From Mycobacteriales bacterium (lineage in GTDB: Bacteria > Actinomycetota > Actinomycetes > JAFAQI01), in NCBI GenBank assembly GCA_035550055.1, contig DASZRO010000067.1:1-42054 (forward strand): DNA of 42,054 bases, written 5' to 3'. Positions 1-42,054 of this stretch are shown in pieces. The notes under the pieces are model-generated. The model was not told the origin of the DNA, made no database searches, and saw only the letters and a list, made by a program, of their open reading frames with translations. Position numbers and translations under genes: made by a program. Within the stretch, counting starts at the first letter, position 1, and each line of letters opens with the position of its first letter.

Positions 1-55
1 GTGATCGTAACGGGAAGGCCTGATCAAACCTGCGTGCTAGCGTGAGCGTCCCCGC

Positions 56-141
56 GGGCGAGTGGCGGAATGGCAGACGCGCACGGTTCAGGTCCGTGTG
101 TCCGTAAGGACGTGGGGGTTCAACTCCCCCCTCGCCCACCA
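56..141 (+). tRNA. tRNA-Leu (anticodon CAG), CCA encoded
   Basis: The acceptor stem GGGCGAG (56-62) pairs perfectly with CTCGCCC (131-137), followed by discriminator A138 and an encoded CCA (139-141). The anticodon arm is CACGG-TTCAGGT-CCGTG, which gives anticodon CAG and reads CUG leucine codons. A long variable arm (TGTCCGTAAGGACG) marks a class II tRNA, and the T arm is GGGGG-TTCAACT-CCCCC. A possible -10 box TAGCGT lies at 38-43. The DNA just downstream holds a toxin-antitoxin relic. Confidence 0.97.
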
Positions 142-155
142 AATGCGATAGGCGA

Positions 156-327
156 CTACGCCGACCGAAGCGGCTCGATTCTGGCGAGGGCGTCAGCGAG
201 CCGGTCGCGCTGGATTTCCAAGTCGTACCGTCCCTGGAGGTTCAGCCAGAAGCGGTCGGTCGTTCCGAAGAAGCGCCACAAGCGCAACGGTCACGCCGAT
301 GGCCGTCTGACGGTCGTAGAAGGTCGC
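156..327 (-). pseudogene. HigA-family antitoxin, C-terminal relic
   Basis: Reading the minus strand from about 287 to a TAG at 158-156 gives 43 residues that include FFGTTDRFWLNLQGRYDLE. This matches the conserved C-terminal part of HigA/VapI-type HTH antitoxins (FGTT-x-FWLNLQ-x-YDLE). There is no start codon or HTH in that frame, because a TGA lies just upstream at about 288-290. The preceding residues, resembling the family's R-x-AI-x-x-TAL stretch (DRQTAIGVTVAL), are in another frame, so a frameshift separates the two pieces. The N-terminal half and any HigB toxin are missing. It sits 15 bp after tRNA-Leu, a common integration point, so it may be a remnant of a lost mobile element. The motif is seen directly; the history is inferred. 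Confidence 0.7.
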
Positions 328-1175
328 TAGACGGCCGCCGGGTGAAGCGAGCGGGGTACCCGCACTGCCCGAAGCGCGATGCCGAGGGCGGGTCCGGCGG
401 CGGCGACGATCGCGACCTGCGCCGACAGTACGACGGGCGACTCCATCCCGTCGTACTCCCAACCGGCGACTTGCGGCCAGCCGCCGCGATCGAGATAGAC
501 CAGCGCCATCAGCCCGATCGCGACCGCGAGCGAAGCGACGATCAAGGCACAGGTACGCCGGTTGGCATGCCGCACCGCGACGGTGCTTCCCGCTGCGAGC
601 AAGGCCCAGCCGAGCGCCGGCAGTCCGCCGACCGACTCGAGCAGCGCCCACGAATGGTTCCAGCAGACGACGAAGCCGACCGCGGCAACGACGGTGAAAA
701 CCGCGGTGTCAGAGGCAAAGGCGAGAAGCGGCCGCGGCGGGCGCTCGCCGGCCGGCGGCGCCACGACCGCCAGCGTCCAGAGCAGCAGGAGGGCGAGCAC
801 GCAGCCCGCCACCACGACATGCCACCACCAGACGGTGTCCATTGATGTCGGCGCAACGAAGCTGCCCCGGATCGGGACGGCAACCAGCACCATCGGGCCG
901 GCAGCCGTTGCGGCGAGCACCAACGCCGCCATCGCCGGATGCGCCTGGCGCCACAACGTCGCAGCCACCAGGACCGACGCGCAGCCGAGCAGCACCATCG
1001 CGGCGACGTGTCCGGTCAGGGAGTACGTCGGCAGTCCGGGAAACGCCGACACCGCAGTGTGCTGGGCGATCGCCGTGAGCGTCGCGACGTACGCCGCGAG
1101 CGCGAGCGCGCCAACGGGCCAGGCGAATGCGCGACGCTTGCTCACCCTCCCGGCGAACCAGCTATCCGTGCTCAC
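327..1175 (-). CDS. Polytopic membrane protein of unknown function
   Basis: This 282-residue protein has a GTG start and is dominated by about seven or eight hydrophobic segments (roughly residues 18-36, 53-73, 83-100, 118-140, 155-173, 183-198, 208-225 and 250-268). It has Trp and His residues near membrane edges, such as VWWWH at about 115-119. I recognise no family or catalytic motif. It lies 70 bp downstream of the DUF6752 gene on the same strand and could be the last gene of the LicD-fusion transcript. Its stop falls at the edge of the HigA relic. Membrane location is a firm reading; function is unknown. Confidence 0.7.
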   Translation of the reverse strand: MSTDSWFAGRVSKRRAFAWPVGALALAAYVATLTAIAQHTAVSAFPGLPTYSLTGHVAAMVLLGCASVLVAATLWRQAHPAMAALVLAATAAGPMVLVAVPIRGSFVAPTSMDTVWWWHVVVAGCVLALLLLWTLAVVAPPAGERPPRPLLAFASDTAVFTVVAAVGFVVCWNHSWALLESVGGLPALGWALLAAGSTVAVRHANRRTCALIVASLAVAIGLMALVYLDRGGWPQVAGWEYDGMESPVVLSAQVAIVAAAGPALGIALRAVRVPRSLHPAAV

Positions 1176-1245
1176 GGCGACTCCTCTGCCTGCCCCTTCG
1201 GGTTATCGGAGGTTGCGGCAGGGTGCTTGAGCGTTGCGGAACTCC

Positions 1246-1431
1246 TCAGATCCGCTCGCGGTACTTCGCGAGGACTTCGTCGACTTTGTCCTGGTCGCAA
1301 TCGTGCAGCGGGACGAGGAGCTCCGCGACGACGTCGGTGAGTTCGGCGATGCGCCGGTTGAGCGCGCGGTTTTCCTGCACCTCCTGCTCGAGCGCCTCGA
1401 TGCGAGCCAGCAACTGCCGATGGCTTCTCAT
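1246..1431 (-). CDS. DUF6752-like short coiled-coil protein
   Basis: A 61-residue protein starting MRSHRQLLARIEALEQ, with a heptad-like coiled coil over about residues 5-35 and the conserved stretch NRRIAELTDVVAELLVP. This resembles the small actinobacterial DUF6752 family; the family name is from memory. Its ATG overlaps the TGA of the upstream LicD-methyltransferase gene in an ATGA arrangement, so translation of the two is probably coupled. A longer reading frame extends 26 codons upstream, but that stretch lies inside the upstream gene and is not protein-like. The role is unknown; a scaffold or partner for the upstream enzyme is plausible but only inferred. Confidence 0.72.
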   Translation of the reverse strand: MRSHRQLLARIEALEQEVQENRALNRRIAELTDVVAELLVPLHDCDQDKVDEVLAKYRERI

Positions 1432-3017
1432 GCGACCGCCTTCCGGTTCGACTGCTTGGCCTGCCAGGACACGACCAGCCGGCAGACGTTGGGGTCGGGG
1501 TTGCCCCACGCGTCCGTGCCGGCAGCGACGCCGCGGTGTTCGATCGTGCCGCCGCGCTCAGTGATGTCTGCGCAGACCCGGTCGGCGTCGATGCGCCGCA
1601 TCATGCCCTGCCGGAAGACCTTCGACGGGGGCAGGTTCTCTCCGGCGGCGGAGAACTCGAGGAACAGCTTGTTGTCGCGGCGCAGTCCCATCGCCGCGAC
1701 GGTCCACAGCCACTCCCAGTGTTTCGGCGGCAGCGCGCCGAGCAGCTGTCGTACGTAGAGGTGGCGCGGGTCGCGGGCGAGTCTCGCACCGAGCCACATG
1801 GCGTGGCGAAGGTCCCCGACCTTGATGTTGAGGACCTCGTACGACCCGGGGAAGGTCTCGTCGAACTGGCTTGCGAGCGCGCGCAGCTGGTTGAGCGCCG
1901 AGCTCGCGAAGTCGGAGGCGAGCACCGGGTGTCCCTGTTCGACGAAGTAGGTCGCGTCGACGCCACGTGCCGACCCGAGCTCGACGATGCCGGCTCCCGC
2001 GCCGATGCGGTCATGAACCCAGCCGGCGAACTCCGATGGCGGCCGGGCTGCTTTGCCGGCGGGGGTGTTCCAGTGGTCGACCCAGGCCTGCACGTTGTGC
2101 TGAGCCCCGCGCAACCAGCCGTTGATCCGTCGTACGCCGGCCGGCGGGTTGTCGAACTGGAACGACGGGTCCGGCACCCGCCAGCCCGGCCCGTACAGGT
2201 ATTCGAGCATCGCTTCGGGCCGCCGTGGTGCCGGGAACTCGCGGCCGAGCAACGTCACCGTGGTCGTCGGCAGCAGATCGTCACGGGTGAGGGCCCCGGA
2301 GCGGTTGGGCAACAGGTAGAAGATGCCGTCCACGAAGAACCCCGGGAAGATGTCGATCTGGCAGCGGCTGCCGTCGGCGAGATAGAGCGAGGCCTTGACG
2401 TCGTTCCCGCCCATCCGGATGACCGGCCAGCCCAGGTCCCGCAGCCCGCGTTCGATCCCGTACGACTCGAGGATCACGTCGGCAGGGCTGGCGTGCTTGG
2501 AGACGTAGGCGAGATCGACGTCGGAGTCGTGGCCGAGCATGCCGCCTTCGCGCACCGCGCCGAGCAGCGCGCCGAAGTTCAGGAACGCTTCGATCCCGCA
2601 GCGGTCGCGCAGATCGGTCAGGAGGCGCAGTACGCCGTCGAGGATCTCGCCGCGCTGGGTGTCGTCGCGTTCGCTGAACGCCCGCACCAGGTGGCCGGCC
2701 TTGTCGACCGACAGGGCGAAGCCGTCCTCGTCGACGAGGGCTACCCGGCCCTCGCCGTCGCCGAAGCTGATGTCGTCGTCGAAGTGGACGAGCCCGGCCA
2801 CGTCGCGGACGAGCACGTGGGCAACGCCGTTCAGGTACGGCTTCATCACCGGTGGCCACGCGACGACGATCCGATCGCTGCGAGGGAGACGGTCACGCGC
2901 CGGGGTGAACGACCACGCAAAGCGCCCGTCCAGCTCGACGACGAGCGGATCGGAGCCTGCAACGTCGAGCACGACGCCGCGGTTGTTGACCGCCCGCACC
3001 GCACCTGCACCAGCCAT
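1428..3017 (-). CDS. LicD-family nucleotidyltransferase fused to SAM-dependent methyltransferase
   Basis: A 529-residue protein with an ATG start at 3017. Residues about 1-120 are a beta-rich region of unknown role. Residues 145-225 carry the LicD/fukutin-like core: FGALLGAVREGG (148-159), acidic cluster D164-x-D166-x-D168 and QIDIF (220-224). LicD proteins transfer phosphocholine or other phospho-groups onto cell-surface glycans. Residues about 313-520 form a class I methyltransferase with motif I IVELGSARG (344-352), where S and A replace the usual glycines, and acidic D369. The C-terminal half is visibly related to the divergent methyltransferase at 3111-3803. The frame is open further upstream, but that part runs into the divergent gene and is composition noise. 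A role in modifying a surface polymer is inferred. Confidence 0.85.
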   Translation of the reverse strand: MAGAGAVRAVNNRGVVLDVAGSDPLVVELDGRFAWSFTPARDRLPRSDRIVVAWPPVMKPYLNGVAHVLVRDVAGLVHFDDDISFGDGEGRVALVDEDGFALSVDKAGHLVRAFSERDDTQRGEILDGVLRLLTDLRDRCGIEAFLNFGALLGAVREGGMLGHDSDVDLAYVSKHASPADVILESYGIERGLRDLGWPVIRMGGNDVKASLYLADGSRCQIDIFPGFFVDGIFYLLPNRSGALTRDDLLPTTTVTLLGREFPAPRRPEAMLEYLYGPGWRVPDPSFQFDNPPAGVRRINGWLRGAQHNVQAWVDHWNTPAGKAARPPSEFAGWVHDRIGAGAGIVELGSARGVDATYFVEQGHPVLASDFASSALNQLRALASQFDETFPGSYEVLNIKVGDLRHAMWLGARLARDPRHLYVRQLLGALPPKHWEWLWTVAAMGLRRDNKLFLEFSAAGENLPPSKVFRQGMMRRIDADRVCADITERGGTIEHRGVAAGTDAWGNPDPNVCRLVVSWQAKQSNRKAVA

Positions 3018-3110
3018 CGGCAAGAAGGTCCTCGGTCGGGCCTGTCGGGAGCGGAAGTCGGGGAAATCGTTACGCAAACCAAAGATGACGCCGACATGAA
3101 TAATAGGTAG

Positions 3111-3803
3111 ATGGCAGTTGGCGCGCGGGATCTCGGCGTTCTCGCACCCGGATCGGAGCCCGACGCGAAGCGCGCCTACTGGGACGAGTTCTACGCAAGC
3201 AGCCGGCTGCGTGACGTGCCCGAGGAGCCGACGAAGTTCGCCCGGTGGGTGCGCAAGCGGATCGAGCCCGCGACGCGAATCGTCGAGCTGGGCTGCGGCA
3301 GTGGGCGTGACACCCTGTGGTTCGCCTCGAAGGGGTACGACGTCGAGGCCTTCGACTTCGCCTCCTCGGCGGTGGCCCGGGTCCGCGCTGCCGCCGCCGC
3401 GTTCGGCAGGACGATCCCGGTACGCGAGCTGGACCTCAGCCGGCACGACGACGTACACGACGCGGCGCAGGCCGTGTTAGCGGCGGGTGCGCCGCGCGTC
3501 GTCTACGCCCGCTTCCTGCTCCACTCCCTCGACGAGCGTGGCCAGGCGGGGCTTTTCCAGTTCGCGGCAACGGTGTTGCGGTCCGGCGGGCTGCTGTTCC
3601 TCGAGTTCCGTGCCCGTCAGGACGAGGCGGGACTGCACCTTTTCGGTGACGACCATTTTCGGACCTATCCCAAGGTCGAGGACGTCGTCGCCGCGATCGA
3701 GTCCCACGGCGGGCAGGTCCTCAAAGCCAAGACTCGGCAGGGGTGGGCGCCGTACCGCACCGAGGATCCGTTCGTGACGCGCGTCATCGCGCGATGGATC
3801 TGA
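3111..3803 (+). CDS. Class I SAM-dependent methyltransferase
   Basis: This 230-residue protein has canonical motif I IVELGCGSGRD (57-67), the acidic end of strand 2 in FDFASSA, and a strand-5 region with LLFLEFRA. It aligns by eye along its whole length with the C-terminal half of the divergent LicD fusion: PTKFARWVRKRI versus PSEFAGWVHDRI, DFASSA versus DFASSA, VYARFLLHSL versus LYVRQLLGAL. The two therefore arose by duplication. Unlike the fusion copy, it keeps the glycines of motif I. The ATG at 3111 follows an A/T-rich AATAAT (3099-3104) by six bases, which suggests a leaderless transcript from the shared 93-bp divergent promoter region. The substrate is unknown; a surface glycan intermediate is a guess from context. 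Confidence 0.85.
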   Translation: MAVGARDLGVLAPGSEPDAKRAYWDEFYASSRLRDVPEEPTKFARWVRKRIEPATRIVELGCGSGRDTLWFASKGYDVEAFDFASSAVARVRAAAAAFGRTIPVRELDLSRHDDVHDAAQAVLAAGAPRVVYARFLLHSLDERGQAGLFQFAATVLRSGGLLFLEFRARQDEAGLHLFGDDHFRTYPKVEDVVAAIESHGGQVLKAKTRQGWAPYRTEDPFVTRVIARWI

Positions 3804-3933
3804 TCAGCCGCTCGACCGCATCCGGCGTGCAGGAGCGAATGCAACACGCCCACTGAGACTCTCGAGTTTGTCGGAGCTGGCAGCTACGGTCTGTTTCGAA
3901 CGCGTGAGCGATACGGAACAGGCGGTGAGTTCG

Positions 3934-5121
3934 ATGCGGGTCGTCGGCCTCTTCGCTGGTATTGGCGGCATCGAGCAGGGATTCGTCGAGGCGCTCGGCG
4001 GTGGCCTCGACACCCAGCTGTTGTGCGAGTCATGGCAGCCGGCGCAGGCCGTCCTGCGCGCCCGCTTCCCTGACGTCGAGATCCACCCCGACGTACGGGC
4101 GCTGTCCGCGCTGCCCGGTGGTTGCGACGTGGTGGCTGCGGGCTTTCCCTGTACGGATTTGTCGCAGGCGGGCCGCACGGCAGGAATCGAGGGGTCGCAG
4201 TCGGGACTGGTCTCCCATGTGTTCGACATCCTTCGGCTCGCTGCCACGCGTTCCAGGAACCTCCCGTGGCTTCTCATCGAGAACGTTCCGAACATGCTGG
4301 CGCTCGATCGCGGTGAGGCGATGCGCTATCTGACGGGCGAGTTGGCTGATCTCGGCTACCGCTGGGCCTACCGGGTGGTCGATTCGCGATCTACCGGCGT
4401 GCCTCAGCGTCGCCGACGGGTGCTGCTCGTCGCATCGAGGACGGAGGACCCGCGCGCGGTGCTTTTTGCTGACGACGCAGGCGCGCGCCCTCCTTCAGAC
4501 CTCCATGACGATGCCTTTGGGTTCTACTGGACCGAAGGCCGAGGCGGACTTGGTTGGGCCGAGGATGCGGTCCCGACCCTCAAGGGCGGCTCCACGATCG
4601 GTATCCCGTCACCGCCGGCGATCTGGGTGCCCGGTGCGCCGGTCGGCCGTCAGCTGATCACTCCCGGCGTCGAGGACGCGGAGGTGATGCAAGGCCTGCC
4701 CCGCGGGTGGACGGCTTGCGCCGACCGTGAGGGTCTCAAGAACGGTCCGAGGTGGAAGCTGATCGGCAACGCGGTCACCGTTGGCGTGGCACGTTGGGTC
4801 GCCACTCGCCTCGCCTCTCCCGGGACATTCTGCGCGGAGTCACGCGAATGGACGGGGGTGGGGGCGTGGCCGAGAGCGGCGTGGGGTGAAGGTTGCTCGG
4901 TGAACGAGGTGGCGATCTCCGAGTTTCCACTCCGCGAGCCCTACCTGCACCTCCTCCAAGTCGTCTCAGCCGACGTTGCGTCGACCTTGAGCCATCGCGG
5001 GGCTTCGGGCTTCTGGCGACGGCTTCAGCAAGGCAACCTCGGACGAGCTCCTGGATTCCGAGAGGCCGTAATCGACCACATCGGTGCGACTGGCGCGGCG
5101 GTAGAGCCCGTTGCCGTCTAG
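3934..5121 (+). CDS. DNA (cytosine-5-)-methyltransferase of a type II R-M system
   Basis: From ATG 3934 the protein has 395 residues. Motif I is FAGIGG (7-12), motif IV contains the catalytic P72-C73, motif VI is ENV (116-118), motif VIII is QRRRR (158-162), the end of the target region has MQGLP, and motif X is GNAV (279-282). It transfers a methyl group from SAM to carbon 5 of cytosine in a recognition site I cannot read from sequence. A C-terminal extension of about 95 residues follows motif X. In-frame GTG codons at 3904 and 3925 and a TTG at 3868 are alternative starts; I chose the ATG because motif I sits near the N-terminus in this family. It is followed by a candidate nuclease and vsr. 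Confidence 0.93.
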   Translation: MRVVGLFAGIGGIEQGFVEALGGGLDTQLLCESWQPAQAVLRARFPDVEIHPDVRALSALPGGCDVVAAGFPCTDLSQAGRTAGIEGSQSGLVSHVFDILRLAATRSRNLPWLLIENVPNMLALDRGEAMRYLTGELADLGYRWAYRVVDSRSTGVPQRRRRVLLVASRTEDPRAVLFADDAGARPPSDLHDDAFGFYWTEGRGGLGWAEDAVPTLKGGSTIGIPSPPAIWVPGAPVGRQLITPGVEDAEVMQGLPRGWTACADREGLKNGPRWKLIGNAVTVGVARWVATRLASPGTFCAESREWTGVGAWPRAAWGEGCSVNEVAISEFPLREPYLHLLQVVSADVASTLSHRGASGFWRRLQQGNLGRAPGFREAVIDHIGATGAAVEPVAV

Positions 5122-5158
5122 AAAAGTCTGTACACACGCGCCCCTCACCCAGCGGCGT

Positions 5159-5164
5159 TAGCCT
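5159..5164 (+). promoter_or_regulatory. -10 box TAGCCT for leaderless nuclease transcript
   Basis: TAGCCT fits the actinobacterial TANNNT -10 pattern and ends seven bases before GTG 5172, so transcription would start at the start codon. No ribosome binding site lies in between. It would give the nuclease a promoter separate from the methyltransferase. Prediction only. Confidence 0.5.
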
Positions 5165-5171
5165 CGCGACC

Positions 5172-6020
5172 GTGAACGGTCCCGCCATTCTCGCCCGTTT
5201 CCTCACGGAGCCAGGGCCCCCCGACAAGTACGGGAACCGCTGGCAGTACCACTCTCGTTCGGACCGCCACTCGAAGGTCGGCTGCTGGGGCGTTGCCCTC
5301 GACCTTCTTGCCACGTCGTCATTGCTCAGAAGGCACGTCGAGGCCGGCAAGGTCATTTTGGGTGTGAACCACACGATGACCGACTTCGCGACGAGCCGTA
5401 AGAAGGACCTGGACCTCGTGATCGCGCGTCCTGCCGGCGATGTCGACGTACGGGCTCGAACGTTCGCCAGCTTGGCCGATCAGTATGGAATCGTGCTGAC
5501 CGATCTCGAGCGGGGCGTGCTCGACGCGCTCCCGAGGTTTCCGGTCGGCCCGGCCGGCGCGGTGCTTGTCGCGCTCGAGGCGAAGGCCTGTATGACCGCG
5601 CACGTCAAGTCGTTGCCACGTCTTTACGACGAGCTCAACTCCTCCCACCTGTGTGTACACGGAGCATCGCGGCAGGCACTCGCCATTGGCTACGTCCAGA
5701 TCAACAACGCGGACGAGTTCATTTCGCCGGTGCTGAACAACCGCGCGCTCGACGGGGGTGCGCCGGAGATCACCAGACACCGGCAGCCCGCCGATTCAGT
5801 CAGGGTCCTGACGAAGGTCGCTGAGATCCCGCGGCGGTCTGCATCGTCGGAGGTCGGCTTCGACGGTATCGGCGTGACATTGCTCGAACTTCGCAACGAC
5901 GGAAGCCCGGTCGAGATAGTCGAACGCCCGCCGGCGCCGCCGCCAGGCGACTCGTTCCACTACGCAAGCATGATCGTTCGAATGGCCAATGAGTACGACA
6001 CGACTTTCGCCAACATCTGA
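5172..6020 (+). CDS. Candidate type II restriction endonuclease (PD-(D/E)XK-like)
   Basis: A 282-residue protein from GTG 5172. The N-terminus contains YHSRSDRHSKVGCWG (26-40). A possible PD-(D/E)XK core is D79/D81 in KKDLDLVIARP with E136-A-K138 in VALEAKA, a strand ending in the E-x-K motif. The gap of about 55 residues between the acidic residue and E-x-K is longer than usual. The position between a cytosine methyltransferase and vsr, overlapping vsr by TGATG, is the main reason to call it the cognate restriction enzyme. The frame is open upstream to 4893, but that part overlaps the methyltransferase gene. Family membership is inferred; the recognition site is unknown. Confidence 0.62.
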   Translation: MNGPAILARFLTEPGPPDKYGNRWQYHSRSDRHSKVGCWGVALDLLATSSLLRRHVEAGKVILGVNHTMTDFATSRKKDLDLVIARPAGDVDVRARTFASLADQYGIVLTDLERGVLDALPRFPVGPAGAVLVALEAKACMTAHVKSLPRLYDELNSSHLCVHGASRQALAIGYVQINNADEFISPVLNNRALDGGAPEITRHRQPADSVRVLTKVAEIPRRSASSEVGFDGIGVTLLELRNDGSPVEIVERPPAPPPGDSFHYASMIVRMANEYDTTFANI

Positions 6021-6481
6021 TGCCTGACGTGACGGCACCCTCTTGCGCCGTTCAGAGTCGCATGCGGTCCCAGGCTCGGCGAGACACGAAGGCCGAGCTC
6101 GCATTGAGGCGTGAGCTTCATCGCCGGGGACTTCGCTATCGAGTCGATTGCGCGGTGATTTCCGGTTCGCGCCGGCGCGCGGATGTGGTCTTCATGCGCG
6201 CTCGGGTGGCGGTCTTTGTCGATGGGTGCTTCTGGCACTGCTGTCCCGTGCACGGCACATCACCCAAGGCCAACGCAGACTGGTGGTCGGCCAAGCTCGC
6301 GGCCAATGTCCGGCGTGACCGAGACACCGATGCGCGTTTGCGTGAGGAGGGTTGGACGGTCGTGAGGGTCTGGGAGCACGAGGACATGGCGGTCGCCGCC
6401 GAAGCGATCGGTGCGCGTGTGAAATCAGGTGCAACCCGCGACGCCTCGGCTGCGCTAGTTCTGTCCACCGCCGGCGGGTGA
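6020..6481 (+). CDS. vsr: Very short patch repair endonuclease (Vsr)
   Basis: A 153-residue protein with the Vsr hallmarks: SRMRSQARRDTKAELALRR (13-31), catalytic aspartate D54 in RRADVVF, FVDGCFWHCCPVH (66-78) with the zinc-binding Cys/His cluster, DWWSAKL, and GWTVVRVWEHE (111-121). Vsr nicks the DNA 5' of the T in T:G mismatches that arise when 5-methylcytosine deaminates, protecting sites of the partner methyltransferase from C-to-T mutation. Its ATG overlaps the stop of the nuclease gene (TGATG), so the two are probably translationally coupled. Length is close to the family norm. Its presence supports 5mC as the product of the upstream methyltransferase. Confidence 0.93.
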   Translation: MPDVTAPSCAVQSRMRSQARRDTKAELALRRELHRRGLRYRVDCAVISGSRRRADVVFMRARVAVFVDGCFWHCCPVHGTSPKANADWWSAKLAANVRRDRDTDARLREEGWTVVRVWEHEDMAVAAEAIGARVKSGATRDASAALVLSTAGG

Positions 6482-6559
6482 CGATTCCGCCGTCCACCGG
6501 TTCCGAGGTCACAGTCTGCGTGATCGAGCCGCGTCGGTCCCGGCAGTCAGTCTCCCGGC

Positions 6560-7042
6560 ATGAACGAAGCTCAAATCCAAGCCTGGCTCGACCAGGAGGA
6601 TCGCCATACGTCGATACTCATTCGCAAGTACGGCTGGGCGCTGCAGCACGTCTGTGGCGGTCCTGACGACATCCCGTCGGCCTTCGCGTACACGATCGGG
6701 TTGTTCGGCTTCGGCCACCCGGAGCTTGTGGTGCTCGGATTGCCGACTGCGATGGCTGGAAGCCTTCTGAACCATCTCGGGGACCGGGTGCGCGGCGGTA
6801 ACGACCTTGTGCCGGGCGAGTTGCTCAGCTTTCCGGCTTGGCCGCACCGGGTCATCGTCGAGGAGCTGCCCAATCCCGGCGACGTCGTGCTGGCCGCAAA
6901 CCGTCACTACGGGCACCCTCCGTTCGCGTCCGTGCCGGCTTACCAACTCACCTATGACGACGAACAGGGTCGGTTTCCCTGGGAGGACGAGTACGCCGGA
7001 TCGCCGAACGCGCAGCCGCGTCCTGGACGATGGTCCGCCTGA
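6560..7042 (+). CDS. DUF4262 domain protein
   Basis: This 160-residue protein carries the DUF4262 signature: WALQHVCGG near residue 30, FAYTIGLFGFGHPELVVLGL (49-68) and a C-terminal half ending in a Pro/Arg-rich tail. DUF4262 proteins are cytoplasmic and of unknown function. The gene lies 78 bp after vsr on the same strand and could be cargo of the restriction-modification insert, but nothing links them functionally. It converges with the GNAT gene, leaving 20 bp between the stops. The family call is good; the function is not known. Confidence 0.82.
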   Translation: MNEAQIQAWLDQEDRHTSILIRKYGWALQHVCGGPDDIPSAFAYTIGLFGFGHPELVVLGLPTAMAGSLLNHLGDRVRGGNDLVPGELLSFPAWPHRVIVEELPNPGDVVLAANRHYGHPPFASVPAYQLTYDDEQGRFPWEDEYAGSPNAQPRPGRWSA

Positions 7043-7062
7043 TGCGTCACAGATGCAGGCGT

Positions 7063-7524
7063 CTACAGACGTCGCGTCATGAAGACGCTGTTCGGGTCCT
7101 CGACGTAGTCCCCGAACGGTCCGCACGGCTCGAAGCCGGCGCTGAGGTACAGAGCACGCGCGGGAGCGAAGAAGTCCATGCTGCCGGTCTCGAGCCACAG
7201 CTGTGTTACGCCTCGGCTGACTGCGTCGGCGATCAGGTGGTCGAGAATGCCTCGCGCGAGGCCTTCCCGGCGCCGAGTGGGATCGGTCCGCATCGATTTG
7301 AGTTCCTCGTGGCCAGGCTGAAGCCCGGCCAGTGCGCCCGTGGCGATCAACCGGTCGCCGTCGTACATGACCCACAACCGGACGTGGGGCGCCTGGAGCT
7401 TGGTGATGTCGAGTGCATGGCGGCTTTCCGCAGGAGCGGTGGGCGCGAGGTCGTCGAGGTGCGCCTGAAGGAACGCAGCGAGTGCCGGGTCGTCGAAATC
7501 GGCCCGCCCGATGCGCGTCGTCAT
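7063..7524 (-). CDS. GNAT-family N-acetyltransferase
   Basis: A 153-residue protein starting MTTRIGRADFDDP. The acetyl-CoA binding motif A region is KSMRTDPTRRREGLARGIL, with the R-x-x-G-x-A loop, followed by LWLETGSMDFFAPARALYLS and the C-terminal FEPCGPF block typical of GNAT enzymes. It would acetylate an amine on a small molecule or protein; the substrate cannot be read. The frame is open 26 codons further upstream but would then overlap the preceding hydrolase gene, whose TGA lies one base before the ATG I chose. That spacing suggests translational coupling with the hydrolase. Confidence 0.85.
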   Translation of the reverse strand: MTTRIGRADFDDPALAAFLQAHLDDLAPTAPAESRHALDITKLQAPHVRLWVMYDGDRLIATGALAGLQPGHEELKSMRTDPTRRREGLARGILDHLIADAVSRGVTQLWLETGSMDFFAPARALYLSAGFEPCGPFGDYVEDPNSVFMTRRL

Positions 7525-7525
7525 G

Positions 7526-8182
7526 TCAGAGGTAAGACAGCGCGGTGCGCGTGGTGAGGCTGTGCCAGCGATGCGGCCGCAGCAGCATCGCGTGGCTGTC
7601 ACCGTGCACGACCTTGTAGTTGATGTCGGCCCCGACGGACCTGGCTCGGCGGGCGAACCGACGCGACGCGCGCGGGCTCGTCACGAAGTCAAGGTTGCCG
7701 TGGGCGATCAGCGCGCGTACGCCGCCGAGATGGGCGACCGGCTCGTCCCCCGGCAGCCAGGGCGCCAAAGCGACGACCCCGACGACGCTGGGGTCGTCGG
7801 CGACGCGTAGCGAGGTGCGACCGCCCATCGAGTGGCCGACGAGGACGACGGGGATCCCTCCGTGCCGTTCACGGATGGTCTCCAACGCCCATCGCGCGTC
7901 GACTGTCGGCGACGCCTCGACCCCGTTCCAGCCGCGGTAGCGGTAGCGCAGCATCGAGACCGCGAGACCACGACCGACGCCCGCGCGGGACAGGTGCCGC
8001 GCGAACGGCCGCATCCGGACCGCGGTCAGCTGGCTGGGCACGGCGGCGTCGTAGCTGTCGGCCTTGCCGCCGGGCAGGACGAGCGCCACAGCCTTCACCG
8101 TGTCGGGTGTCGAGTACGCCGTGAGCGCCGCGTCGGAATCGAGAGGGGTCGACGACTTCGGCACACTTCGATTGTCGGTCAC
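7526..8182 (-). CDS. Alpha/beta-hydrolase (dienelactone-hydrolase-like)
   Basis: A 218-residue protein from a GTG start. The nucleophile elbow is GHSMGG with S118, the likely acid is D165 in HGNLDFVT, and the base is H197 in GDSHAML. The N-terminal strand VALVLPGG would form the oxyanion hole. There is no signal peptide, so it is probably cytoplasmic. It is divergent from ctaA with 46 bp between start codons, and it leads a two-gene unit with the GNAT gene. The substrate is unknown; a carboxyl ester or similar bond is the family expectation. Confidence 0.85.
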   Translation of the reverse strand: MTDNRSVPKSSTPLDSDAALTAYSTPDTVKAVALVLPGGKADSYDAAVPSQLTAVRMRPFARHLSRAGVGRGLAVSMLRYRYRGWNGVEASPTVDARWALETIRERHGGIPVVLVGHSMGGRTSLRVADDPSVVGVVALAPWLPGDEPVAHLGGVRALIAHGNLDFVTSPRASRRFARRARSVGADINYKVVHGDSHAMLLRPHRWHSLTTRTALSYL

Positions 8183-8216
8183 CGGGTGGTTCGTCGAGGA
8201 CCCCAGGTCCGGTTCG

Positions 8217-8222
8217 TACGCT
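8217..8222 (+). promoter_or_regulatory. -10 box TACGCT for leaderless ctaA
   Basis: TACGCT (TANNNT) ends six bases before GTG 8229, with no ribosome binding site between. This supports both the start chosen for ctaA and a leaderless transcript. Predicted from spacing only. Confidence 0.5.
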
Positions 8223-8228
8223 GGACGG

Positions 8229-9182
8229 GTGCGGCTTCCCCCTGCCCGTCAGGCGACGGTGTCTCCTTCGTTGTTTCGGAGGCTGACCGTCGTCGCAGCG
8301 GTGCTGCTCGGCCTCATCGTCGTCAGTGGCGCCGCAGTACGGCTCACCTCATCAGGGTTGGGCTGCCCCGACTGGCCTCGTTGCACTTCCACCTCGCTGG
8401 TCGCTCCCGCGACCTACCACGCGCTCGTCGAGTTCGTGAACCGCGTCATCACTTCACTCGTCGGCGTCTTCGTCGGGTTGGTCGCCGTCGCGTCCTTGCT
8501 CCGATCGCCGCGCCGGAAGGACCTGGTGTGGCTGTCATGGGCACTGGTCGGCGGCTTCGTCGGTCAGGCGGTCGTCGGCGGTCTGTCGGTGCTCTACAAG
8601 CTCTCGCCCGGCTGGGTGATGGCGCACTTCCTGCTTTCGATGCTGCTGGTCTGGGACGGCCTGGTACTCGTTCACCGCGCGGATCCGGCCTGGGAGCCGC
8701 GGCAGCCGAGCGTTCCGCGGGAGCTGGTGGTGCTCGGCCGGGTCCTCGTGGGTGTCGCGAGCGTCGTGCTGTTCCTCGGGACGGTGACGACCGGCACCGG
8801 ACCTCACGCCGGGTCCGGCGGTCACGTCAAGCGGCTGCCGTTCCCGCTCGAGCGTGTGACACAGCTGCACGCCGATTCGGCGCTGCTGCTCACCGGGCTG
8901 ATCGTCGCCACGCTGTTCGCCGTACGCCTCGCAGGAGCCCCGCCGCTCGTTCGGCGGCGTGCGTGGTGGCTCGGGTACGCCGTACTCGCGCAGGTGGCGA
9001 TCGGCTACACGCAGTACTTCCTCAACCTGCCATCGAGTGTCGTGGAGCTGCACGTCGCCGGCGCGACCGTGCTGTGGAGCGCGACGTTGTGGCTTCAGCT
9101 CGGCTACACCGCACCCGAGCCGGCGCCGGAAGAGGTGCTGCTACCCGCAGTGGTTGGCGAAGTCCATCACGTTCACCTCTGA
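8229..9182 (+). CDS. ctaA: Heme A synthase (COX15/CtaA family)
   Basis: A 317-residue membrane protein with eight hydrophobic segments. CtaA oxidises heme O to heme A for aa3-type cytochrome oxidase in the cytoplasmic membrane. Family marks are the GCPDWPRC cysteine pair after the first helix and four helix histidines that fit heme ligands: HALVEFVNR, MAHFLLSML, QLHADSALLL and ELHVAGATVL. The frame is open 55 codons further upstream, but that stretch overlaps the divergent hydrolase; GTG 8229 is preceded by a well-placed -10 box. The 3' end overlaps the convergent CAP gene by 42 bp, which affects only the variable hydrophilic C-terminal tail. Confidence 0.92.
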   Translation: MRLPPARQATVSPSLFRRLTVVAAVLLGLIVVSGAAVRLTSSGLGCPDWPRCTSTSLVAPATYHALVEFVNRVITSLVGVFVGLVAVASLLRSPRRKDLVWLSWALVGGFVGQAVVGGLSVLYKLSPGWVMAHFLLSMLLVWDGLVLVHRADPAWEPRQPSVPRELVVLGRVLVGVASVVLFLGTVTTGTGPHAGSGGHVKRLPFPLERVTQLHADSALLLTGLIVATLFAVRLAGAPPLVRRRAWWLGYAVLAQVAIGYTQYFLNLPSSVVELHVAGATVLWSATLWLQLGYTAPEPAPEEVLLPAVVGEVHHVHL

Positions 9183-9680
9183 GAACGTCCCGTTGCCGTT
9201 CGGGACGGCGATCGTCGCGATCCCGACGTCGGTGTAGCCGGGCACGTTCGGGGCGTTGTACTTCGGGCTGAGGTTGTTGTCGCGATGGGCCGGGTCACTC
9301 ATGTACAGCTCGAAGAGCTGCCGGGAGTTCGTCGAGCCCTGCTCTCCGACGTTCTCCCCGTCGGTCGTGGCCTTCCTGCAGCCCGAGGCGGCACGGAAGG
9401 TCTTGATCGAGAACGTCGCCGGGTTGTGCTCCAGGTTGCGCGTCGCCACGATGTGCTCAGCCCACTTGTGGGCCAGGCGGTAGAGCCGGTCGCTCTGGAC
9501 GTACGGCTTGAGCCCGTTTTGCCGCCGGGCGCGGTTCACGTCGACGAGCAGCTGCTTGTCGTAGGGGCGCAGGTGCGCCGCCGGCGTGGAGTGCGCCGTC
9601 ACACTCGGGCCGGCTGCGGCGCCGGCCGGGCACAGGAGCAGAGCAGCGCTCGCGACCAACGCTGGCAGCAGACGGCGCAT
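9141..9680 (-). CDS. Secreted CAP (SCP/PR-1-like) domain protein
   Basis: A 179-residue protein with a signal peptide (MRRLLPALVASAALLLCPAG, ending about residue 23). It then has a CAP domain: LLVDVNRARRQNGLKPY, LAHKWAEHIVATRNLEHN with the HW-type histidine, GENVGE, and a C-terminal VNVMDFANHCG. CAP proteins are extracellular; bacterial members have few known activities. It is the second of two tandem CAP genes and its ATG is 10 bp after the stop of the first. The 3' end overlaps ctaA on the other strand by 42 bp, and the conserved C-terminal block shared with its paralogue shows that the end is genuine. Confidence 0.85.
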   Translation of the reverse strand: MRRLLPALVASAALLLCPAGAAAGPSVTAHSTPAAHLRPYDKQLLVDVNRARRQNGLKPYVQSDRLYRLAHKWAEHIVATRNLEHNPATFSIKTFRAASGCRKATTDGENVGEQGSTNSRQLFELYMSDPAHRDNNLSPKYNAPNVPGYTDVGIATIAVPNGNGTFSEVNVMDFANHCG

Positions 9681-9690
9681 CGTGGGCTCG

Positions 9691-10182
9691 CTACTCGCAG
9701 TTGGTCGCGACGTCGATGACGTTCCACCGGACCTGTGCGCCGTGCTGGTTGGTCGTGACGGTGTGGACACCGATGTCGGTCAACGACGGCTGCATGAGCT
9801 GCTGGCGCTCCGCGGTGTTGTCGTAGTAGTCGCGCCACAGGGCGAGCTCGGTGCTCTCACCGGCTTCATCCACGACTTCGCCCACCGCCTTCCAGTGCGG
9901 GCAGCTTGCGGTGACCTGGGCGCGCAGGTTCGGGTTGTCGTGCGACCGGCCGCTGGCCGCCATCTGGCGTGCCCAGCCGGTGGCGATGCTCGTCAACGGT
10001 GCGCTCACTTTCAGCACCGACAAGCCGCGCAGCTGGCGCTGGCCGTTGACGCTGTTCACCAGCTGCTGGTCGAAGCTGCTGAGCCGCGGCGAACCCGCTG
10101 GATGCGCGCCTGCAGCGCCGACTGGCACCGCGGTGAGCGCGCACATGCTCGCCGCAACAACTGCCGCCCGGCCAATCGCCAT
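9691..10182 (-). CDS. Secreted CAP (SCP/PR-1-like) domain protein, paralogue
   Basis: A 163-residue protein with a signal peptide ending near residue 26 (VPVGAAGAHPAG). The CAP domain includes QLVNSVNGQRQLRGLSVL, ATGWARQMAASGRSHDNP, GEVVDEAG and C-terminal VRWNVIDVATNCE. It is a diverged tandem copy of the downstream CAP gene: both end in V-N/D-V-x-D-x-A-x-x-C. ATG 10182 is preceded by AAAGGGG with eight-base spacing, a good ribosome binding site. It is divergent from nei with 99 bp between start codons. The function is unknown beyond an exported location. Confidence 0.82.
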   Translation of the reverse strand: MAIGRAAVVAASMCALTAVPVGAAGAHPAGSPRLSSFDQQLVNSVNGQRQLRGLSVLKVSAPLTSIATGWARQMAASGRSHDNPNLRAQVTASCPHWKAVGEVVDEAGESTELALWRDYYDNTAERQQLMQPSLTDIGVHTVTTNQHGAQVRWNVIDVATNCE

Positions 10183-10281
10183 GGTTGAACCCCTTTGTCC
10201 GATCCGTGTGGCTCACTCTGCCCTACATTGCCCCGGAATCACCAGCAACCTCCGAGCTCGACAACGGGCAGAATCGAAGCC

Positions 10282-11142
10282 GTGCCCGAGCTGCCGGAGG
10301 TGCAGGCGCTCGTCGACTTCCTCGGCGAGCGGGCGGTGGGCCGCGTTGTAGCGCGCATCGACGTCGCATCAATCGCGGTGTTGAAAACCTTCGACCCGCC
10401 GATCACCTCGCTCGCCGGTCTCGAAGTGAGCGCCGCGGGGCGACGCGGAAAGTTTCTCGACCTCGACGTCAGCGGCCTGCACCTGGTCACCCACCTGTCG
10501 CGGGCGGGTTGGTTGCACTGGCGCGAGGAGCTGCCCGCCCTCCCGCCGAAACCTGGCAAGGGACCGATAGCGCTTCGAGTGCATCTCGATACGGGGGCGG
10601 GCTTCGACTTGACGGAGGCCGGCACGCAGAAGCGGCTCGCCGTCTACGTCGTACGCGACCTTCAGGAAGTGCCCGGCATCGCTCGGCTCGGGCCGGATCC
10701 GCTCGCCGAGGACTTCACGCTGGAGCGGTTCAGTGCCTTGCTCGACGGCAAGCGCACCCAGATCAAGGGACTGCTGCGCGACCAGGGGGTCATCGCCGGC
10801 ATCGGCAACGCCTACTCCGACGAGATCCTGCATGTCGCGAAGATGTCGCCGTACCGGCTCGCGGCCTCACTGGACCCCGAAGAGGTGCGCGGCTTGTACG
10901 ACGCGCTGCGTGGCACGCTCGCCGACGCGGTCCAGCGGGCCGGTGGATTAACGGCCGGCGAGCTGAAAGCCGAGAAGAAGCTGGGCATGCGGGTGCACGG
11001 CCGCGCCGGTGAGGCGTGCCCGGTGTGCGGCGACACGGTGCGCGAGGTGTCGTTCGCGACGACGTTCCTCGATTACTGCCCGACCTGCCAGACCGGCGGC
11101 AAGCCGCTGGCCGACCGCCGAATGTCCAAGCTCCTGAAATAG
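10282..11142 (+). CDS. Fpg/Nei-family DNA glycosylase
   Basis: A 286-residue enzyme beginning PELPEV after the initiator, which places the catalytic proline at position 2 and glutamate at position 3, as the bifunctional glycosylase/AP-lyase mechanism requires. The H2TH region contains KGLLRDQGVIAGIGNAYSDE and the C-terminal zinc finger is CPVC(x16)CPTC followed by QTGGK. It excises oxidised bases and cuts the abasic site. GTG 10282 is fixed by the N-terminal proline and by CAGAAT (10269-10274) seven bases upstream, a plausible leaderless -10. The tail QTGGKPLADRRMSKLLK is actinobacterial Nei-like rather than classical MutM. Confidence 0.92.
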   Translation: MPELPEVQALVDFLGERAVGRVVARIDVASIAVLKTFDPPITSLAGLEVSAAGRRGKFLDLDVSGLHLVTHLSRAGWLHWREELPALPPKPGKGPIALRVHLDTGAGFDLTEAGTQKRLAVYVVRDLQEVPGIARLGPDPLAEDFTLERFSALLDGKRTQIKGLLRDQGVIAGIGNAYSDEILHVAKMSPYRLAASLDPEEVRGLYDALRGTLADAVQRAGGLTAGELKAEKKLGMRVHGRAGEACPVCGDTVREVSFATTFLDYCPTCQTGGKPLADRRMSKLLK

Positions 11143-11151
11143 CCGCCCCAT

Positions 11152-11275
11152 CCCCAGCAACGCTCCTTTACCCGGCCTATCGCCCCAGCAACGCAGCGTC
11201 GCTGGGGGAAAGGCCCGGCAACGGAGCGTTGCTGGGGGGAAGGGCCCGGCAACGGAGCGTTGCTGGGTACGCTGC
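11152..11275 (+). repeat. Four-unit 31-bp tandem repeat of hairpins
   Basis: Units start at 11152, 11183, 11214 and 11245, exactly 31 bp apart. Units 3 and 4 share CCCGGCAACG-GAG-CGTTGCTGGG, a 10-bp stem (one G-U) with a 3-base loop. Unit 2 folds similarly with one mismatch. Unit 1 keeps only the left arm (CCCCAGCAACG). The array starts 9 bp after the nei stop and ends just before the TPP riboswitch. There is no poly-T tract after the hairpins, so simple intrinsic termination is not obvious. Confidence 0.85.
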
Positions 11276-11280
11276 GGGGG

Positions 11281-11394
11281 TCACGCGGGAGTCCGGCGTT
11301 CCGGGCTGAGAGGGCGGCAATCGGCCGCCGACCGCAGCGGCGACCGTGAGGTCGTCGCGGGACCTGACCCGGATCATGCCGGCGTAGGGAGTGG
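11281..11394 (+). promoter_or_regulatory. TPP riboswitch (THI element)
   Basis: The conserved TPP aptamer blocks are present in order: GGGCTGAGA near 11303-11311, ACCTGACCCGGATCATGCC at 11362-11380 (pyrophosphate/pyrimidine pockets) and GGCGTAGGGAG at 11381-11391. P1 can form between TCAC (11281-11284) and GTGG (11391-11394). A GC-rich P3 stem fills the middle. AGGGAG (11386-11391) is seven bases before ATG 11399, so the ribosome binding site is part of the aptamer's 3' end. Ligand binding should repress translation of the transporter. Confidence 0.93.
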
Positions 11395-11398
11395 GCCG

Positions 11399-12757
11399 AT
11401 GGCCACGACGATCGAGACCACCGCTGCACGTGGCGAGGTGCCGCTGACCCTCGACGAGCCGCCGCCGAAGGTGCTCGGCTGGCTCGACCAGATCGGGTTG
11501 TGGGGCAACCTCGGGGTCACGCTGCTGGCTCCGGTCGGCGCCGCGGGCGTCCTGATCCCGGTGGCCGGCGGCCCGCAGCTGGCGTACGACGCCGCGGCCT
11601 GCGCGGTCGTCGTCGGGACGGTTCTCGGGGCGGCCCTGCTCGCGGCCGCCGCCGTGCCGGGCGCCCAGACCGGCGCCCCGTCGATGGTCCTGATGCGTGG
11701 CCTGTTCGGCCGGCGACTGTCCTACCTGCCGACCGTGGTCAACGTCGTCCAGCTGCTCGGCTGGACGGTCTTCGAGATCGTGGTCATCGCTTCGGCGACC
11801 CAGCAGATGTTCCCGTGGCACGCCCATCGCTGGCCGTACGTCGTCGTCGCCGGGGGCATCACCGCCGCCATGACCATCCGCCCGCTGGGCGCGGTCCGGA
11901 TCTTGCGGCGCTATGCCCTCGGCGCGGTCGTGATCGCCACGTGCTACCTGTACGTCGAACTGCTGCGTCATCCGATGGGGTCGCTGACGCACGGGTCGTG
12001 GGCCGGGTTCTGGCCCGCCGCTGACATCGCCGTTGCGGTCGCGGTGTCCTGGGCGCCGCTGGCCAGCGACTACACCCGTCACTCGAAGTCGGCCCGCAGC
12101 GCCTTCGGCGGGGCGCTCGTCGGCTACACCGTGACGCAGGTCGCGGGCTACGCGCTGGGCCTCGTGGCGCTCGCCACCGTCGTACGAGCAACCGACGCGA
12201 ACCTGCAGCACGACATGTTCGCCGCGTTCCTCGCCGTACCGGTCGGCTGGCTGGCGTTCGGCGTGCTCGTCCTGCGCGAGCTCGACGAGTCGTTCGCCGA
12301 CGGCTACTCCGCGGTGGTCTCGCTGCAGAACGTCTGGCCGCGGGTGGACCGCCGGTTGTTCACCGCCGTCGTCTGCGGCCTGGCGACCGTCGGCGCGCTC
12401 GCACTGAACATCGACAACTACTTCGACTTCCTGCTGTTGCTCGCCTCCGTTCTGGTTCCGCTGGTCGCGGTGTTCCTCGTCGACTATTTCTCCTCCCGCG
12501 GCGTCGCGGAGTGGGACGTGAGCGCGTCGGCGCCCATGCGGCTGGCGATGGTCGTGCCCTGGCTGCTCGGCTTCGCGGCTTACCAGCTGATCGACCCGGG
12601 CGGCATCGGCTGGTGGGCGAGCGGCTGGCGCCACGTCGACGGCTGGTTGCACCTGACCGTCGCGACGTGGATGAGCGCGTCACTGTTCTCGTTCCTGGTG
12701 GCGGCACTCGCGACCGCGCCGTCGGTCCTCCTCCGGCGTCGCGGCGCCGTTGGATGA
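11399..12757 (+). CDS. cytX: Cytosine/HMP permease of the NCS1 family (CytX-type)
   Basis: A 452-residue protein with about 12 membrane segments. Near the N-terminus is LGLWGNLG-like LDQIGLWGNLGVTLLAP, typical of the NCS1 cytosine-purine permease fold, with WAPLASDYTRHSKS in the middle helices, also a family mark. It imports a pyrimidine. The TPP riboswitch immediately upstream points to hydroxymethylpyrimidine or another thiamine precursor rather than cytosine, as for CytX transporters. The specific substrate is inferred from regulation. No thiamine biosynthesis gene follows; the next gene encodes an unrelated membrane protein. Confidence 0.88.
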   Translation: MATTIETTAARGEVPLTLDEPPPKVLGWLDQIGLWGNLGVTLLAPVGAAGVLIPVAGGPQLAYDAAACAVVVGTVLGAALLAAAAVPGAQTGAPSMVLMRGLFGRRLSYLPTVVNVVQLLGWTVFEIVVIASATQQMFPWHAHRWPYVVVAGGITAAMTIRPLGAVRILRRYALGAVVIATCYLYVELLRHPMGSLTHGSWAGFWPAADIAVAVAVSWAPLASDYTRHSKSARSAFGGALVGYTVTQVAGYALGLVALATVVRATDANLQHDMFAAFLAVPVGWLAFGVLVLRELDESFADGYSAVVSLQNVWPRVDRRLFTAVVCGLATVGALALNIDNYFDFLLLLASVLVPLVAVFLVDYFSSRGVAEWDVSASAPMRLAMVVPWLLGFAAYQLIDPGGIGWWASGWRHVDGWLHLTVATWMSASLFSFLVAALATAPSVLLRRRGAVG

Positions 12758-12764
12758 TGAGCCG

Positions 12765-13226
12765 GTGAACAAGCTCAATCGCGCGCAGCGGGCACTGGTC
12801 TTCGGGCTGGCCGGCTGGTGCAGCGAGGTCGTGACCACCGGAGTTCGCAGCCGCGGCCGCGACCAGAACTGGCGTCTGACCGGTACGACGTACCTGTGGA
12901 TGTTGCCCGTGTACGGCTCGGCGGCGTTCCTGTTCGAGCCGGCGTACGCCGCCGCCAAGCGGGCGGGCACGCCGTGGTGGGGTCGGGCACTGCTCTGGAC
13001 CGGCGGCATCTACGCCGTCGAGGCCGCCAGTGGCGAGGCGATCCGCGCGGTCACCGGCGAGGTGCCCTGGGACTACTCGCGGCCGCGCGGGAGCAAGCCG
13101 GTGCCGAAGCACTGGCGCGGTCTGGTCCGGCCTGCGTATGCGCCGGTCTGGCTGGCGGTCGGGCTCGGCATGGAACGCCTGCACGACCTGTTGCAGCGCG
13201 TGCGCATCACGCGACCCGGCGAGTGA
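12765..13226 (+). CDS. CmpB-like (putative ABC transporter type IV) membrane protein
   Basis: A 153-residue protein from GTG 12765, seven bases after the permease stop; a TTG at 12750 is the alternative start. It has about four hydrophobic segments. The pattern LPVYGSAAFLFEPAYAAAK, GGIYAVEAASGEAIRAVTG and PWDYS, followed by YAPVWLAVGLGME, matches the family named 'putative ABC-transporter type IV' (CmpB, PF06541). That name is historical and no transport activity is established. It overlaps the GDPD gene by GTGA, so the two are probably co-translated. The membrane topology is firm; the role is unknown. Confidence 0.75.
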   Translation: MNKLNRAQRALVFGLAGWCSEVVTTGVRSRGRDQNWRLTGTTYLWMLPVYGSAAFLFEPAYAAAKRAGTPWWGRALLWTGGIYAVEAASGEAIRAVTGEVPWDYSRPRGSKPVPKHWRGLVRPAYAPVWLAVGLGMERLHDLLQRVRITRPGE

Positions 13227-13987
13227 GCGAGGCCGGGTTCCGGCCGCTGGTGATCGCTCACCGCGGCGCATCGGGGCTCGAGCCGGAGCACACGGCGGCC
13301 GCTTACCGTCGCGCGCTCGATGACGGCGCCGACGGTTTCGAGTGCGACGTGCGACTGACCCGCGACGGCAGGCTCGTCTGTCTTCACGACCGCAGCATGG
13401 AGCGGGTGGCCCGCCGTCGCGGGGTGGTGTCCCGGATGACGCTTGCGGAGCTGCAGCGACTCAACGTGGGCAGCCGCAACGGCCCCAGCGCGACGGTCCT
13501 CACGTTCGAGGAGCTGCTGGAGATCGCCCTGTCTGCCGGACGGCCCCTCACCCTGCTCGTCGAGACGAAGCACCCGGTGCGTTACGGCGGGCGGGTCGAG
13601 CGGGCAGCCGTCGACGTACTGCGCCGCTTCGGGCTCGCCGACCCCGAGGGCCGCGACGGCGTCGTCGCGCGCGTCATGAGCTTCTCCCCTGCGGCGGTGC
13701 GAACCGCGGGTCGTCTGGCCCCGGGGCTTCCCACCGTCGCCTTGATGTCGCGGCTGCGCGCGGACGCCGGAAGCAAGCCGCTGTTCGGAGCCGCCGCCAT
13801 CGCGGGGCCGTCGCTCGCCGCGATCAAGGCCAACCCGGGGTACGTCGCGCGGGCCCACCAGCGCGGAAACCCGGTCTACGTCTGGACCGCCGACGAGCCG
13901 GACGACGTCGCGCTGCTCGTCTCACTCCAGGTCGACGCCGTCATCACCAATCGTCCCGACGTCGCCCGTTCCGTCGTCGACGGATAA
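13223..13987 (+). CDS. Glycerophosphodiester phosphodiesterase (GDPD family)
   Basis: A 254-residue protein with GDPD catalytic residues: HRGA with H13 and R14, E20 and E22 in LEPEHT, E40 and D42 in FECDVRLTRDG, and H55 in LHD. Later come E-x-K in LLVETKHP and the C-terminal VWTADEPDD and VDAVITNRPD blocks. It hydrolyses glycerophosphodiesters to glycerol-3-phosphate and an alcohol. No signal peptide is visible, so it is probably cytoplasmic. The GTG start overlaps the upstream TGA in a GTGA junction. Length matches short bacterial GDPDs. Confidence 0.92.
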   Translation: MSEAGFRPLVIAHRGASGLEPEHTAAAYRRALDDGADGFECDVRLTRDGRLVCLHDRSMERVARRRGVVSRMTLAELQRLNVGSRNGPSATVLTFEELLEIALSAGRPLTLLVETKHPVRYGGRVERAAVDVLRRFGLADPEGRDGVVARVMSFSPAAVRTAGRLAPGLPTVALMSRLRADAGSKPLFGAAAIAGPSLAAIKANPGYVARAHQRGNPVYVWTADEPDDVALLVSLQVDAVITNRPDVARSVVDG

Positions 13988-14068
13988 GTCGGGATCCGGG
14001 CGTTACGTCGCGAAGATCCGCGCCCGATCGGTCCAGCCGCCGCCCGCAATCGCGCCGACGTCACTGGG

Positions 14069-14506
14069 GTGAGTGACGTCGGTGTAGTGCTCCGTCCCGG
14101 CGCGGTGCTGCCCCGCCTCGAGGCGATGTCGGTGGTCACGGCGCTGGTCGCGCTCGATGTGGCGAAGGGCGGCTACTGGAACGTCGCGCCAGGGTTCTGG
14201 CAGCGATACGACCGGCCGTGGGACGGGATAGCCGGCGCTCCCGGCTCGGCGAGACTGATCGGCTCGATCGCGTCGGCGTACGGCGCCCCGACCCGCTACG
14301 AGATCACGATCTACCGAGTGACCCTGACCCCGTACGGCGTGCACAGCGGTTGGTCGGTGGACTCGCTGTGCGATGACGCGCTGGGCCACGCCGGGTTGAC
14401 GCTGGCCGGCTGTCCCCGGGCGGCGTCGCCTCACCGTCCCGATCACGACCCGTTCCGGGTCCGGATTCCGCTCCAGCCAGGCCCTTCGCAGGTGCTGCCG
14501 CATTGA
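14069..14506 (+). CDS. Uncharacterised 145-residue protein, first of a tandem pair
   Basis: A 145-residue protein starting (GTG) SDVGVVLRPGAVLPRLEA. It shares most of its length with the next gene: ALDV-x-x-GG-x-WNV, PG-x-WQRYD-x-PW, SAYG-x-PT-x-YEIT, LCDDAL-x-HAGL and CPRAA. Two cysteines (in LCDDAL and CPRAA) are conserved between the copies. It has no signal peptide or membrane segment. I do not recognise the family. The C-terminal end (PLQPGPSQVLPH) differs from the paralogue. The duplication argues that both are real genes; the function is unknown. Confidence 0.75.
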   Translation: MSDVGVVLRPGAVLPRLEAMSVVTALVALDVAKGGYWNVAPGFWQRYDRPWDGIAGAPGSARLIGSIASAYGAPTRYEITIYRVTLTPYGVHSGWSVDSLCDDALGHAGLTLAGCPRAASPHRPDHDPFRVRIPLQPGPSQVLPH

Positions 14507-14588
14507 TCCGATTGGCGGTAACGACGGCTTCGCCGGCTGCCGACATCAGTCGTGACTGCGGTCCGGCCGCGGCGGGAGGAGTCGCGCG

Positions 14589-15026
14589 ATGAGCGAGGTG
14601 GGGGTCGTCCTGCGTCCGGCCGCGGTGCTGCCGCGCACCGAGGCGGAGAAGGTCGTCGAAGCGCTGAGCGCGCTCGACGTCAGCAACGGCGGCATCTGGA
14701 ACGTCAATCCCGGGCTGTGGCAGCGTTACGACCAGCCGTGGAACGGGCCCTCGGGCTCCGCCGGTACGGCGCAGCTCGTCGGCACCATCGGCTCGGCGTA
14801 CGGATCACCGACCAAGTACGAGATCACGCTCTACCGCGTGACGATCACCGCGCACGGCGTGGCCGACGGCTGGACTGTCGAACGACTGTGTGACGACGCG
14901 CTCGAGCACGCGGGGCTCAGCCTGGCGAGCTGCCCGCGCGCTGCGCTCGCGCACCCACCCGAGCACGACCCGTTCCACCTGGCCGGCGACCACCTCGCGG
15001 AGGCCTCACAGCACCTGGCGTCCTAA
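14589..15026 (+). CDS. Uncharacterised 145-residue protein, second of a tandem pair
   Basis: This 145-residue protein starts MSEVGVVLRPAAVLPRTEA and is a clear paralogue of the preceding gene, also 145 residues long. ATG 14589 has a strong ribosome binding site (GGGAGGAG, eight bases upstream), so it is independently translated. Invariant features of the pair include WNV-x-PG-x-WQRYD, SAYG, YEIT, LCDDAL and CPRAA. The C-terminus ends in a hydrophilic stretch (GDHLAEASQHLAS). Its stop overlaps the convergent arginine deiminase stop by a few bases. The fold and function are unknown; probably cytoplasmic. Confidence 0.8.
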   Translation: MSEVGVVLRPAAVLPRTEAEKVVEALSALDVSNGGIWNVNPGLWQRYDQPWNGPSGSAGTAQLVGTIGSAYGSPTKYEITLYRVTITAHGVADGWTVERLCDDALEHAGLSLASCPRAALAHPPEHDPFHLAGDHLAEASQHLAS

Positions 15027-16234
15027 CGTCCCAGGCCCGCGACCGAGTCTCGGGCCACCGGGCAGGACATGCAGCGAGGTCCGCCACGCCCGCTGCCGAG
15101 CTCGCTGCCCGGGATGCGCACGACCTCGATGCCGGCCGCCTCCAGCTGGGCGTTGGTCGCCACGTTGCGCTCGTAGCCGATGGCGACGCGCGGCGCGATC
15201 GCCAGGGTGTTGTTGCCGTCGTCCCACTGTTCGCGTTCGGCCGTCACCGGGTCCAGCCCGGTGTCGATTACGCGTAGCTCGTCGATGCCCATCGCCGCGG
15301 CAGCCGCCGACAGGAACGGCTGCGGCGTACTCGCGTGCTGCGTGCCGTCCTCGCCGGGGGTCACGACGATCGCGGTGAGCGAGTCCGCCAGCGGCGGGTA
15401 CATCACGACCGCGTCGACGTCGACCATCGTGCACACCGTGTCGAGGTGCATCGTTGCGCGTTGTGGGGCGATCGGGACGGCGAGCACGGTGTGGGCCAGG
15501 CCGCGGCTGAACAGCCGTCCGGCAAGCGTCTCGACCGCCTCCGGCTGGGTGCGCTGACCGACGCCGACCGCGACGACGCCGGGACCGAGCAGCAGCACGT
15601 CGCCGCCTTCCAGCCAGGCGTCGGTCGGCTCGTAGAGGATCGGCGTACCGGCGAATCGCGGGTGGTGGCGATACACCACCTCGGTCAGCCAGGCCTCGCG
15701 ACGGCGCGCCGACGTGCTCGGGCTGGCGATCGCGACGTGGCCCGCGATCCAGACGGCGCAGTCGCGGGTGAACATCAGGTTCGGCAGCGGCGGTACGACG
15801 AGGTGGTGGCGGTGAAGGAGTCGGGCGACCACCCCCTCGCCGCCGCCGAGCTCCTCGTAGGACAGCCCTCCGATCGCCAGGTCGGTGAGCTCTTCGGCGC
15901 TCAGCCCGGCCAGATGGTCGGCGAGGGCCGACCGCAGCTGCGCTCCCACCCGGCAGCCGCGGACAGTGCGCTCGACCAGCGTGGCGCGCGCCTCTTCGAC
16001 GGTGAGGGCCTCAGCGATCAGGTCGCGGAGCGCGAGCACCTCGACGCCGCGCTCGGCGAGCGTGCCGGCGAAGACGTCGTGCTCCTCCTGCGCCCGCTCC
16101 ACCCATGGGATCGCATCGAAGAGCAGGTCGGCGGAGTTGCGCGGCGTGAGCCGCTTGATCTCCGGACCGGGCCGGTGCAGCACCACCGTACGAAGCGACC
16201 CGACCTCGCTGTCCGGCCCGCGGTCGGCGACCAT
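15023..16234 (-). CDS. arcA: Arginine deiminase
   Basis: A 403-residue enzyme, close to the usual 405-410. Motifs of the guanidino-group-modifying fold are LRTVVLHRPGPE near the N-terminus, FTRD after PNLM, LEGGDVLLLG, MHLDTVCTMVD (general-base His) and the C-terminal GGPRCMSCPVARD with catalytic C388. It converts arginine to citrulline and ammonia. No arcB, arcC or arcD is in the window, so it is not in a complete deiminase operon; actinobacterial arcA is often alone. ATG 16234 lies seven bases after the stop of the secreted esterase, at the end of a long minus-strand run. Confidence 0.93.
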   Translation of the reverse strand: MVADRGPDSEVGSLRTVVLHRPGPEIKRLTPRNSADLLFDAIPWVERAQEEHDVFAGTLAERGVEVLALRDLIAEALTVEEARATLVERTVRGCRVGAQLRSALADHLAGLSAEELTDLAIGGLSYEELGGGEGVVARLLHRHHLVVPPLPNLMFTRDCAVWIAGHVAIASPSTSARRREAWLTEVVYRHHPRFAGTPILYEPTDAWLEGGDVLLLGPGVVAVGVGQRTQPEAVETLAGRLFSRGLAHTVLAVPIAPQRATMHLDTVCTMVDVDAVVMYPPLADSLTAIVVTPGEDGTQHASTPQPFLSAAAAAMGIDELRVIDTGLDPVTAEREQWDDGNNTLAIAPRVAIGYERNVATNAQLEAAGIEVVRIPGSELGSGRGGPRCMSCPVARDSVAGLGR

Positions 16235-16241
16235 CGGCGGA

Positions 16242-17285
16242 TCAGCCGGCGGCGGCGAAAGCGCGGGTGAGGAACGCCGCCGCGAGAGATTCCACGTCGT
16301 CGGTGTACCCGATCGGGCGCTCGTTCTCGATCGTGGTCGAGTGCCCGTTTCCGCGAACGTGCACGGTCTGATGCGAGACGTGTTCGGCAGCCAGACGTGC
16401 CGTGAGCTCGCTGACCTGGACCGGCGGCACGAGCGGGTCGTGCAGGCTGATCGCCTGGAACGTCGCGGGGTCGCGCGAGCGGACGATCGACACCGGTGAG
16501 GTGAGGCGGTATCGCGACGATCCGCGGGCCGCTGCCTGTCGCGGTGAGAGGCCCTCGAAGCGGAGGACCGCGCCGAGGGCGGTCTCGGCAAGTGAGGAGA
16601 ACTCGATCCGCATGTTGGTGGGGCCGCTGATCGACACGACGGCGTCGACGAGCCGAGTCGGGTTCATCGCGTCGCGGTAGGCGGCGAGCAGCGCGAGCTG
16701 TCCGCCGGAGGACTCGCCCCACAACGCGATCGCGTGCGGGTCGACGTCGTCGCGGCGGGCCAGGTGCTCCAGCGCCGTACGAATGGCGTGCGGCTCGACG
16801 GTGCGCTCGTGCGGGATCTTCGTCGGGTAGCCGATCACCGCGACCACCCACTGTTGTGAGGCGGCGAGGCGATGCGCGAAGCGGAACTCGTAGACGTTCG
16901 GAAGCGCCCGCCCCCACGCGCCGCCGTGAATGAACAGCACCGCGGGGTAGGGACCGGGCCCGCTCGGTGCGTAGGTCCGGATGGTGTCCGCAGGGTTCGG
17001 GGCGTAGTTGCCGCGACTGACCACGATGGGTCGCTTGGGCTGCGGCGTGACGGTGTCGGTGGGGGTGGGGGTCGGAGTGCTCGTGGGCGTGGTCGTGGTG
17101 GCGGTCGGCGCCGGGGTCGTGGTCGGCGACGGGCTCGGCGTCGCGGTCACGGTGGGCGTCGCGCTGGCGGTCGGATCAGGAGCCGGACCGTCTGCCGGGC
17201 TGGCGCTCACCGACGCCGCGCACAGCAGCGGCGCCACCGTCGCGACGGCGGCGATCAACGGCATCAGCCGCCGCGAGGTAGGCAC
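16242..17285 (-). CDS. Secreted alpha/beta-hydrolase with Pro/Thr-rich linker
   Basis: A 347-residue protein from a GTG start. A signal peptide ends near residue 29 (SVSASPAD). Residues 30-85 are a low-complexity Ala/Pro/Thr/Ser linker, typical of exported and possibly O-mannosylated actinobacterial proteins. The catalytic domain has oxyanion-hole HGGAW (120-124), nucleophile GESSGG (190-195, S192) and a histidine in GNGHSTTIE near the C-terminus, resembling BD-FAE/acetyl-esterase folds. It probably cleaves an ester outside the cell. The 5' end overlaps the upstream membrane-protein gene by 22 bp. Confidence 0.85.
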   Translation of the reverse strand: MPTSRRLMPLIAAVATVAPLLCAASVSASPADGPAPDPTASATPTVTATPSPSPTTTPAPTATTTTPTSTPTPTPTDTVTPQPKRPIVVSRGNYAPNPADTIRTYAPSGPGPYPAVLFIHGGAWGRALPNVYEFRFAHRLAASQQWVVAVIGYPTKIPHERTVEPHAIRTALEHLARRDDVDPHAIALWGESSGGQLALLAAYRDAMNPTRLVDAVVSISGPTNMRIEFSSLAETALGAVLRFEGLSPRQAAARGSSRYRLTSPVSIVRSRDPATFQAISLHDPLVPPVQVSELTARLAAEHVSHQTVHVRGNGHSTTIENERPIGYTDDVESLAAAFLTRAFAAAG

Positions 17286-17968
17286 TCAGACTCCTGGTCG
17301 CTCCGGTTGGGTCGCATCAAGGTTCGCATGCCGTCGGCAAACTGGCCCTTGACCAGGAACGACAGCGAGAACGCCAGGACGCAGGCCGTCTCCACCCAGA
17401 ACAGCACCGGATGGTGGTGACAGAACCCGGGAAACGCGTTGCTCGCCACGGCGTACCCGGCGATGCCGCCCCAGATGACCAGGCCGCACGCCCGGTAGAA
17501 CCGGCGTTCGTGAGCCCGCAGCTCAGCGGCGGACTGGGCGCTCGGGAAGAACTGAAACGCGATGTCGCCGAGGATCGCGAACAGCACGGCGGCGCAACCG
17601 AAATGGATGTCCGAGCGGACCCGGACCCCACTCGACACGGGGCCGATCGGGGCGGTGTGGAAGAACGCGACCCCGAGCGCGGCGAGGCCGGCGAGCTTGG
17701 CGAGCCACGCTTCGACGTGCGGCGCCCGGAACTCGTAGCAGAACAGGAACACTCCGATCACGCACATCGTCCCGGTGAAGTAGTCCCGCAGTCCGGAGTA
17801 GTAGTACGAACTCATCGAGTCCTTCAGGGTGCCGTCGTGGACGGCCGCGGCGCCCAGCACGAACGGCAAGGCGATGCCGGCCAGACCGATCACCCGGCGG
17901 ATCGCGGCGTAGGACAGTGCGGTGTCCTCGCCGAGCGGGGTACGCCGGGCCGGCTCGTGATCGCTCAC
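17264..17968 (-). CDS. Integral membrane protein, DUF998-like
   Basis: A 234-residue protein from a GTG start with about six hydrophobic helices. The stretch SMSSYYYSGLRDYFTGTMC, followed by a second helix and FFHTAP, resembles a common family of bacterial membrane proteins near DUF998; the assignment is from memory. The C-terminal residues NRSDQESECLPRGG are hydrophilic and overlap the start of the esterase gene by 22 bp. It sits 15 bp downstream of the GDT1-family gene. No catalytic residues are recognisable and the function is unknown. Confidence 0.7.
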   Translation of the reverse strand: MSDHEPARRTPLGEDTALSYAAIRRVIGLAGIALPFVLGAAAVHDGTLKDSMSSYYYSGLRDYFTGTMCVIGVFLFCYEFRAPHVEAWLAKLAGLAALGVAFFHTAPIGPVSSGVRVRSDIHFGCAAVLFAILGDIAFQFFPSAQSAAELRAHERRFYRACGLVIWGGIAGYAVASNAFPGFCHHHPVLFWVETACVLAFSLSFLVKGQFADGMRTLMRPNRSDQESECLPRGG

Positions 17969-17983
17969 CCGTCACCCCTTGTC

Positions 17984-18589
17984 TCACACGACGCCGGCCG
18001 CGTCCAACGCGGTGATCACAGCGATAGCACCGAACGCCGCAGCGGCGATACGCCTGATCCACAGCATCGGTAGGACCCTGAGCAGCGCCTTGCCACCCAG
18101 CACCGCCAGGCCGTCGACGGCGACCAGGCCTGCCGCCGACCCGATGAACACCGAGATGGGCTCGTCGTACTTCGCGGAAAGTGAAGCGGTCAGCAGCTGG
18201 GTGAGGTCCCCCCATTCGGCGAGGAACAGGACGACGAACGTGGTGGTGAAGACGCGCAACGTGCTCGGCGCGGGCGGGACGTCGGCGAGCTCCTTGGCCA
18301 CCTCTCGCTCTTCGGCGTGCGGGTCCTCGATCGAGCGGACCATCAGGACCGCTCCGAGGGCGAAGATCGCCGCACTGACCGCGTGGACGGGAGTCTTCGG
18401 CAGCTGCGCCACCGCGCTGCCCGCCGCGACGGCGATCAGCGCCTGCACCACCAGACCGAGCGCGGCTCCGAAGAAGACGGGAAGCGCGCGATACCGCGTC
18501 GAGAGGACGAGGGTGGCGACGAACGTCTTGTCGGGGAGCTCGGCGGGAACGATCAGCGCAAAGACCGTCGCGGTGATCGCGATGCTCAC
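17984..18589 (-). CDS. GDT1/TMEM165-family (UPF0016) cation transporter
   Basis: A 201-residue membrane protein with two homologous halves of three helices each. The two signature motifs of the family are PAELPDKTF near residue 18 (usual form E-x-G-D-K-T/S; here Pro replaces Gly) and LAEWGDLTQ in the second half. Family members export or exchange Mn2+ or Ca2+ for protons. GTG 18589 overlaps the larC stop (GTGA), so it is co-translated with a nickel-cofactor gene. A metal-homeostasis role is a family expectation; a link to nickel is only suggested by position. Confidence 0.87.
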   Translation of the reverse strand: MSIAITATVFALIVPAELPDKTFVATLVLSTRYRALPVFFGAALGLVVQALIAVAAGSAVAQLPKTPVHAVSAAIFALGAVLMVRSIEDPHAEEREVAKELADVPPAPSTLRVFTTTFVVLFLAEWGDLTQLLTASLSAKYDEPISVFIGSAAGLVAVDGLAVLGGKALLRVLPMLWIRRIAAAAFGAIAVITALDAAGVV

Positions 18590-19770
18590 GCGGGCGGCTC
18601 CTGAAGCAGCGCGTTGCGGACCGCGCCGTTGGCGGCGGCCAGCATCTCCTTGACCGGTACGCCGAGTGCTGCCGCCGCGGCGGCGACGTCGTCGAACTCC
18701 GGCGTTGCGCTGACCACCCGGCCGTCGTCGAAGGCGAGCTTCACCCGGATCGTGAGGCCGTCGATCTCGACCGAGATCGTCTCCCGGTCGAGGGCGCGCT
18801 TGCCGACCGGGTACCACCGGGTGCCGATCGTCGAAGTCTCGGCGAACATCTGCTGTTGCACCTTTGGCAGCGCCGCTGCCGGGCACAGTGCGCTCACCGT
18901 GTGAGCCGGCCGGCCTTTCTTCATCTGGATGGGGGTGAGCCAGGCGTCGACGGCACCGGCGTCGAGCAGTTTGGCGATCACGCCGGGCCACAGCCGCGGG
19001 TCGAGGTCGTCCACGTTGGCCTCGACGACGAGCCAGTCCTGTGAAACGGCCGCGGTCTCGCCGACGACGAGGCGGAGCACGTTTGGCCGCTCGTGCGGGT
19101 CGCGGGCGCCGGCGCCGACGCCGGTGGCGGTGATCCGCATCGCCGGCAGGGGGCCGCTTTCGTCGGCCCACTCGGCGAGCACGGCGATGCCGGTCGGAGT
19201 GGCCAGCTCGGTCTGGCCGCCACCGGTCGCTTCGAGCGGCGTACCGGCGAGCAGCTGGAGCGCGGCGGGTGTCGGTACCGGCAGCTGACCGTGAGCGCTG
19301 TGAACCGTCCCGCCGCCGAGTGCGATCGGCGACACCACGAGGCGGTCGAGGCCCAGCACGTGCAGCCCGAGGCAGGCGGCGAGCACGTCGACGATCGAGT
19401 CGACCGCTCCGACTTCGTGGAACTCGACCTGCTCGACGTCGATCCCGTGAACGTGCGCCTCGGCGCGAGCGAGCCCGGCGAAGACGTTGCGAGCCCGCTC
19501 CTTGACCGGGTCGGGCGCAACCGCGGCGTCGATGACGGCGGCGACGTCCGCGAGCGAGCGGTGCGGTTGATCGGCGGTGGCCGTCACACTGACCGAGACC
19601 GCCCGCAGCCCGGCGCGAGTGGTCTGTGCGGTGTCGACCGCCACTGCGAGCGAGGACAGCGACTCGACGAGCTCGGGTAGCGCGTCGAGAGCCCCGAGGT
19701 CGCTCAGCGCGCCGAGCAGCATGTCGCCGCTCACCCCCGACCCGCAGTCGAGCCAGCCGATTCGGCTCAT
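18586..19770 (-). CDS. larC: Nickel-pincer cofactor biosynthesis protein LarC
   Basis: A 394-residue LarC protein. Family features are the N-terminal GWLDCGSGVSGDMLLGAL, FHEVGAVDSIVDV near residues 117-129, SAHGQLPVPTPAALQLL and the C-terminal domain with EANVDDLDP and TPIQMKKGRPAHTVS. LarC uses CTP to insert nickel into the pyridinium bis-thiocarboxylate nucleotide, the last step of nickel-pincer nucleotide synthesis. Here it is a single intact frame, whereas some species encode it by programmed frameshift. It overlaps larB by ATGA and the GDT1 gene by GTGA. Confidence 0.93.
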   Translation of the reverse strand: MSRIGWLDCGSGVSGDMLLGALSDLGALDALPELVESLSSLAVAVDTAQTTRAGLRAVSVSVTATADQPHRSLADVAAVIDAAVAPDPVKERARNVFAGLARAEAHVHGIDVEQVEFHEVGAVDSIVDVLAACLGLHVLGLDRLVVSPIALGGGTVHSAHGQLPVPTPAALQLLAGTPLEATGGGQTELATPTGIAVLAEWADESGPLPAMRITATGVGAGARDPHERPNVLRLVVGETAAVSQDWLVVEANVDDLDPRLWPGVIAKLLDAGAVDAWLTPIQMKKGRPAHTVSALCPAAALPKVQQQMFAETSTIGTRWYPVGKRALDRETISVEIDGLTIRVKLAFDDGRVVSATPEFDDVAAAAAALGVPVKEMLAAANGAVRNALLQEPPA

Positions 19771-20540
19771 CGGTGCGGCTCGGCCCGGCGCCGGGCCACC
19801 CGCGCGGCGAAGACTCCCGCCCCGAACCCGTTGTCGATGTTGACCACGGTCACGCCGGGTGCGCAGGAGTTGAGCATCGCCAGGAGCGCGGCGAGGCCGT
19901 TGAAGGACGCGCCGTACCCGACGCTGGTCGGCACCGCGACGATCGGGGTTCCCACCAGCCCGCCCACCACGCTGGGCAGCGCGCCTTCCATTCCGGCGAC
20001 GACGACCAGGCAGTCGCTGTCGGTCAGCGCTTCCCGCTCGGCCAGCAGCCGGTGCAGTCCGGCGACCCCGACGTCACAGATGCGGCGTACGCCGGCGCCG
20101 AAGCAGCCCGCGACGAACGCCGCCTCGGCAGCGACCGGTTCGTCGCTGGTGCCCGCGGACACCACCGTCACCCGGCCGGTCGACGGCGGCATCACACCGA
20201 CTGCGGCGCAGCGCGCTGTGCCGTCGATCAGCGCAGCGGGATGCGCGTCACGAATCGCGGCGATCGCTTCGTCGGCGAGGCGGGTGACCAGCGCGGGCCG
20301 GGAACCCGACTCCTCACTCAGCGCGGCGAGCAACGTCACGATCTGCTCGGGAGTCTTGCCGGCGCCGTAGACCACCTCGGGGTCACCGGTGCGGATTCCG
20401 CGGTGCCCGTCGACCCGCGCGAAGCCGAGGTCCGTGTAGCCGCTCAGCGGCGCGGTGCCGAGCGCCCGCATCGCGGCGTCGACGTCCGTTGACCCGTCGG
20501 CCACGGCACCCAGCAGCCGCTGAAGTTCCGCCGAGTCCAC
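19767..20540 (-). CDS. larB: Nickel-pincer cofactor biosynthesis protein LarB
   Basis: A 257-residue protein from GTG 20540 (VDSAELQRLL). The C-terminal part has the AIR-carboxylase (PurE-like) fold: VVSAGTSDEPVAAEAAF, DVGVAGLHRLL, VVVAGMEGALPSVVGGL, PIVAVPTSVGYGASFNGL and INIDNGFGAG-like VNIDNGFGAG. LarB carboxylates and hydrolyses nicotinic acid adenine dinucleotide, the first step of the cofactor pathway. GTG codons at 20558 and 20561 are alternatives; 20540 has GAGGG seven bases upstream and fits the usual N-terminus. LarE, the sulfur-donating enzyme, is not in this window. Confidence 0.92.
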   Translation of the reverse strand: MDSAELQRLLGAVADGSTDVDAAMRALGTAPLSGYTDLGFARVDGHRGIRTGDPEVVYGAGKTPEQIVTLLAALSEESGSRPALVTRLADEAIAAIRDAHPAALIDGTARCAAVGVMPPSTGRVTVVSAGTSDEPVAAEAAFVAGCFGAGVRRICDVGVAGLHRLLAEREALTDSDCLVVVAGMEGALPSVVGGLVGTPIVAVPTSVGYGASFNGLAALLAMLNSCAPGVTVVNIDNGFGAGVFAARVARRRAEPHR

Positions 20541-20631
20541 GTCCGCGCCCTCGCCCACCACCCGATAGAGGCGTCGGCTTGGCCGACCCTGACCCGTCGA
20601 CGATATGCCGGGCTCCGGCGGCCGCCGCCGG

Positions 20632-20637
20632 TAGGCT
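20632..20637 (+). promoter_or_regulatory. -10 box TAGGCT upstream of DUF4446 gene
   Basis: TAGGCT ends eight bases before GTG 20646 with no ribosome binding site between. The same hexamer at the same distance precedes serS GTG 22251. It lies in the larB/DUF4446 divergent spacer. Prediction from spacing. Confidence 0.5.
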
Positions 20638-20645
20638 TCGCTGTT

Positions 20646-21146
20646 GTGCTTCCGCTCGACCGACCGCTGCTCGACGAGATCACTCTCGGCGCTGCCGGGG
20701 GTGCATTCCTCGCGCTGGTCGCGAGCGTGGCGGCGAACCTTCGGATCGGGAAGCTGCGTCGCAGCCTGAACGTCCTCGACGGGCCCGAAGGTCCGGAGAG
20801 CGTGCTCGACGCCTTGCGGCGGGCCAACGCCGACACCGACGCGTTGCGCAACGAGCTGGCCTACGCCAAGCGTGATCTCGACATCGCCCGTGGGGATCTG
20901 GCTGACGCGCTGCGCCACGTGTCGGTCGTGCGGTACGACGCCTTCGGCGACATGGGTGGCCGGTTGTCGTTCACCGCGGCTCTGCTCGACGACGCCGGTG
21001 ACGGCCTGGTCATCACCTCGATCAACGGGCGTACCGAGTCGCGGGCCTACGCCAAAGGGGTGAAGGGCGGTCACAGCGACCAGTCGCTCTCGCCCGAGGA
21101 GACCCAGGCGATCGGCCTGGCGCTCGGCCGCAAGGTCAAGTCGTAG
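20646..21146 (+). CDS. DUF4446 family protein
   Basis: A 166-residue protein with an N-terminal membrane anchor (about residues 10-31), a coiled-coil segment with DALRRANADTDALRNELAYAK (about 57-77), and the conserved DUF4446 C-terminus: HVSVVRYDAFGDMGGRLSF, ALLDDAGDGLVITSINGR and ESRAYAKGVKGG. The family is widespread in Firmicutes and Actinomycetota and its function is unknown. It precedes pheA by 14 bp and is probably co-transcribed. GTG 20646 follows TAGGCT by eight bases. Confidence 0.88.
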   Translation: MLPLDRPLLDEITLGAAGGAFLALVASVAANLRIGKLRRSLNVLDGPEGPESVLDALRRANADTDALRNELAYAKRDLDIARGDLADALRHVSVVRYDAFGDMGGRLSFTAALLDDAGDGLVITSINGRTESRAYAKGVKGGHSDQSLSPEETQAIGLALGRKVKS

Positions 21147-21160
21147 CCGGTCGCGACGCG

Positions 21161-22090
21161 ATGTCTGCCCGCTACGCCTACCTCGGTCCGGAGGGCACCT
21201 TCGCCGAGGCGGCGCTTCGCTCGATCCCGCAGGCCGCTGACGCGCAGCGCCTGCCGTGTGTGTCGGTGGCCGACTCCCTCGACGCGGTACGTCGCGGCGA
21301 CGTGCTCGCTGCCCTCGTACCGCTGGAGAACTCGATCGAAGGCTCGGTTTCCGAGACTCTCGACGAGCTGGCCTCCGGGGACGAGCTGCAGATCGTGCGC
21401 GAGGTGTTGCTGACCGTCTCGTTCGCGCTGCTGGCCAGGCCCGGGACCACCCTCGATGCGATCTCGACGGTGACGACGATGCCGCACGCCGAAGCGCAGG
21501 TCCGCGGCTGGCTTCGTCGTACGTTGCCGGACGCGAAGTTCATCGCGGCGGCGAGCACCGCCGGAGGGGCGAGTGCCGTCGCGGCGGGCGAGGCTGACGC
21601 GGCGGTCGCGGCGCCGCTGGCGGCCGAGCGCTACCAGCTCGAGGTGCTCGCCGACGACATCGCCGACAACCCCGGCGCGGTCACCCGGTTCGTGCTCGTG
21701 AGCCGGCCGGTCCCACCGCCGCCGGTCACCGGAGCGGACAAGACGACGGTGGTGGCCTACATCGCCGACGACCACGCCGGGGCGTTGCTCGAGCTGCTCA
21801 CCGAGTTCGCGGTGCGCGGCGTGAACCTGACGCGCATCGAGTCCCGGCCGACCGGGGTCGGGCTGGGCCGCTACTGCTTCTCGATCGACGCCGAGGGCCA
21901 CGTCGAGCAGCAGCGGGTCGGCGAGGCGCTCGCGGCGATGAAGCGACTGTGCGCCGACGTGCGGTTCCTCGGGTCGTACCCGGCCGCCGCACGCACACCG
22001 ATCGCGGAGAAGTCCGGCACGAGCGACGGCGACTTCGCCGAGTCGAAAGCGTGGGTCGAGTCGCTGCGGGCGGGCACCGAGCGGCGCTAG
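21161..22090 (+). CDS. pheA: Prephenate dehydratase
   Basis: A 309-residue enzyme with a periplasmic-binding-like catalytic domain and a C-terminal ACT domain. Catalytic-domain marks are YLGPEGTFAEAA (6-17), VPLENSIEGSV (52-62) and DNPGAVTRFVL, which holds the T-R-F catalytic motif. The ACT domain has GALLELLTEF and the phenylalanine-binding ESRPTGVGLGRYCF. It converts prephenate to phenylpyruvate and should be feedback-inhibited by phenylalanine. A strong intrinsic terminator follows at 22161. This is the stand-alone actinobacterial type, without a chorismate mutase domain. Confidence 0.95.
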   Translation: MSARYAYLGPEGTFAEAALRSIPQAADAQRLPCVSVADSLDAVRRGDVLAALVPLENSIEGSVSETLDELASGDELQIVREVLLTVSFALLARPGTTLDAISTVTTMPHAEAQVRGWLRRTLPDAKFIAAASTAGGASAVAAGEADAAVAAPLAAERYQLEVLADDIADNPGAVTRFVLVSRPVPPPPVTGADKTTVVAYIADDHAGALLELLTEFAVRGVNLTRIESRPTGVGLGRYCFSIDAEGHVEQQRVGEALAAMKRLCADVRFLGSYPAAARTPIAEKSGTSDGDFAESKAWVESLRAGTERR

Positions 22091-22160
22091 CCACGTGCCG
22101 ACGGCGGGTCGCGCTACCTGTGTCGACGCGGACTGATCATTTAAGGCATCGTTACTGCTG

Positions 22161-22192
22161 CAAGACCCCCGCGGCTGGGCGCGGGGGTCTTG
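22161..22192 (+). terminator. Intrinsic terminator after pheA
   Basis: CAAGACCCCCGCG and CGCGGGGGTCTTG form a perfect 13-bp stem with a 6-base loop (GCTGGG). It is followed by CCTTGTCC, a weak T-containing tail. It separates pheA from serS, which has its own promoter. Confidence 0.82.
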
Positions 22193-22236
22193 CCTTGTCC
22201 AGCCCGACCGCCGCCAACCGGGTTGCGCCGCTTCCC

Positions 22237-22242
22237 TAGGCT
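22237..22242 (+). promoter_or_regulatory. -10 box TAGGCT for serS
   Basis: TAGGCT ends eight bases before GTG 22251. No Shine-Dalgarno sequence lies between, so serS is probably transcribed as a leaderless or near-leaderless mRNA. It follows the pheA terminator, which makes an independent promoter necessary. Confidence 0.55.
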
Positions 22243-22250
22243 GACTGGTT

Positions 22251-23516
22251 GTGATCGACCTTCGCGCGATGCGGGACGACCCCGACGCCTTCCGCGTCAG
22301 CCAGTCCGCGCGGGGCGCTGACCCGGGTGCCGTCGACACCGCCCTTGCGGCGGACGAGCGCCGCCGGGCTGCGGTGACCCGCGCCGACTCGTTGCGCGCC
22401 GAGTCCAACGCCGCGAGCAAGGCCATCCAGTCCGCGTCCGCCGCCGAGCGTCCCGCGCTGATCGAGCGCGCGAAGGAGCTCAAGGAGGCGGTGAAGGCGG
22501 CGGAGGTGGAGCAGGACGAGGCCGACGTGGCGCTTCGGGCGGCGGCGTATGCGATCGCGAACCTCGTGGAGCCGGACGCGCCGGTCGGCGGCGAGGCCGA
22601 CTCCGTCGTCGTCGAAACCGTCGGCGAGGTGCCGGCGTACGACTTCGACGTCCGCGACCACGTCCAGCTCGGGGAACTGCTCGGCGCGATCGACCTCGAG
22701 CGCGGGGCGAAGGTCAGCGGCTCCCGGTTCTACTTCCTGACCGGGCCGGGCGCGCTGCTCGAGCTCGCGCTGGTCAACCTCGCGATGGAGCAGGCGGCGG
22801 CAGCAGGCTTCGTACCGGTCATCGCGCCGGCGGTGGTCCGACCCGAGGCGATGGAAGGCACCGGATTCCTGGGCGCGCACGCCGCGGAGGTCTACCGGCT
22901 CGAAGCCGACGACCTCTACCTCGTGGGGACCAGCGAGGTCGCGCTGGCCGGCATGCACGCGGACGAGGTGCTGGACGCCACCGGCTTGCCGCTGCGCTAT
23001 GCGGGATTCTCGTCCTGCTTCCGCCGAGAGGCCGGCTCGTACGGCGTGGACACCCGCGGCATCATCCGGGTCCACTGGTTCGACAAGGTCGAGATGTTCT
23101 CCTACGTAACTCCGGAGGAGGCGGTCGCCGAGCATCGGCGCCTGCTGGCCTGGGAGAAGGAGTTCCTCACCAAGCTCGAGCTGCCGTTCCAGGTGCTCGA
23201 CATCGCCACCGGCGACCTCGGGTCCAGCGCGGCGCGCAAGTTCGACTGCGAAGCGTGGTTCCCGTCGCAGGCCCGCTACCGCGAGCTGACGTCGACGTCG
23301 AACTGCACGACCTTCCAGTCGCGGCGGCTCAACATCCGCTACCGCACCGACGCCGGGCCGGCGCCGGTCGCGACCCTCAACGGCACGCTGTGCGCGATCG
23401 CCCGCACGATCGCCTGTCTGCTCGAGGTCCATCAGCAGGCGGACGGCTCGGTGCGGGTGCCGGCCGCGCTGCGTCCTCACCTCGGCGGCCGCGAGGTCCT
23501 CGAGCCCGTCGGCTGA
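22251..23516 (+). CDS. serS: Seryl-tRNA synthetase
   Basis: A 421-residue class II synthetase. The N-terminal coiled-coil arm spans about residues 30-100. Motif 2 is [15 protein letters not shown] with HWFDKVEMF (the usual residue is Gln where W stands), followed by SSNC-like [19 protein letters not shown]. Motif 3 is [16 protein letters not shown]. It charges tRNA-Ser, one of which is encoded at 41434. The start [15 protein letters not shown] matches the family's N-terminus exactly, confirming GTG 22251. The HAD gene follows four bases later. Confidence 0.97.
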
Positions 23517-23520
23517 TCCG

Positions 23521-24315
23521 GTGACACCTGCAGTCGTCGCGACCGACCTCGACGGCACCGTCGTACGCAGTGACGGCACGATCTCGCCCCGCACCCGCGC
23601 CGCGCTCACCCGGGCGCGCGCGGCCGGCGCCCTTGTGGTCGTCGTCACCGGCCGACCGCCCCGGTGGCTCGCCGGGATCGGTGAGGCCCTCGGCCACGAC
23701 GGCATCGCGATCTGCGCGAACGGCGCACTGACCTACGACCTGGCGACCGGGCGGGTCATCGCGTCGCGCCCGATCGGGCTCGACGTCGTACGCACCTTGA
23801 TGGCCCAGCTTCGCGCGTCGGTGCCGGGCGTGGTGTTCGCGGTCGAGCGGGTCGACGGCCAGTTCGCCCACGAGTCGGCGTACCTGCCGAGGTGGGAGCC
23901 TGAGCCCACCACGATCGTCGGCGACCTGGAGCAGGTGTTCGACGTACCGATCGCCAAGGTGCTCGGTCGGGTGGAAGGCGTCGACTCCGACCGGCTGCTC
24001 GCGGCGGCACGGGCCTCGGTCGGCGACGGCCTGGCGACGCTGACCCACTCCTCGATCGACGGGTTGCTCGAGGTCATGGCGTACGGCGTGACGAAGGCCA
24101 CGACGCTCGACCACTGGCTGGCGGCGCGGGGACTGAGCGCGGCCGACGTCGTCGCCTTCGGCGACATGCCCAACGACCTCGAGATGCTCACGTGGGCGGG
24201 CCGCGGGGTGGCGGTCGCCAACGCCCACCCGGACGTGCTCGCCGTGGCCGACGAGGTCACCGCCTCCAACGACGACGACGGGGTCGCCGTCGTACTCGAG
24301 CGCCTCTTCCCCTAG
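23521..24315 (+). CDS. HAD-superfamily phosphatase (Cof-type, class IIB)
   Basis: A 264-residue protein with HAD motif I DLDGT (nucleophile D9, acid D11), motif II VTGRPP, motif III lysine in GVTKATTLDHWL and motif IV GDMPND. The inserted cap domain between motifs II and III is of the Cof/C2B type. Such enzymes dephosphorylate sugar phosphates or nucleotides such as FMN. GTG 23521 is four bases after the serS stop, so the two genes are co-transcribed; this pairing is common in Actinomycetota. The substrate cannot be told from sequence. Confidence 0.92.
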   Translation: MTPAVVATDLDGTVVRSDGTISPRTRAALTRARAAGALVVVVTGRPPRWLAGIGEALGHDGIAICANGALTYDLATGRVIASRPIGLDVVRTLMAQLRASVPGVVFAVERVDGQFAHESAYLPRWEPEPTTIVGDLEQVFDVPIAKVLGRVEGVDSDRLLAAARASVGDGLATLTHSSIDGLLEVMAYGVTKATTLDHWLAARGLSAADVVAFGDMPNDLEMLTWAGRGVAVANAHPDVLAVADEVTASNDDDGVAVVLERLFP

Positions 24316-24338
24316 CGCCCCGGGCCTTGGGCCCTGCA

Positions 24339-24419
24339 CGAAGTAGCACACAACCCGCTGCGGTATGCGCGGATTGCCCGATTTGTCGGGTCGCCGGGAG
24401 GTAGTTGTGTGCTACTTCG
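24339..24419. repeat. 16-bp perfect inverted repeat between convergent genes
   Basis: CGAAGTAGCACACAAC (24339-24354) is the exact reverse complement of 24404-24419. The 49-bp interior contains a smaller CCCGA-TTTG-TCGGG hairpin (24377-24390). It lies between the convergent HAD and uppP stop codons. It may be a bidirectional terminator or a dispersed palindromic element; no T-tract flanks the arms. Confidence 0.8.
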
Positions 24420-24450
24420 AACCCGTGGGGGTGGGGTGGCGGGTCAGGCG

Positions 24451-25362
24451 TCAGGCGAAGCGGGCGATGCTCGCTACGCCGGCGAGCATGCAGTAGACCG
24501 CGAACGGGTTGAGGCGGTTGGTCTGGAAGTAGCGGGTCAGGAACTTCGTCGCGATGAGGGCTCCGACGAACGCCGCGGCGGCGCCGGCCATGGCCTGCCC
24601 GCGGATGCCGTCGCCGAGCGGACCGGTGAAGTCCGGGATCTTCAGCAAGCCGGCGGCAAGGATGATCGGCGTCGCCAGCAGGAAGGCGAACCGAACCGCC
24701 TGCTCGTGGTCCAGACCGCGCGCCAGGCCCGTCACCATCGTGACCCCGGACCGGCTGATGCCCGCGAACAGCGCGAGCACCTGCGCGAAGCCGATCCACA
24801 CCGCGTCCACCGGCCGCACCCGGGTGACGACCGCCTCGTCGAGCTCGTCGCTGCTCAGCGTCTCGGCGGGACGCGTCTCCGCCTCGGCGCGCGCGAGGGC
24901 GCGGCGGCGCAGCCGCTCGCCGGCCAGCAGGATGAAGCCGTTGACGGTCAGGAAGATCGCGGCGGCGAGCGGCTTGGCGAACACCACTCGCAGCTCGTGT
25001 TCGAGGACGAGCCCGGTGATGCCGGCGGGGATCGAGGCGATGACCAGCAGCCACGCCATGCGCTCGTGCACGGTCTCGACCTTGCGTTTGCCGATCGAGC
25101 GGAACAGGCCCTTCACGATCTCGACCCATTCGCGCCAGAAGAACAACAGCAGCGCCAGTGCCGTCGCGACGTGGAGTACGACGATGAAGGCGAGGTACGG
25201 CGACTCGCCGACGGACTCGTCTCCGACGGCCTGCGACCAGCTCCCGCCGAGCCAGTGCGGCAGCAGTACGGCGTGGCCGAGGCTCGACACCGGGAACAGC
25301 TCGGTGACGCCCTGCACGGCTCCGATGACGATCGCCTGCAGGAAGGTGAAGTGATGGTGCAT
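24451..25362 (-). CDS. uppP: Undecaprenyl-diphosphatase (BacA/UppP)
   Basis: A 303-residue polytopic membrane protein. Signature motifs are QGVTELFPVSSLGHAVL (17-33) and GISRSGVTM, which hold the active-site Glu, Ser, His and Arg residues. It removes a phosphate from undecaprenyl diphosphate, recycling the lipid carrier for peptidoglycan and other surface polymers, and can give bacitracin resistance. A hydrophilic loop of about 30 residues (RAEAETRPAETLSSDELDEA) is longer than in most homologues. The ATG overlaps the bpa stop (TGATG), suggesting coupled translation. Confidence 0.95.
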   Translation of the reverse strand: MHHHFTFLQAIVIGAVQGVTELFPVSSLGHAVLLPHWLGGSWSQAVGDESVGESPYLAFIVVLHVATALALLLFFWREWVEIVKGLFRSIGKRKVETVHERMAWLLVIASIPAGITGLVLEHELRVVFAKPLAAAIFLTVNGFILLAGERLRRRALARAEAETRPAETLSSDELDEAVVTRVRPVDAVWIGFAQVLALFAGISRSGVTMVTGLARGLDHEQAVRFAFLLATPIILAAGLLKIPDFTGPLGDGIRGQAMAGAAAAFVGALIATKFLTRYFQTNRLNPFAVYCMLAGVASIARFA

Positions 25363-25889
25363 CAGAGATAGAGCCCCGAGCCCGATCCGCTCTGCGGGCC
25401 GGAGTTGGGGCCCGACGGCAGCGCGCGTTGTCGCATCTCGTCCAGCTGCGCGCGGGCCGCCATCTGCTGGGCGAACAACGTCGCCTGGATCCCGTGGAAG
25501 AGCCCTTCGAGCCAGCCCACCAGCTGGGCCTGCGCGACGCGAAGCTCGGCATCGGAAGGCACCTCGTCGCCGGTGAAGGGCAGCGACAGTCGGGTCAGCT
25601 CTTCGCGGAGGTCGGGCGCAAGGCCGGTCGAGAGCTCTTTGATGGAGCTTTCGTGGATCTCCTTGAGCCGCATGCGGCTCGCCTCGTCGAGCGGCGCGGC
25701 CCGCACTTCCTCGAGCAGCTGCTTGATCATCGAGCCGATCCGCATCACCTTCGCGGGTTGCTCGACCATGCCGCCGACGTTCTCGCCGTCCTCGCGCTCG
25801 CCGTCGCCGTTCTCGTCTTCGATGGGTGAACCGTCGGGGCCGACGGTGACGATGCGGACCGGCTCAGCGGGATCGGCAGGGGTGCTCAT
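25362..25889 (-). CDS. bpa: Bacterial proteasome activator (Bpa/PafE, DUF2587)
   Basis: A 175-residue protein. After an acidic, disordered N-terminus (EDENGDGEREDGENVGG) comes the helical core: KVMRIGSMIKQLLEEVRAAP, RLKEIHESSIKEL, LPFTGDEVPSDAELRVAQAQLVGWLEGLFHGIQATLFAQQM. The C-terminus ends GLYL, matching the G-x-YL tail with which Bpa docks on the 20S proteasome and opens its gate without ATP. Presence of this gene implies a 20S proteasome elsewhere in the genome. ATG 25889 was chosen over an 11-codon longer frame because it begins the conserved-type acidic N-terminus. Confidence 0.92.
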   Translation of the reverse strand: MSTPADPAEPVRIVTVGPDGSPIEDENGDGEREDGENVGGMVEQPAKVMRIGSMIKQLLEEVRAAPLDEASRMRLKEIHESSIKELSTGLAPDLREELTRLSLPFTGDEVPSDAELRVAQAQLVGWLEGLFHGIQATLFAQQMAARAQLDEMRQRALPSGPNSGPQSGSGSGLYL

Positions 25890-25938
25890 GTCGCTATCGT
25901 CTCCTGGCCAGCGGCTGACCACACGCCCCGGGGTGGGT

Positions 25939-25953
25939 GAGGCCAGCGGCCTC
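25939..25953 (-). terminator. Hairpin after the Asp-box gene
   Basis: GAGGCC-AGC-GGCCTC forms a 6-bp stem with a 3-base loop. Flanking GGGTGA (25935-25940) and TCACCC (25962-25967) could extend or compete with the stem. It lies between the Asp-box gene stop and the bpa start on the minus strand. It is a weak terminator candidate without a T-tract. Confidence 0.35.
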
Positions 25954-25985
25954 GATCGGCATCACCCGTCCTTGCGCCCTGCGGG

Positions 25986-27194
25986 CTAACGGTAGGGGAC
26001 CTCGCTCCAGGTACGGCCGCTGTCGTAGCTGGTGACGAACGCCGGCGAGGTGTCGCTGGTCACGCCGACGATGTGGCTGGGGCTGATGTAGGCCGCAAAC
26101 GTGACGATGCCCGGCACGTCCGCACGGGTCCACCGGTGGCCGTGGACATAGGTGAGGTACGGCGCGCCCAGACCAGTGGTGACGAGCAGGTCGTCAGCGG
26201 TCCCGGCCGACAGCGTCCCGACGGCGGCGCGAACGTGCGGCAGGTTGGCGATGTTGGTCCAGTGCCGGCCGGAGTCGACCGACTCGAACAGGCTGCCGAT
26301 TCCGCGGACCGGTGTGCACTCGGCGGCCAGCCCGTTCTGGCTCCACGCCGCAAAGGCCTGGCTCTCGCCGAGGCACGGGTTCGTCTCGTGCCGCCAGCTG
26401 TAGCCGTCGTCGTCCGTTGCCCACAGATCCTTGCCGCCGGTGACGTAGATCGCGTGGCCGCGAAGCGTCAGGGTCGCGTCGTAGCTGTCGACCGGTTTGA
26501 CCGACGACACCCGGACGAGCTGCGGCGAGGTGAGCGTGGCCTGGAACAGTCGCAGTCGCGCGCAGCGGGCACACGAGCGGACCAGCGCCCAGACGACGCC
26601 GTGCGCGGTTTCGAGATCCGCGATGTAGCCGGGACTGGGCAGCGTGTGCCAGGTCAGGCCGCCGTCGTCCGTGGACTGGTAGTCGGCACCGAAGCTGAAG
26701 CCCTGGTCCGCGTCGGCGAACCGCACGGTGCCTTGGGGCGCGGGACGGGGAGTCTCGATCGACCACGTCGTCCCGCCGTCGGTGGTGCGGGCGAGGCCGC
26801 CGACGACGGTGCCGCCCGGGACTTCCAGGCCGCCGGTGACCCAGCCTTCGGACTGCGTCACGAAGCTGACGGAGGCAGGTACCAGCAGCGACAACGCCGG
26901 ATGTACGACGAGGTCGCCCTCGCCGCCGTCGAGCGAGTCCGGGGTGTCGCTTTGCCTCGCGGCGGCGACCTGCAGCTTCTGGTCACTGCTGGACTTGTGC
27001 AGCGAGACGAGGGCGGGGGCTGCTGCGCCGACGACGACGAGACTCACCGCGCCCGCCAGAGCCGACTTCATGCGCCGACGCCGGCGGCCGCGGCGCCGGA
27101 TCGCCTCCCAGGCGCCGGGTGGCGGGGCGAGCTCGTCACCTCGCCCGCGCAGCAGCGAGTCGAAGTCGAGGTCGGGCCCGAGGTCGTCGCTCAT
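25986..27194 (-). CDS. Membrane-anchored Asp-box (BNR/Ycf48-like) propeller protein
   Basis: A 402-residue protein. Residues 1-41 are cytoplasmic and end in a run of arginines; residues about 43-65 form one transmembrane helix; the rest is outside. The external part has five Asp-box-like repeats: TTDGGTTWS, STDDGGLTWH, ATDDDGYSWR, SVDSGRHWT and SYDSGRTWS, typical of sialidase/Ycf48-type beta-propellers. No sialidase catalytic residues are evident. Its ATG overlaps the stop of the ECF sigma gene (ATGA), so it may act as the sigma factor's membrane partner. The cytoplasmic tail lacks the H-x3-C-x2-C anti-sigma motif, so that role is inferred from position. Confidence 0.82.
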   Translation of the reverse strand: MSDDLGPDLDFDSLLRGRGDELAPPPGAWEAIRRRGRRRRRMKSALAGAVSLVVVGAAAPALVSLHKSSSDQKLQVAAARQSDTPDSLDGGEGDLVVHPALSLLVPASVSFVTQSEGWVTGGLEVPGGTVVGGLARTTDGGTTWSIETPRPAPQGTVRFADADQGFSFGADYQSTDDGGLTWHTLPSPGYIADLETAHGVVWALVRSCARCARLRLFQATLTSPQLVRVSSVKPVDSYDATLTLRGHAIYVTGGKDLWATDDDGYSWRHETNPCLGESQAFAAWSQNGLAAECTPVRGIGSLFESVDSGRHWTNIANLPHVRAAVGTLSAGTADDLLVTTGLGAPYLTYVHGHRWTRADVPGIVTFAAYISPSHIVGVTSDTSPAFVTSYDSGRTWSEVPYR

Positions 27195-27658
27195 CGCGAG
27201 TCCTCGAGCAGCGCCTGCAGCCTCGCCCGTGCGTCGTACAGGTCGCGCTTCACAGTGCCCGGAGCGACGCCGAGCTGGCGGGCGATGCCGTCGACCGGGA
27301 GGTCCGCGAAGTAGTGGAGGACGACGACCTGTGCCAGCCGGCGGGGCAGGCTCTCCACGAGCATCCGGATCTCGGGCGCCGGCTCGGTGGGCGCGGTAGC
27401 GGTGGCGGTCGCCGTCTTGCGCAGCGCGACGCGCTCCCGCTCGCTGCGCCGCCACCGGTCACGGATCAGGTTCAGCGCGGTCGTGTAGAGATAGGCGCGG
27501 GGATCCTGGACTGCGCTCCAGCGGCCGAGGAGTCGCGCGAACGCTTCGGCGGCGATGTCGTGGGCCGCCTCGTCGTCACCGACCATCCGGCGACACCAGC
27601 CGGCGAGGGGGGCGTAGTGAGCTCGAAAGATCGCCTCACCGGTCGGCGCGGCGTCCAC
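27191..27658 (-). CDS. ECF-family RNA polymerase sigma factor
   Basis: From GTG 27658 the protein has 155 residues. Region 2 contains FRAHYAPLAGWCRRMVGD, DIAAEAFARLLGRW and DPRAYLYTTALNLIRDRWRR; after a short linker, region 4 has LPRRLAQVVVLHYFADLPVDGIARQLGVAPGTVKRDLYDARARL with its helix-turn-helix. It directs transcription of a small regulon from ECF-type promoters. GTG 27658 is preceded by GGAGG five bases upstream; a GTG at 27718 would add 20 residues unlike any sigma factor. The gene is coupled by ATGA to the membrane-anchored Asp-box protein. Confidence 0.9.
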   Translation of the reverse strand: MDAAPTGEAIFRAHYAPLAGWCRRMVGDDEAAHDIAAEAFARLLGRWSAVQDPRAYLYTTALNLIRDRWRRSERERVALRKTATATATAPTEPAPEIRMLVESLPRRLAQVVVLHYFADLPVDGIARQLGVAPGTVKRDLYDARARLQALLEDSR

Positions 27659-27758
27659 GGCACCCTCCACCACTGACCGGGGACACCCAGTATCGAGCAC
27701 CGCGACAGCGACGTTCACGATCTTCAGACGGTCGAGGCGACGGTTCGGTTGGGGCCGA

Positions 27759-28739
27759 CTACTGGACGGTCAGCACAACCTTGCCGATGTGCTGGTTGCT
27801 GGCGACGAGCAGGTGCGCTTCAGCCACCTGGTTCATCCGCAACGTCGTGTGTACGACGGGCTTCACGCGTCCGTCGGCGATCATCGGCCACAGGCCGTCG
27901 ACGACCGCAGCGCAGATGTCGGCCTTCTCGTCGAGCGGCCGGGCGCGAAGCGATGTCGCGTGGATGGTCGCTCGCTTGGTCAGCAGGCTGCTGAGGTTGA
28001 GCTCGGCCTGCGTCCCACCCTGCAGCCCGATGATCACCAGCTGACCGTTCGCGGCGAGCGCGCTGACGTTGCGTTCGAGGTAGGCCGCGCCCATGATGTC
28101 GAGAATCACGTCGGCTCCGCGGCCGTTGGTGGCCTCGAGTGTGGCGTCGACGAAGTCTTCGTCGCGGTAGCTGATCGCGACGTGTGCGCCCAGCTCGCGG
28201 CAACGCTCGACCTTCTCCGCGGGGCCCGCGGTTGCAACGACGTTGGCGCCCAGGGCGCGGGCCACCTGAATCGCCATCGTGCCGATGCCGCTGGCGCCGC
28301 CGTGGACCAACAGGGTCTGGCCCGCGGTGAGCCGGGCGATCATCACCAGGTTCGACCAGACGGTCGCGCACACTTCCGGAAGTGAGCCGGCGGTGACGAG
28401 GTCGACCCCGGCGGGGACCGGCATCACCTGCCCTTCGGCGGCGACTGCGAGCTCCGCCTGCCCACCGCCCGCGAGCAGCGCGCACACCTCATCGCCCACC
28501 GCCCATCGATTGACGCCCTCGCCGACCGCGACCACACGCCCGCTGCATTCCAGCCCGAGCACGTCGGTGACCCCTGGCGGCGGTGGGTAGACGCCGAGGC
28601 GCTGAAGGAGGTCGGCGCGGTTCACCGCACTGGCGACCACTTCGATCAGGACCTCGCCCGGGCCGGCCTCGGGATCGTCGTGCTGGCTCCAGTGCAGGAC
28701 GGCGATGTCGCCGGCGCCGCTGCAGTGCACCGCCTTCAC
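27759..28739 (-). CDS. NAD(P)H-dependent quinone oxidoreductase (PIG3-like MDR)
   Basis: A 326-residue medium-chain dehydrogenase/reductase without the catalytic zinc ligands. Marks are SAVNRADLLQRLGVYPPPPG (family substrate loop), LGLECSGRVVAVGEGV, and the cofactor loop VHGGASGIGTMAIQVARALGA. PIG3-type enzymes reduce quinones with NADPH. GTG 28739 gives the usual N-terminus (VKAVHCSGAGD); the frame is open 16 codons further, which would add an unlikely MLLRTRT leader. It is divergent from the PucR-type regulator with 99 bp between start codons, so that regulator may control it. Confidence 0.9.
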   Translation of the reverse strand: MKAVHCSGAGDIAVLHWSQHDDPEAGPGEVLIEVVASAVNRADLLQRLGVYPPPPGVTDVLGLECSGRVVAVGEGVNRWAVGDEVCALLAGGGQAELAVAAEGQVMPVPAGVDLVTAGSLPEVCATVWSNLVMIARLTAGQTLLVHGGASGIGTMAIQVARALGANVVATAGPAEKVERCRELGAHVAISYRDEDFVDATLEATNGRGADVILDIMGAAYLERNVSALAANGQLVIIGLQGGTQAELNLSSLLTKRATIHATSLRARPLDEKADICAAVVDGLWPMIADGRVKPVVHTTLRMNQVAEAHLLVASNQHIGKVVLTVQ

Positions 28740-28838
28740 GATCGTTACGCTACGCAGCGCAACGGCGGTGCGCGTGCGGAGGAGCAAGGTTCAGCCGTTT
28801 GGCGTTGTGAGCCGCTACAACAGGGGGATGATGTTGCT

Positions 28839-30053
28839 ATGACCGCGGAGGAGTCGACGCTTTTCGCTCGCGTCGAGCGCGACATCCCCAAGATCGCGCG
28901 GCGGATGCTGGACCGGTTCGTCACCGAGATTCCGCTGTACGGCATGTTGCCCCGTGAGCAGCTCGAGGGTGAGATCGCGCAGATCACGACGGGTGCGCTC
29001 CGGCTGTTCTTCCGCTCGCTGTGCTCGACCGAACCGATCTACGACGACGAGCTGGTCGAGATCCGCAGCTCCGCTGCGCGACGCGCCGAGGAGCGGGTGC
29101 CGCTCGACGCGGTTCTCGCGGCCTACCACGTCGGCGGCCGGATCGGCTGGGAGGCGCTCGTCGACGCCGCCCGCCCGGAGGAGCGCGACCAGCTGGTCGT
29201 CGCCGCGGGCCGGGTGCTGGAGTTCGTCCACCAGGTCACCGGCGCGGTCGCCTCGGCCTACCTCGAGGAGCGGCAGAGCATCTACGGCGAAGAGCGCGAC
29301 GCGTTGCGCGCGGTGGCTTCGGCGCTGCTCGCCGGTGAGCCCGCTGACAAGCTCGCGGCGCGGGTGGGGCTGACGGTCGCGCCGGCATACGTCGTCCTGG
29401 AGATCGCGATCGGTGATCATCCGGACGAGGGCGAGCACGGTGTCGGCGGCGCGGTCGCGGCTCGCCGCAAGCTACGACGGGTCCAGGGCCGGCTGGAGCG
29501 GTGGGCGGGCCAGCCGGTGCTCGGGTTGCTCGAACCGGCCGGAGGTCCAGCCCTGATCGCCACGATGCCGGAGGACGCCGACAAGGTCGTTCTCGGGCTG
29601 TCCGAGCTGATGGTCGACCTCAACGAGGCCGCCGGCGCGACGGTGACCGCGGGTGTGGCGGTTGCGTCGACCGTCTCCGATTTGGTCAACGCCGCGCAGC
29701 AGGCCGGCGACGTGCTCTCCCTCGCGACGGGTCTGGGGCGCGGTCCGGGCGCCTACTCGCTGTCCGACGTACTGCTGGAGTACCAGCTCTCGCGGCCCAG
29801 TGACGCGCTTCCCGAGCTCGGGCTGTTGCTCGAGCCGCTCGAGCGCAACCCGGACCTCGTGCTCACGTTGCAGACCTACCTCGAGCACGACCTCGATCGG
29901 CGGGGGACGGCGGCGGCGCTGCACGTGCACCCGAACACGCTCGACTACCGGCTGCGCCGGGTGGTCGACCTCACCGGCATCGACCCGGCGACTTCCCGCG
30001 GGTTGCAGCTCGTCGGGGCCGCGCTGGCTGCCCGCCGGCTGCGCGGCGACTAG
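28839..30053 (+). CDS. PucR/CdaR-family transcriptional regulator
   Basis: A 404-residue protein. The N-terminus (about 1-150) resembles the RsbRD-type helical sensor domain, with FARVERDIPKIARRML and LAAYHVGGRIGWEAL. The middle is a degenerate GGDEF-like region (ARRKLRRVQGRLERW... TAGVAVASTVSDL). The C-terminal PucR HTH domain holds TLQTYLEHDLDRRGTAAALH and HPNTLDYRLRRV, followed by TGIDP. It binds DNA through that domain. ATG 28839 is the only start that keeps the full sensor domain without running into the divergent gene. The signal is unknown; targets may include the divergent quinone oxidoreductase. Confidence 0.88.
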   Translation: MTAEESTLFARVERDIPKIARRMLDRFVTEIPLYGMLPREQLEGEIAQITTGALRLFFRSLCSTEPIYDDELVEIRSSAARRAEERVPLDAVLAAYHVGGRIGWEALVDAARPEERDQLVVAAGRVLEFVHQVTGAVASAYLEERQSIYGEERDALRAVASALLAGEPADKLAARVGLTVAPAYVVLEIAIGDHPDEGEHGVGGAVAARRKLRRVQGRLERWAGQPVLGLLEPAGGPALIATMPEDADKVVLGLSELMVDLNEAAGATVTAGVAVASTVSDLVNAAQQAGDVLSLATGLGRGPGAYSLSDVLLEYQLSRPSDALPELGLLLEPLERNPDLVLTLQTYLEHDLDRRGTAAALHVHPNTLDYRLRRVVDLTGIDPATSRGLQLVGAALAARRLRGD

Positions 30054-30063
30054 CCAGACCAGC

Positions 30064-32034
30064 TCAGGAAGCCGAAGCCGGCAGCAGCTGCACGCTGTAG
30101 ACCTTCGCCGTCGTGCCCGCAGGCAGGTAGACGCGCGCTTCGACGACCTGGCCGGCTGGCGGCGCCGGCGGATCGTCGCTGAACACCGAGTGACCTCGGA
30201 ATACCGGCGTAGGTCCCGAGGAAGCGAGCGAGACGGGCACCGTCACCGTGGTGAGGCCACCGGTGGCAGGCAGGATGCGCCGCCCGATCAGCTGGGAGGT
30301 GCCGGCGTTCCACGCCTCGACGTTGATCGGCCCGTTGCTCATCAGCTGCACGTTGAGGGCGTAGTTGCCTGCTGGTTCGTTGAAGTAGGCGCCGTCGAGC
30401 AAGTAGCCGCCGACCGGGTCGGTCGTCGTCATGTTCCACTCGGGCGCGGGGCCCGTGACGAGCGGCCGCCCGATCTCGCTTCGCGCCGCCCAAGCGGGCA
30501 CTGCTGAGTGTTGGCTCCAGCCCCCGAGAGCCACGGCGGTGGCACCAGGGGGCGGCGCCCATTCGAAGACCCACACGCCGCCGTCGTGGATCAGCAACTC
30601 GGCATTCATGTCGTCGGCGAGGTGGGCAATCAGGCGAAGCGAATCGGCCACCGAACTGGGCTCGATGCCTTGATAGGGCACCACGACGAAGAAGATCTCG
30701 CGCCCGAAGACGGGTGCGAGGACGGTCCGGCCCCCGCTCTCCGGACCGGTGTAGGCGTAGGTCACGTCGCGCGCGGCAAACCGTCCGACCACTCCGTTGG
30801 AGGCGATCACCTCGGCATTGCTGGGGATCAGCCGCTCTGCGTGGTCGAGCGCGTGCACGGCCGCTGAATCGACGCGGTCCCACTGCGTACTGAGATGAGG
30901 TAGCCAGACGCCGGCCCAAGCGACGGTGTTGGCCAGGCTTGCTACGAGCAGGACGGTGACGGCCGGCCCGCCCCAGCGACGTTGCACCAGCGTGCGAGCG
31001 GCAAGGATGCCCGCCACGACGAGCGGGGCCCAGAGCGCGGCGTATTGAAACCCTTGCGCCGAGAACACCGGTCCGCCGACGCCGTTTTCGACAGCGGTGA
31101 CGGCGGCCAGAGGCAGCCCCCACGGCGACAACAGCCCGATGAACCCCGCCGGTGAGATGAGCGCCCAGTAGTTGCGAGGGTGCTGCGAGAGCGAACTGAT
31201 CAGCGCGCCCGGATGCCGCGCCAGGTCGAGGATGCCGCTTGCCGCGTGATGCTTCTTGCCGGCGCCCAATCCGTTGGAGCGCAGAATGTCGCTGACAAGA
31301 GAGCCGGTGCCGGTCGCGCCGCCGACGTGAGACTCGACGACGAACCCGGCGGCGCCACCCAGAAGGAGCGCCAAGCTCGGTCGCAGCCGTCGACGATCGG
31401 CGCTCACGCTGGCGGCCAGCCCGCAAAGACCCACGGCCGCGAGGTAGGTCATCGCGATGTCGCCACACAGCGCGCAACACGTCGCCCACGCGATGAGCTG
31501 ACGGAGGTGCCGGTAGTACAACGCGCGCAGCGTCAACACCACGAACGGCGCGGCGAGGGTGATGTCCAGATGGATGTCGAAGGAGATCGCCCAATAGATC
31601 CACGGGTTGCAGGTGAGGAGGACGAGGCTGATGGCTGCGACAGACCAGTCGGGCATCGGGAGGCCGAGCGACCGCTCGTGGAGGAGCCGCACGAGCCAGG
31701 TGAACGCAATCAGCTCGGCGCTCACCACGCCGAGGTCCTGCACTGCCAGCGGTGCGTAGCCCCCGAGACCGAAGTGGGTGATGAGCGCGATCGGCCACAT
31801 CAGGAATACGGAGTGGTCGTGCCAGAACGGCTCATTGCCGAATGAGTCGGTCGGGTTCAGATGGCCGTGCGCGATGTGTGACCACGCCTGCCAGTACTGC
31901 GCGTAGTCGTTGGTCAAGCTGAAGTGCCGCCACAGCACGGAGCTCCACCACAGCATCACGCCGAGCTGGACGGCGAAGACAACGACGGCTACTCGGCGTA
32001 CCCGGCGGAGCCCGGCCCCCTGCTCACCGGGCAT
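30064..32034 (-). CDS. DUF2079-like polytopic membrane protein (possible GT-C)
   Basis: A 656-residue protein with about 10-11 transmembrane helices in the first 380 residues, then a large exported C-terminal region. Near residue 40 is NDYAQYWQAWSHIAHGHLNP and then WHDHSVFLMWPIA, the acidic and histidine-containing loop seen in DUF2079 and related GT-C glycosyltransferase-like proteins. The C-terminal part looks beta-rich (NYALNVQLMSNGPINVEAWN), perhaps a carbohydrate-binding-like sandwich. ATG 32034 overlaps the upstream stop (TGATG). It is the last gene of a four-gene unit. A sugar-transfer role from a polyprenyl carrier is inferred from fold type. Confidence 0.78.
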   Translation of the reverse strand: MPGEQGAGLRRVRRVAVVVFAVQLGVMLWWSSVLWRHFSLTNDYAQYWQAWSHIAHGHLNPTDSFGNEPFWHDHSVFLMWPIALITHFGLGGYAPLAVQDLGVVSAELIAFTWLVRLLHERSLGLPMPDWSVAAISLVLLTCNPWIYWAISFDIHLDITLAAPFVVLTLRALYYRHLRQLIAWATCCALCGDIAMTYLAAVGLCGLAASVSADRRRLRPSLALLLGGAAGFVVESHVGGATGTGSLVSDILRSNGLGAGKKHHAASGILDLARHPGALISSLSQHPRNYWALISPAGFIGLLSPWGLPLAAVTAVENGVGGPVFSAQGFQYAALWAPLVVAGILAARTLVQRRWGGPAVTVLLVASLANTVAWAGVWLPHLSTQWDRVDSAAVHALDHAERLIPSNAEVIASNGVVGRFAARDVTYAYTGPESGGRTVLAPVFGREIFFVVVPYQGIEPSSVADSLRLIAHLADDMNAELLIHDGGVWVFEWAPPPGATAVALGGWSQHSAVPAWAARSEIGRPLVTGPAPEWNMTTTDPVGGYLLDGAYFNEPAGNYALNVQLMSNGPINVEAWNAGTSQLIGRRILPATGGLTTVTVPVSLASSGPTPVFRGHSVFSDDPPAPPAGQVVEARVYLPAGTTAKVYSVQLLPASAS

Positions 32035-34052
32035 CAGCCCGGCCCGAAGCGGATGGCGAGGATGGTCGAGTAGCCGAACGGGTAGCCACGCGATGCGCTG
32101 ACCAGGTTGGCTTCGAAGTAGACCGGGTCGGAGTTGGCGTTGGTCGCGCGAAGGACGAAGGTGGCGGTGCCGTCGGCGTCTGTCGTCGCGGTCACAGGGG
32201 TCTGGCCTTGCGGGTGGCCGTTGATGCGCACTGTCGCGTACTCGAGTCCGGCCTGGGCGTAGATGATCTGCCCGAGCGAGATGGGAACGCCGCTGCGACG
32301 GATCGGCCGGTCGAGCCGATCCAGCAGCTGTGCGGTGACCGTGACCGGTTGACCGACCCGCACCGGATGGCTGATCGCGCTGGGATCGAGGGCGACGTGC
32401 AACGTCGACGGGTTGTACGCCGCGGTGTGGCTGACCGCCGCCGGGCTGTCGCTGAACGCGACGACCTGGAACCCGCCGCTGATCGGCGGCTGTGCGAAGA
32501 AGCTCGGCGACTGCAGCGTGTAGCTCGTGCTCGCGCCGGGGGCGAGCTCATGCGGACCGCGGATCACCTGCCAGAAGGTCGTGAGGTTGCCGCCCTCGTC
32601 CACGGAGAAGGCGGGCGTGACGGCATGGTCGGTGCGGTTGTGCACGGCGACGGTGATCTGGTCGACGGTCGCGAGTTGGCCCGTCGTACGAATCCCGATC
32701 ACGTCGACCGTCAGGGGCGGCGCGGTCATGAGGGCTGCCGCAAAGAGCGCGGCACCGGCCGCGGCGGGAAGACCGACCGCGAAAGCGCGGGTCGCATACG
32801 ACGGTAGCCGTTCGCCCTCGCGCGCCGACCAGGTCACCGTCACCGCCGCCACCACGGCGGCCGGGATGAGCGCGATGAAGTAGTTGCCGAACGAGCGCGA
32901 CGCGAAGAACAGCACGATCGAGGGCAGCACGAAGATCGTCTGCTTCACTGCGGGCGGACCGATCGCGACGAGCGCGAGCAGGCCGATGAGGACCGCGAGC
33001 GACAGTGCGGCGAACAGCCGCAGGTCGCCGCCACCGACGTGCAGGAACAGGCTCAACCCCACGAGGCCTTGGCCGGCGGGGACGATGTCGCCCGCCATCG
33101 GCGTCGTGATGTGGTGCCACCAGGCGACCGGGCTGTGGATCAGGTAGTCGACGTTGGTCAGCGCGAAAGCACCTACGGTCCAGCCGAGGTAGCGCGCGGG
33201 CACGGCCAGCCCCCCGCGCCAACCGCGGATCGCCGCAGCCTCGCGCCACAACGCGACGAGCAGGAACGGTACGACGAACCACGGCGTCTGCTTGATCGAG
33301 ACCGCAAGTCCGAGCGCGACCGGTCCGTAGGCGTAGCGCCAGCTCGGTGAGGTCGCGAAGCAGTCCCACCGGTACGCCGCGACGATGACGAACGGCACGA
33401 ACAGCGCGTCAGTGACGCCACCGACCGCGAAGCTCACGTAGAACGCGAGGCCGCCGACGATGACCGCGAGTGGCGCAAGGCGTCGCGGCGTGAGCACGAA
33501 CAGCAGCACGGTCGAGGCCAGCCATGCGATCACGTTGATGACCACGGCGAGCTGCGAGTGCACCCCGAGCATCAGCAATGGCAGGTAGAGCAGGAAGGCG
33601 AGCGCCGGGTAGGACAGCGAGGTGACCGGCGTCCCGTCGAGATGGAACGTGTAGCCGTTCGGCGAGACGTGGTAGGCCGCGAACGACGGCGCCATGCTGT
33701 GCAGATACGGGTTCGCGCCGTGGTGGGCGAGCACCGCGGCGTACTGGTCGAAAGCGATCTCGTCGGTGCCGTACGCCGGTGAGCCGTAGACCTGGGTGAT
33801 GCTGGTGATCGCCACGGCGCCGAGGGTCAGCACGAGCAGGATCCACGGCAGCGCCCTGGGTGCGGGCGCGACTCGGGTCCAGGCGATGACGAGCGTGGCC
33901 AGTCCGGCAATCGCGAGCACGATCGACGCCGCGATCACCGCGGGGAACTCGGTCGCGGCCAGCGAGATCTGGATCGACAGCCCGAGCAGCATCAGCGCGG
34001 CGAGCGTCCACCAGGCTCGGTCGAGCGACGCGGCGCCGTCCAGGTCAGTCAC
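32034..34052 (-). CDS. GT-C-like membrane protein with C-terminal Ig-like domain
   Basis: A 672-residue protein. Residues about 15-430 hold some 11-12 transmembrane helices with an acidic first external loop (TDEIAFDQYAAVLAHHGANP, about 96-115), as in polyprenyl-phosphate-dependent mannosyltransferases of the GT-C class. Residues about 440-672 are outside and beta-rich, with HNRTDHAVTPAFSVDEGGN and a later Ig-like/invasin-like block (VGQPVTVTAQLLDRLDRPI, TTDADGTATFVL). It overlaps both neighbours, the lipoprotein gene by eight bases and the DUF2079 gene by one. The acceptor and sugar are unknown. Confidence 0.8.
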   Translation of the reverse strand: MTDLDGAASLDRAWWTLAALMLLGLSIQISLAATEFPAVIAASIVLAIAGLATLVIAWTRVAPAPRALPWILLVLTLGAVAITSITQVYGSPAYGTDEIAFDQYAAVLAHHGANPYLHSMAPSFAAYHVSPNGYTFHLDGTPVTSLSYPALAFLLYLPLLMLGVHSQLAVVINVIAWLASTVLLFVLTPRRLAPLAVIVGGLAFYVSFAVGGVTDALFVPFVIVAAYRWDCFATSPSWRYAYGPVALGLAVSIKQTPWFVVPFLLVALWREAAAIRGWRGGLAVPARYLGWTVGAFALTNVDYLIHSPVAWWHHITTPMAGDIVPAGQGLVGLSLFLHVGGGDLRLFAALSLAVLIGLLALVAIGPPAVKQTIFVLPSIVLFFASRSFGNYFIALIPAAVVAAVTVTWSAREGERLPSYATRAFAVGLPAAAGAALFAAALMTAPPLTVDVIGIRTTGQLATVDQITVAVHNRTDHAVTPAFSVDEGGNLTTFWQVIRGPHELAPGASTSYTLQSPSFFAQPPISGGFQVVAFSDSPAAVSHTAAYNPSTLHVALDPSAISHPVRVGQPVTVTAQLLDRLDRPIRRSGVPISLGQIIYAQAGLEYATVRINGHPQGQTPVTATTDADGTATFVLRATNANSDPVYFEANLVSASRGYPFGYSTILAIRFGPG

Positions 34053-34920
34053 CGGGAAGCTGGATGACTTGGACGTTGCCGATCTGCGGGGTGCCGACGA
34101 AGTCGTAGAGGTGCGTGTCGTCGAGACCGGGCGCGAGTGCGACGCTGTCGCCGGCCGCCGGCACGGCGCCGGTCTGCGAGTCGGTGCCGAGGTCGACCAG
34201 CGCGACGGCTCGCGCCGTCGGCGACCCGCCGAGCACGAACAGCGTCTGCCCTGACGGTGCCATCGCCAGACCGACGCCGTTCATGGTGAGAGTGAACTGC
34301 GCTTGGGTCTGGCCCGACGCCAGGGAGATCTCATTGATCTGCCCGGAGCGGGTGAGGACGTAGATCGAGGACTGGTCCGGCGTCGGTTGTACGCCGACAC
34401 TTTCGTGGGGCACCGCGATCGTCTTCTGCACCTGGTGGGTCTGCAGGCTGACGACGGCCACGCTGTCCCCGCCGGTCAGCACGTACCCGGTGGTGCCGTC
34501 GTCGCCGGTCGCGACCGCAGTCGCCGGGCCGGCCAGCGGGATGGTCGCGACCACGGCGGCGGACTTGCCGTCACAGATTTCGACTGCGCCGGTCTTCGCC
34601 GTACCGAGGCCGACAGCTAGCTGACCGTTGACCGACTGGGCCACCGACGTGGCGTCGGCATCGGCCGGCGCGATGTCGAGCACCTTCCCGTCGCTCATCC
34701 GGATCTCGGTGAGCGTCTTGACCCGGCGCGTGCCGGCGAGCACCCAGACCCGACCGTCAGTGCTGGGGCTCGTACCCGAGATCGTGCCGGCGCTGGCCGG
34801 CACGATCCGCGGAGGTACGGCGGGGGCAGCGGGCGGCTTGCCGGACGATCCCGACGAGCACGCCGCTGCCACCACGGTCGTCCCGGCCAGCAGGACGGCC
34901 CAACGCGATTGCTGGTGCAC
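34045..34920 (-). CDS. Lipoprotein with beta-propeller-like repeats
   Basis: From GTG 34920 the protein has 291 residues. The signal peptide ends in lipobox VAAAC-SSGSSG, so it is lipid-anchored outside the membrane. The mature part has about six repeats of the YVTN/Lgt-like propeller type, for example GTTGYVLTGGDSVAVVSL, QSSIYVLTRSGQINEISL and GQTLFVLGGSPTARAVALV. A frame extending to 34995 would put an Arg-rich stretch before the signal peptide and is less likely. The 3' end overlaps the next membrane-protein gene by eight bases. It may bind a partner of that membrane protein; the function is unknown. Confidence 0.8.
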   Translation of the reverse strand: MHQQSRWAVLLAGTTVVAAACSSGSSGKPPAAPAVPPRIVPASAGTISGTSPSTDGRVWVLAGTRRVKTLTEIRMSDGKVLDIAPADADATSVAQSVNGQLAVGLGTAKTGAVEICDGKSAAVVATIPLAGPATAVATGDDGTTGYVLTGGDSVAVVSLQTHQVQKTIAVPHESVGVQPTPDQSSIYVLTRSGQINEISLASGQTQAQFTLTMNGVGLAMAPSGQTLFVLGGSPTARAVALVDLGTDSQTGAVPAAGDSVALAPGLDDTHLYDFVGTPQIGNVQVIQLPGD

Positions 34921-34963
34921 CGGCTCGGCTACCGCCCGCACCAGTCGAACGCGGACGCCTGGT

Positions 34964-35497
34964 TCAGGAAGTGCTGCGAACGACCGCGAGCGCACGCGTG
35001 GTGCGCAGCGTGGAGGTCACGGCCCCTGCGGAGAACGTCGCGTGCTTGTGGGTCGACGCCCCGCCCGGGATCAGCCGGAACAGGTGATCGGTGGCGTGCA
35101 CCGGCGTGCCGGTGATGGTGAGCTGCACCGACGGCCGGCCCTTGGCGACGTGGATCTCGTTGCCCTCACGGAAGAAGCCGACCCCGAAGGCGCACACCGA
35201 CGCCTCGCCCTTGGCGAGGTGTTTGTCCGCCGAGACGTTGGTGACGCGGCTGATCACGACGTTGACCGGTCGCGCGAACGCGGTCGGCGGAACGACGACC
35301 TTCAGGTGGCACTTGTGGAAGACGCCGGCCGCGTTGCCGCCCGCCGCGTCGACGATCGTCGAGGAGATGGTCGCACCGAACCCGGGCGCCGTCGGGCCGC
35401 CGCCGCCCCCACCGGGACCGTAGGCGAAGCTTGCCGCCGGCGCCGCGCACAGCGCAGCCGCCGCGAAACCAGCGACCAGAGTCTTGCGTCCCCGCAT
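34964..35497 (-). CDS. Small secreted protein of unknown function
   Basis: A 177-residue protein with a signal peptide (MRGRKTLVAGFAAAALCAAPAA) cut near residue 25. A Gly-rich stretch (YGPGGGGGG) follows. The mature part has two cysteines (FHKCHLKVV and ASVCAFGVG) that could form a disulfide. ATG 35497 has GGGAG five bases upstream; ATG 35509 is four codons earlier but lacks a spaced ribosome binding site. It heads the four-gene exported/membrane cluster. I recognise no family. Confidence 0.72.
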   Translation of the reverse strand: MRGRKTLVAGFAAAALCAAPAASFAYGPGGGGGGPTAPGFGATISSTIVDAAGGNAAGVFHKCHLKVVVPPTAFARPVNVVISRVTNVSADKHLAKGEASVCAFGVGFFREGNEIHVAKGRPSVQLTITGTPVHATDHLFRLIPGGASTHKHATFSAGAVTSTLRTTRALAVVRSTS

Positions 35498-35544
35498 TGC
35501 TGCTCCCATCCCCGCGAAGGTAGGTCTACCTTGATCGTTTTGGG

Positions 35545-35550
35545 AGTATA
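35545..35550 (-). promoter_or_regulatory. Possible -10 box TATACT for the secreted-protein cluster
   Basis: On the minus strand TATACT lies 47 bases before ATG 35497 in an A/T-rich patch unusual for this DNA. A partial -35 (GCGTCA at 35573-35568, 17-base spacer) overlaps the end of the esterase gene. Prediction only. Confidence 0.4.
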
Positions 35551-35572
35551 TGGGGATGAACGCCAGATGACG

Positions 35573-36526
35573 CTAGGTGGTCGTTTCGGCAACGAGCGAG
35601 CGCAGCGCGGCGATCATGTCGGCGGCTGCAGCGCCAGCGCCCGGGGACAGCGCCGTGAAGCCGAAGAAACCGTGGATCATGCCGTCGTAGCACTTCGCGC
35701 GCACCTCGACTCCGGCGGCCTCGAGCGCTTTCGCGTAGGCCAACCCTTCGTCGCGCAACGGGTCGAACTCGGCGACGCCGATGACAGCCGGCGCGACCCC
35801 CGAAAGGTCGCTCGCCCGGATCGGGGACAGCCGGGGGTCGGCGTGGTCGGCACCCTCCGGGACGTACTGCGTGCTGAACCAGAGCATGTCGTCGGCGGTC
35901 AGGAAGTAGCCCTCGGCGTTCGCCACGCGTGACGGGTAGTCCGCGTCCGCCGCGAAGTCGACGCCGGGGTAGATGAGGAACTGCGCGGCCAGTCTCGGCC
36001 CGCTGTCCCGAACGGCCTGCGCGACGCCCGCCGAGAGGTTGCCGCCCGCGCTGTCGCCGCCGACGATGATCCGGTCCGGGTCGTCGCCGAGGGTGGCGAC
36101 GTTGGCGGCGACCCACTTCGTGGCGGCGAGGCAGTCTTCGAAGCCGGCCGGGAACGGATGCTCTGGCGCGAGCCGGTAGTCGACGCTGACCACGACCATC
36201 TCGCCGTCACGGCAGATCAGCCGGGCCTGGTCGTCGTGGGTCTCGATGTCGCCGATCACGAAGCCGCCGCCGTGGAAGAACGCCATCGTGGGGACCGGCC
36301 CCTCGACGTCGGGTCGGTAGACACGTGCCGGTATCGGCCGGGCCGGGCCGGGGATCGTGATGTCCTCGACCGACTTCACCTGCGCCAGGGACGCGACGTT
36401 GCGTACGCCGACCGTCGCGGCGCGAAACCCGTCACGCGCCTGCTGCGCGGTGCCGGAAGAGATCGACGGTGCGCCCGCGGTGGCGATGAAGTCGAGGATG
36501 CTCGCGATGTTCGGATCGAGCGGCAT
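35573..36526 (-). CDS. HSL-family esterase/lipase
   Basis: A 317-residue alpha/beta-hydrolase of the hormone-sensitive-lipase group. Oxyanion-hole motif HGGGF (85-89), conserved YRLAPEHPFPA (117-127), nucleophile elbow GDSAGG (157-162, S159), acid D255 in AEFDPLRDEG and base H285 in MIHGF are all present. No signal peptide is seen, so it should be cytoplasmic. It hydrolyses short or medium-chain carboxyl esters. It starts 25 bp after the ABC exporter stop and may be co-transcribed with it. Length is normal for the family. Confidence 0.93.
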   Translation of the reverse strand: MPLDPNIASILDFIATAGAPSISSGTAQQARDGFRAATVGVRNVASLAQVKSVEDITIPGPARPIPARVYRPDVEGPVPTMAFFHGGGFVIGDIETHDDQARLICRDGEMVVVSVDYRLAPEHPFPAGFEDCLAATKWVAANVATLGDDPDRIIVGGDSAGGNLSAGVAQAVRDSGPRLAAQFLIYPGVDFAADADYPSRVANAEGYFLTADDMLWFSTQYVPEGADHADPRLSPIRASDLSGVAPAVIGVAEFDPLRDEGLAYAKALEAAGVEVRAKCYDGMIHGFFGFTALSPGAGAAAADMIAALRSLVAETTT

Positions 36527-36551
36527 GCTGCTGCCTCCTGTCGCGGCGTCG

Positions 36552-39500
36552 CTAGACGTGTGACGACGAGCTGAACGCCCGCCACATCATGGCGTACGGG
36601 CCGTCGGCGGTGATGAGGGTCTCGTGATCGCCGTCCTCCACGACCCGCCCGGCGTCGACGACGAGGATCCGGTCGGCGCCCTGGGCCGTCTGGAGTCGAT
36701 GCGCGATCAGGATCGACGTGCGACCGTTCGCGACCACGTCGATCGCCCGCGTCACCACGGCTTCCGCGGCGAGGTCGAGCGTGGCGGTCGCCTCATCGAG
36801 AAGCAACACCGCCGGGTCGACCAGCAGTGCACGCGCCAGGCAGACGAGCTGGCGCTGGCCGGCGGACAGTGAGCGCCCCCGCTCGGCGATCGCGGTCTGG
36901 TAGCCGTCGGGCTGTGCCTCGACCCAGTCGGCGAGCCCGACCTGACGGCAGACTTCGGCGACCTCCTCGTCTGTCGCCTCGGGCCGGCCGTAGCTGACGT
37001 TGTCCCGCACCGTGCCGGTGAACAGGAAAGGCTCCTGCGGGACGTACCCGAGGCAGCGCCGGTAGTCGACCGGGTTGAACTGCCGGAGATCGCGGCCGTC
37101 GATGAGGACCGCGCCGTGCGTCGGGTCGTAGAAGCGGGCGGCAAGCTTCATCATCGTGCTCTTGCCGGCACCGGTGCGCCCGACGAGCGCGACGCGCTGC
37201 CCTGCCGGGATCGTGACGTCGACTCCGCGCAGGGCGTCGACACTCGCACGGCGGTAGCGGTAGACGACGCCGTCGAAGCGAAGCTCGCCGCGCACCTCGT
37301 CGAGCTCGGCCGGGAGTGCCGGCAGTGGGGTGCTCGTCTGCTCCAGCAGCAGTGTGTGGATCTTGCGCATGCCGGCGCGCGCCTGCTGATAGGAGTCGAA
37401 GACTTGGGAGAGCTGCTGGATCGGCGCGAAGAACTGGGACAGCCACAGCACGAACGCGATGAGTACGCCGGTGAAGGCCGGGTCGTGATGCAGCCGCCCG
37501 ACGCCGAGCCCGAGAACCACCGCGGTCGCGATCTGCTGCATCAGCTCGGTGGCCGCGACGTACCAGATCTGGATCGACAGTGCCGACAGGCCGGCGTCGC
37601 GGGTGTCGGCGCACAACGCGGTGTAGTTGGCCAGGTCGCGCTCCTGCCGGCCGTGCGCGTGGGTGACCCGCACCCCGCCGAGGGACTCGGCGAACGCGGC
37701 GTTGACGATCGCGATCGTGTCGCGCTGATGGTCGTAGGCGACCGTCGAGCGTCGCTGGTAGATGGCGGTCGCGACCACCATGGCCGGCAGGACGGCCATC
37801 GCGGCAAGGCCGAGTCGCAGGTCGGTGACGAGCAGGAAGATCGCGATCCCGACCAGAGTTGCGAGCGAGACGACGGCGTTGAGCAGACCGTTCTGGACGA
37901 GGTTGGACAACGTGTCGACGTCGCTGGTCACGCGGGTGAGGATCCGGCCGGAGAGCTCGGTCTCGTAGAAGTCCATCCCGAGGCGCTGGAGGTGGGCGAA
38001 CACCCGGACCCGCAATGCGGCGAGCAGCCGCTCGGAGGCCTGGCCGGTGGCGATGGCCGACGCCCACATGTCCCACCAGTCGAACAGTGAGACCGCCGCG
38101 AAGACCACGGCGACCAGCAGCAGCGCCGAGGTGGAGTGCCCCACGACACCGTGGTCGACGCCAAGGCGGATCAGCTCGGGCTGTGCGAGCGTCGCCAGGG
38201 CGTCGCCGACGACGAGTGCAAGGCTTGCCGCCAGGATCAGCCGCTGCCGGTGCAGGAGACGTCGCAAGGTGACGGCGGTCTCGTCCGCCGCGGCCTCCTC
38301 GATCAGGCCGGCGGGCAGCTCGTCGTCGGCAGGCGGGAGCGCGTCGAGCTGTGCCTGCAGCTTGGGGTTGAGGGAGAGCAGGCCGGCGAAGCGACCGCCG
38401 CCTCCGCCCATCCCGGCCCCCGGTGCCCAGGTGCGCGCGGTCGCGGCGGGGACGATCGGCCGGCGCTGGCGCGGTGCCGCGTCGGCCTTGGTGGTCACCG
38501 GACTGAGCAAGGCCTGTGGCTGCGGCGCCGCGTCGAGCAGCTCGCGGTAGCGCGGGTTCGTCTCGATCAGCTCGTCGTGCCGCCCGACGGCGGTGATCTT
38601 CCCGGCTTCGAGCAGGACGACCCGGTCGGCAAGGCGCGCGGTCGACTCGCGGTGGGCCACGAGAAGCGTCGTGCGGTCGGTGTGCCATGACCGCAACGCG
38701 TCGTGGATCTGGGCTTCGACCGCGGCGTCGACAGCGCTGGTCGCGTCGTCGAGAACGGCGACGTCCGGATCGGACAGCAGCAGTCTCGCGAGCGCGACGC
38801 GCTGGCGCTGGCCGCCGGACAGGGTGAGGCCGCGTTCGCCGACGACCGTGTCGTAGCCGTCCGGGAGCTCGTCGATGAACTCGGCCGCTTGCGCTGCCTC
38901 GGCGGCTGCGCGGATGTCGTCGTCGGTCGCGTCCGGGCGGCCGTAGGCGATGTTGGCCCGGATGGTGTCGGAGAACAGGAACGCCTCTTCGAAGGCGATG
39001 CCGACGCGGGAGTGCACCGACGCGAGCGTCGCGGTACGCAGGTCGGCGCCGTCGAGCGTGACCGTCCCGGAGGTCGGGTCGTAGAACCGCGGGATCATCA
39101 TCGCGAGGGTTGACTTGCCGGACCCGGAGGGCCCGACGAGGGCGAGGACCTCGCCGGGCGCGATCTCCAGGTCGATGTGGTCGAGAATCGTCGGCCCGCC
39201 CTCGGCGTAGCGGAAGGAGACGTCGCGGAGACTGAGCGCGCCGGGTCCGGGCGGCAACGGTTGGGCGTCGGCGGCATCGACGATCGTCGGGGCGGTCTCG
39301 AGGATCGCGACGATTCGTTCGACTCCGGCGCGGGCCTGCTGTGACAGCGCCATGACCGCGCCGATCATGCGGGCCGGCGCGGCGAGCTGGACGAGGTAGG
39401 TCGTGCAGGCCAGGAAGGTGCCCAGGCTGATCCGGTGGTGAAGGGCGAGCCAGCCGCCGATCAGCAGGACTCCGAGCTGGCCGAGCGTCGGCACGCTCTG

Positions 39501-40277
39501 CAGCGTCGCGGTGAACGAGGCGCGCTGTCGGGCGGCCCGTAGCCGGCCGGCGTACATGCTGCGGGCAGCGGCCATGACGCGCCCGATCTCGGCGTCCTCT
39601 TGGCCGAACCCCTTCACGACCCGAACGCCGGAGATCGACTCCTCGACGGTGTTGGTGAGCTCGGCCTCGCGTTGCGAGGCGTCCCAGCTGGCCGCGAAGA
39701 CACCGGCGCGGGTGTGGGAGCCGAGGTAGGCGGTGAGCGGCACGACGATGCTCGCGACCAGGCCGAGCGGCCAGGACAGGATGAAGATCGCCACCACGCT
39801 GGCGAGCAGCTGCAGGGCGTTGGCAAGCACCTGCGGGCCCCATGCGAGGAACTGCTGGACCAGCGAGAGGTCGGCGCTCGCCCGTGACACGAGCTGGCCG
39901 GTGCGCAGCTGCTCGGCGGCGCCGGGGTCGAGTGACTGGAGGTGGTCGAAGATCCGGGAACGGAGCCGGAACTGGACGTCGTAGCTGACCCGGCCGGCCC
40001 GCCAGCGCCGCGCGCGGGTCGCGAAGAAGCGCACGATGCCGAGCGCGAAGAGCGCGATCAGCCAACCGCGCACGTCGGGATGGGAAGGGTCGAGTCCGTG
40101 GTCGACGACGACGCGAGACACGAGCGGGGTCGCGGTGACGATCGCGGTCGTGAGCATCGCCGCGGCGACGCTGACGACGAGCATGCGCTTGGCCTCACCG
40201 ACGAAGCCCCAGAGCAGTCGCAGCCAGCCCTCACTGCGGTCGGTGTCCGTCGCGGGAGTGGGAGCGGTCGAGGTCAC
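36552..40277 (-). CDS. Fused heterodimer-type ABC exporter (TM-NBD-TM-NBD)
   Basis: A single 1241-residue frame holding two complete ABC exporter halves. Half 1: membrane domain about 25-330, Walker A GPSGSGKST (382-390), signature LSGGQ (486-490), Walker B ending D510, H542. Half 2: membrane domain about 680-970, Walker A GRTGAGKST (1033-1041), signature LSAGQ (1137-1141), Walker B D1161-E1162, H1193. The catalytic Glu of NBD1 is Asp (D511), its Q-loop Gln is Glu (about E430), and the NBD2 signature is altered. All three fall on the same composite site, as in TM287/288-type asymmetric exporters. The linker (about 590-660) has a Gly-rich AGMGGGGGRFAGLL. The substrate is unknown. Confidence 0.93.
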   Translation of the reverse strand: MTSTAPTPATDTDRSEGWLRLLWGFVGEAKRMLVVSVAAAMLTTAIVTATPLVSRVVVDHGLDPSHPDVRGWLIALFALGIVRFFATRARRWRAGRVSYDVQFRLRSRIFDHLQSLDPGAAEQLRTGQLVSRASADLSLVQQFLAWGPQVLANALQLLASVVAIFILSWPLGLVASIVVPLTAYLGSHTRAGVFAASWDASQREAELTNTVEESISGVRVVKGFGQEDAEIGRVMAAARSMYAGRLRAARQRASFTATLQSVPTLGQLGVLLIGGWLALHHRISLGTFLACTTYLVQLAAPARMIGAVMALSQQARAGVERIVAILETAPTIVDAADAQPLPPGPGALSLRDVSFRYAEGGPTILDHIDLEIAPGEVLALVGPSGSGKSTLAMMIPRFYDPTSGTVTLDGADLRTATLASVHSRVGIAFEEAFLFSDTIRANIAYGRPDATDDDIRAAAEAAQAAEFIDELPDGYDTVVGERGLTLSGGQRQRVALARLLLSDPDVAVLDDATSAVDAAVEAQIHDALRSWHTDRTTLLVAHRESTARLADRVVLLEAGKITAVGRHDELIETNPRYRELLDAAPQPQALLSPVTTKADAAPRQRRPIVPAATARTWAPGAGMGGGGGRFAGLLSLNPKLQAQLDALPPADDELPAGLIEEAAADETAVTLRRLLHRQRLILAASLALVVGDALATLAQPELIRLGVDHGVVGHSTSALLLVAVVFAAVSLFDWWDMWASAIATGQASERLLAALRVRVFAHLQRLGMDFYETELSGRILTRVTSDVDTLSNLVQNGLLNAVVSLATLVGIAIFLLVTDLRLGLAAMAVLPAMVVATAIYQRRSTVAYDHQRDTIAIVNAAFAESLGGVRVTHAHGRQERDLANYTALCADTRDAGLSALSIQIWYVAATELMQQIATAVVLGLGVGRLHHDPAFTGVLIAFVLWLSQFFAPIQQLSQVFDSYQQARAGMRKIHTLLLEQTSTPLPALPAELDEVRGELRFDGVVYRYRRASVDALRGVDVTIPAGQRVALVGRTGAGKSTMMKLAARFYDPTHGAVLIDGRDLRQFNPVDYRRCLGYVPQEPFLFTGTVRDNVSYGRPEATDEEVAEVCRQVGLADWVEAQPDGYQTAIAERGRSLSAGQRQLVCLARALLVDPAVLLLDEATATLDLAAEAVVTRAIDVVANGRTSILIAHRLQTAQGADRILVVDAGRVVEDGDHETLITADGPYAMMWRAFSSSSHV

Positions 40278-40336
40278 GATCCCTCGATTGTTTCATCGCG
40301 CAACGACTGCTTTTGCCGGGTCGGCGTGTGCTCAGC

Positions 40337-41167
40337 TCAGCTCGTCGCGGCGAAGATGTTCGACAGGTGGCGTCGGCCGGCGGGGCAGAGCACGTCGTGG
40401 TCGCGTGGCCCGATCCACCACTGGACCATCCAGTCCGCTCCGCCGGATGGACCTCGGCTGCACTGGCGGTGTGCTGCCGGGAGACGACCGGCGCCGATCG
40501 TCGACCATGACGGCAGAGCGGGTAGTTGCCCGTTGCCGACGACCTCGGGCCAGCCGTTGGGGTTGGTGTAGATGCCGACCTGGTAGCCCGCGGACTGGTA
40601 TGCCTTGACGACCGCGTCGACGACCTGCCGGTTCCTCGACAGGTTGTGGCTCCACGGCGCGACCGGGTAGGGCTCGACGTCCACCCAGATCATGGGGACG
40701 GTCAGGCCAACCGTGGACGCGGTCGACAGGTTGTACTGAGCCTCGGCGTACGCAGTGTTCTTCAGTGCCGAGCGGTAGGGCCCGGTGGCGCCGTACTCCG
40801 CGATCTCGGATCTCGTCGGGTAGGTCGTCAGCGCGTAGGCCGCGATCAGCTCGTGGTGGCGTCGCGCCCAACCGAGCTGGCTCGACAGGCACGGGTTCGG
40901 GTAGAAGCCCGGTCCGTTCGTCAGACCGATCACGACGAACTGCGCGGACGGCAGCGGCAATGGCTCGCCGGGGCTGCGGCGCGACGGGATGCCCTCGCCT
41001 TTGGGACAGTTCGGCCAGGAGATGTCCGCGCCCTGGATCACCGAAGTGGCGGCGCTTGCGCTTGCGCTCGCGCTTGCCGCGCCGCTTGCGGCCGCGCCTG
41101 CGGTCGGCGCGATCAGGACGGTCGCGCAGAGCAGGCTGCGCCAGGCTGCGACAGCTGGGACTCGCAT
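40337..41167 (-). CDS. Secreted DUF1906/GH25-like TIM-barrel protein
   Basis: A 276-residue protein from ATG 41167 with a signal peptide ending near residue 27, then an Ala/Ser-rich stretch. The mature domain begins QGADISWPNCPKGEGIPSR and contains FVVIGLTNGPGFYPNPCL, AAYALTTYPT, VPMIWVDVEPYPVAPWS and YQVGIYTNPNGWPEV. This arrangement is typical of actinobacterial DUF1906-like proteins related to GH25 muramidases, with acidic residues in GADIS and WVDVEP where the catalytic Asp/Glu sit. Activity on peptidoglycan is unproven. AATACT six bases upstream suggests a leaderless transcript. It lies 59 bp upstream of the ABC gene. Confidence 0.85.
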   Translation of the reverse strand: MRVPAVAAWRSLLCATVLIAPTAGAAASGAASASASASAATSVIQGADISWPNCPKGEGIPSRRSPGEPLPLPSAQFVVIGLTNGPGFYPNPCLSSQLGWARRHHELIAAYALTTYPTRSEIAEYGATGPYRSALKNTAYAEAQYNLSTASTVGLTVPMIWVDVEPYPVAPWSHNLSRNRQVVDAVVKAYQSAGYQVGIYTNPNGWPEVVGNGQLPALPSWSTIGAGRLPAAHRQCSRGPSGGADWMVQWWIGPRDHDVLCPAGRRHLSNIFAATS

Positions 41168-41173
41168 CTGCCC

Positions 41174-41179
41174 AGTATT
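41174..41179 (-). promoter_or_regulatory. -10 box AATACT for the DUF1906-like gene
   Basis: On the minus strand AATACT ends six bases before ATG 41167, with GGGCAG between. The spacing fits a transcript starting at or near the A of ATG. It supports the start chosen over the longer frame. Prediction only. Confidence 0.4.
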
Positions 41180-41275
41180 GCCAGCGACCTCAGTAATGGC
41201 GGAGACAGCCGCGGCGACCGCGCGTACGGTGGCGGAGGCGGCGCAGCTCACGGCGCGACTCGAGCGGAGGCACTG

Positions 41276-41407
41276 ATGGGCAGCAAGGACAAGGGCGGGC
41301 GCGAAGCTCGCAAGCCGAAGGCGACGAAGAAGCCGAAGGGCGTCCCCGTGCCGAGCAGTTCGGCGATTCCGCAGAGCACGCACGGCAAGGATCATCCGGC
41401 GAAGTAG
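41276..41407 (+). CDS. Small basic protein, 43 residues
   Basis: A 43-residue lysine-rich protein (MGSKDKGGREARKPKATKK... ending STHGKDHPAK). ATG 41276 has GGAGG five bases upstream, a stronger ribosome binding site than most genes here. A longer frame upstream runs antisense to the DUF1906-like gene and should be ignored. Small proteins starting MGSKDKGG with Lys-Pro repeats are common in actinobacterial genomes and have no known function. The charge suggests nucleic-acid or ribosome contact, but that is a guess. The tRNA-Ser gene follows 26 bp later. Confidence 0.7.
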   Translation: MGSKDKGGREARKPKATKKPKGVPVPSSSAIPQSTHGKDHPAK

Positions 41408-41433
41408 TCGGTTCGCCTAGCCTGGTCAGCCCA

Positions 41434-41522
41434 GGAGGGCTCGCCTAGCGGCCGATGGCGGCGGTCTTGAAAACCGCTATGGCGCGGAAGCGTCATCGTG
41501 GGTTCGAATCCCACGCCCTCCG
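41434..41522 (+). tRNA. tRNA-Ser (anticodon TGA), CCA not encoded
   Basis: The acceptor stem GGAGGGC (41434-41440) pairs with GCCCTCC (41515-41521); the discriminator is G41522. The anticodon arm GCGGT-CTTGAAA-ACCGC gives TGA, which reads UCA codons. A long variable arm (GGCGCGGAAGCGTC region) marks a class II tRNA, and the T arm is GTGGG-TTCGAAT-CCCAC. No CCA follows. It is charged by the SerS encoded at 22251. TAGCCT at 41418-41423 may be its -10 box. Confidence 0.97.
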
Positions 41523-41571
41523 CTGACCTGCAGTTTGCGCGTCTGGCGGGTCCCGATCGACACGTGAATCG

Positions 41572-41631
41572 CCGAGCCCAACGAAAATGGTCTTTCAAGG
41601 GGGTCCGAAGGACCAAGAACGTAGGGCTCGG
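41572..41631 (+). other. Structured segment downstream of tRNA-Ser
   Basis: CCGAGCCC (41572-41579) and GGGCTCGG (41624-41631) form an 8-bp outer stem. Inside is GGTCC-GAA-GGACC (41602-41614), with an alternative TGGTC/GACCA pairing. The 244-bp stretch 41523-41766 otherwise contains no convincing gene. The fold may be a tRNA terminator or a leader structure for the lipase gene. Confidence 0.4.
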
Positions 41632-41766
41632 TGAACCGAACCGCCGAACCCACACGAGCGATGCGACTACTGCGGAAAGCTGGAGCGATACCGATGTGCC
41701 ATCCGCCACCCGCAGGATCGCGCCGTGCCGCCGCGAACTGTCGTTCGGACAGCTCGCTCAGGAGGG

Positions 41767-42054
41767 GTGATCGCTGCGGTGCGCGGTGGCAGAGCAAGGA
41801 CGCTCGGTCTGCTCGTCGCGCTCACCACCGGCACGGCGGGCCTCGGCGGCGCCGCGGTGCCTTCAGCGGCTGCGATGCCTTCGGTGGCCGCGGCGGCGTC
41901 GCCGCTGCTGCCCTCGGCTGACTCGTTCTACGTCCCGCCCGCCTCCCTCGCGGGGTACGCCGACGGCGCCGTGATCCGCGAGCGGTCGGTCCAGCTGACC
42001 CTCGCCGGAGGCCTCCCGCTGACCGGGGCGTCGGCCTATCAGTTGCTCTACCGG
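41767..42054 (+). CDS. Secreted lipase (LIP family), N-terminal part
   Basis: This is the first 96 codons, cut by the window end. From GTG 41767 there is a signal peptide (RTLGLLVALTTGTAGLGGAA, cleavage near residue 40), then SADSFYVPPASLAGYADGAVIRERSVQ and SAYQLLYR. The FY-x-PP...G-x-x-I-R pattern followed by A-x-QLLYR matches the mature N-terminus of secretory triacylglycerol lipases (LIP, PF03583). The catalytic serine region is beyond the window. AGGAGG at 41760-41765 is only one base before GTG 41767 and 13 before the next in-frame GTG at 41779, so the true start is uncertain. Confidence 0.72.
   Translation, partial: MIAAVRGGRARTLGLLVALTTGTAGLGGAAVPSAAAMPSVAAAASPLLPSADSFYVPPASLAGYADGAVIRERSVQLTLAGGLPLTGASAYQLLYR

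Follow-up and report, generated by a model that had tools for sequence, protein, structure and literature searches.

Which part of a membrane protein could control an ECF sigma factor when the place usually taken by an anti-sigma gene is occupied by an Asp-box propeller? We addressed this question for a gene pair on the minus strand of a 42,054-nucleotide stretch of DNA (the window) from a Mycobacteriales bacterium, described as a soil actinobacterium. An initial annotation had proposed that the propeller senses an external ligand and controls the sigma factor through an unusual short tail. Class I anti-sigma neighbours are found for only about a third of classified ECFs (PMC7406223), so that the regulator of many ECFs is unknown.

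An ECF sigma gene overlaps the gene of a single-pass membrane protein

The sigma gene (27191-27718, minus strand) encodes a SigE-like protein of 175 aa in which sigma2 and sigma4 are the only domains (Pfam Sigma70_r2, 1.4e-12; Sigma70_r4_2, 2.4e-13), as in an ECF sigma factor. Its top NCBIfam model is TIGR02983 (SigE family) with 97.9 bits, below the membership cut-off of 141.55 bits, a threshold that the sigma factors next to several related tails do exceed. The GTG at 27718 (MNVAV...) was preferred as start because a relative of the same family has the same start, and it replaces the gene end at 27658 implied earlier. Upstream DNA, for which two sequences only could be aligned, contained no clear ECF promoter motif.

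The sigma stop and the partner start share an ATGA (27191-27194, minus strand), an overlap which is also present in L010, L011, L012 and many other loci and which suggests translational coupling. The partner gene, read from the ATG at 27194 to the stop at 25986 (25986-27194, minus strand), thus directly follows the sigma gene in the position of an anti-sigma factor, as had been claimed. Sigma and partner are kept together in one same-genus genome and in three genomes from other genera within the family. Just upstream of sigma lies a gene for a zinc-type alcohol dehydrogenase (27759-28739, minus strand), which is kept in four relatives (L206-L209) and may belong to one unit with the pair. Bpa and BacA were rejected as functional parts, as other genes intervene in relatives.

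The partner is a candidate anti-sigma factor of 402 aa, consisting of a tail, a membrane segment and an Asp-box propeller. The cytoplasmic tail (residues 1-41; 27072-27194, minus strand), defined by alignments A1 and A7 and by its linkage to sigma genes, is followed by a transmembrane segment (residues 42-63; 27006-27071, minus strand; placed by hydrophobicity and alignment), which coincides with the one hydrophobic segment of the protein (about residues 45-63), and by a poorly conserved extracytoplasmic linker (residues 64-100; 26895-27005, minus strand; identity to family relatives 8-32%, model pLDDT <50 up to residue 95). Residues 1-44 hold 11 Arg+Lys against 8 Asp+Glu, and neither His, Cys nor an HxxxCxxC motif was found in them. 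The initial description of the partner as a single-pass protein with a 41-residue Arg-rich tail and no zinc-binding anti-sigma motif was therefore correct.

In the window, the tail contains in this order a hydrophobic stretch around FDSLL, a Pro turn (LAPPP), the stretch AWEAI and Arg residues clustered at the membrane. Alignments showed the same order in tail relatives, with two stretches, of which the first is hydrophobic, separated by an often Pro-rich turn and followed by the Arg cluster. The median tail length ahead of the membrane is 44 residues over 119 loci with a tail, some of which are repeats. At about residues 56-63, where the membrane segment approaches its outer end, the partner has GAAAPALV, and many tail relatives show a GTAVPALV-like pattern there; this pattern may facilitate cleavage within the membrane or resemble the end of a signal peptide.

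The ectodomain is an Asp-box propeller

Residues 101-402 (25989-26894, minus strand) form an Asp-box beta-propeller, as judged from pLDDT (mostly >85 in the AlphaFold model of the partner), profile and Foldseek. The strict pattern S/T-x-D-x-G-x-x-W occurs five times: TTDGGTTW at residue 137 (26763-26786), TDDGGLTW at residue 175 (26649-26672), TDDDGYSW at residue 260 (26394-26417), SVDSGRHW at residue 305 (26259-26282) and SYDSGRTW at residue 389 (26007-26030), all on the minus strand. Shuffled ectodomains held 0.03 boxes on average and 1 at most, so that all five external repeats of the initial annotation stand; at a sixth position the box is degenerate in the window (YVHGHRW) and fuller in some relatives. 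Single-sequence Pfam propeller scores were below cut-offs, and a propeller profile of 14 relatives matched solved GH74 enzymes, Ycf48 and sortilin. Foldseek with the partner model ranked Ycf48 first and also matched GH74 and sortilin. The repeated boxes thus sit on a propeller fold, with a predicted number of about seven blades that is read from length and nearest fold rather than from coordinates. Among the 14 propeller relatives C293 is invariant and C274 nearly so, and an external C274-C293 disulphide is possible. Ycf48/HCF136 and DAIP are Asp-box propellers of the same fold; no sigma factor linkage is known for them.

The tail is linked to ECF sigma genes across the class

In a first search, some partner relatives matched in the tail and membrane segment only, had other ectodomains and yet carried a sigma gene upstream. 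A tail-plus-membrane profile was built from eight N-termini picked because they resemble the partner; that sigma genes adjoin them was known beforehand but was not a selection criterion. Among 394 genomes of the class, 145 had a match to this profile at E <= 0.001. We inspected 130 matches: the 30 best, 80 from the next ranks (those passed over mostly duplicated a genome or genus that had been included before) and 20 weaker ones hand-picked for diversity. In 127 of them (summed by hand; the 130 include a few close relatives that supplied profile seeds) an ECF sigma gene immediately precedes the tail in the same orientation, frequently with an ATGA overlap: all 30 of the best, 79 of the 80 (the remaining one being at a contig end) and 18 of the 20 weaker matches. 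The order is reversed in the other two weaker matches (L151 and L160), where the tail protein is followed directly downstream by the sigma gene, as judged from ORF positions. In six loci the tail was placed by the coordinates of the original profile match, as the re-search missed it. Seven loci of the set of 80 have the match at least 270 bases from the sigma end because the partner's longer N-terminus itself starts at the overlap. In L089 the tail frame is shifted relative to close relatives, the first tail part is lost, and sigma and partner are thus in frame; a sequencing error or a decaying gene would explain it.

In the window's own genome, where the background is 26 matches to sigma region 2 over 3.5 Mb, the three top-scoring tail matches lie next to sigma genes, unlike the three weaker ones, whose E values are above 0.007. 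Besides the partner in the window, this genome has tail-bearing proteins adjoining sigma genes in L211 and L212 (contig C47).

Could a short and compositionally biased profile have collected Arg-rich plus Ala/Val-rich N-termini by composition, the sigma association being a by-product of gene order? Weaker matches do share just scattered positions. However, matches of that origin should fall anywhere, yet 129 of the 130 adjoin an ECF sigma gene and the weakest matches in the window's own genome do not; this explanation is hardly credible.

The initial proposal of control by a short tail is supported insofar as it is the tail that accompanies the sigma gene from genome to genome, while the word "unusual" has to be dropped: the same kind of tail is present in more than a third of the genomes sampled, mostly under other ectodomains, and the short-tail arrangement is common.

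Adjacency shows a functional association of tail and sigma, not the sign of regulation. The linkage data fit a short anti-sigma domain at the membrane that can be combined with different sensors, and they also fit a tail that binds sigma as a positive partner or as a membrane tether for its activity or stability, rather than as a plain inhibitor. For the latter there is a precedent in RskA, described as a dual activator-inhibitor (PMC7509140); membrane partners encoded together with an ECF, on the other hand, most commonly act as inhibitors (PMC8999054), and we regard a positive role as unlikely.

The outer domain varies while the tail is kept

Beneath a common tail type the outer parts differ widely: Asp-box propellers (L073, L119), Germane plus Gmad2 (L100), Pro-rich short segments (L019), domains without Pfam match, and long, apparently doubled propellers (L014, L015, L168). 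With increasing distance the tail remains more similar than the propeller (48% vs 34% identity for L012 and L013; 44% vs 26% for L017).

A small reciprocal comparison of 12 plus 3 propeller relatives (L169-L171 left out) found a sigma neighbour in 12 of 12 with the tail and in 0 of 3 without it (L018, L022, L025), the latter having lipoprotein-like starts. A propeller conserved without the sigma gene, which would count against the initial proposal, does therefore exist, but among tail-less, lipoprotein-like relatives only, which favours the tail as the coupling element. Thus the sigma gene is tracked by the tail and not by the propeller.

The same observations bear on whether the partner is a target of the sigma factor or an operon passenger, i.e., an adhesin- or glycosidase-like propeller, secreted or membrane-bound, whose Arg-rich stretch is a long n-region of a signal sequence. 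An Arg-rich stretch followed by a hydrophobic one with a small-residue end (AAAPA) can be read in this way, and secreted enzymes include Asp-box propellers. Against this, the tail profile is found beside sigma genes under unrelated ectodomains, and no sigma gene adjoins the lipoprotein-like relatives that have the propeller but not the tail; the passenger explanation appears quite improbable, somewhat more so than a positive role of the tail. A pair of sensor and switch is probable instead, given that the same tail stands beside sigma genes under quite different outer parts.

Structural models of sigma and tail

A sigma-tail fusion was modelled with AlphaFold2 from a relative (L122) whose two genes are in the same frame, the intervening TAG being read as Gln; this read-through was a modelling device and implies nothing about the organism, and the window's own two genes are in different frames. 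In the fusion model the sigma part was mostly at pLDDT >90 and the tail at 53-65, with two helical stretches of low confidence; in the model of the window's partner (P0001) the tail had a pLDDT <60. The sigma part of L122 superposed on CnrY-bound CnrH (4cxf) at 3.6 A and on NepR-bound RpoE (5uxx) at 4.0 A, and its best superpositions were on compact, anti-sigma-bound sigma factors, a form that AlphaFold may favour anyway.

A proposed sensor-and-switch mechanism

The partner is, in our judgement, likely to be an anti-sigma factor anchored in the membrane, with a short tail and a propeller sensor. In the proposed mechanism, i) the ~41-residue tail would bind the co-translated ECF sigma factor and hold it inactive at the membrane; ii) the propeller outside would sense a ligand, the state of the cell wall or a partner protein; and iii) the signal would cause release or degradation of the tail, possibly by regulated intramembrane proteolysis, and thereby free sigma. 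The proteolytic step is suggested by RsdA and others (PMC11175481), and the genome has two site-2 protease candidates.

A tail that marks such partners whatever their outer domain would make many actinobacterial sigma factors accessible to study. Moreover, tail and sensor appear exchangeable, and so short a tail would show how little protein suffices to hold an ECF.

Comparison with known anti-sigma factors

Neither Pfam nor NCBIfam has a model for the tail or for the tested partners, beyond known ectodomains and weak propeller hits. The tail profile, searched against the chains of solved structures up to E 10, had no sequence match, hence none to solved anti-sigma chains, and 55 tails searched against the Pfam anti-sigma domain models likewise gave no match. 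The tail lacks the HxxxCxxC of the zinc anti-sigma domain (ZAS). At 41 aa, and with no Pfam anti-sigma model among the 55 tails, it also falls outside class I, whose domain has about 101 residues on average (PMC7406223).

Class II domains, such as CnrY of Cupriavidus and NepR, are small and embrace sigma2 and sigma4 with two helices (PMC7406223, PMC4598750). The tail is likewise short, its 41 residues lying within the class II size (a cytosolic segment of <50 residues before a single transmembrane segment), and CnrY is membrane-associated as well (PMC7406223, PMC4598750). Unlike CnrY and NepR, however, the window protein carries a propeller (other ectodomains in its relatives) and has Arg residues clustered next to the membrane, and its tail has no sequence similarity to either among solved chains up to E 10.

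RsdA, the anti-sigma D of Mycobacteriales, is membrane-anchored and released by MarP, Rip1 and ClpXP (PMC11175481). It thus resembles the candidate partner as a membrane-anchored protein of an actinobacterial ECF, but the tail profile did not match the SigD4-RsdA entry 3vep, nor did any of the 55 tails match a Pfam anti-sigma model. RsbN, the anti-BldN of Streptomyces, is membrane-anchored too and is assigned to class III, being neither class I nor class II (PMC8103513, PMC7406223). RsbN binds with three helices. The tail profile has no match among solved chains, and for the sigma factors here TIGR02983, not the BldN model, gives the best score. A tentative possibility, which we consider somewhat less probable than its opposite, is that the tail, present in over one third of the sampled genomes, represents an additional structural class among anti-sigma domains, or else a branch of class II in actinobacteria, and serves as an exchangeable switch connected to many different external sensors.

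Unnamed transmembrane partners of Streptomyces ECFs include RS00065 of S. venezuelae, a co-transcribed single-TM ECF partner regarded as a plausible membrane-embedded anti-sigma factor of unknown family (PMC11256431). It has 102 aa, and its description mentions no propeller. As suspected single-TM anti-sigma partners have thus already been published (PMC11256431), the main contribution of this analysis is the family-wide linkage of the tail to sigma genes.
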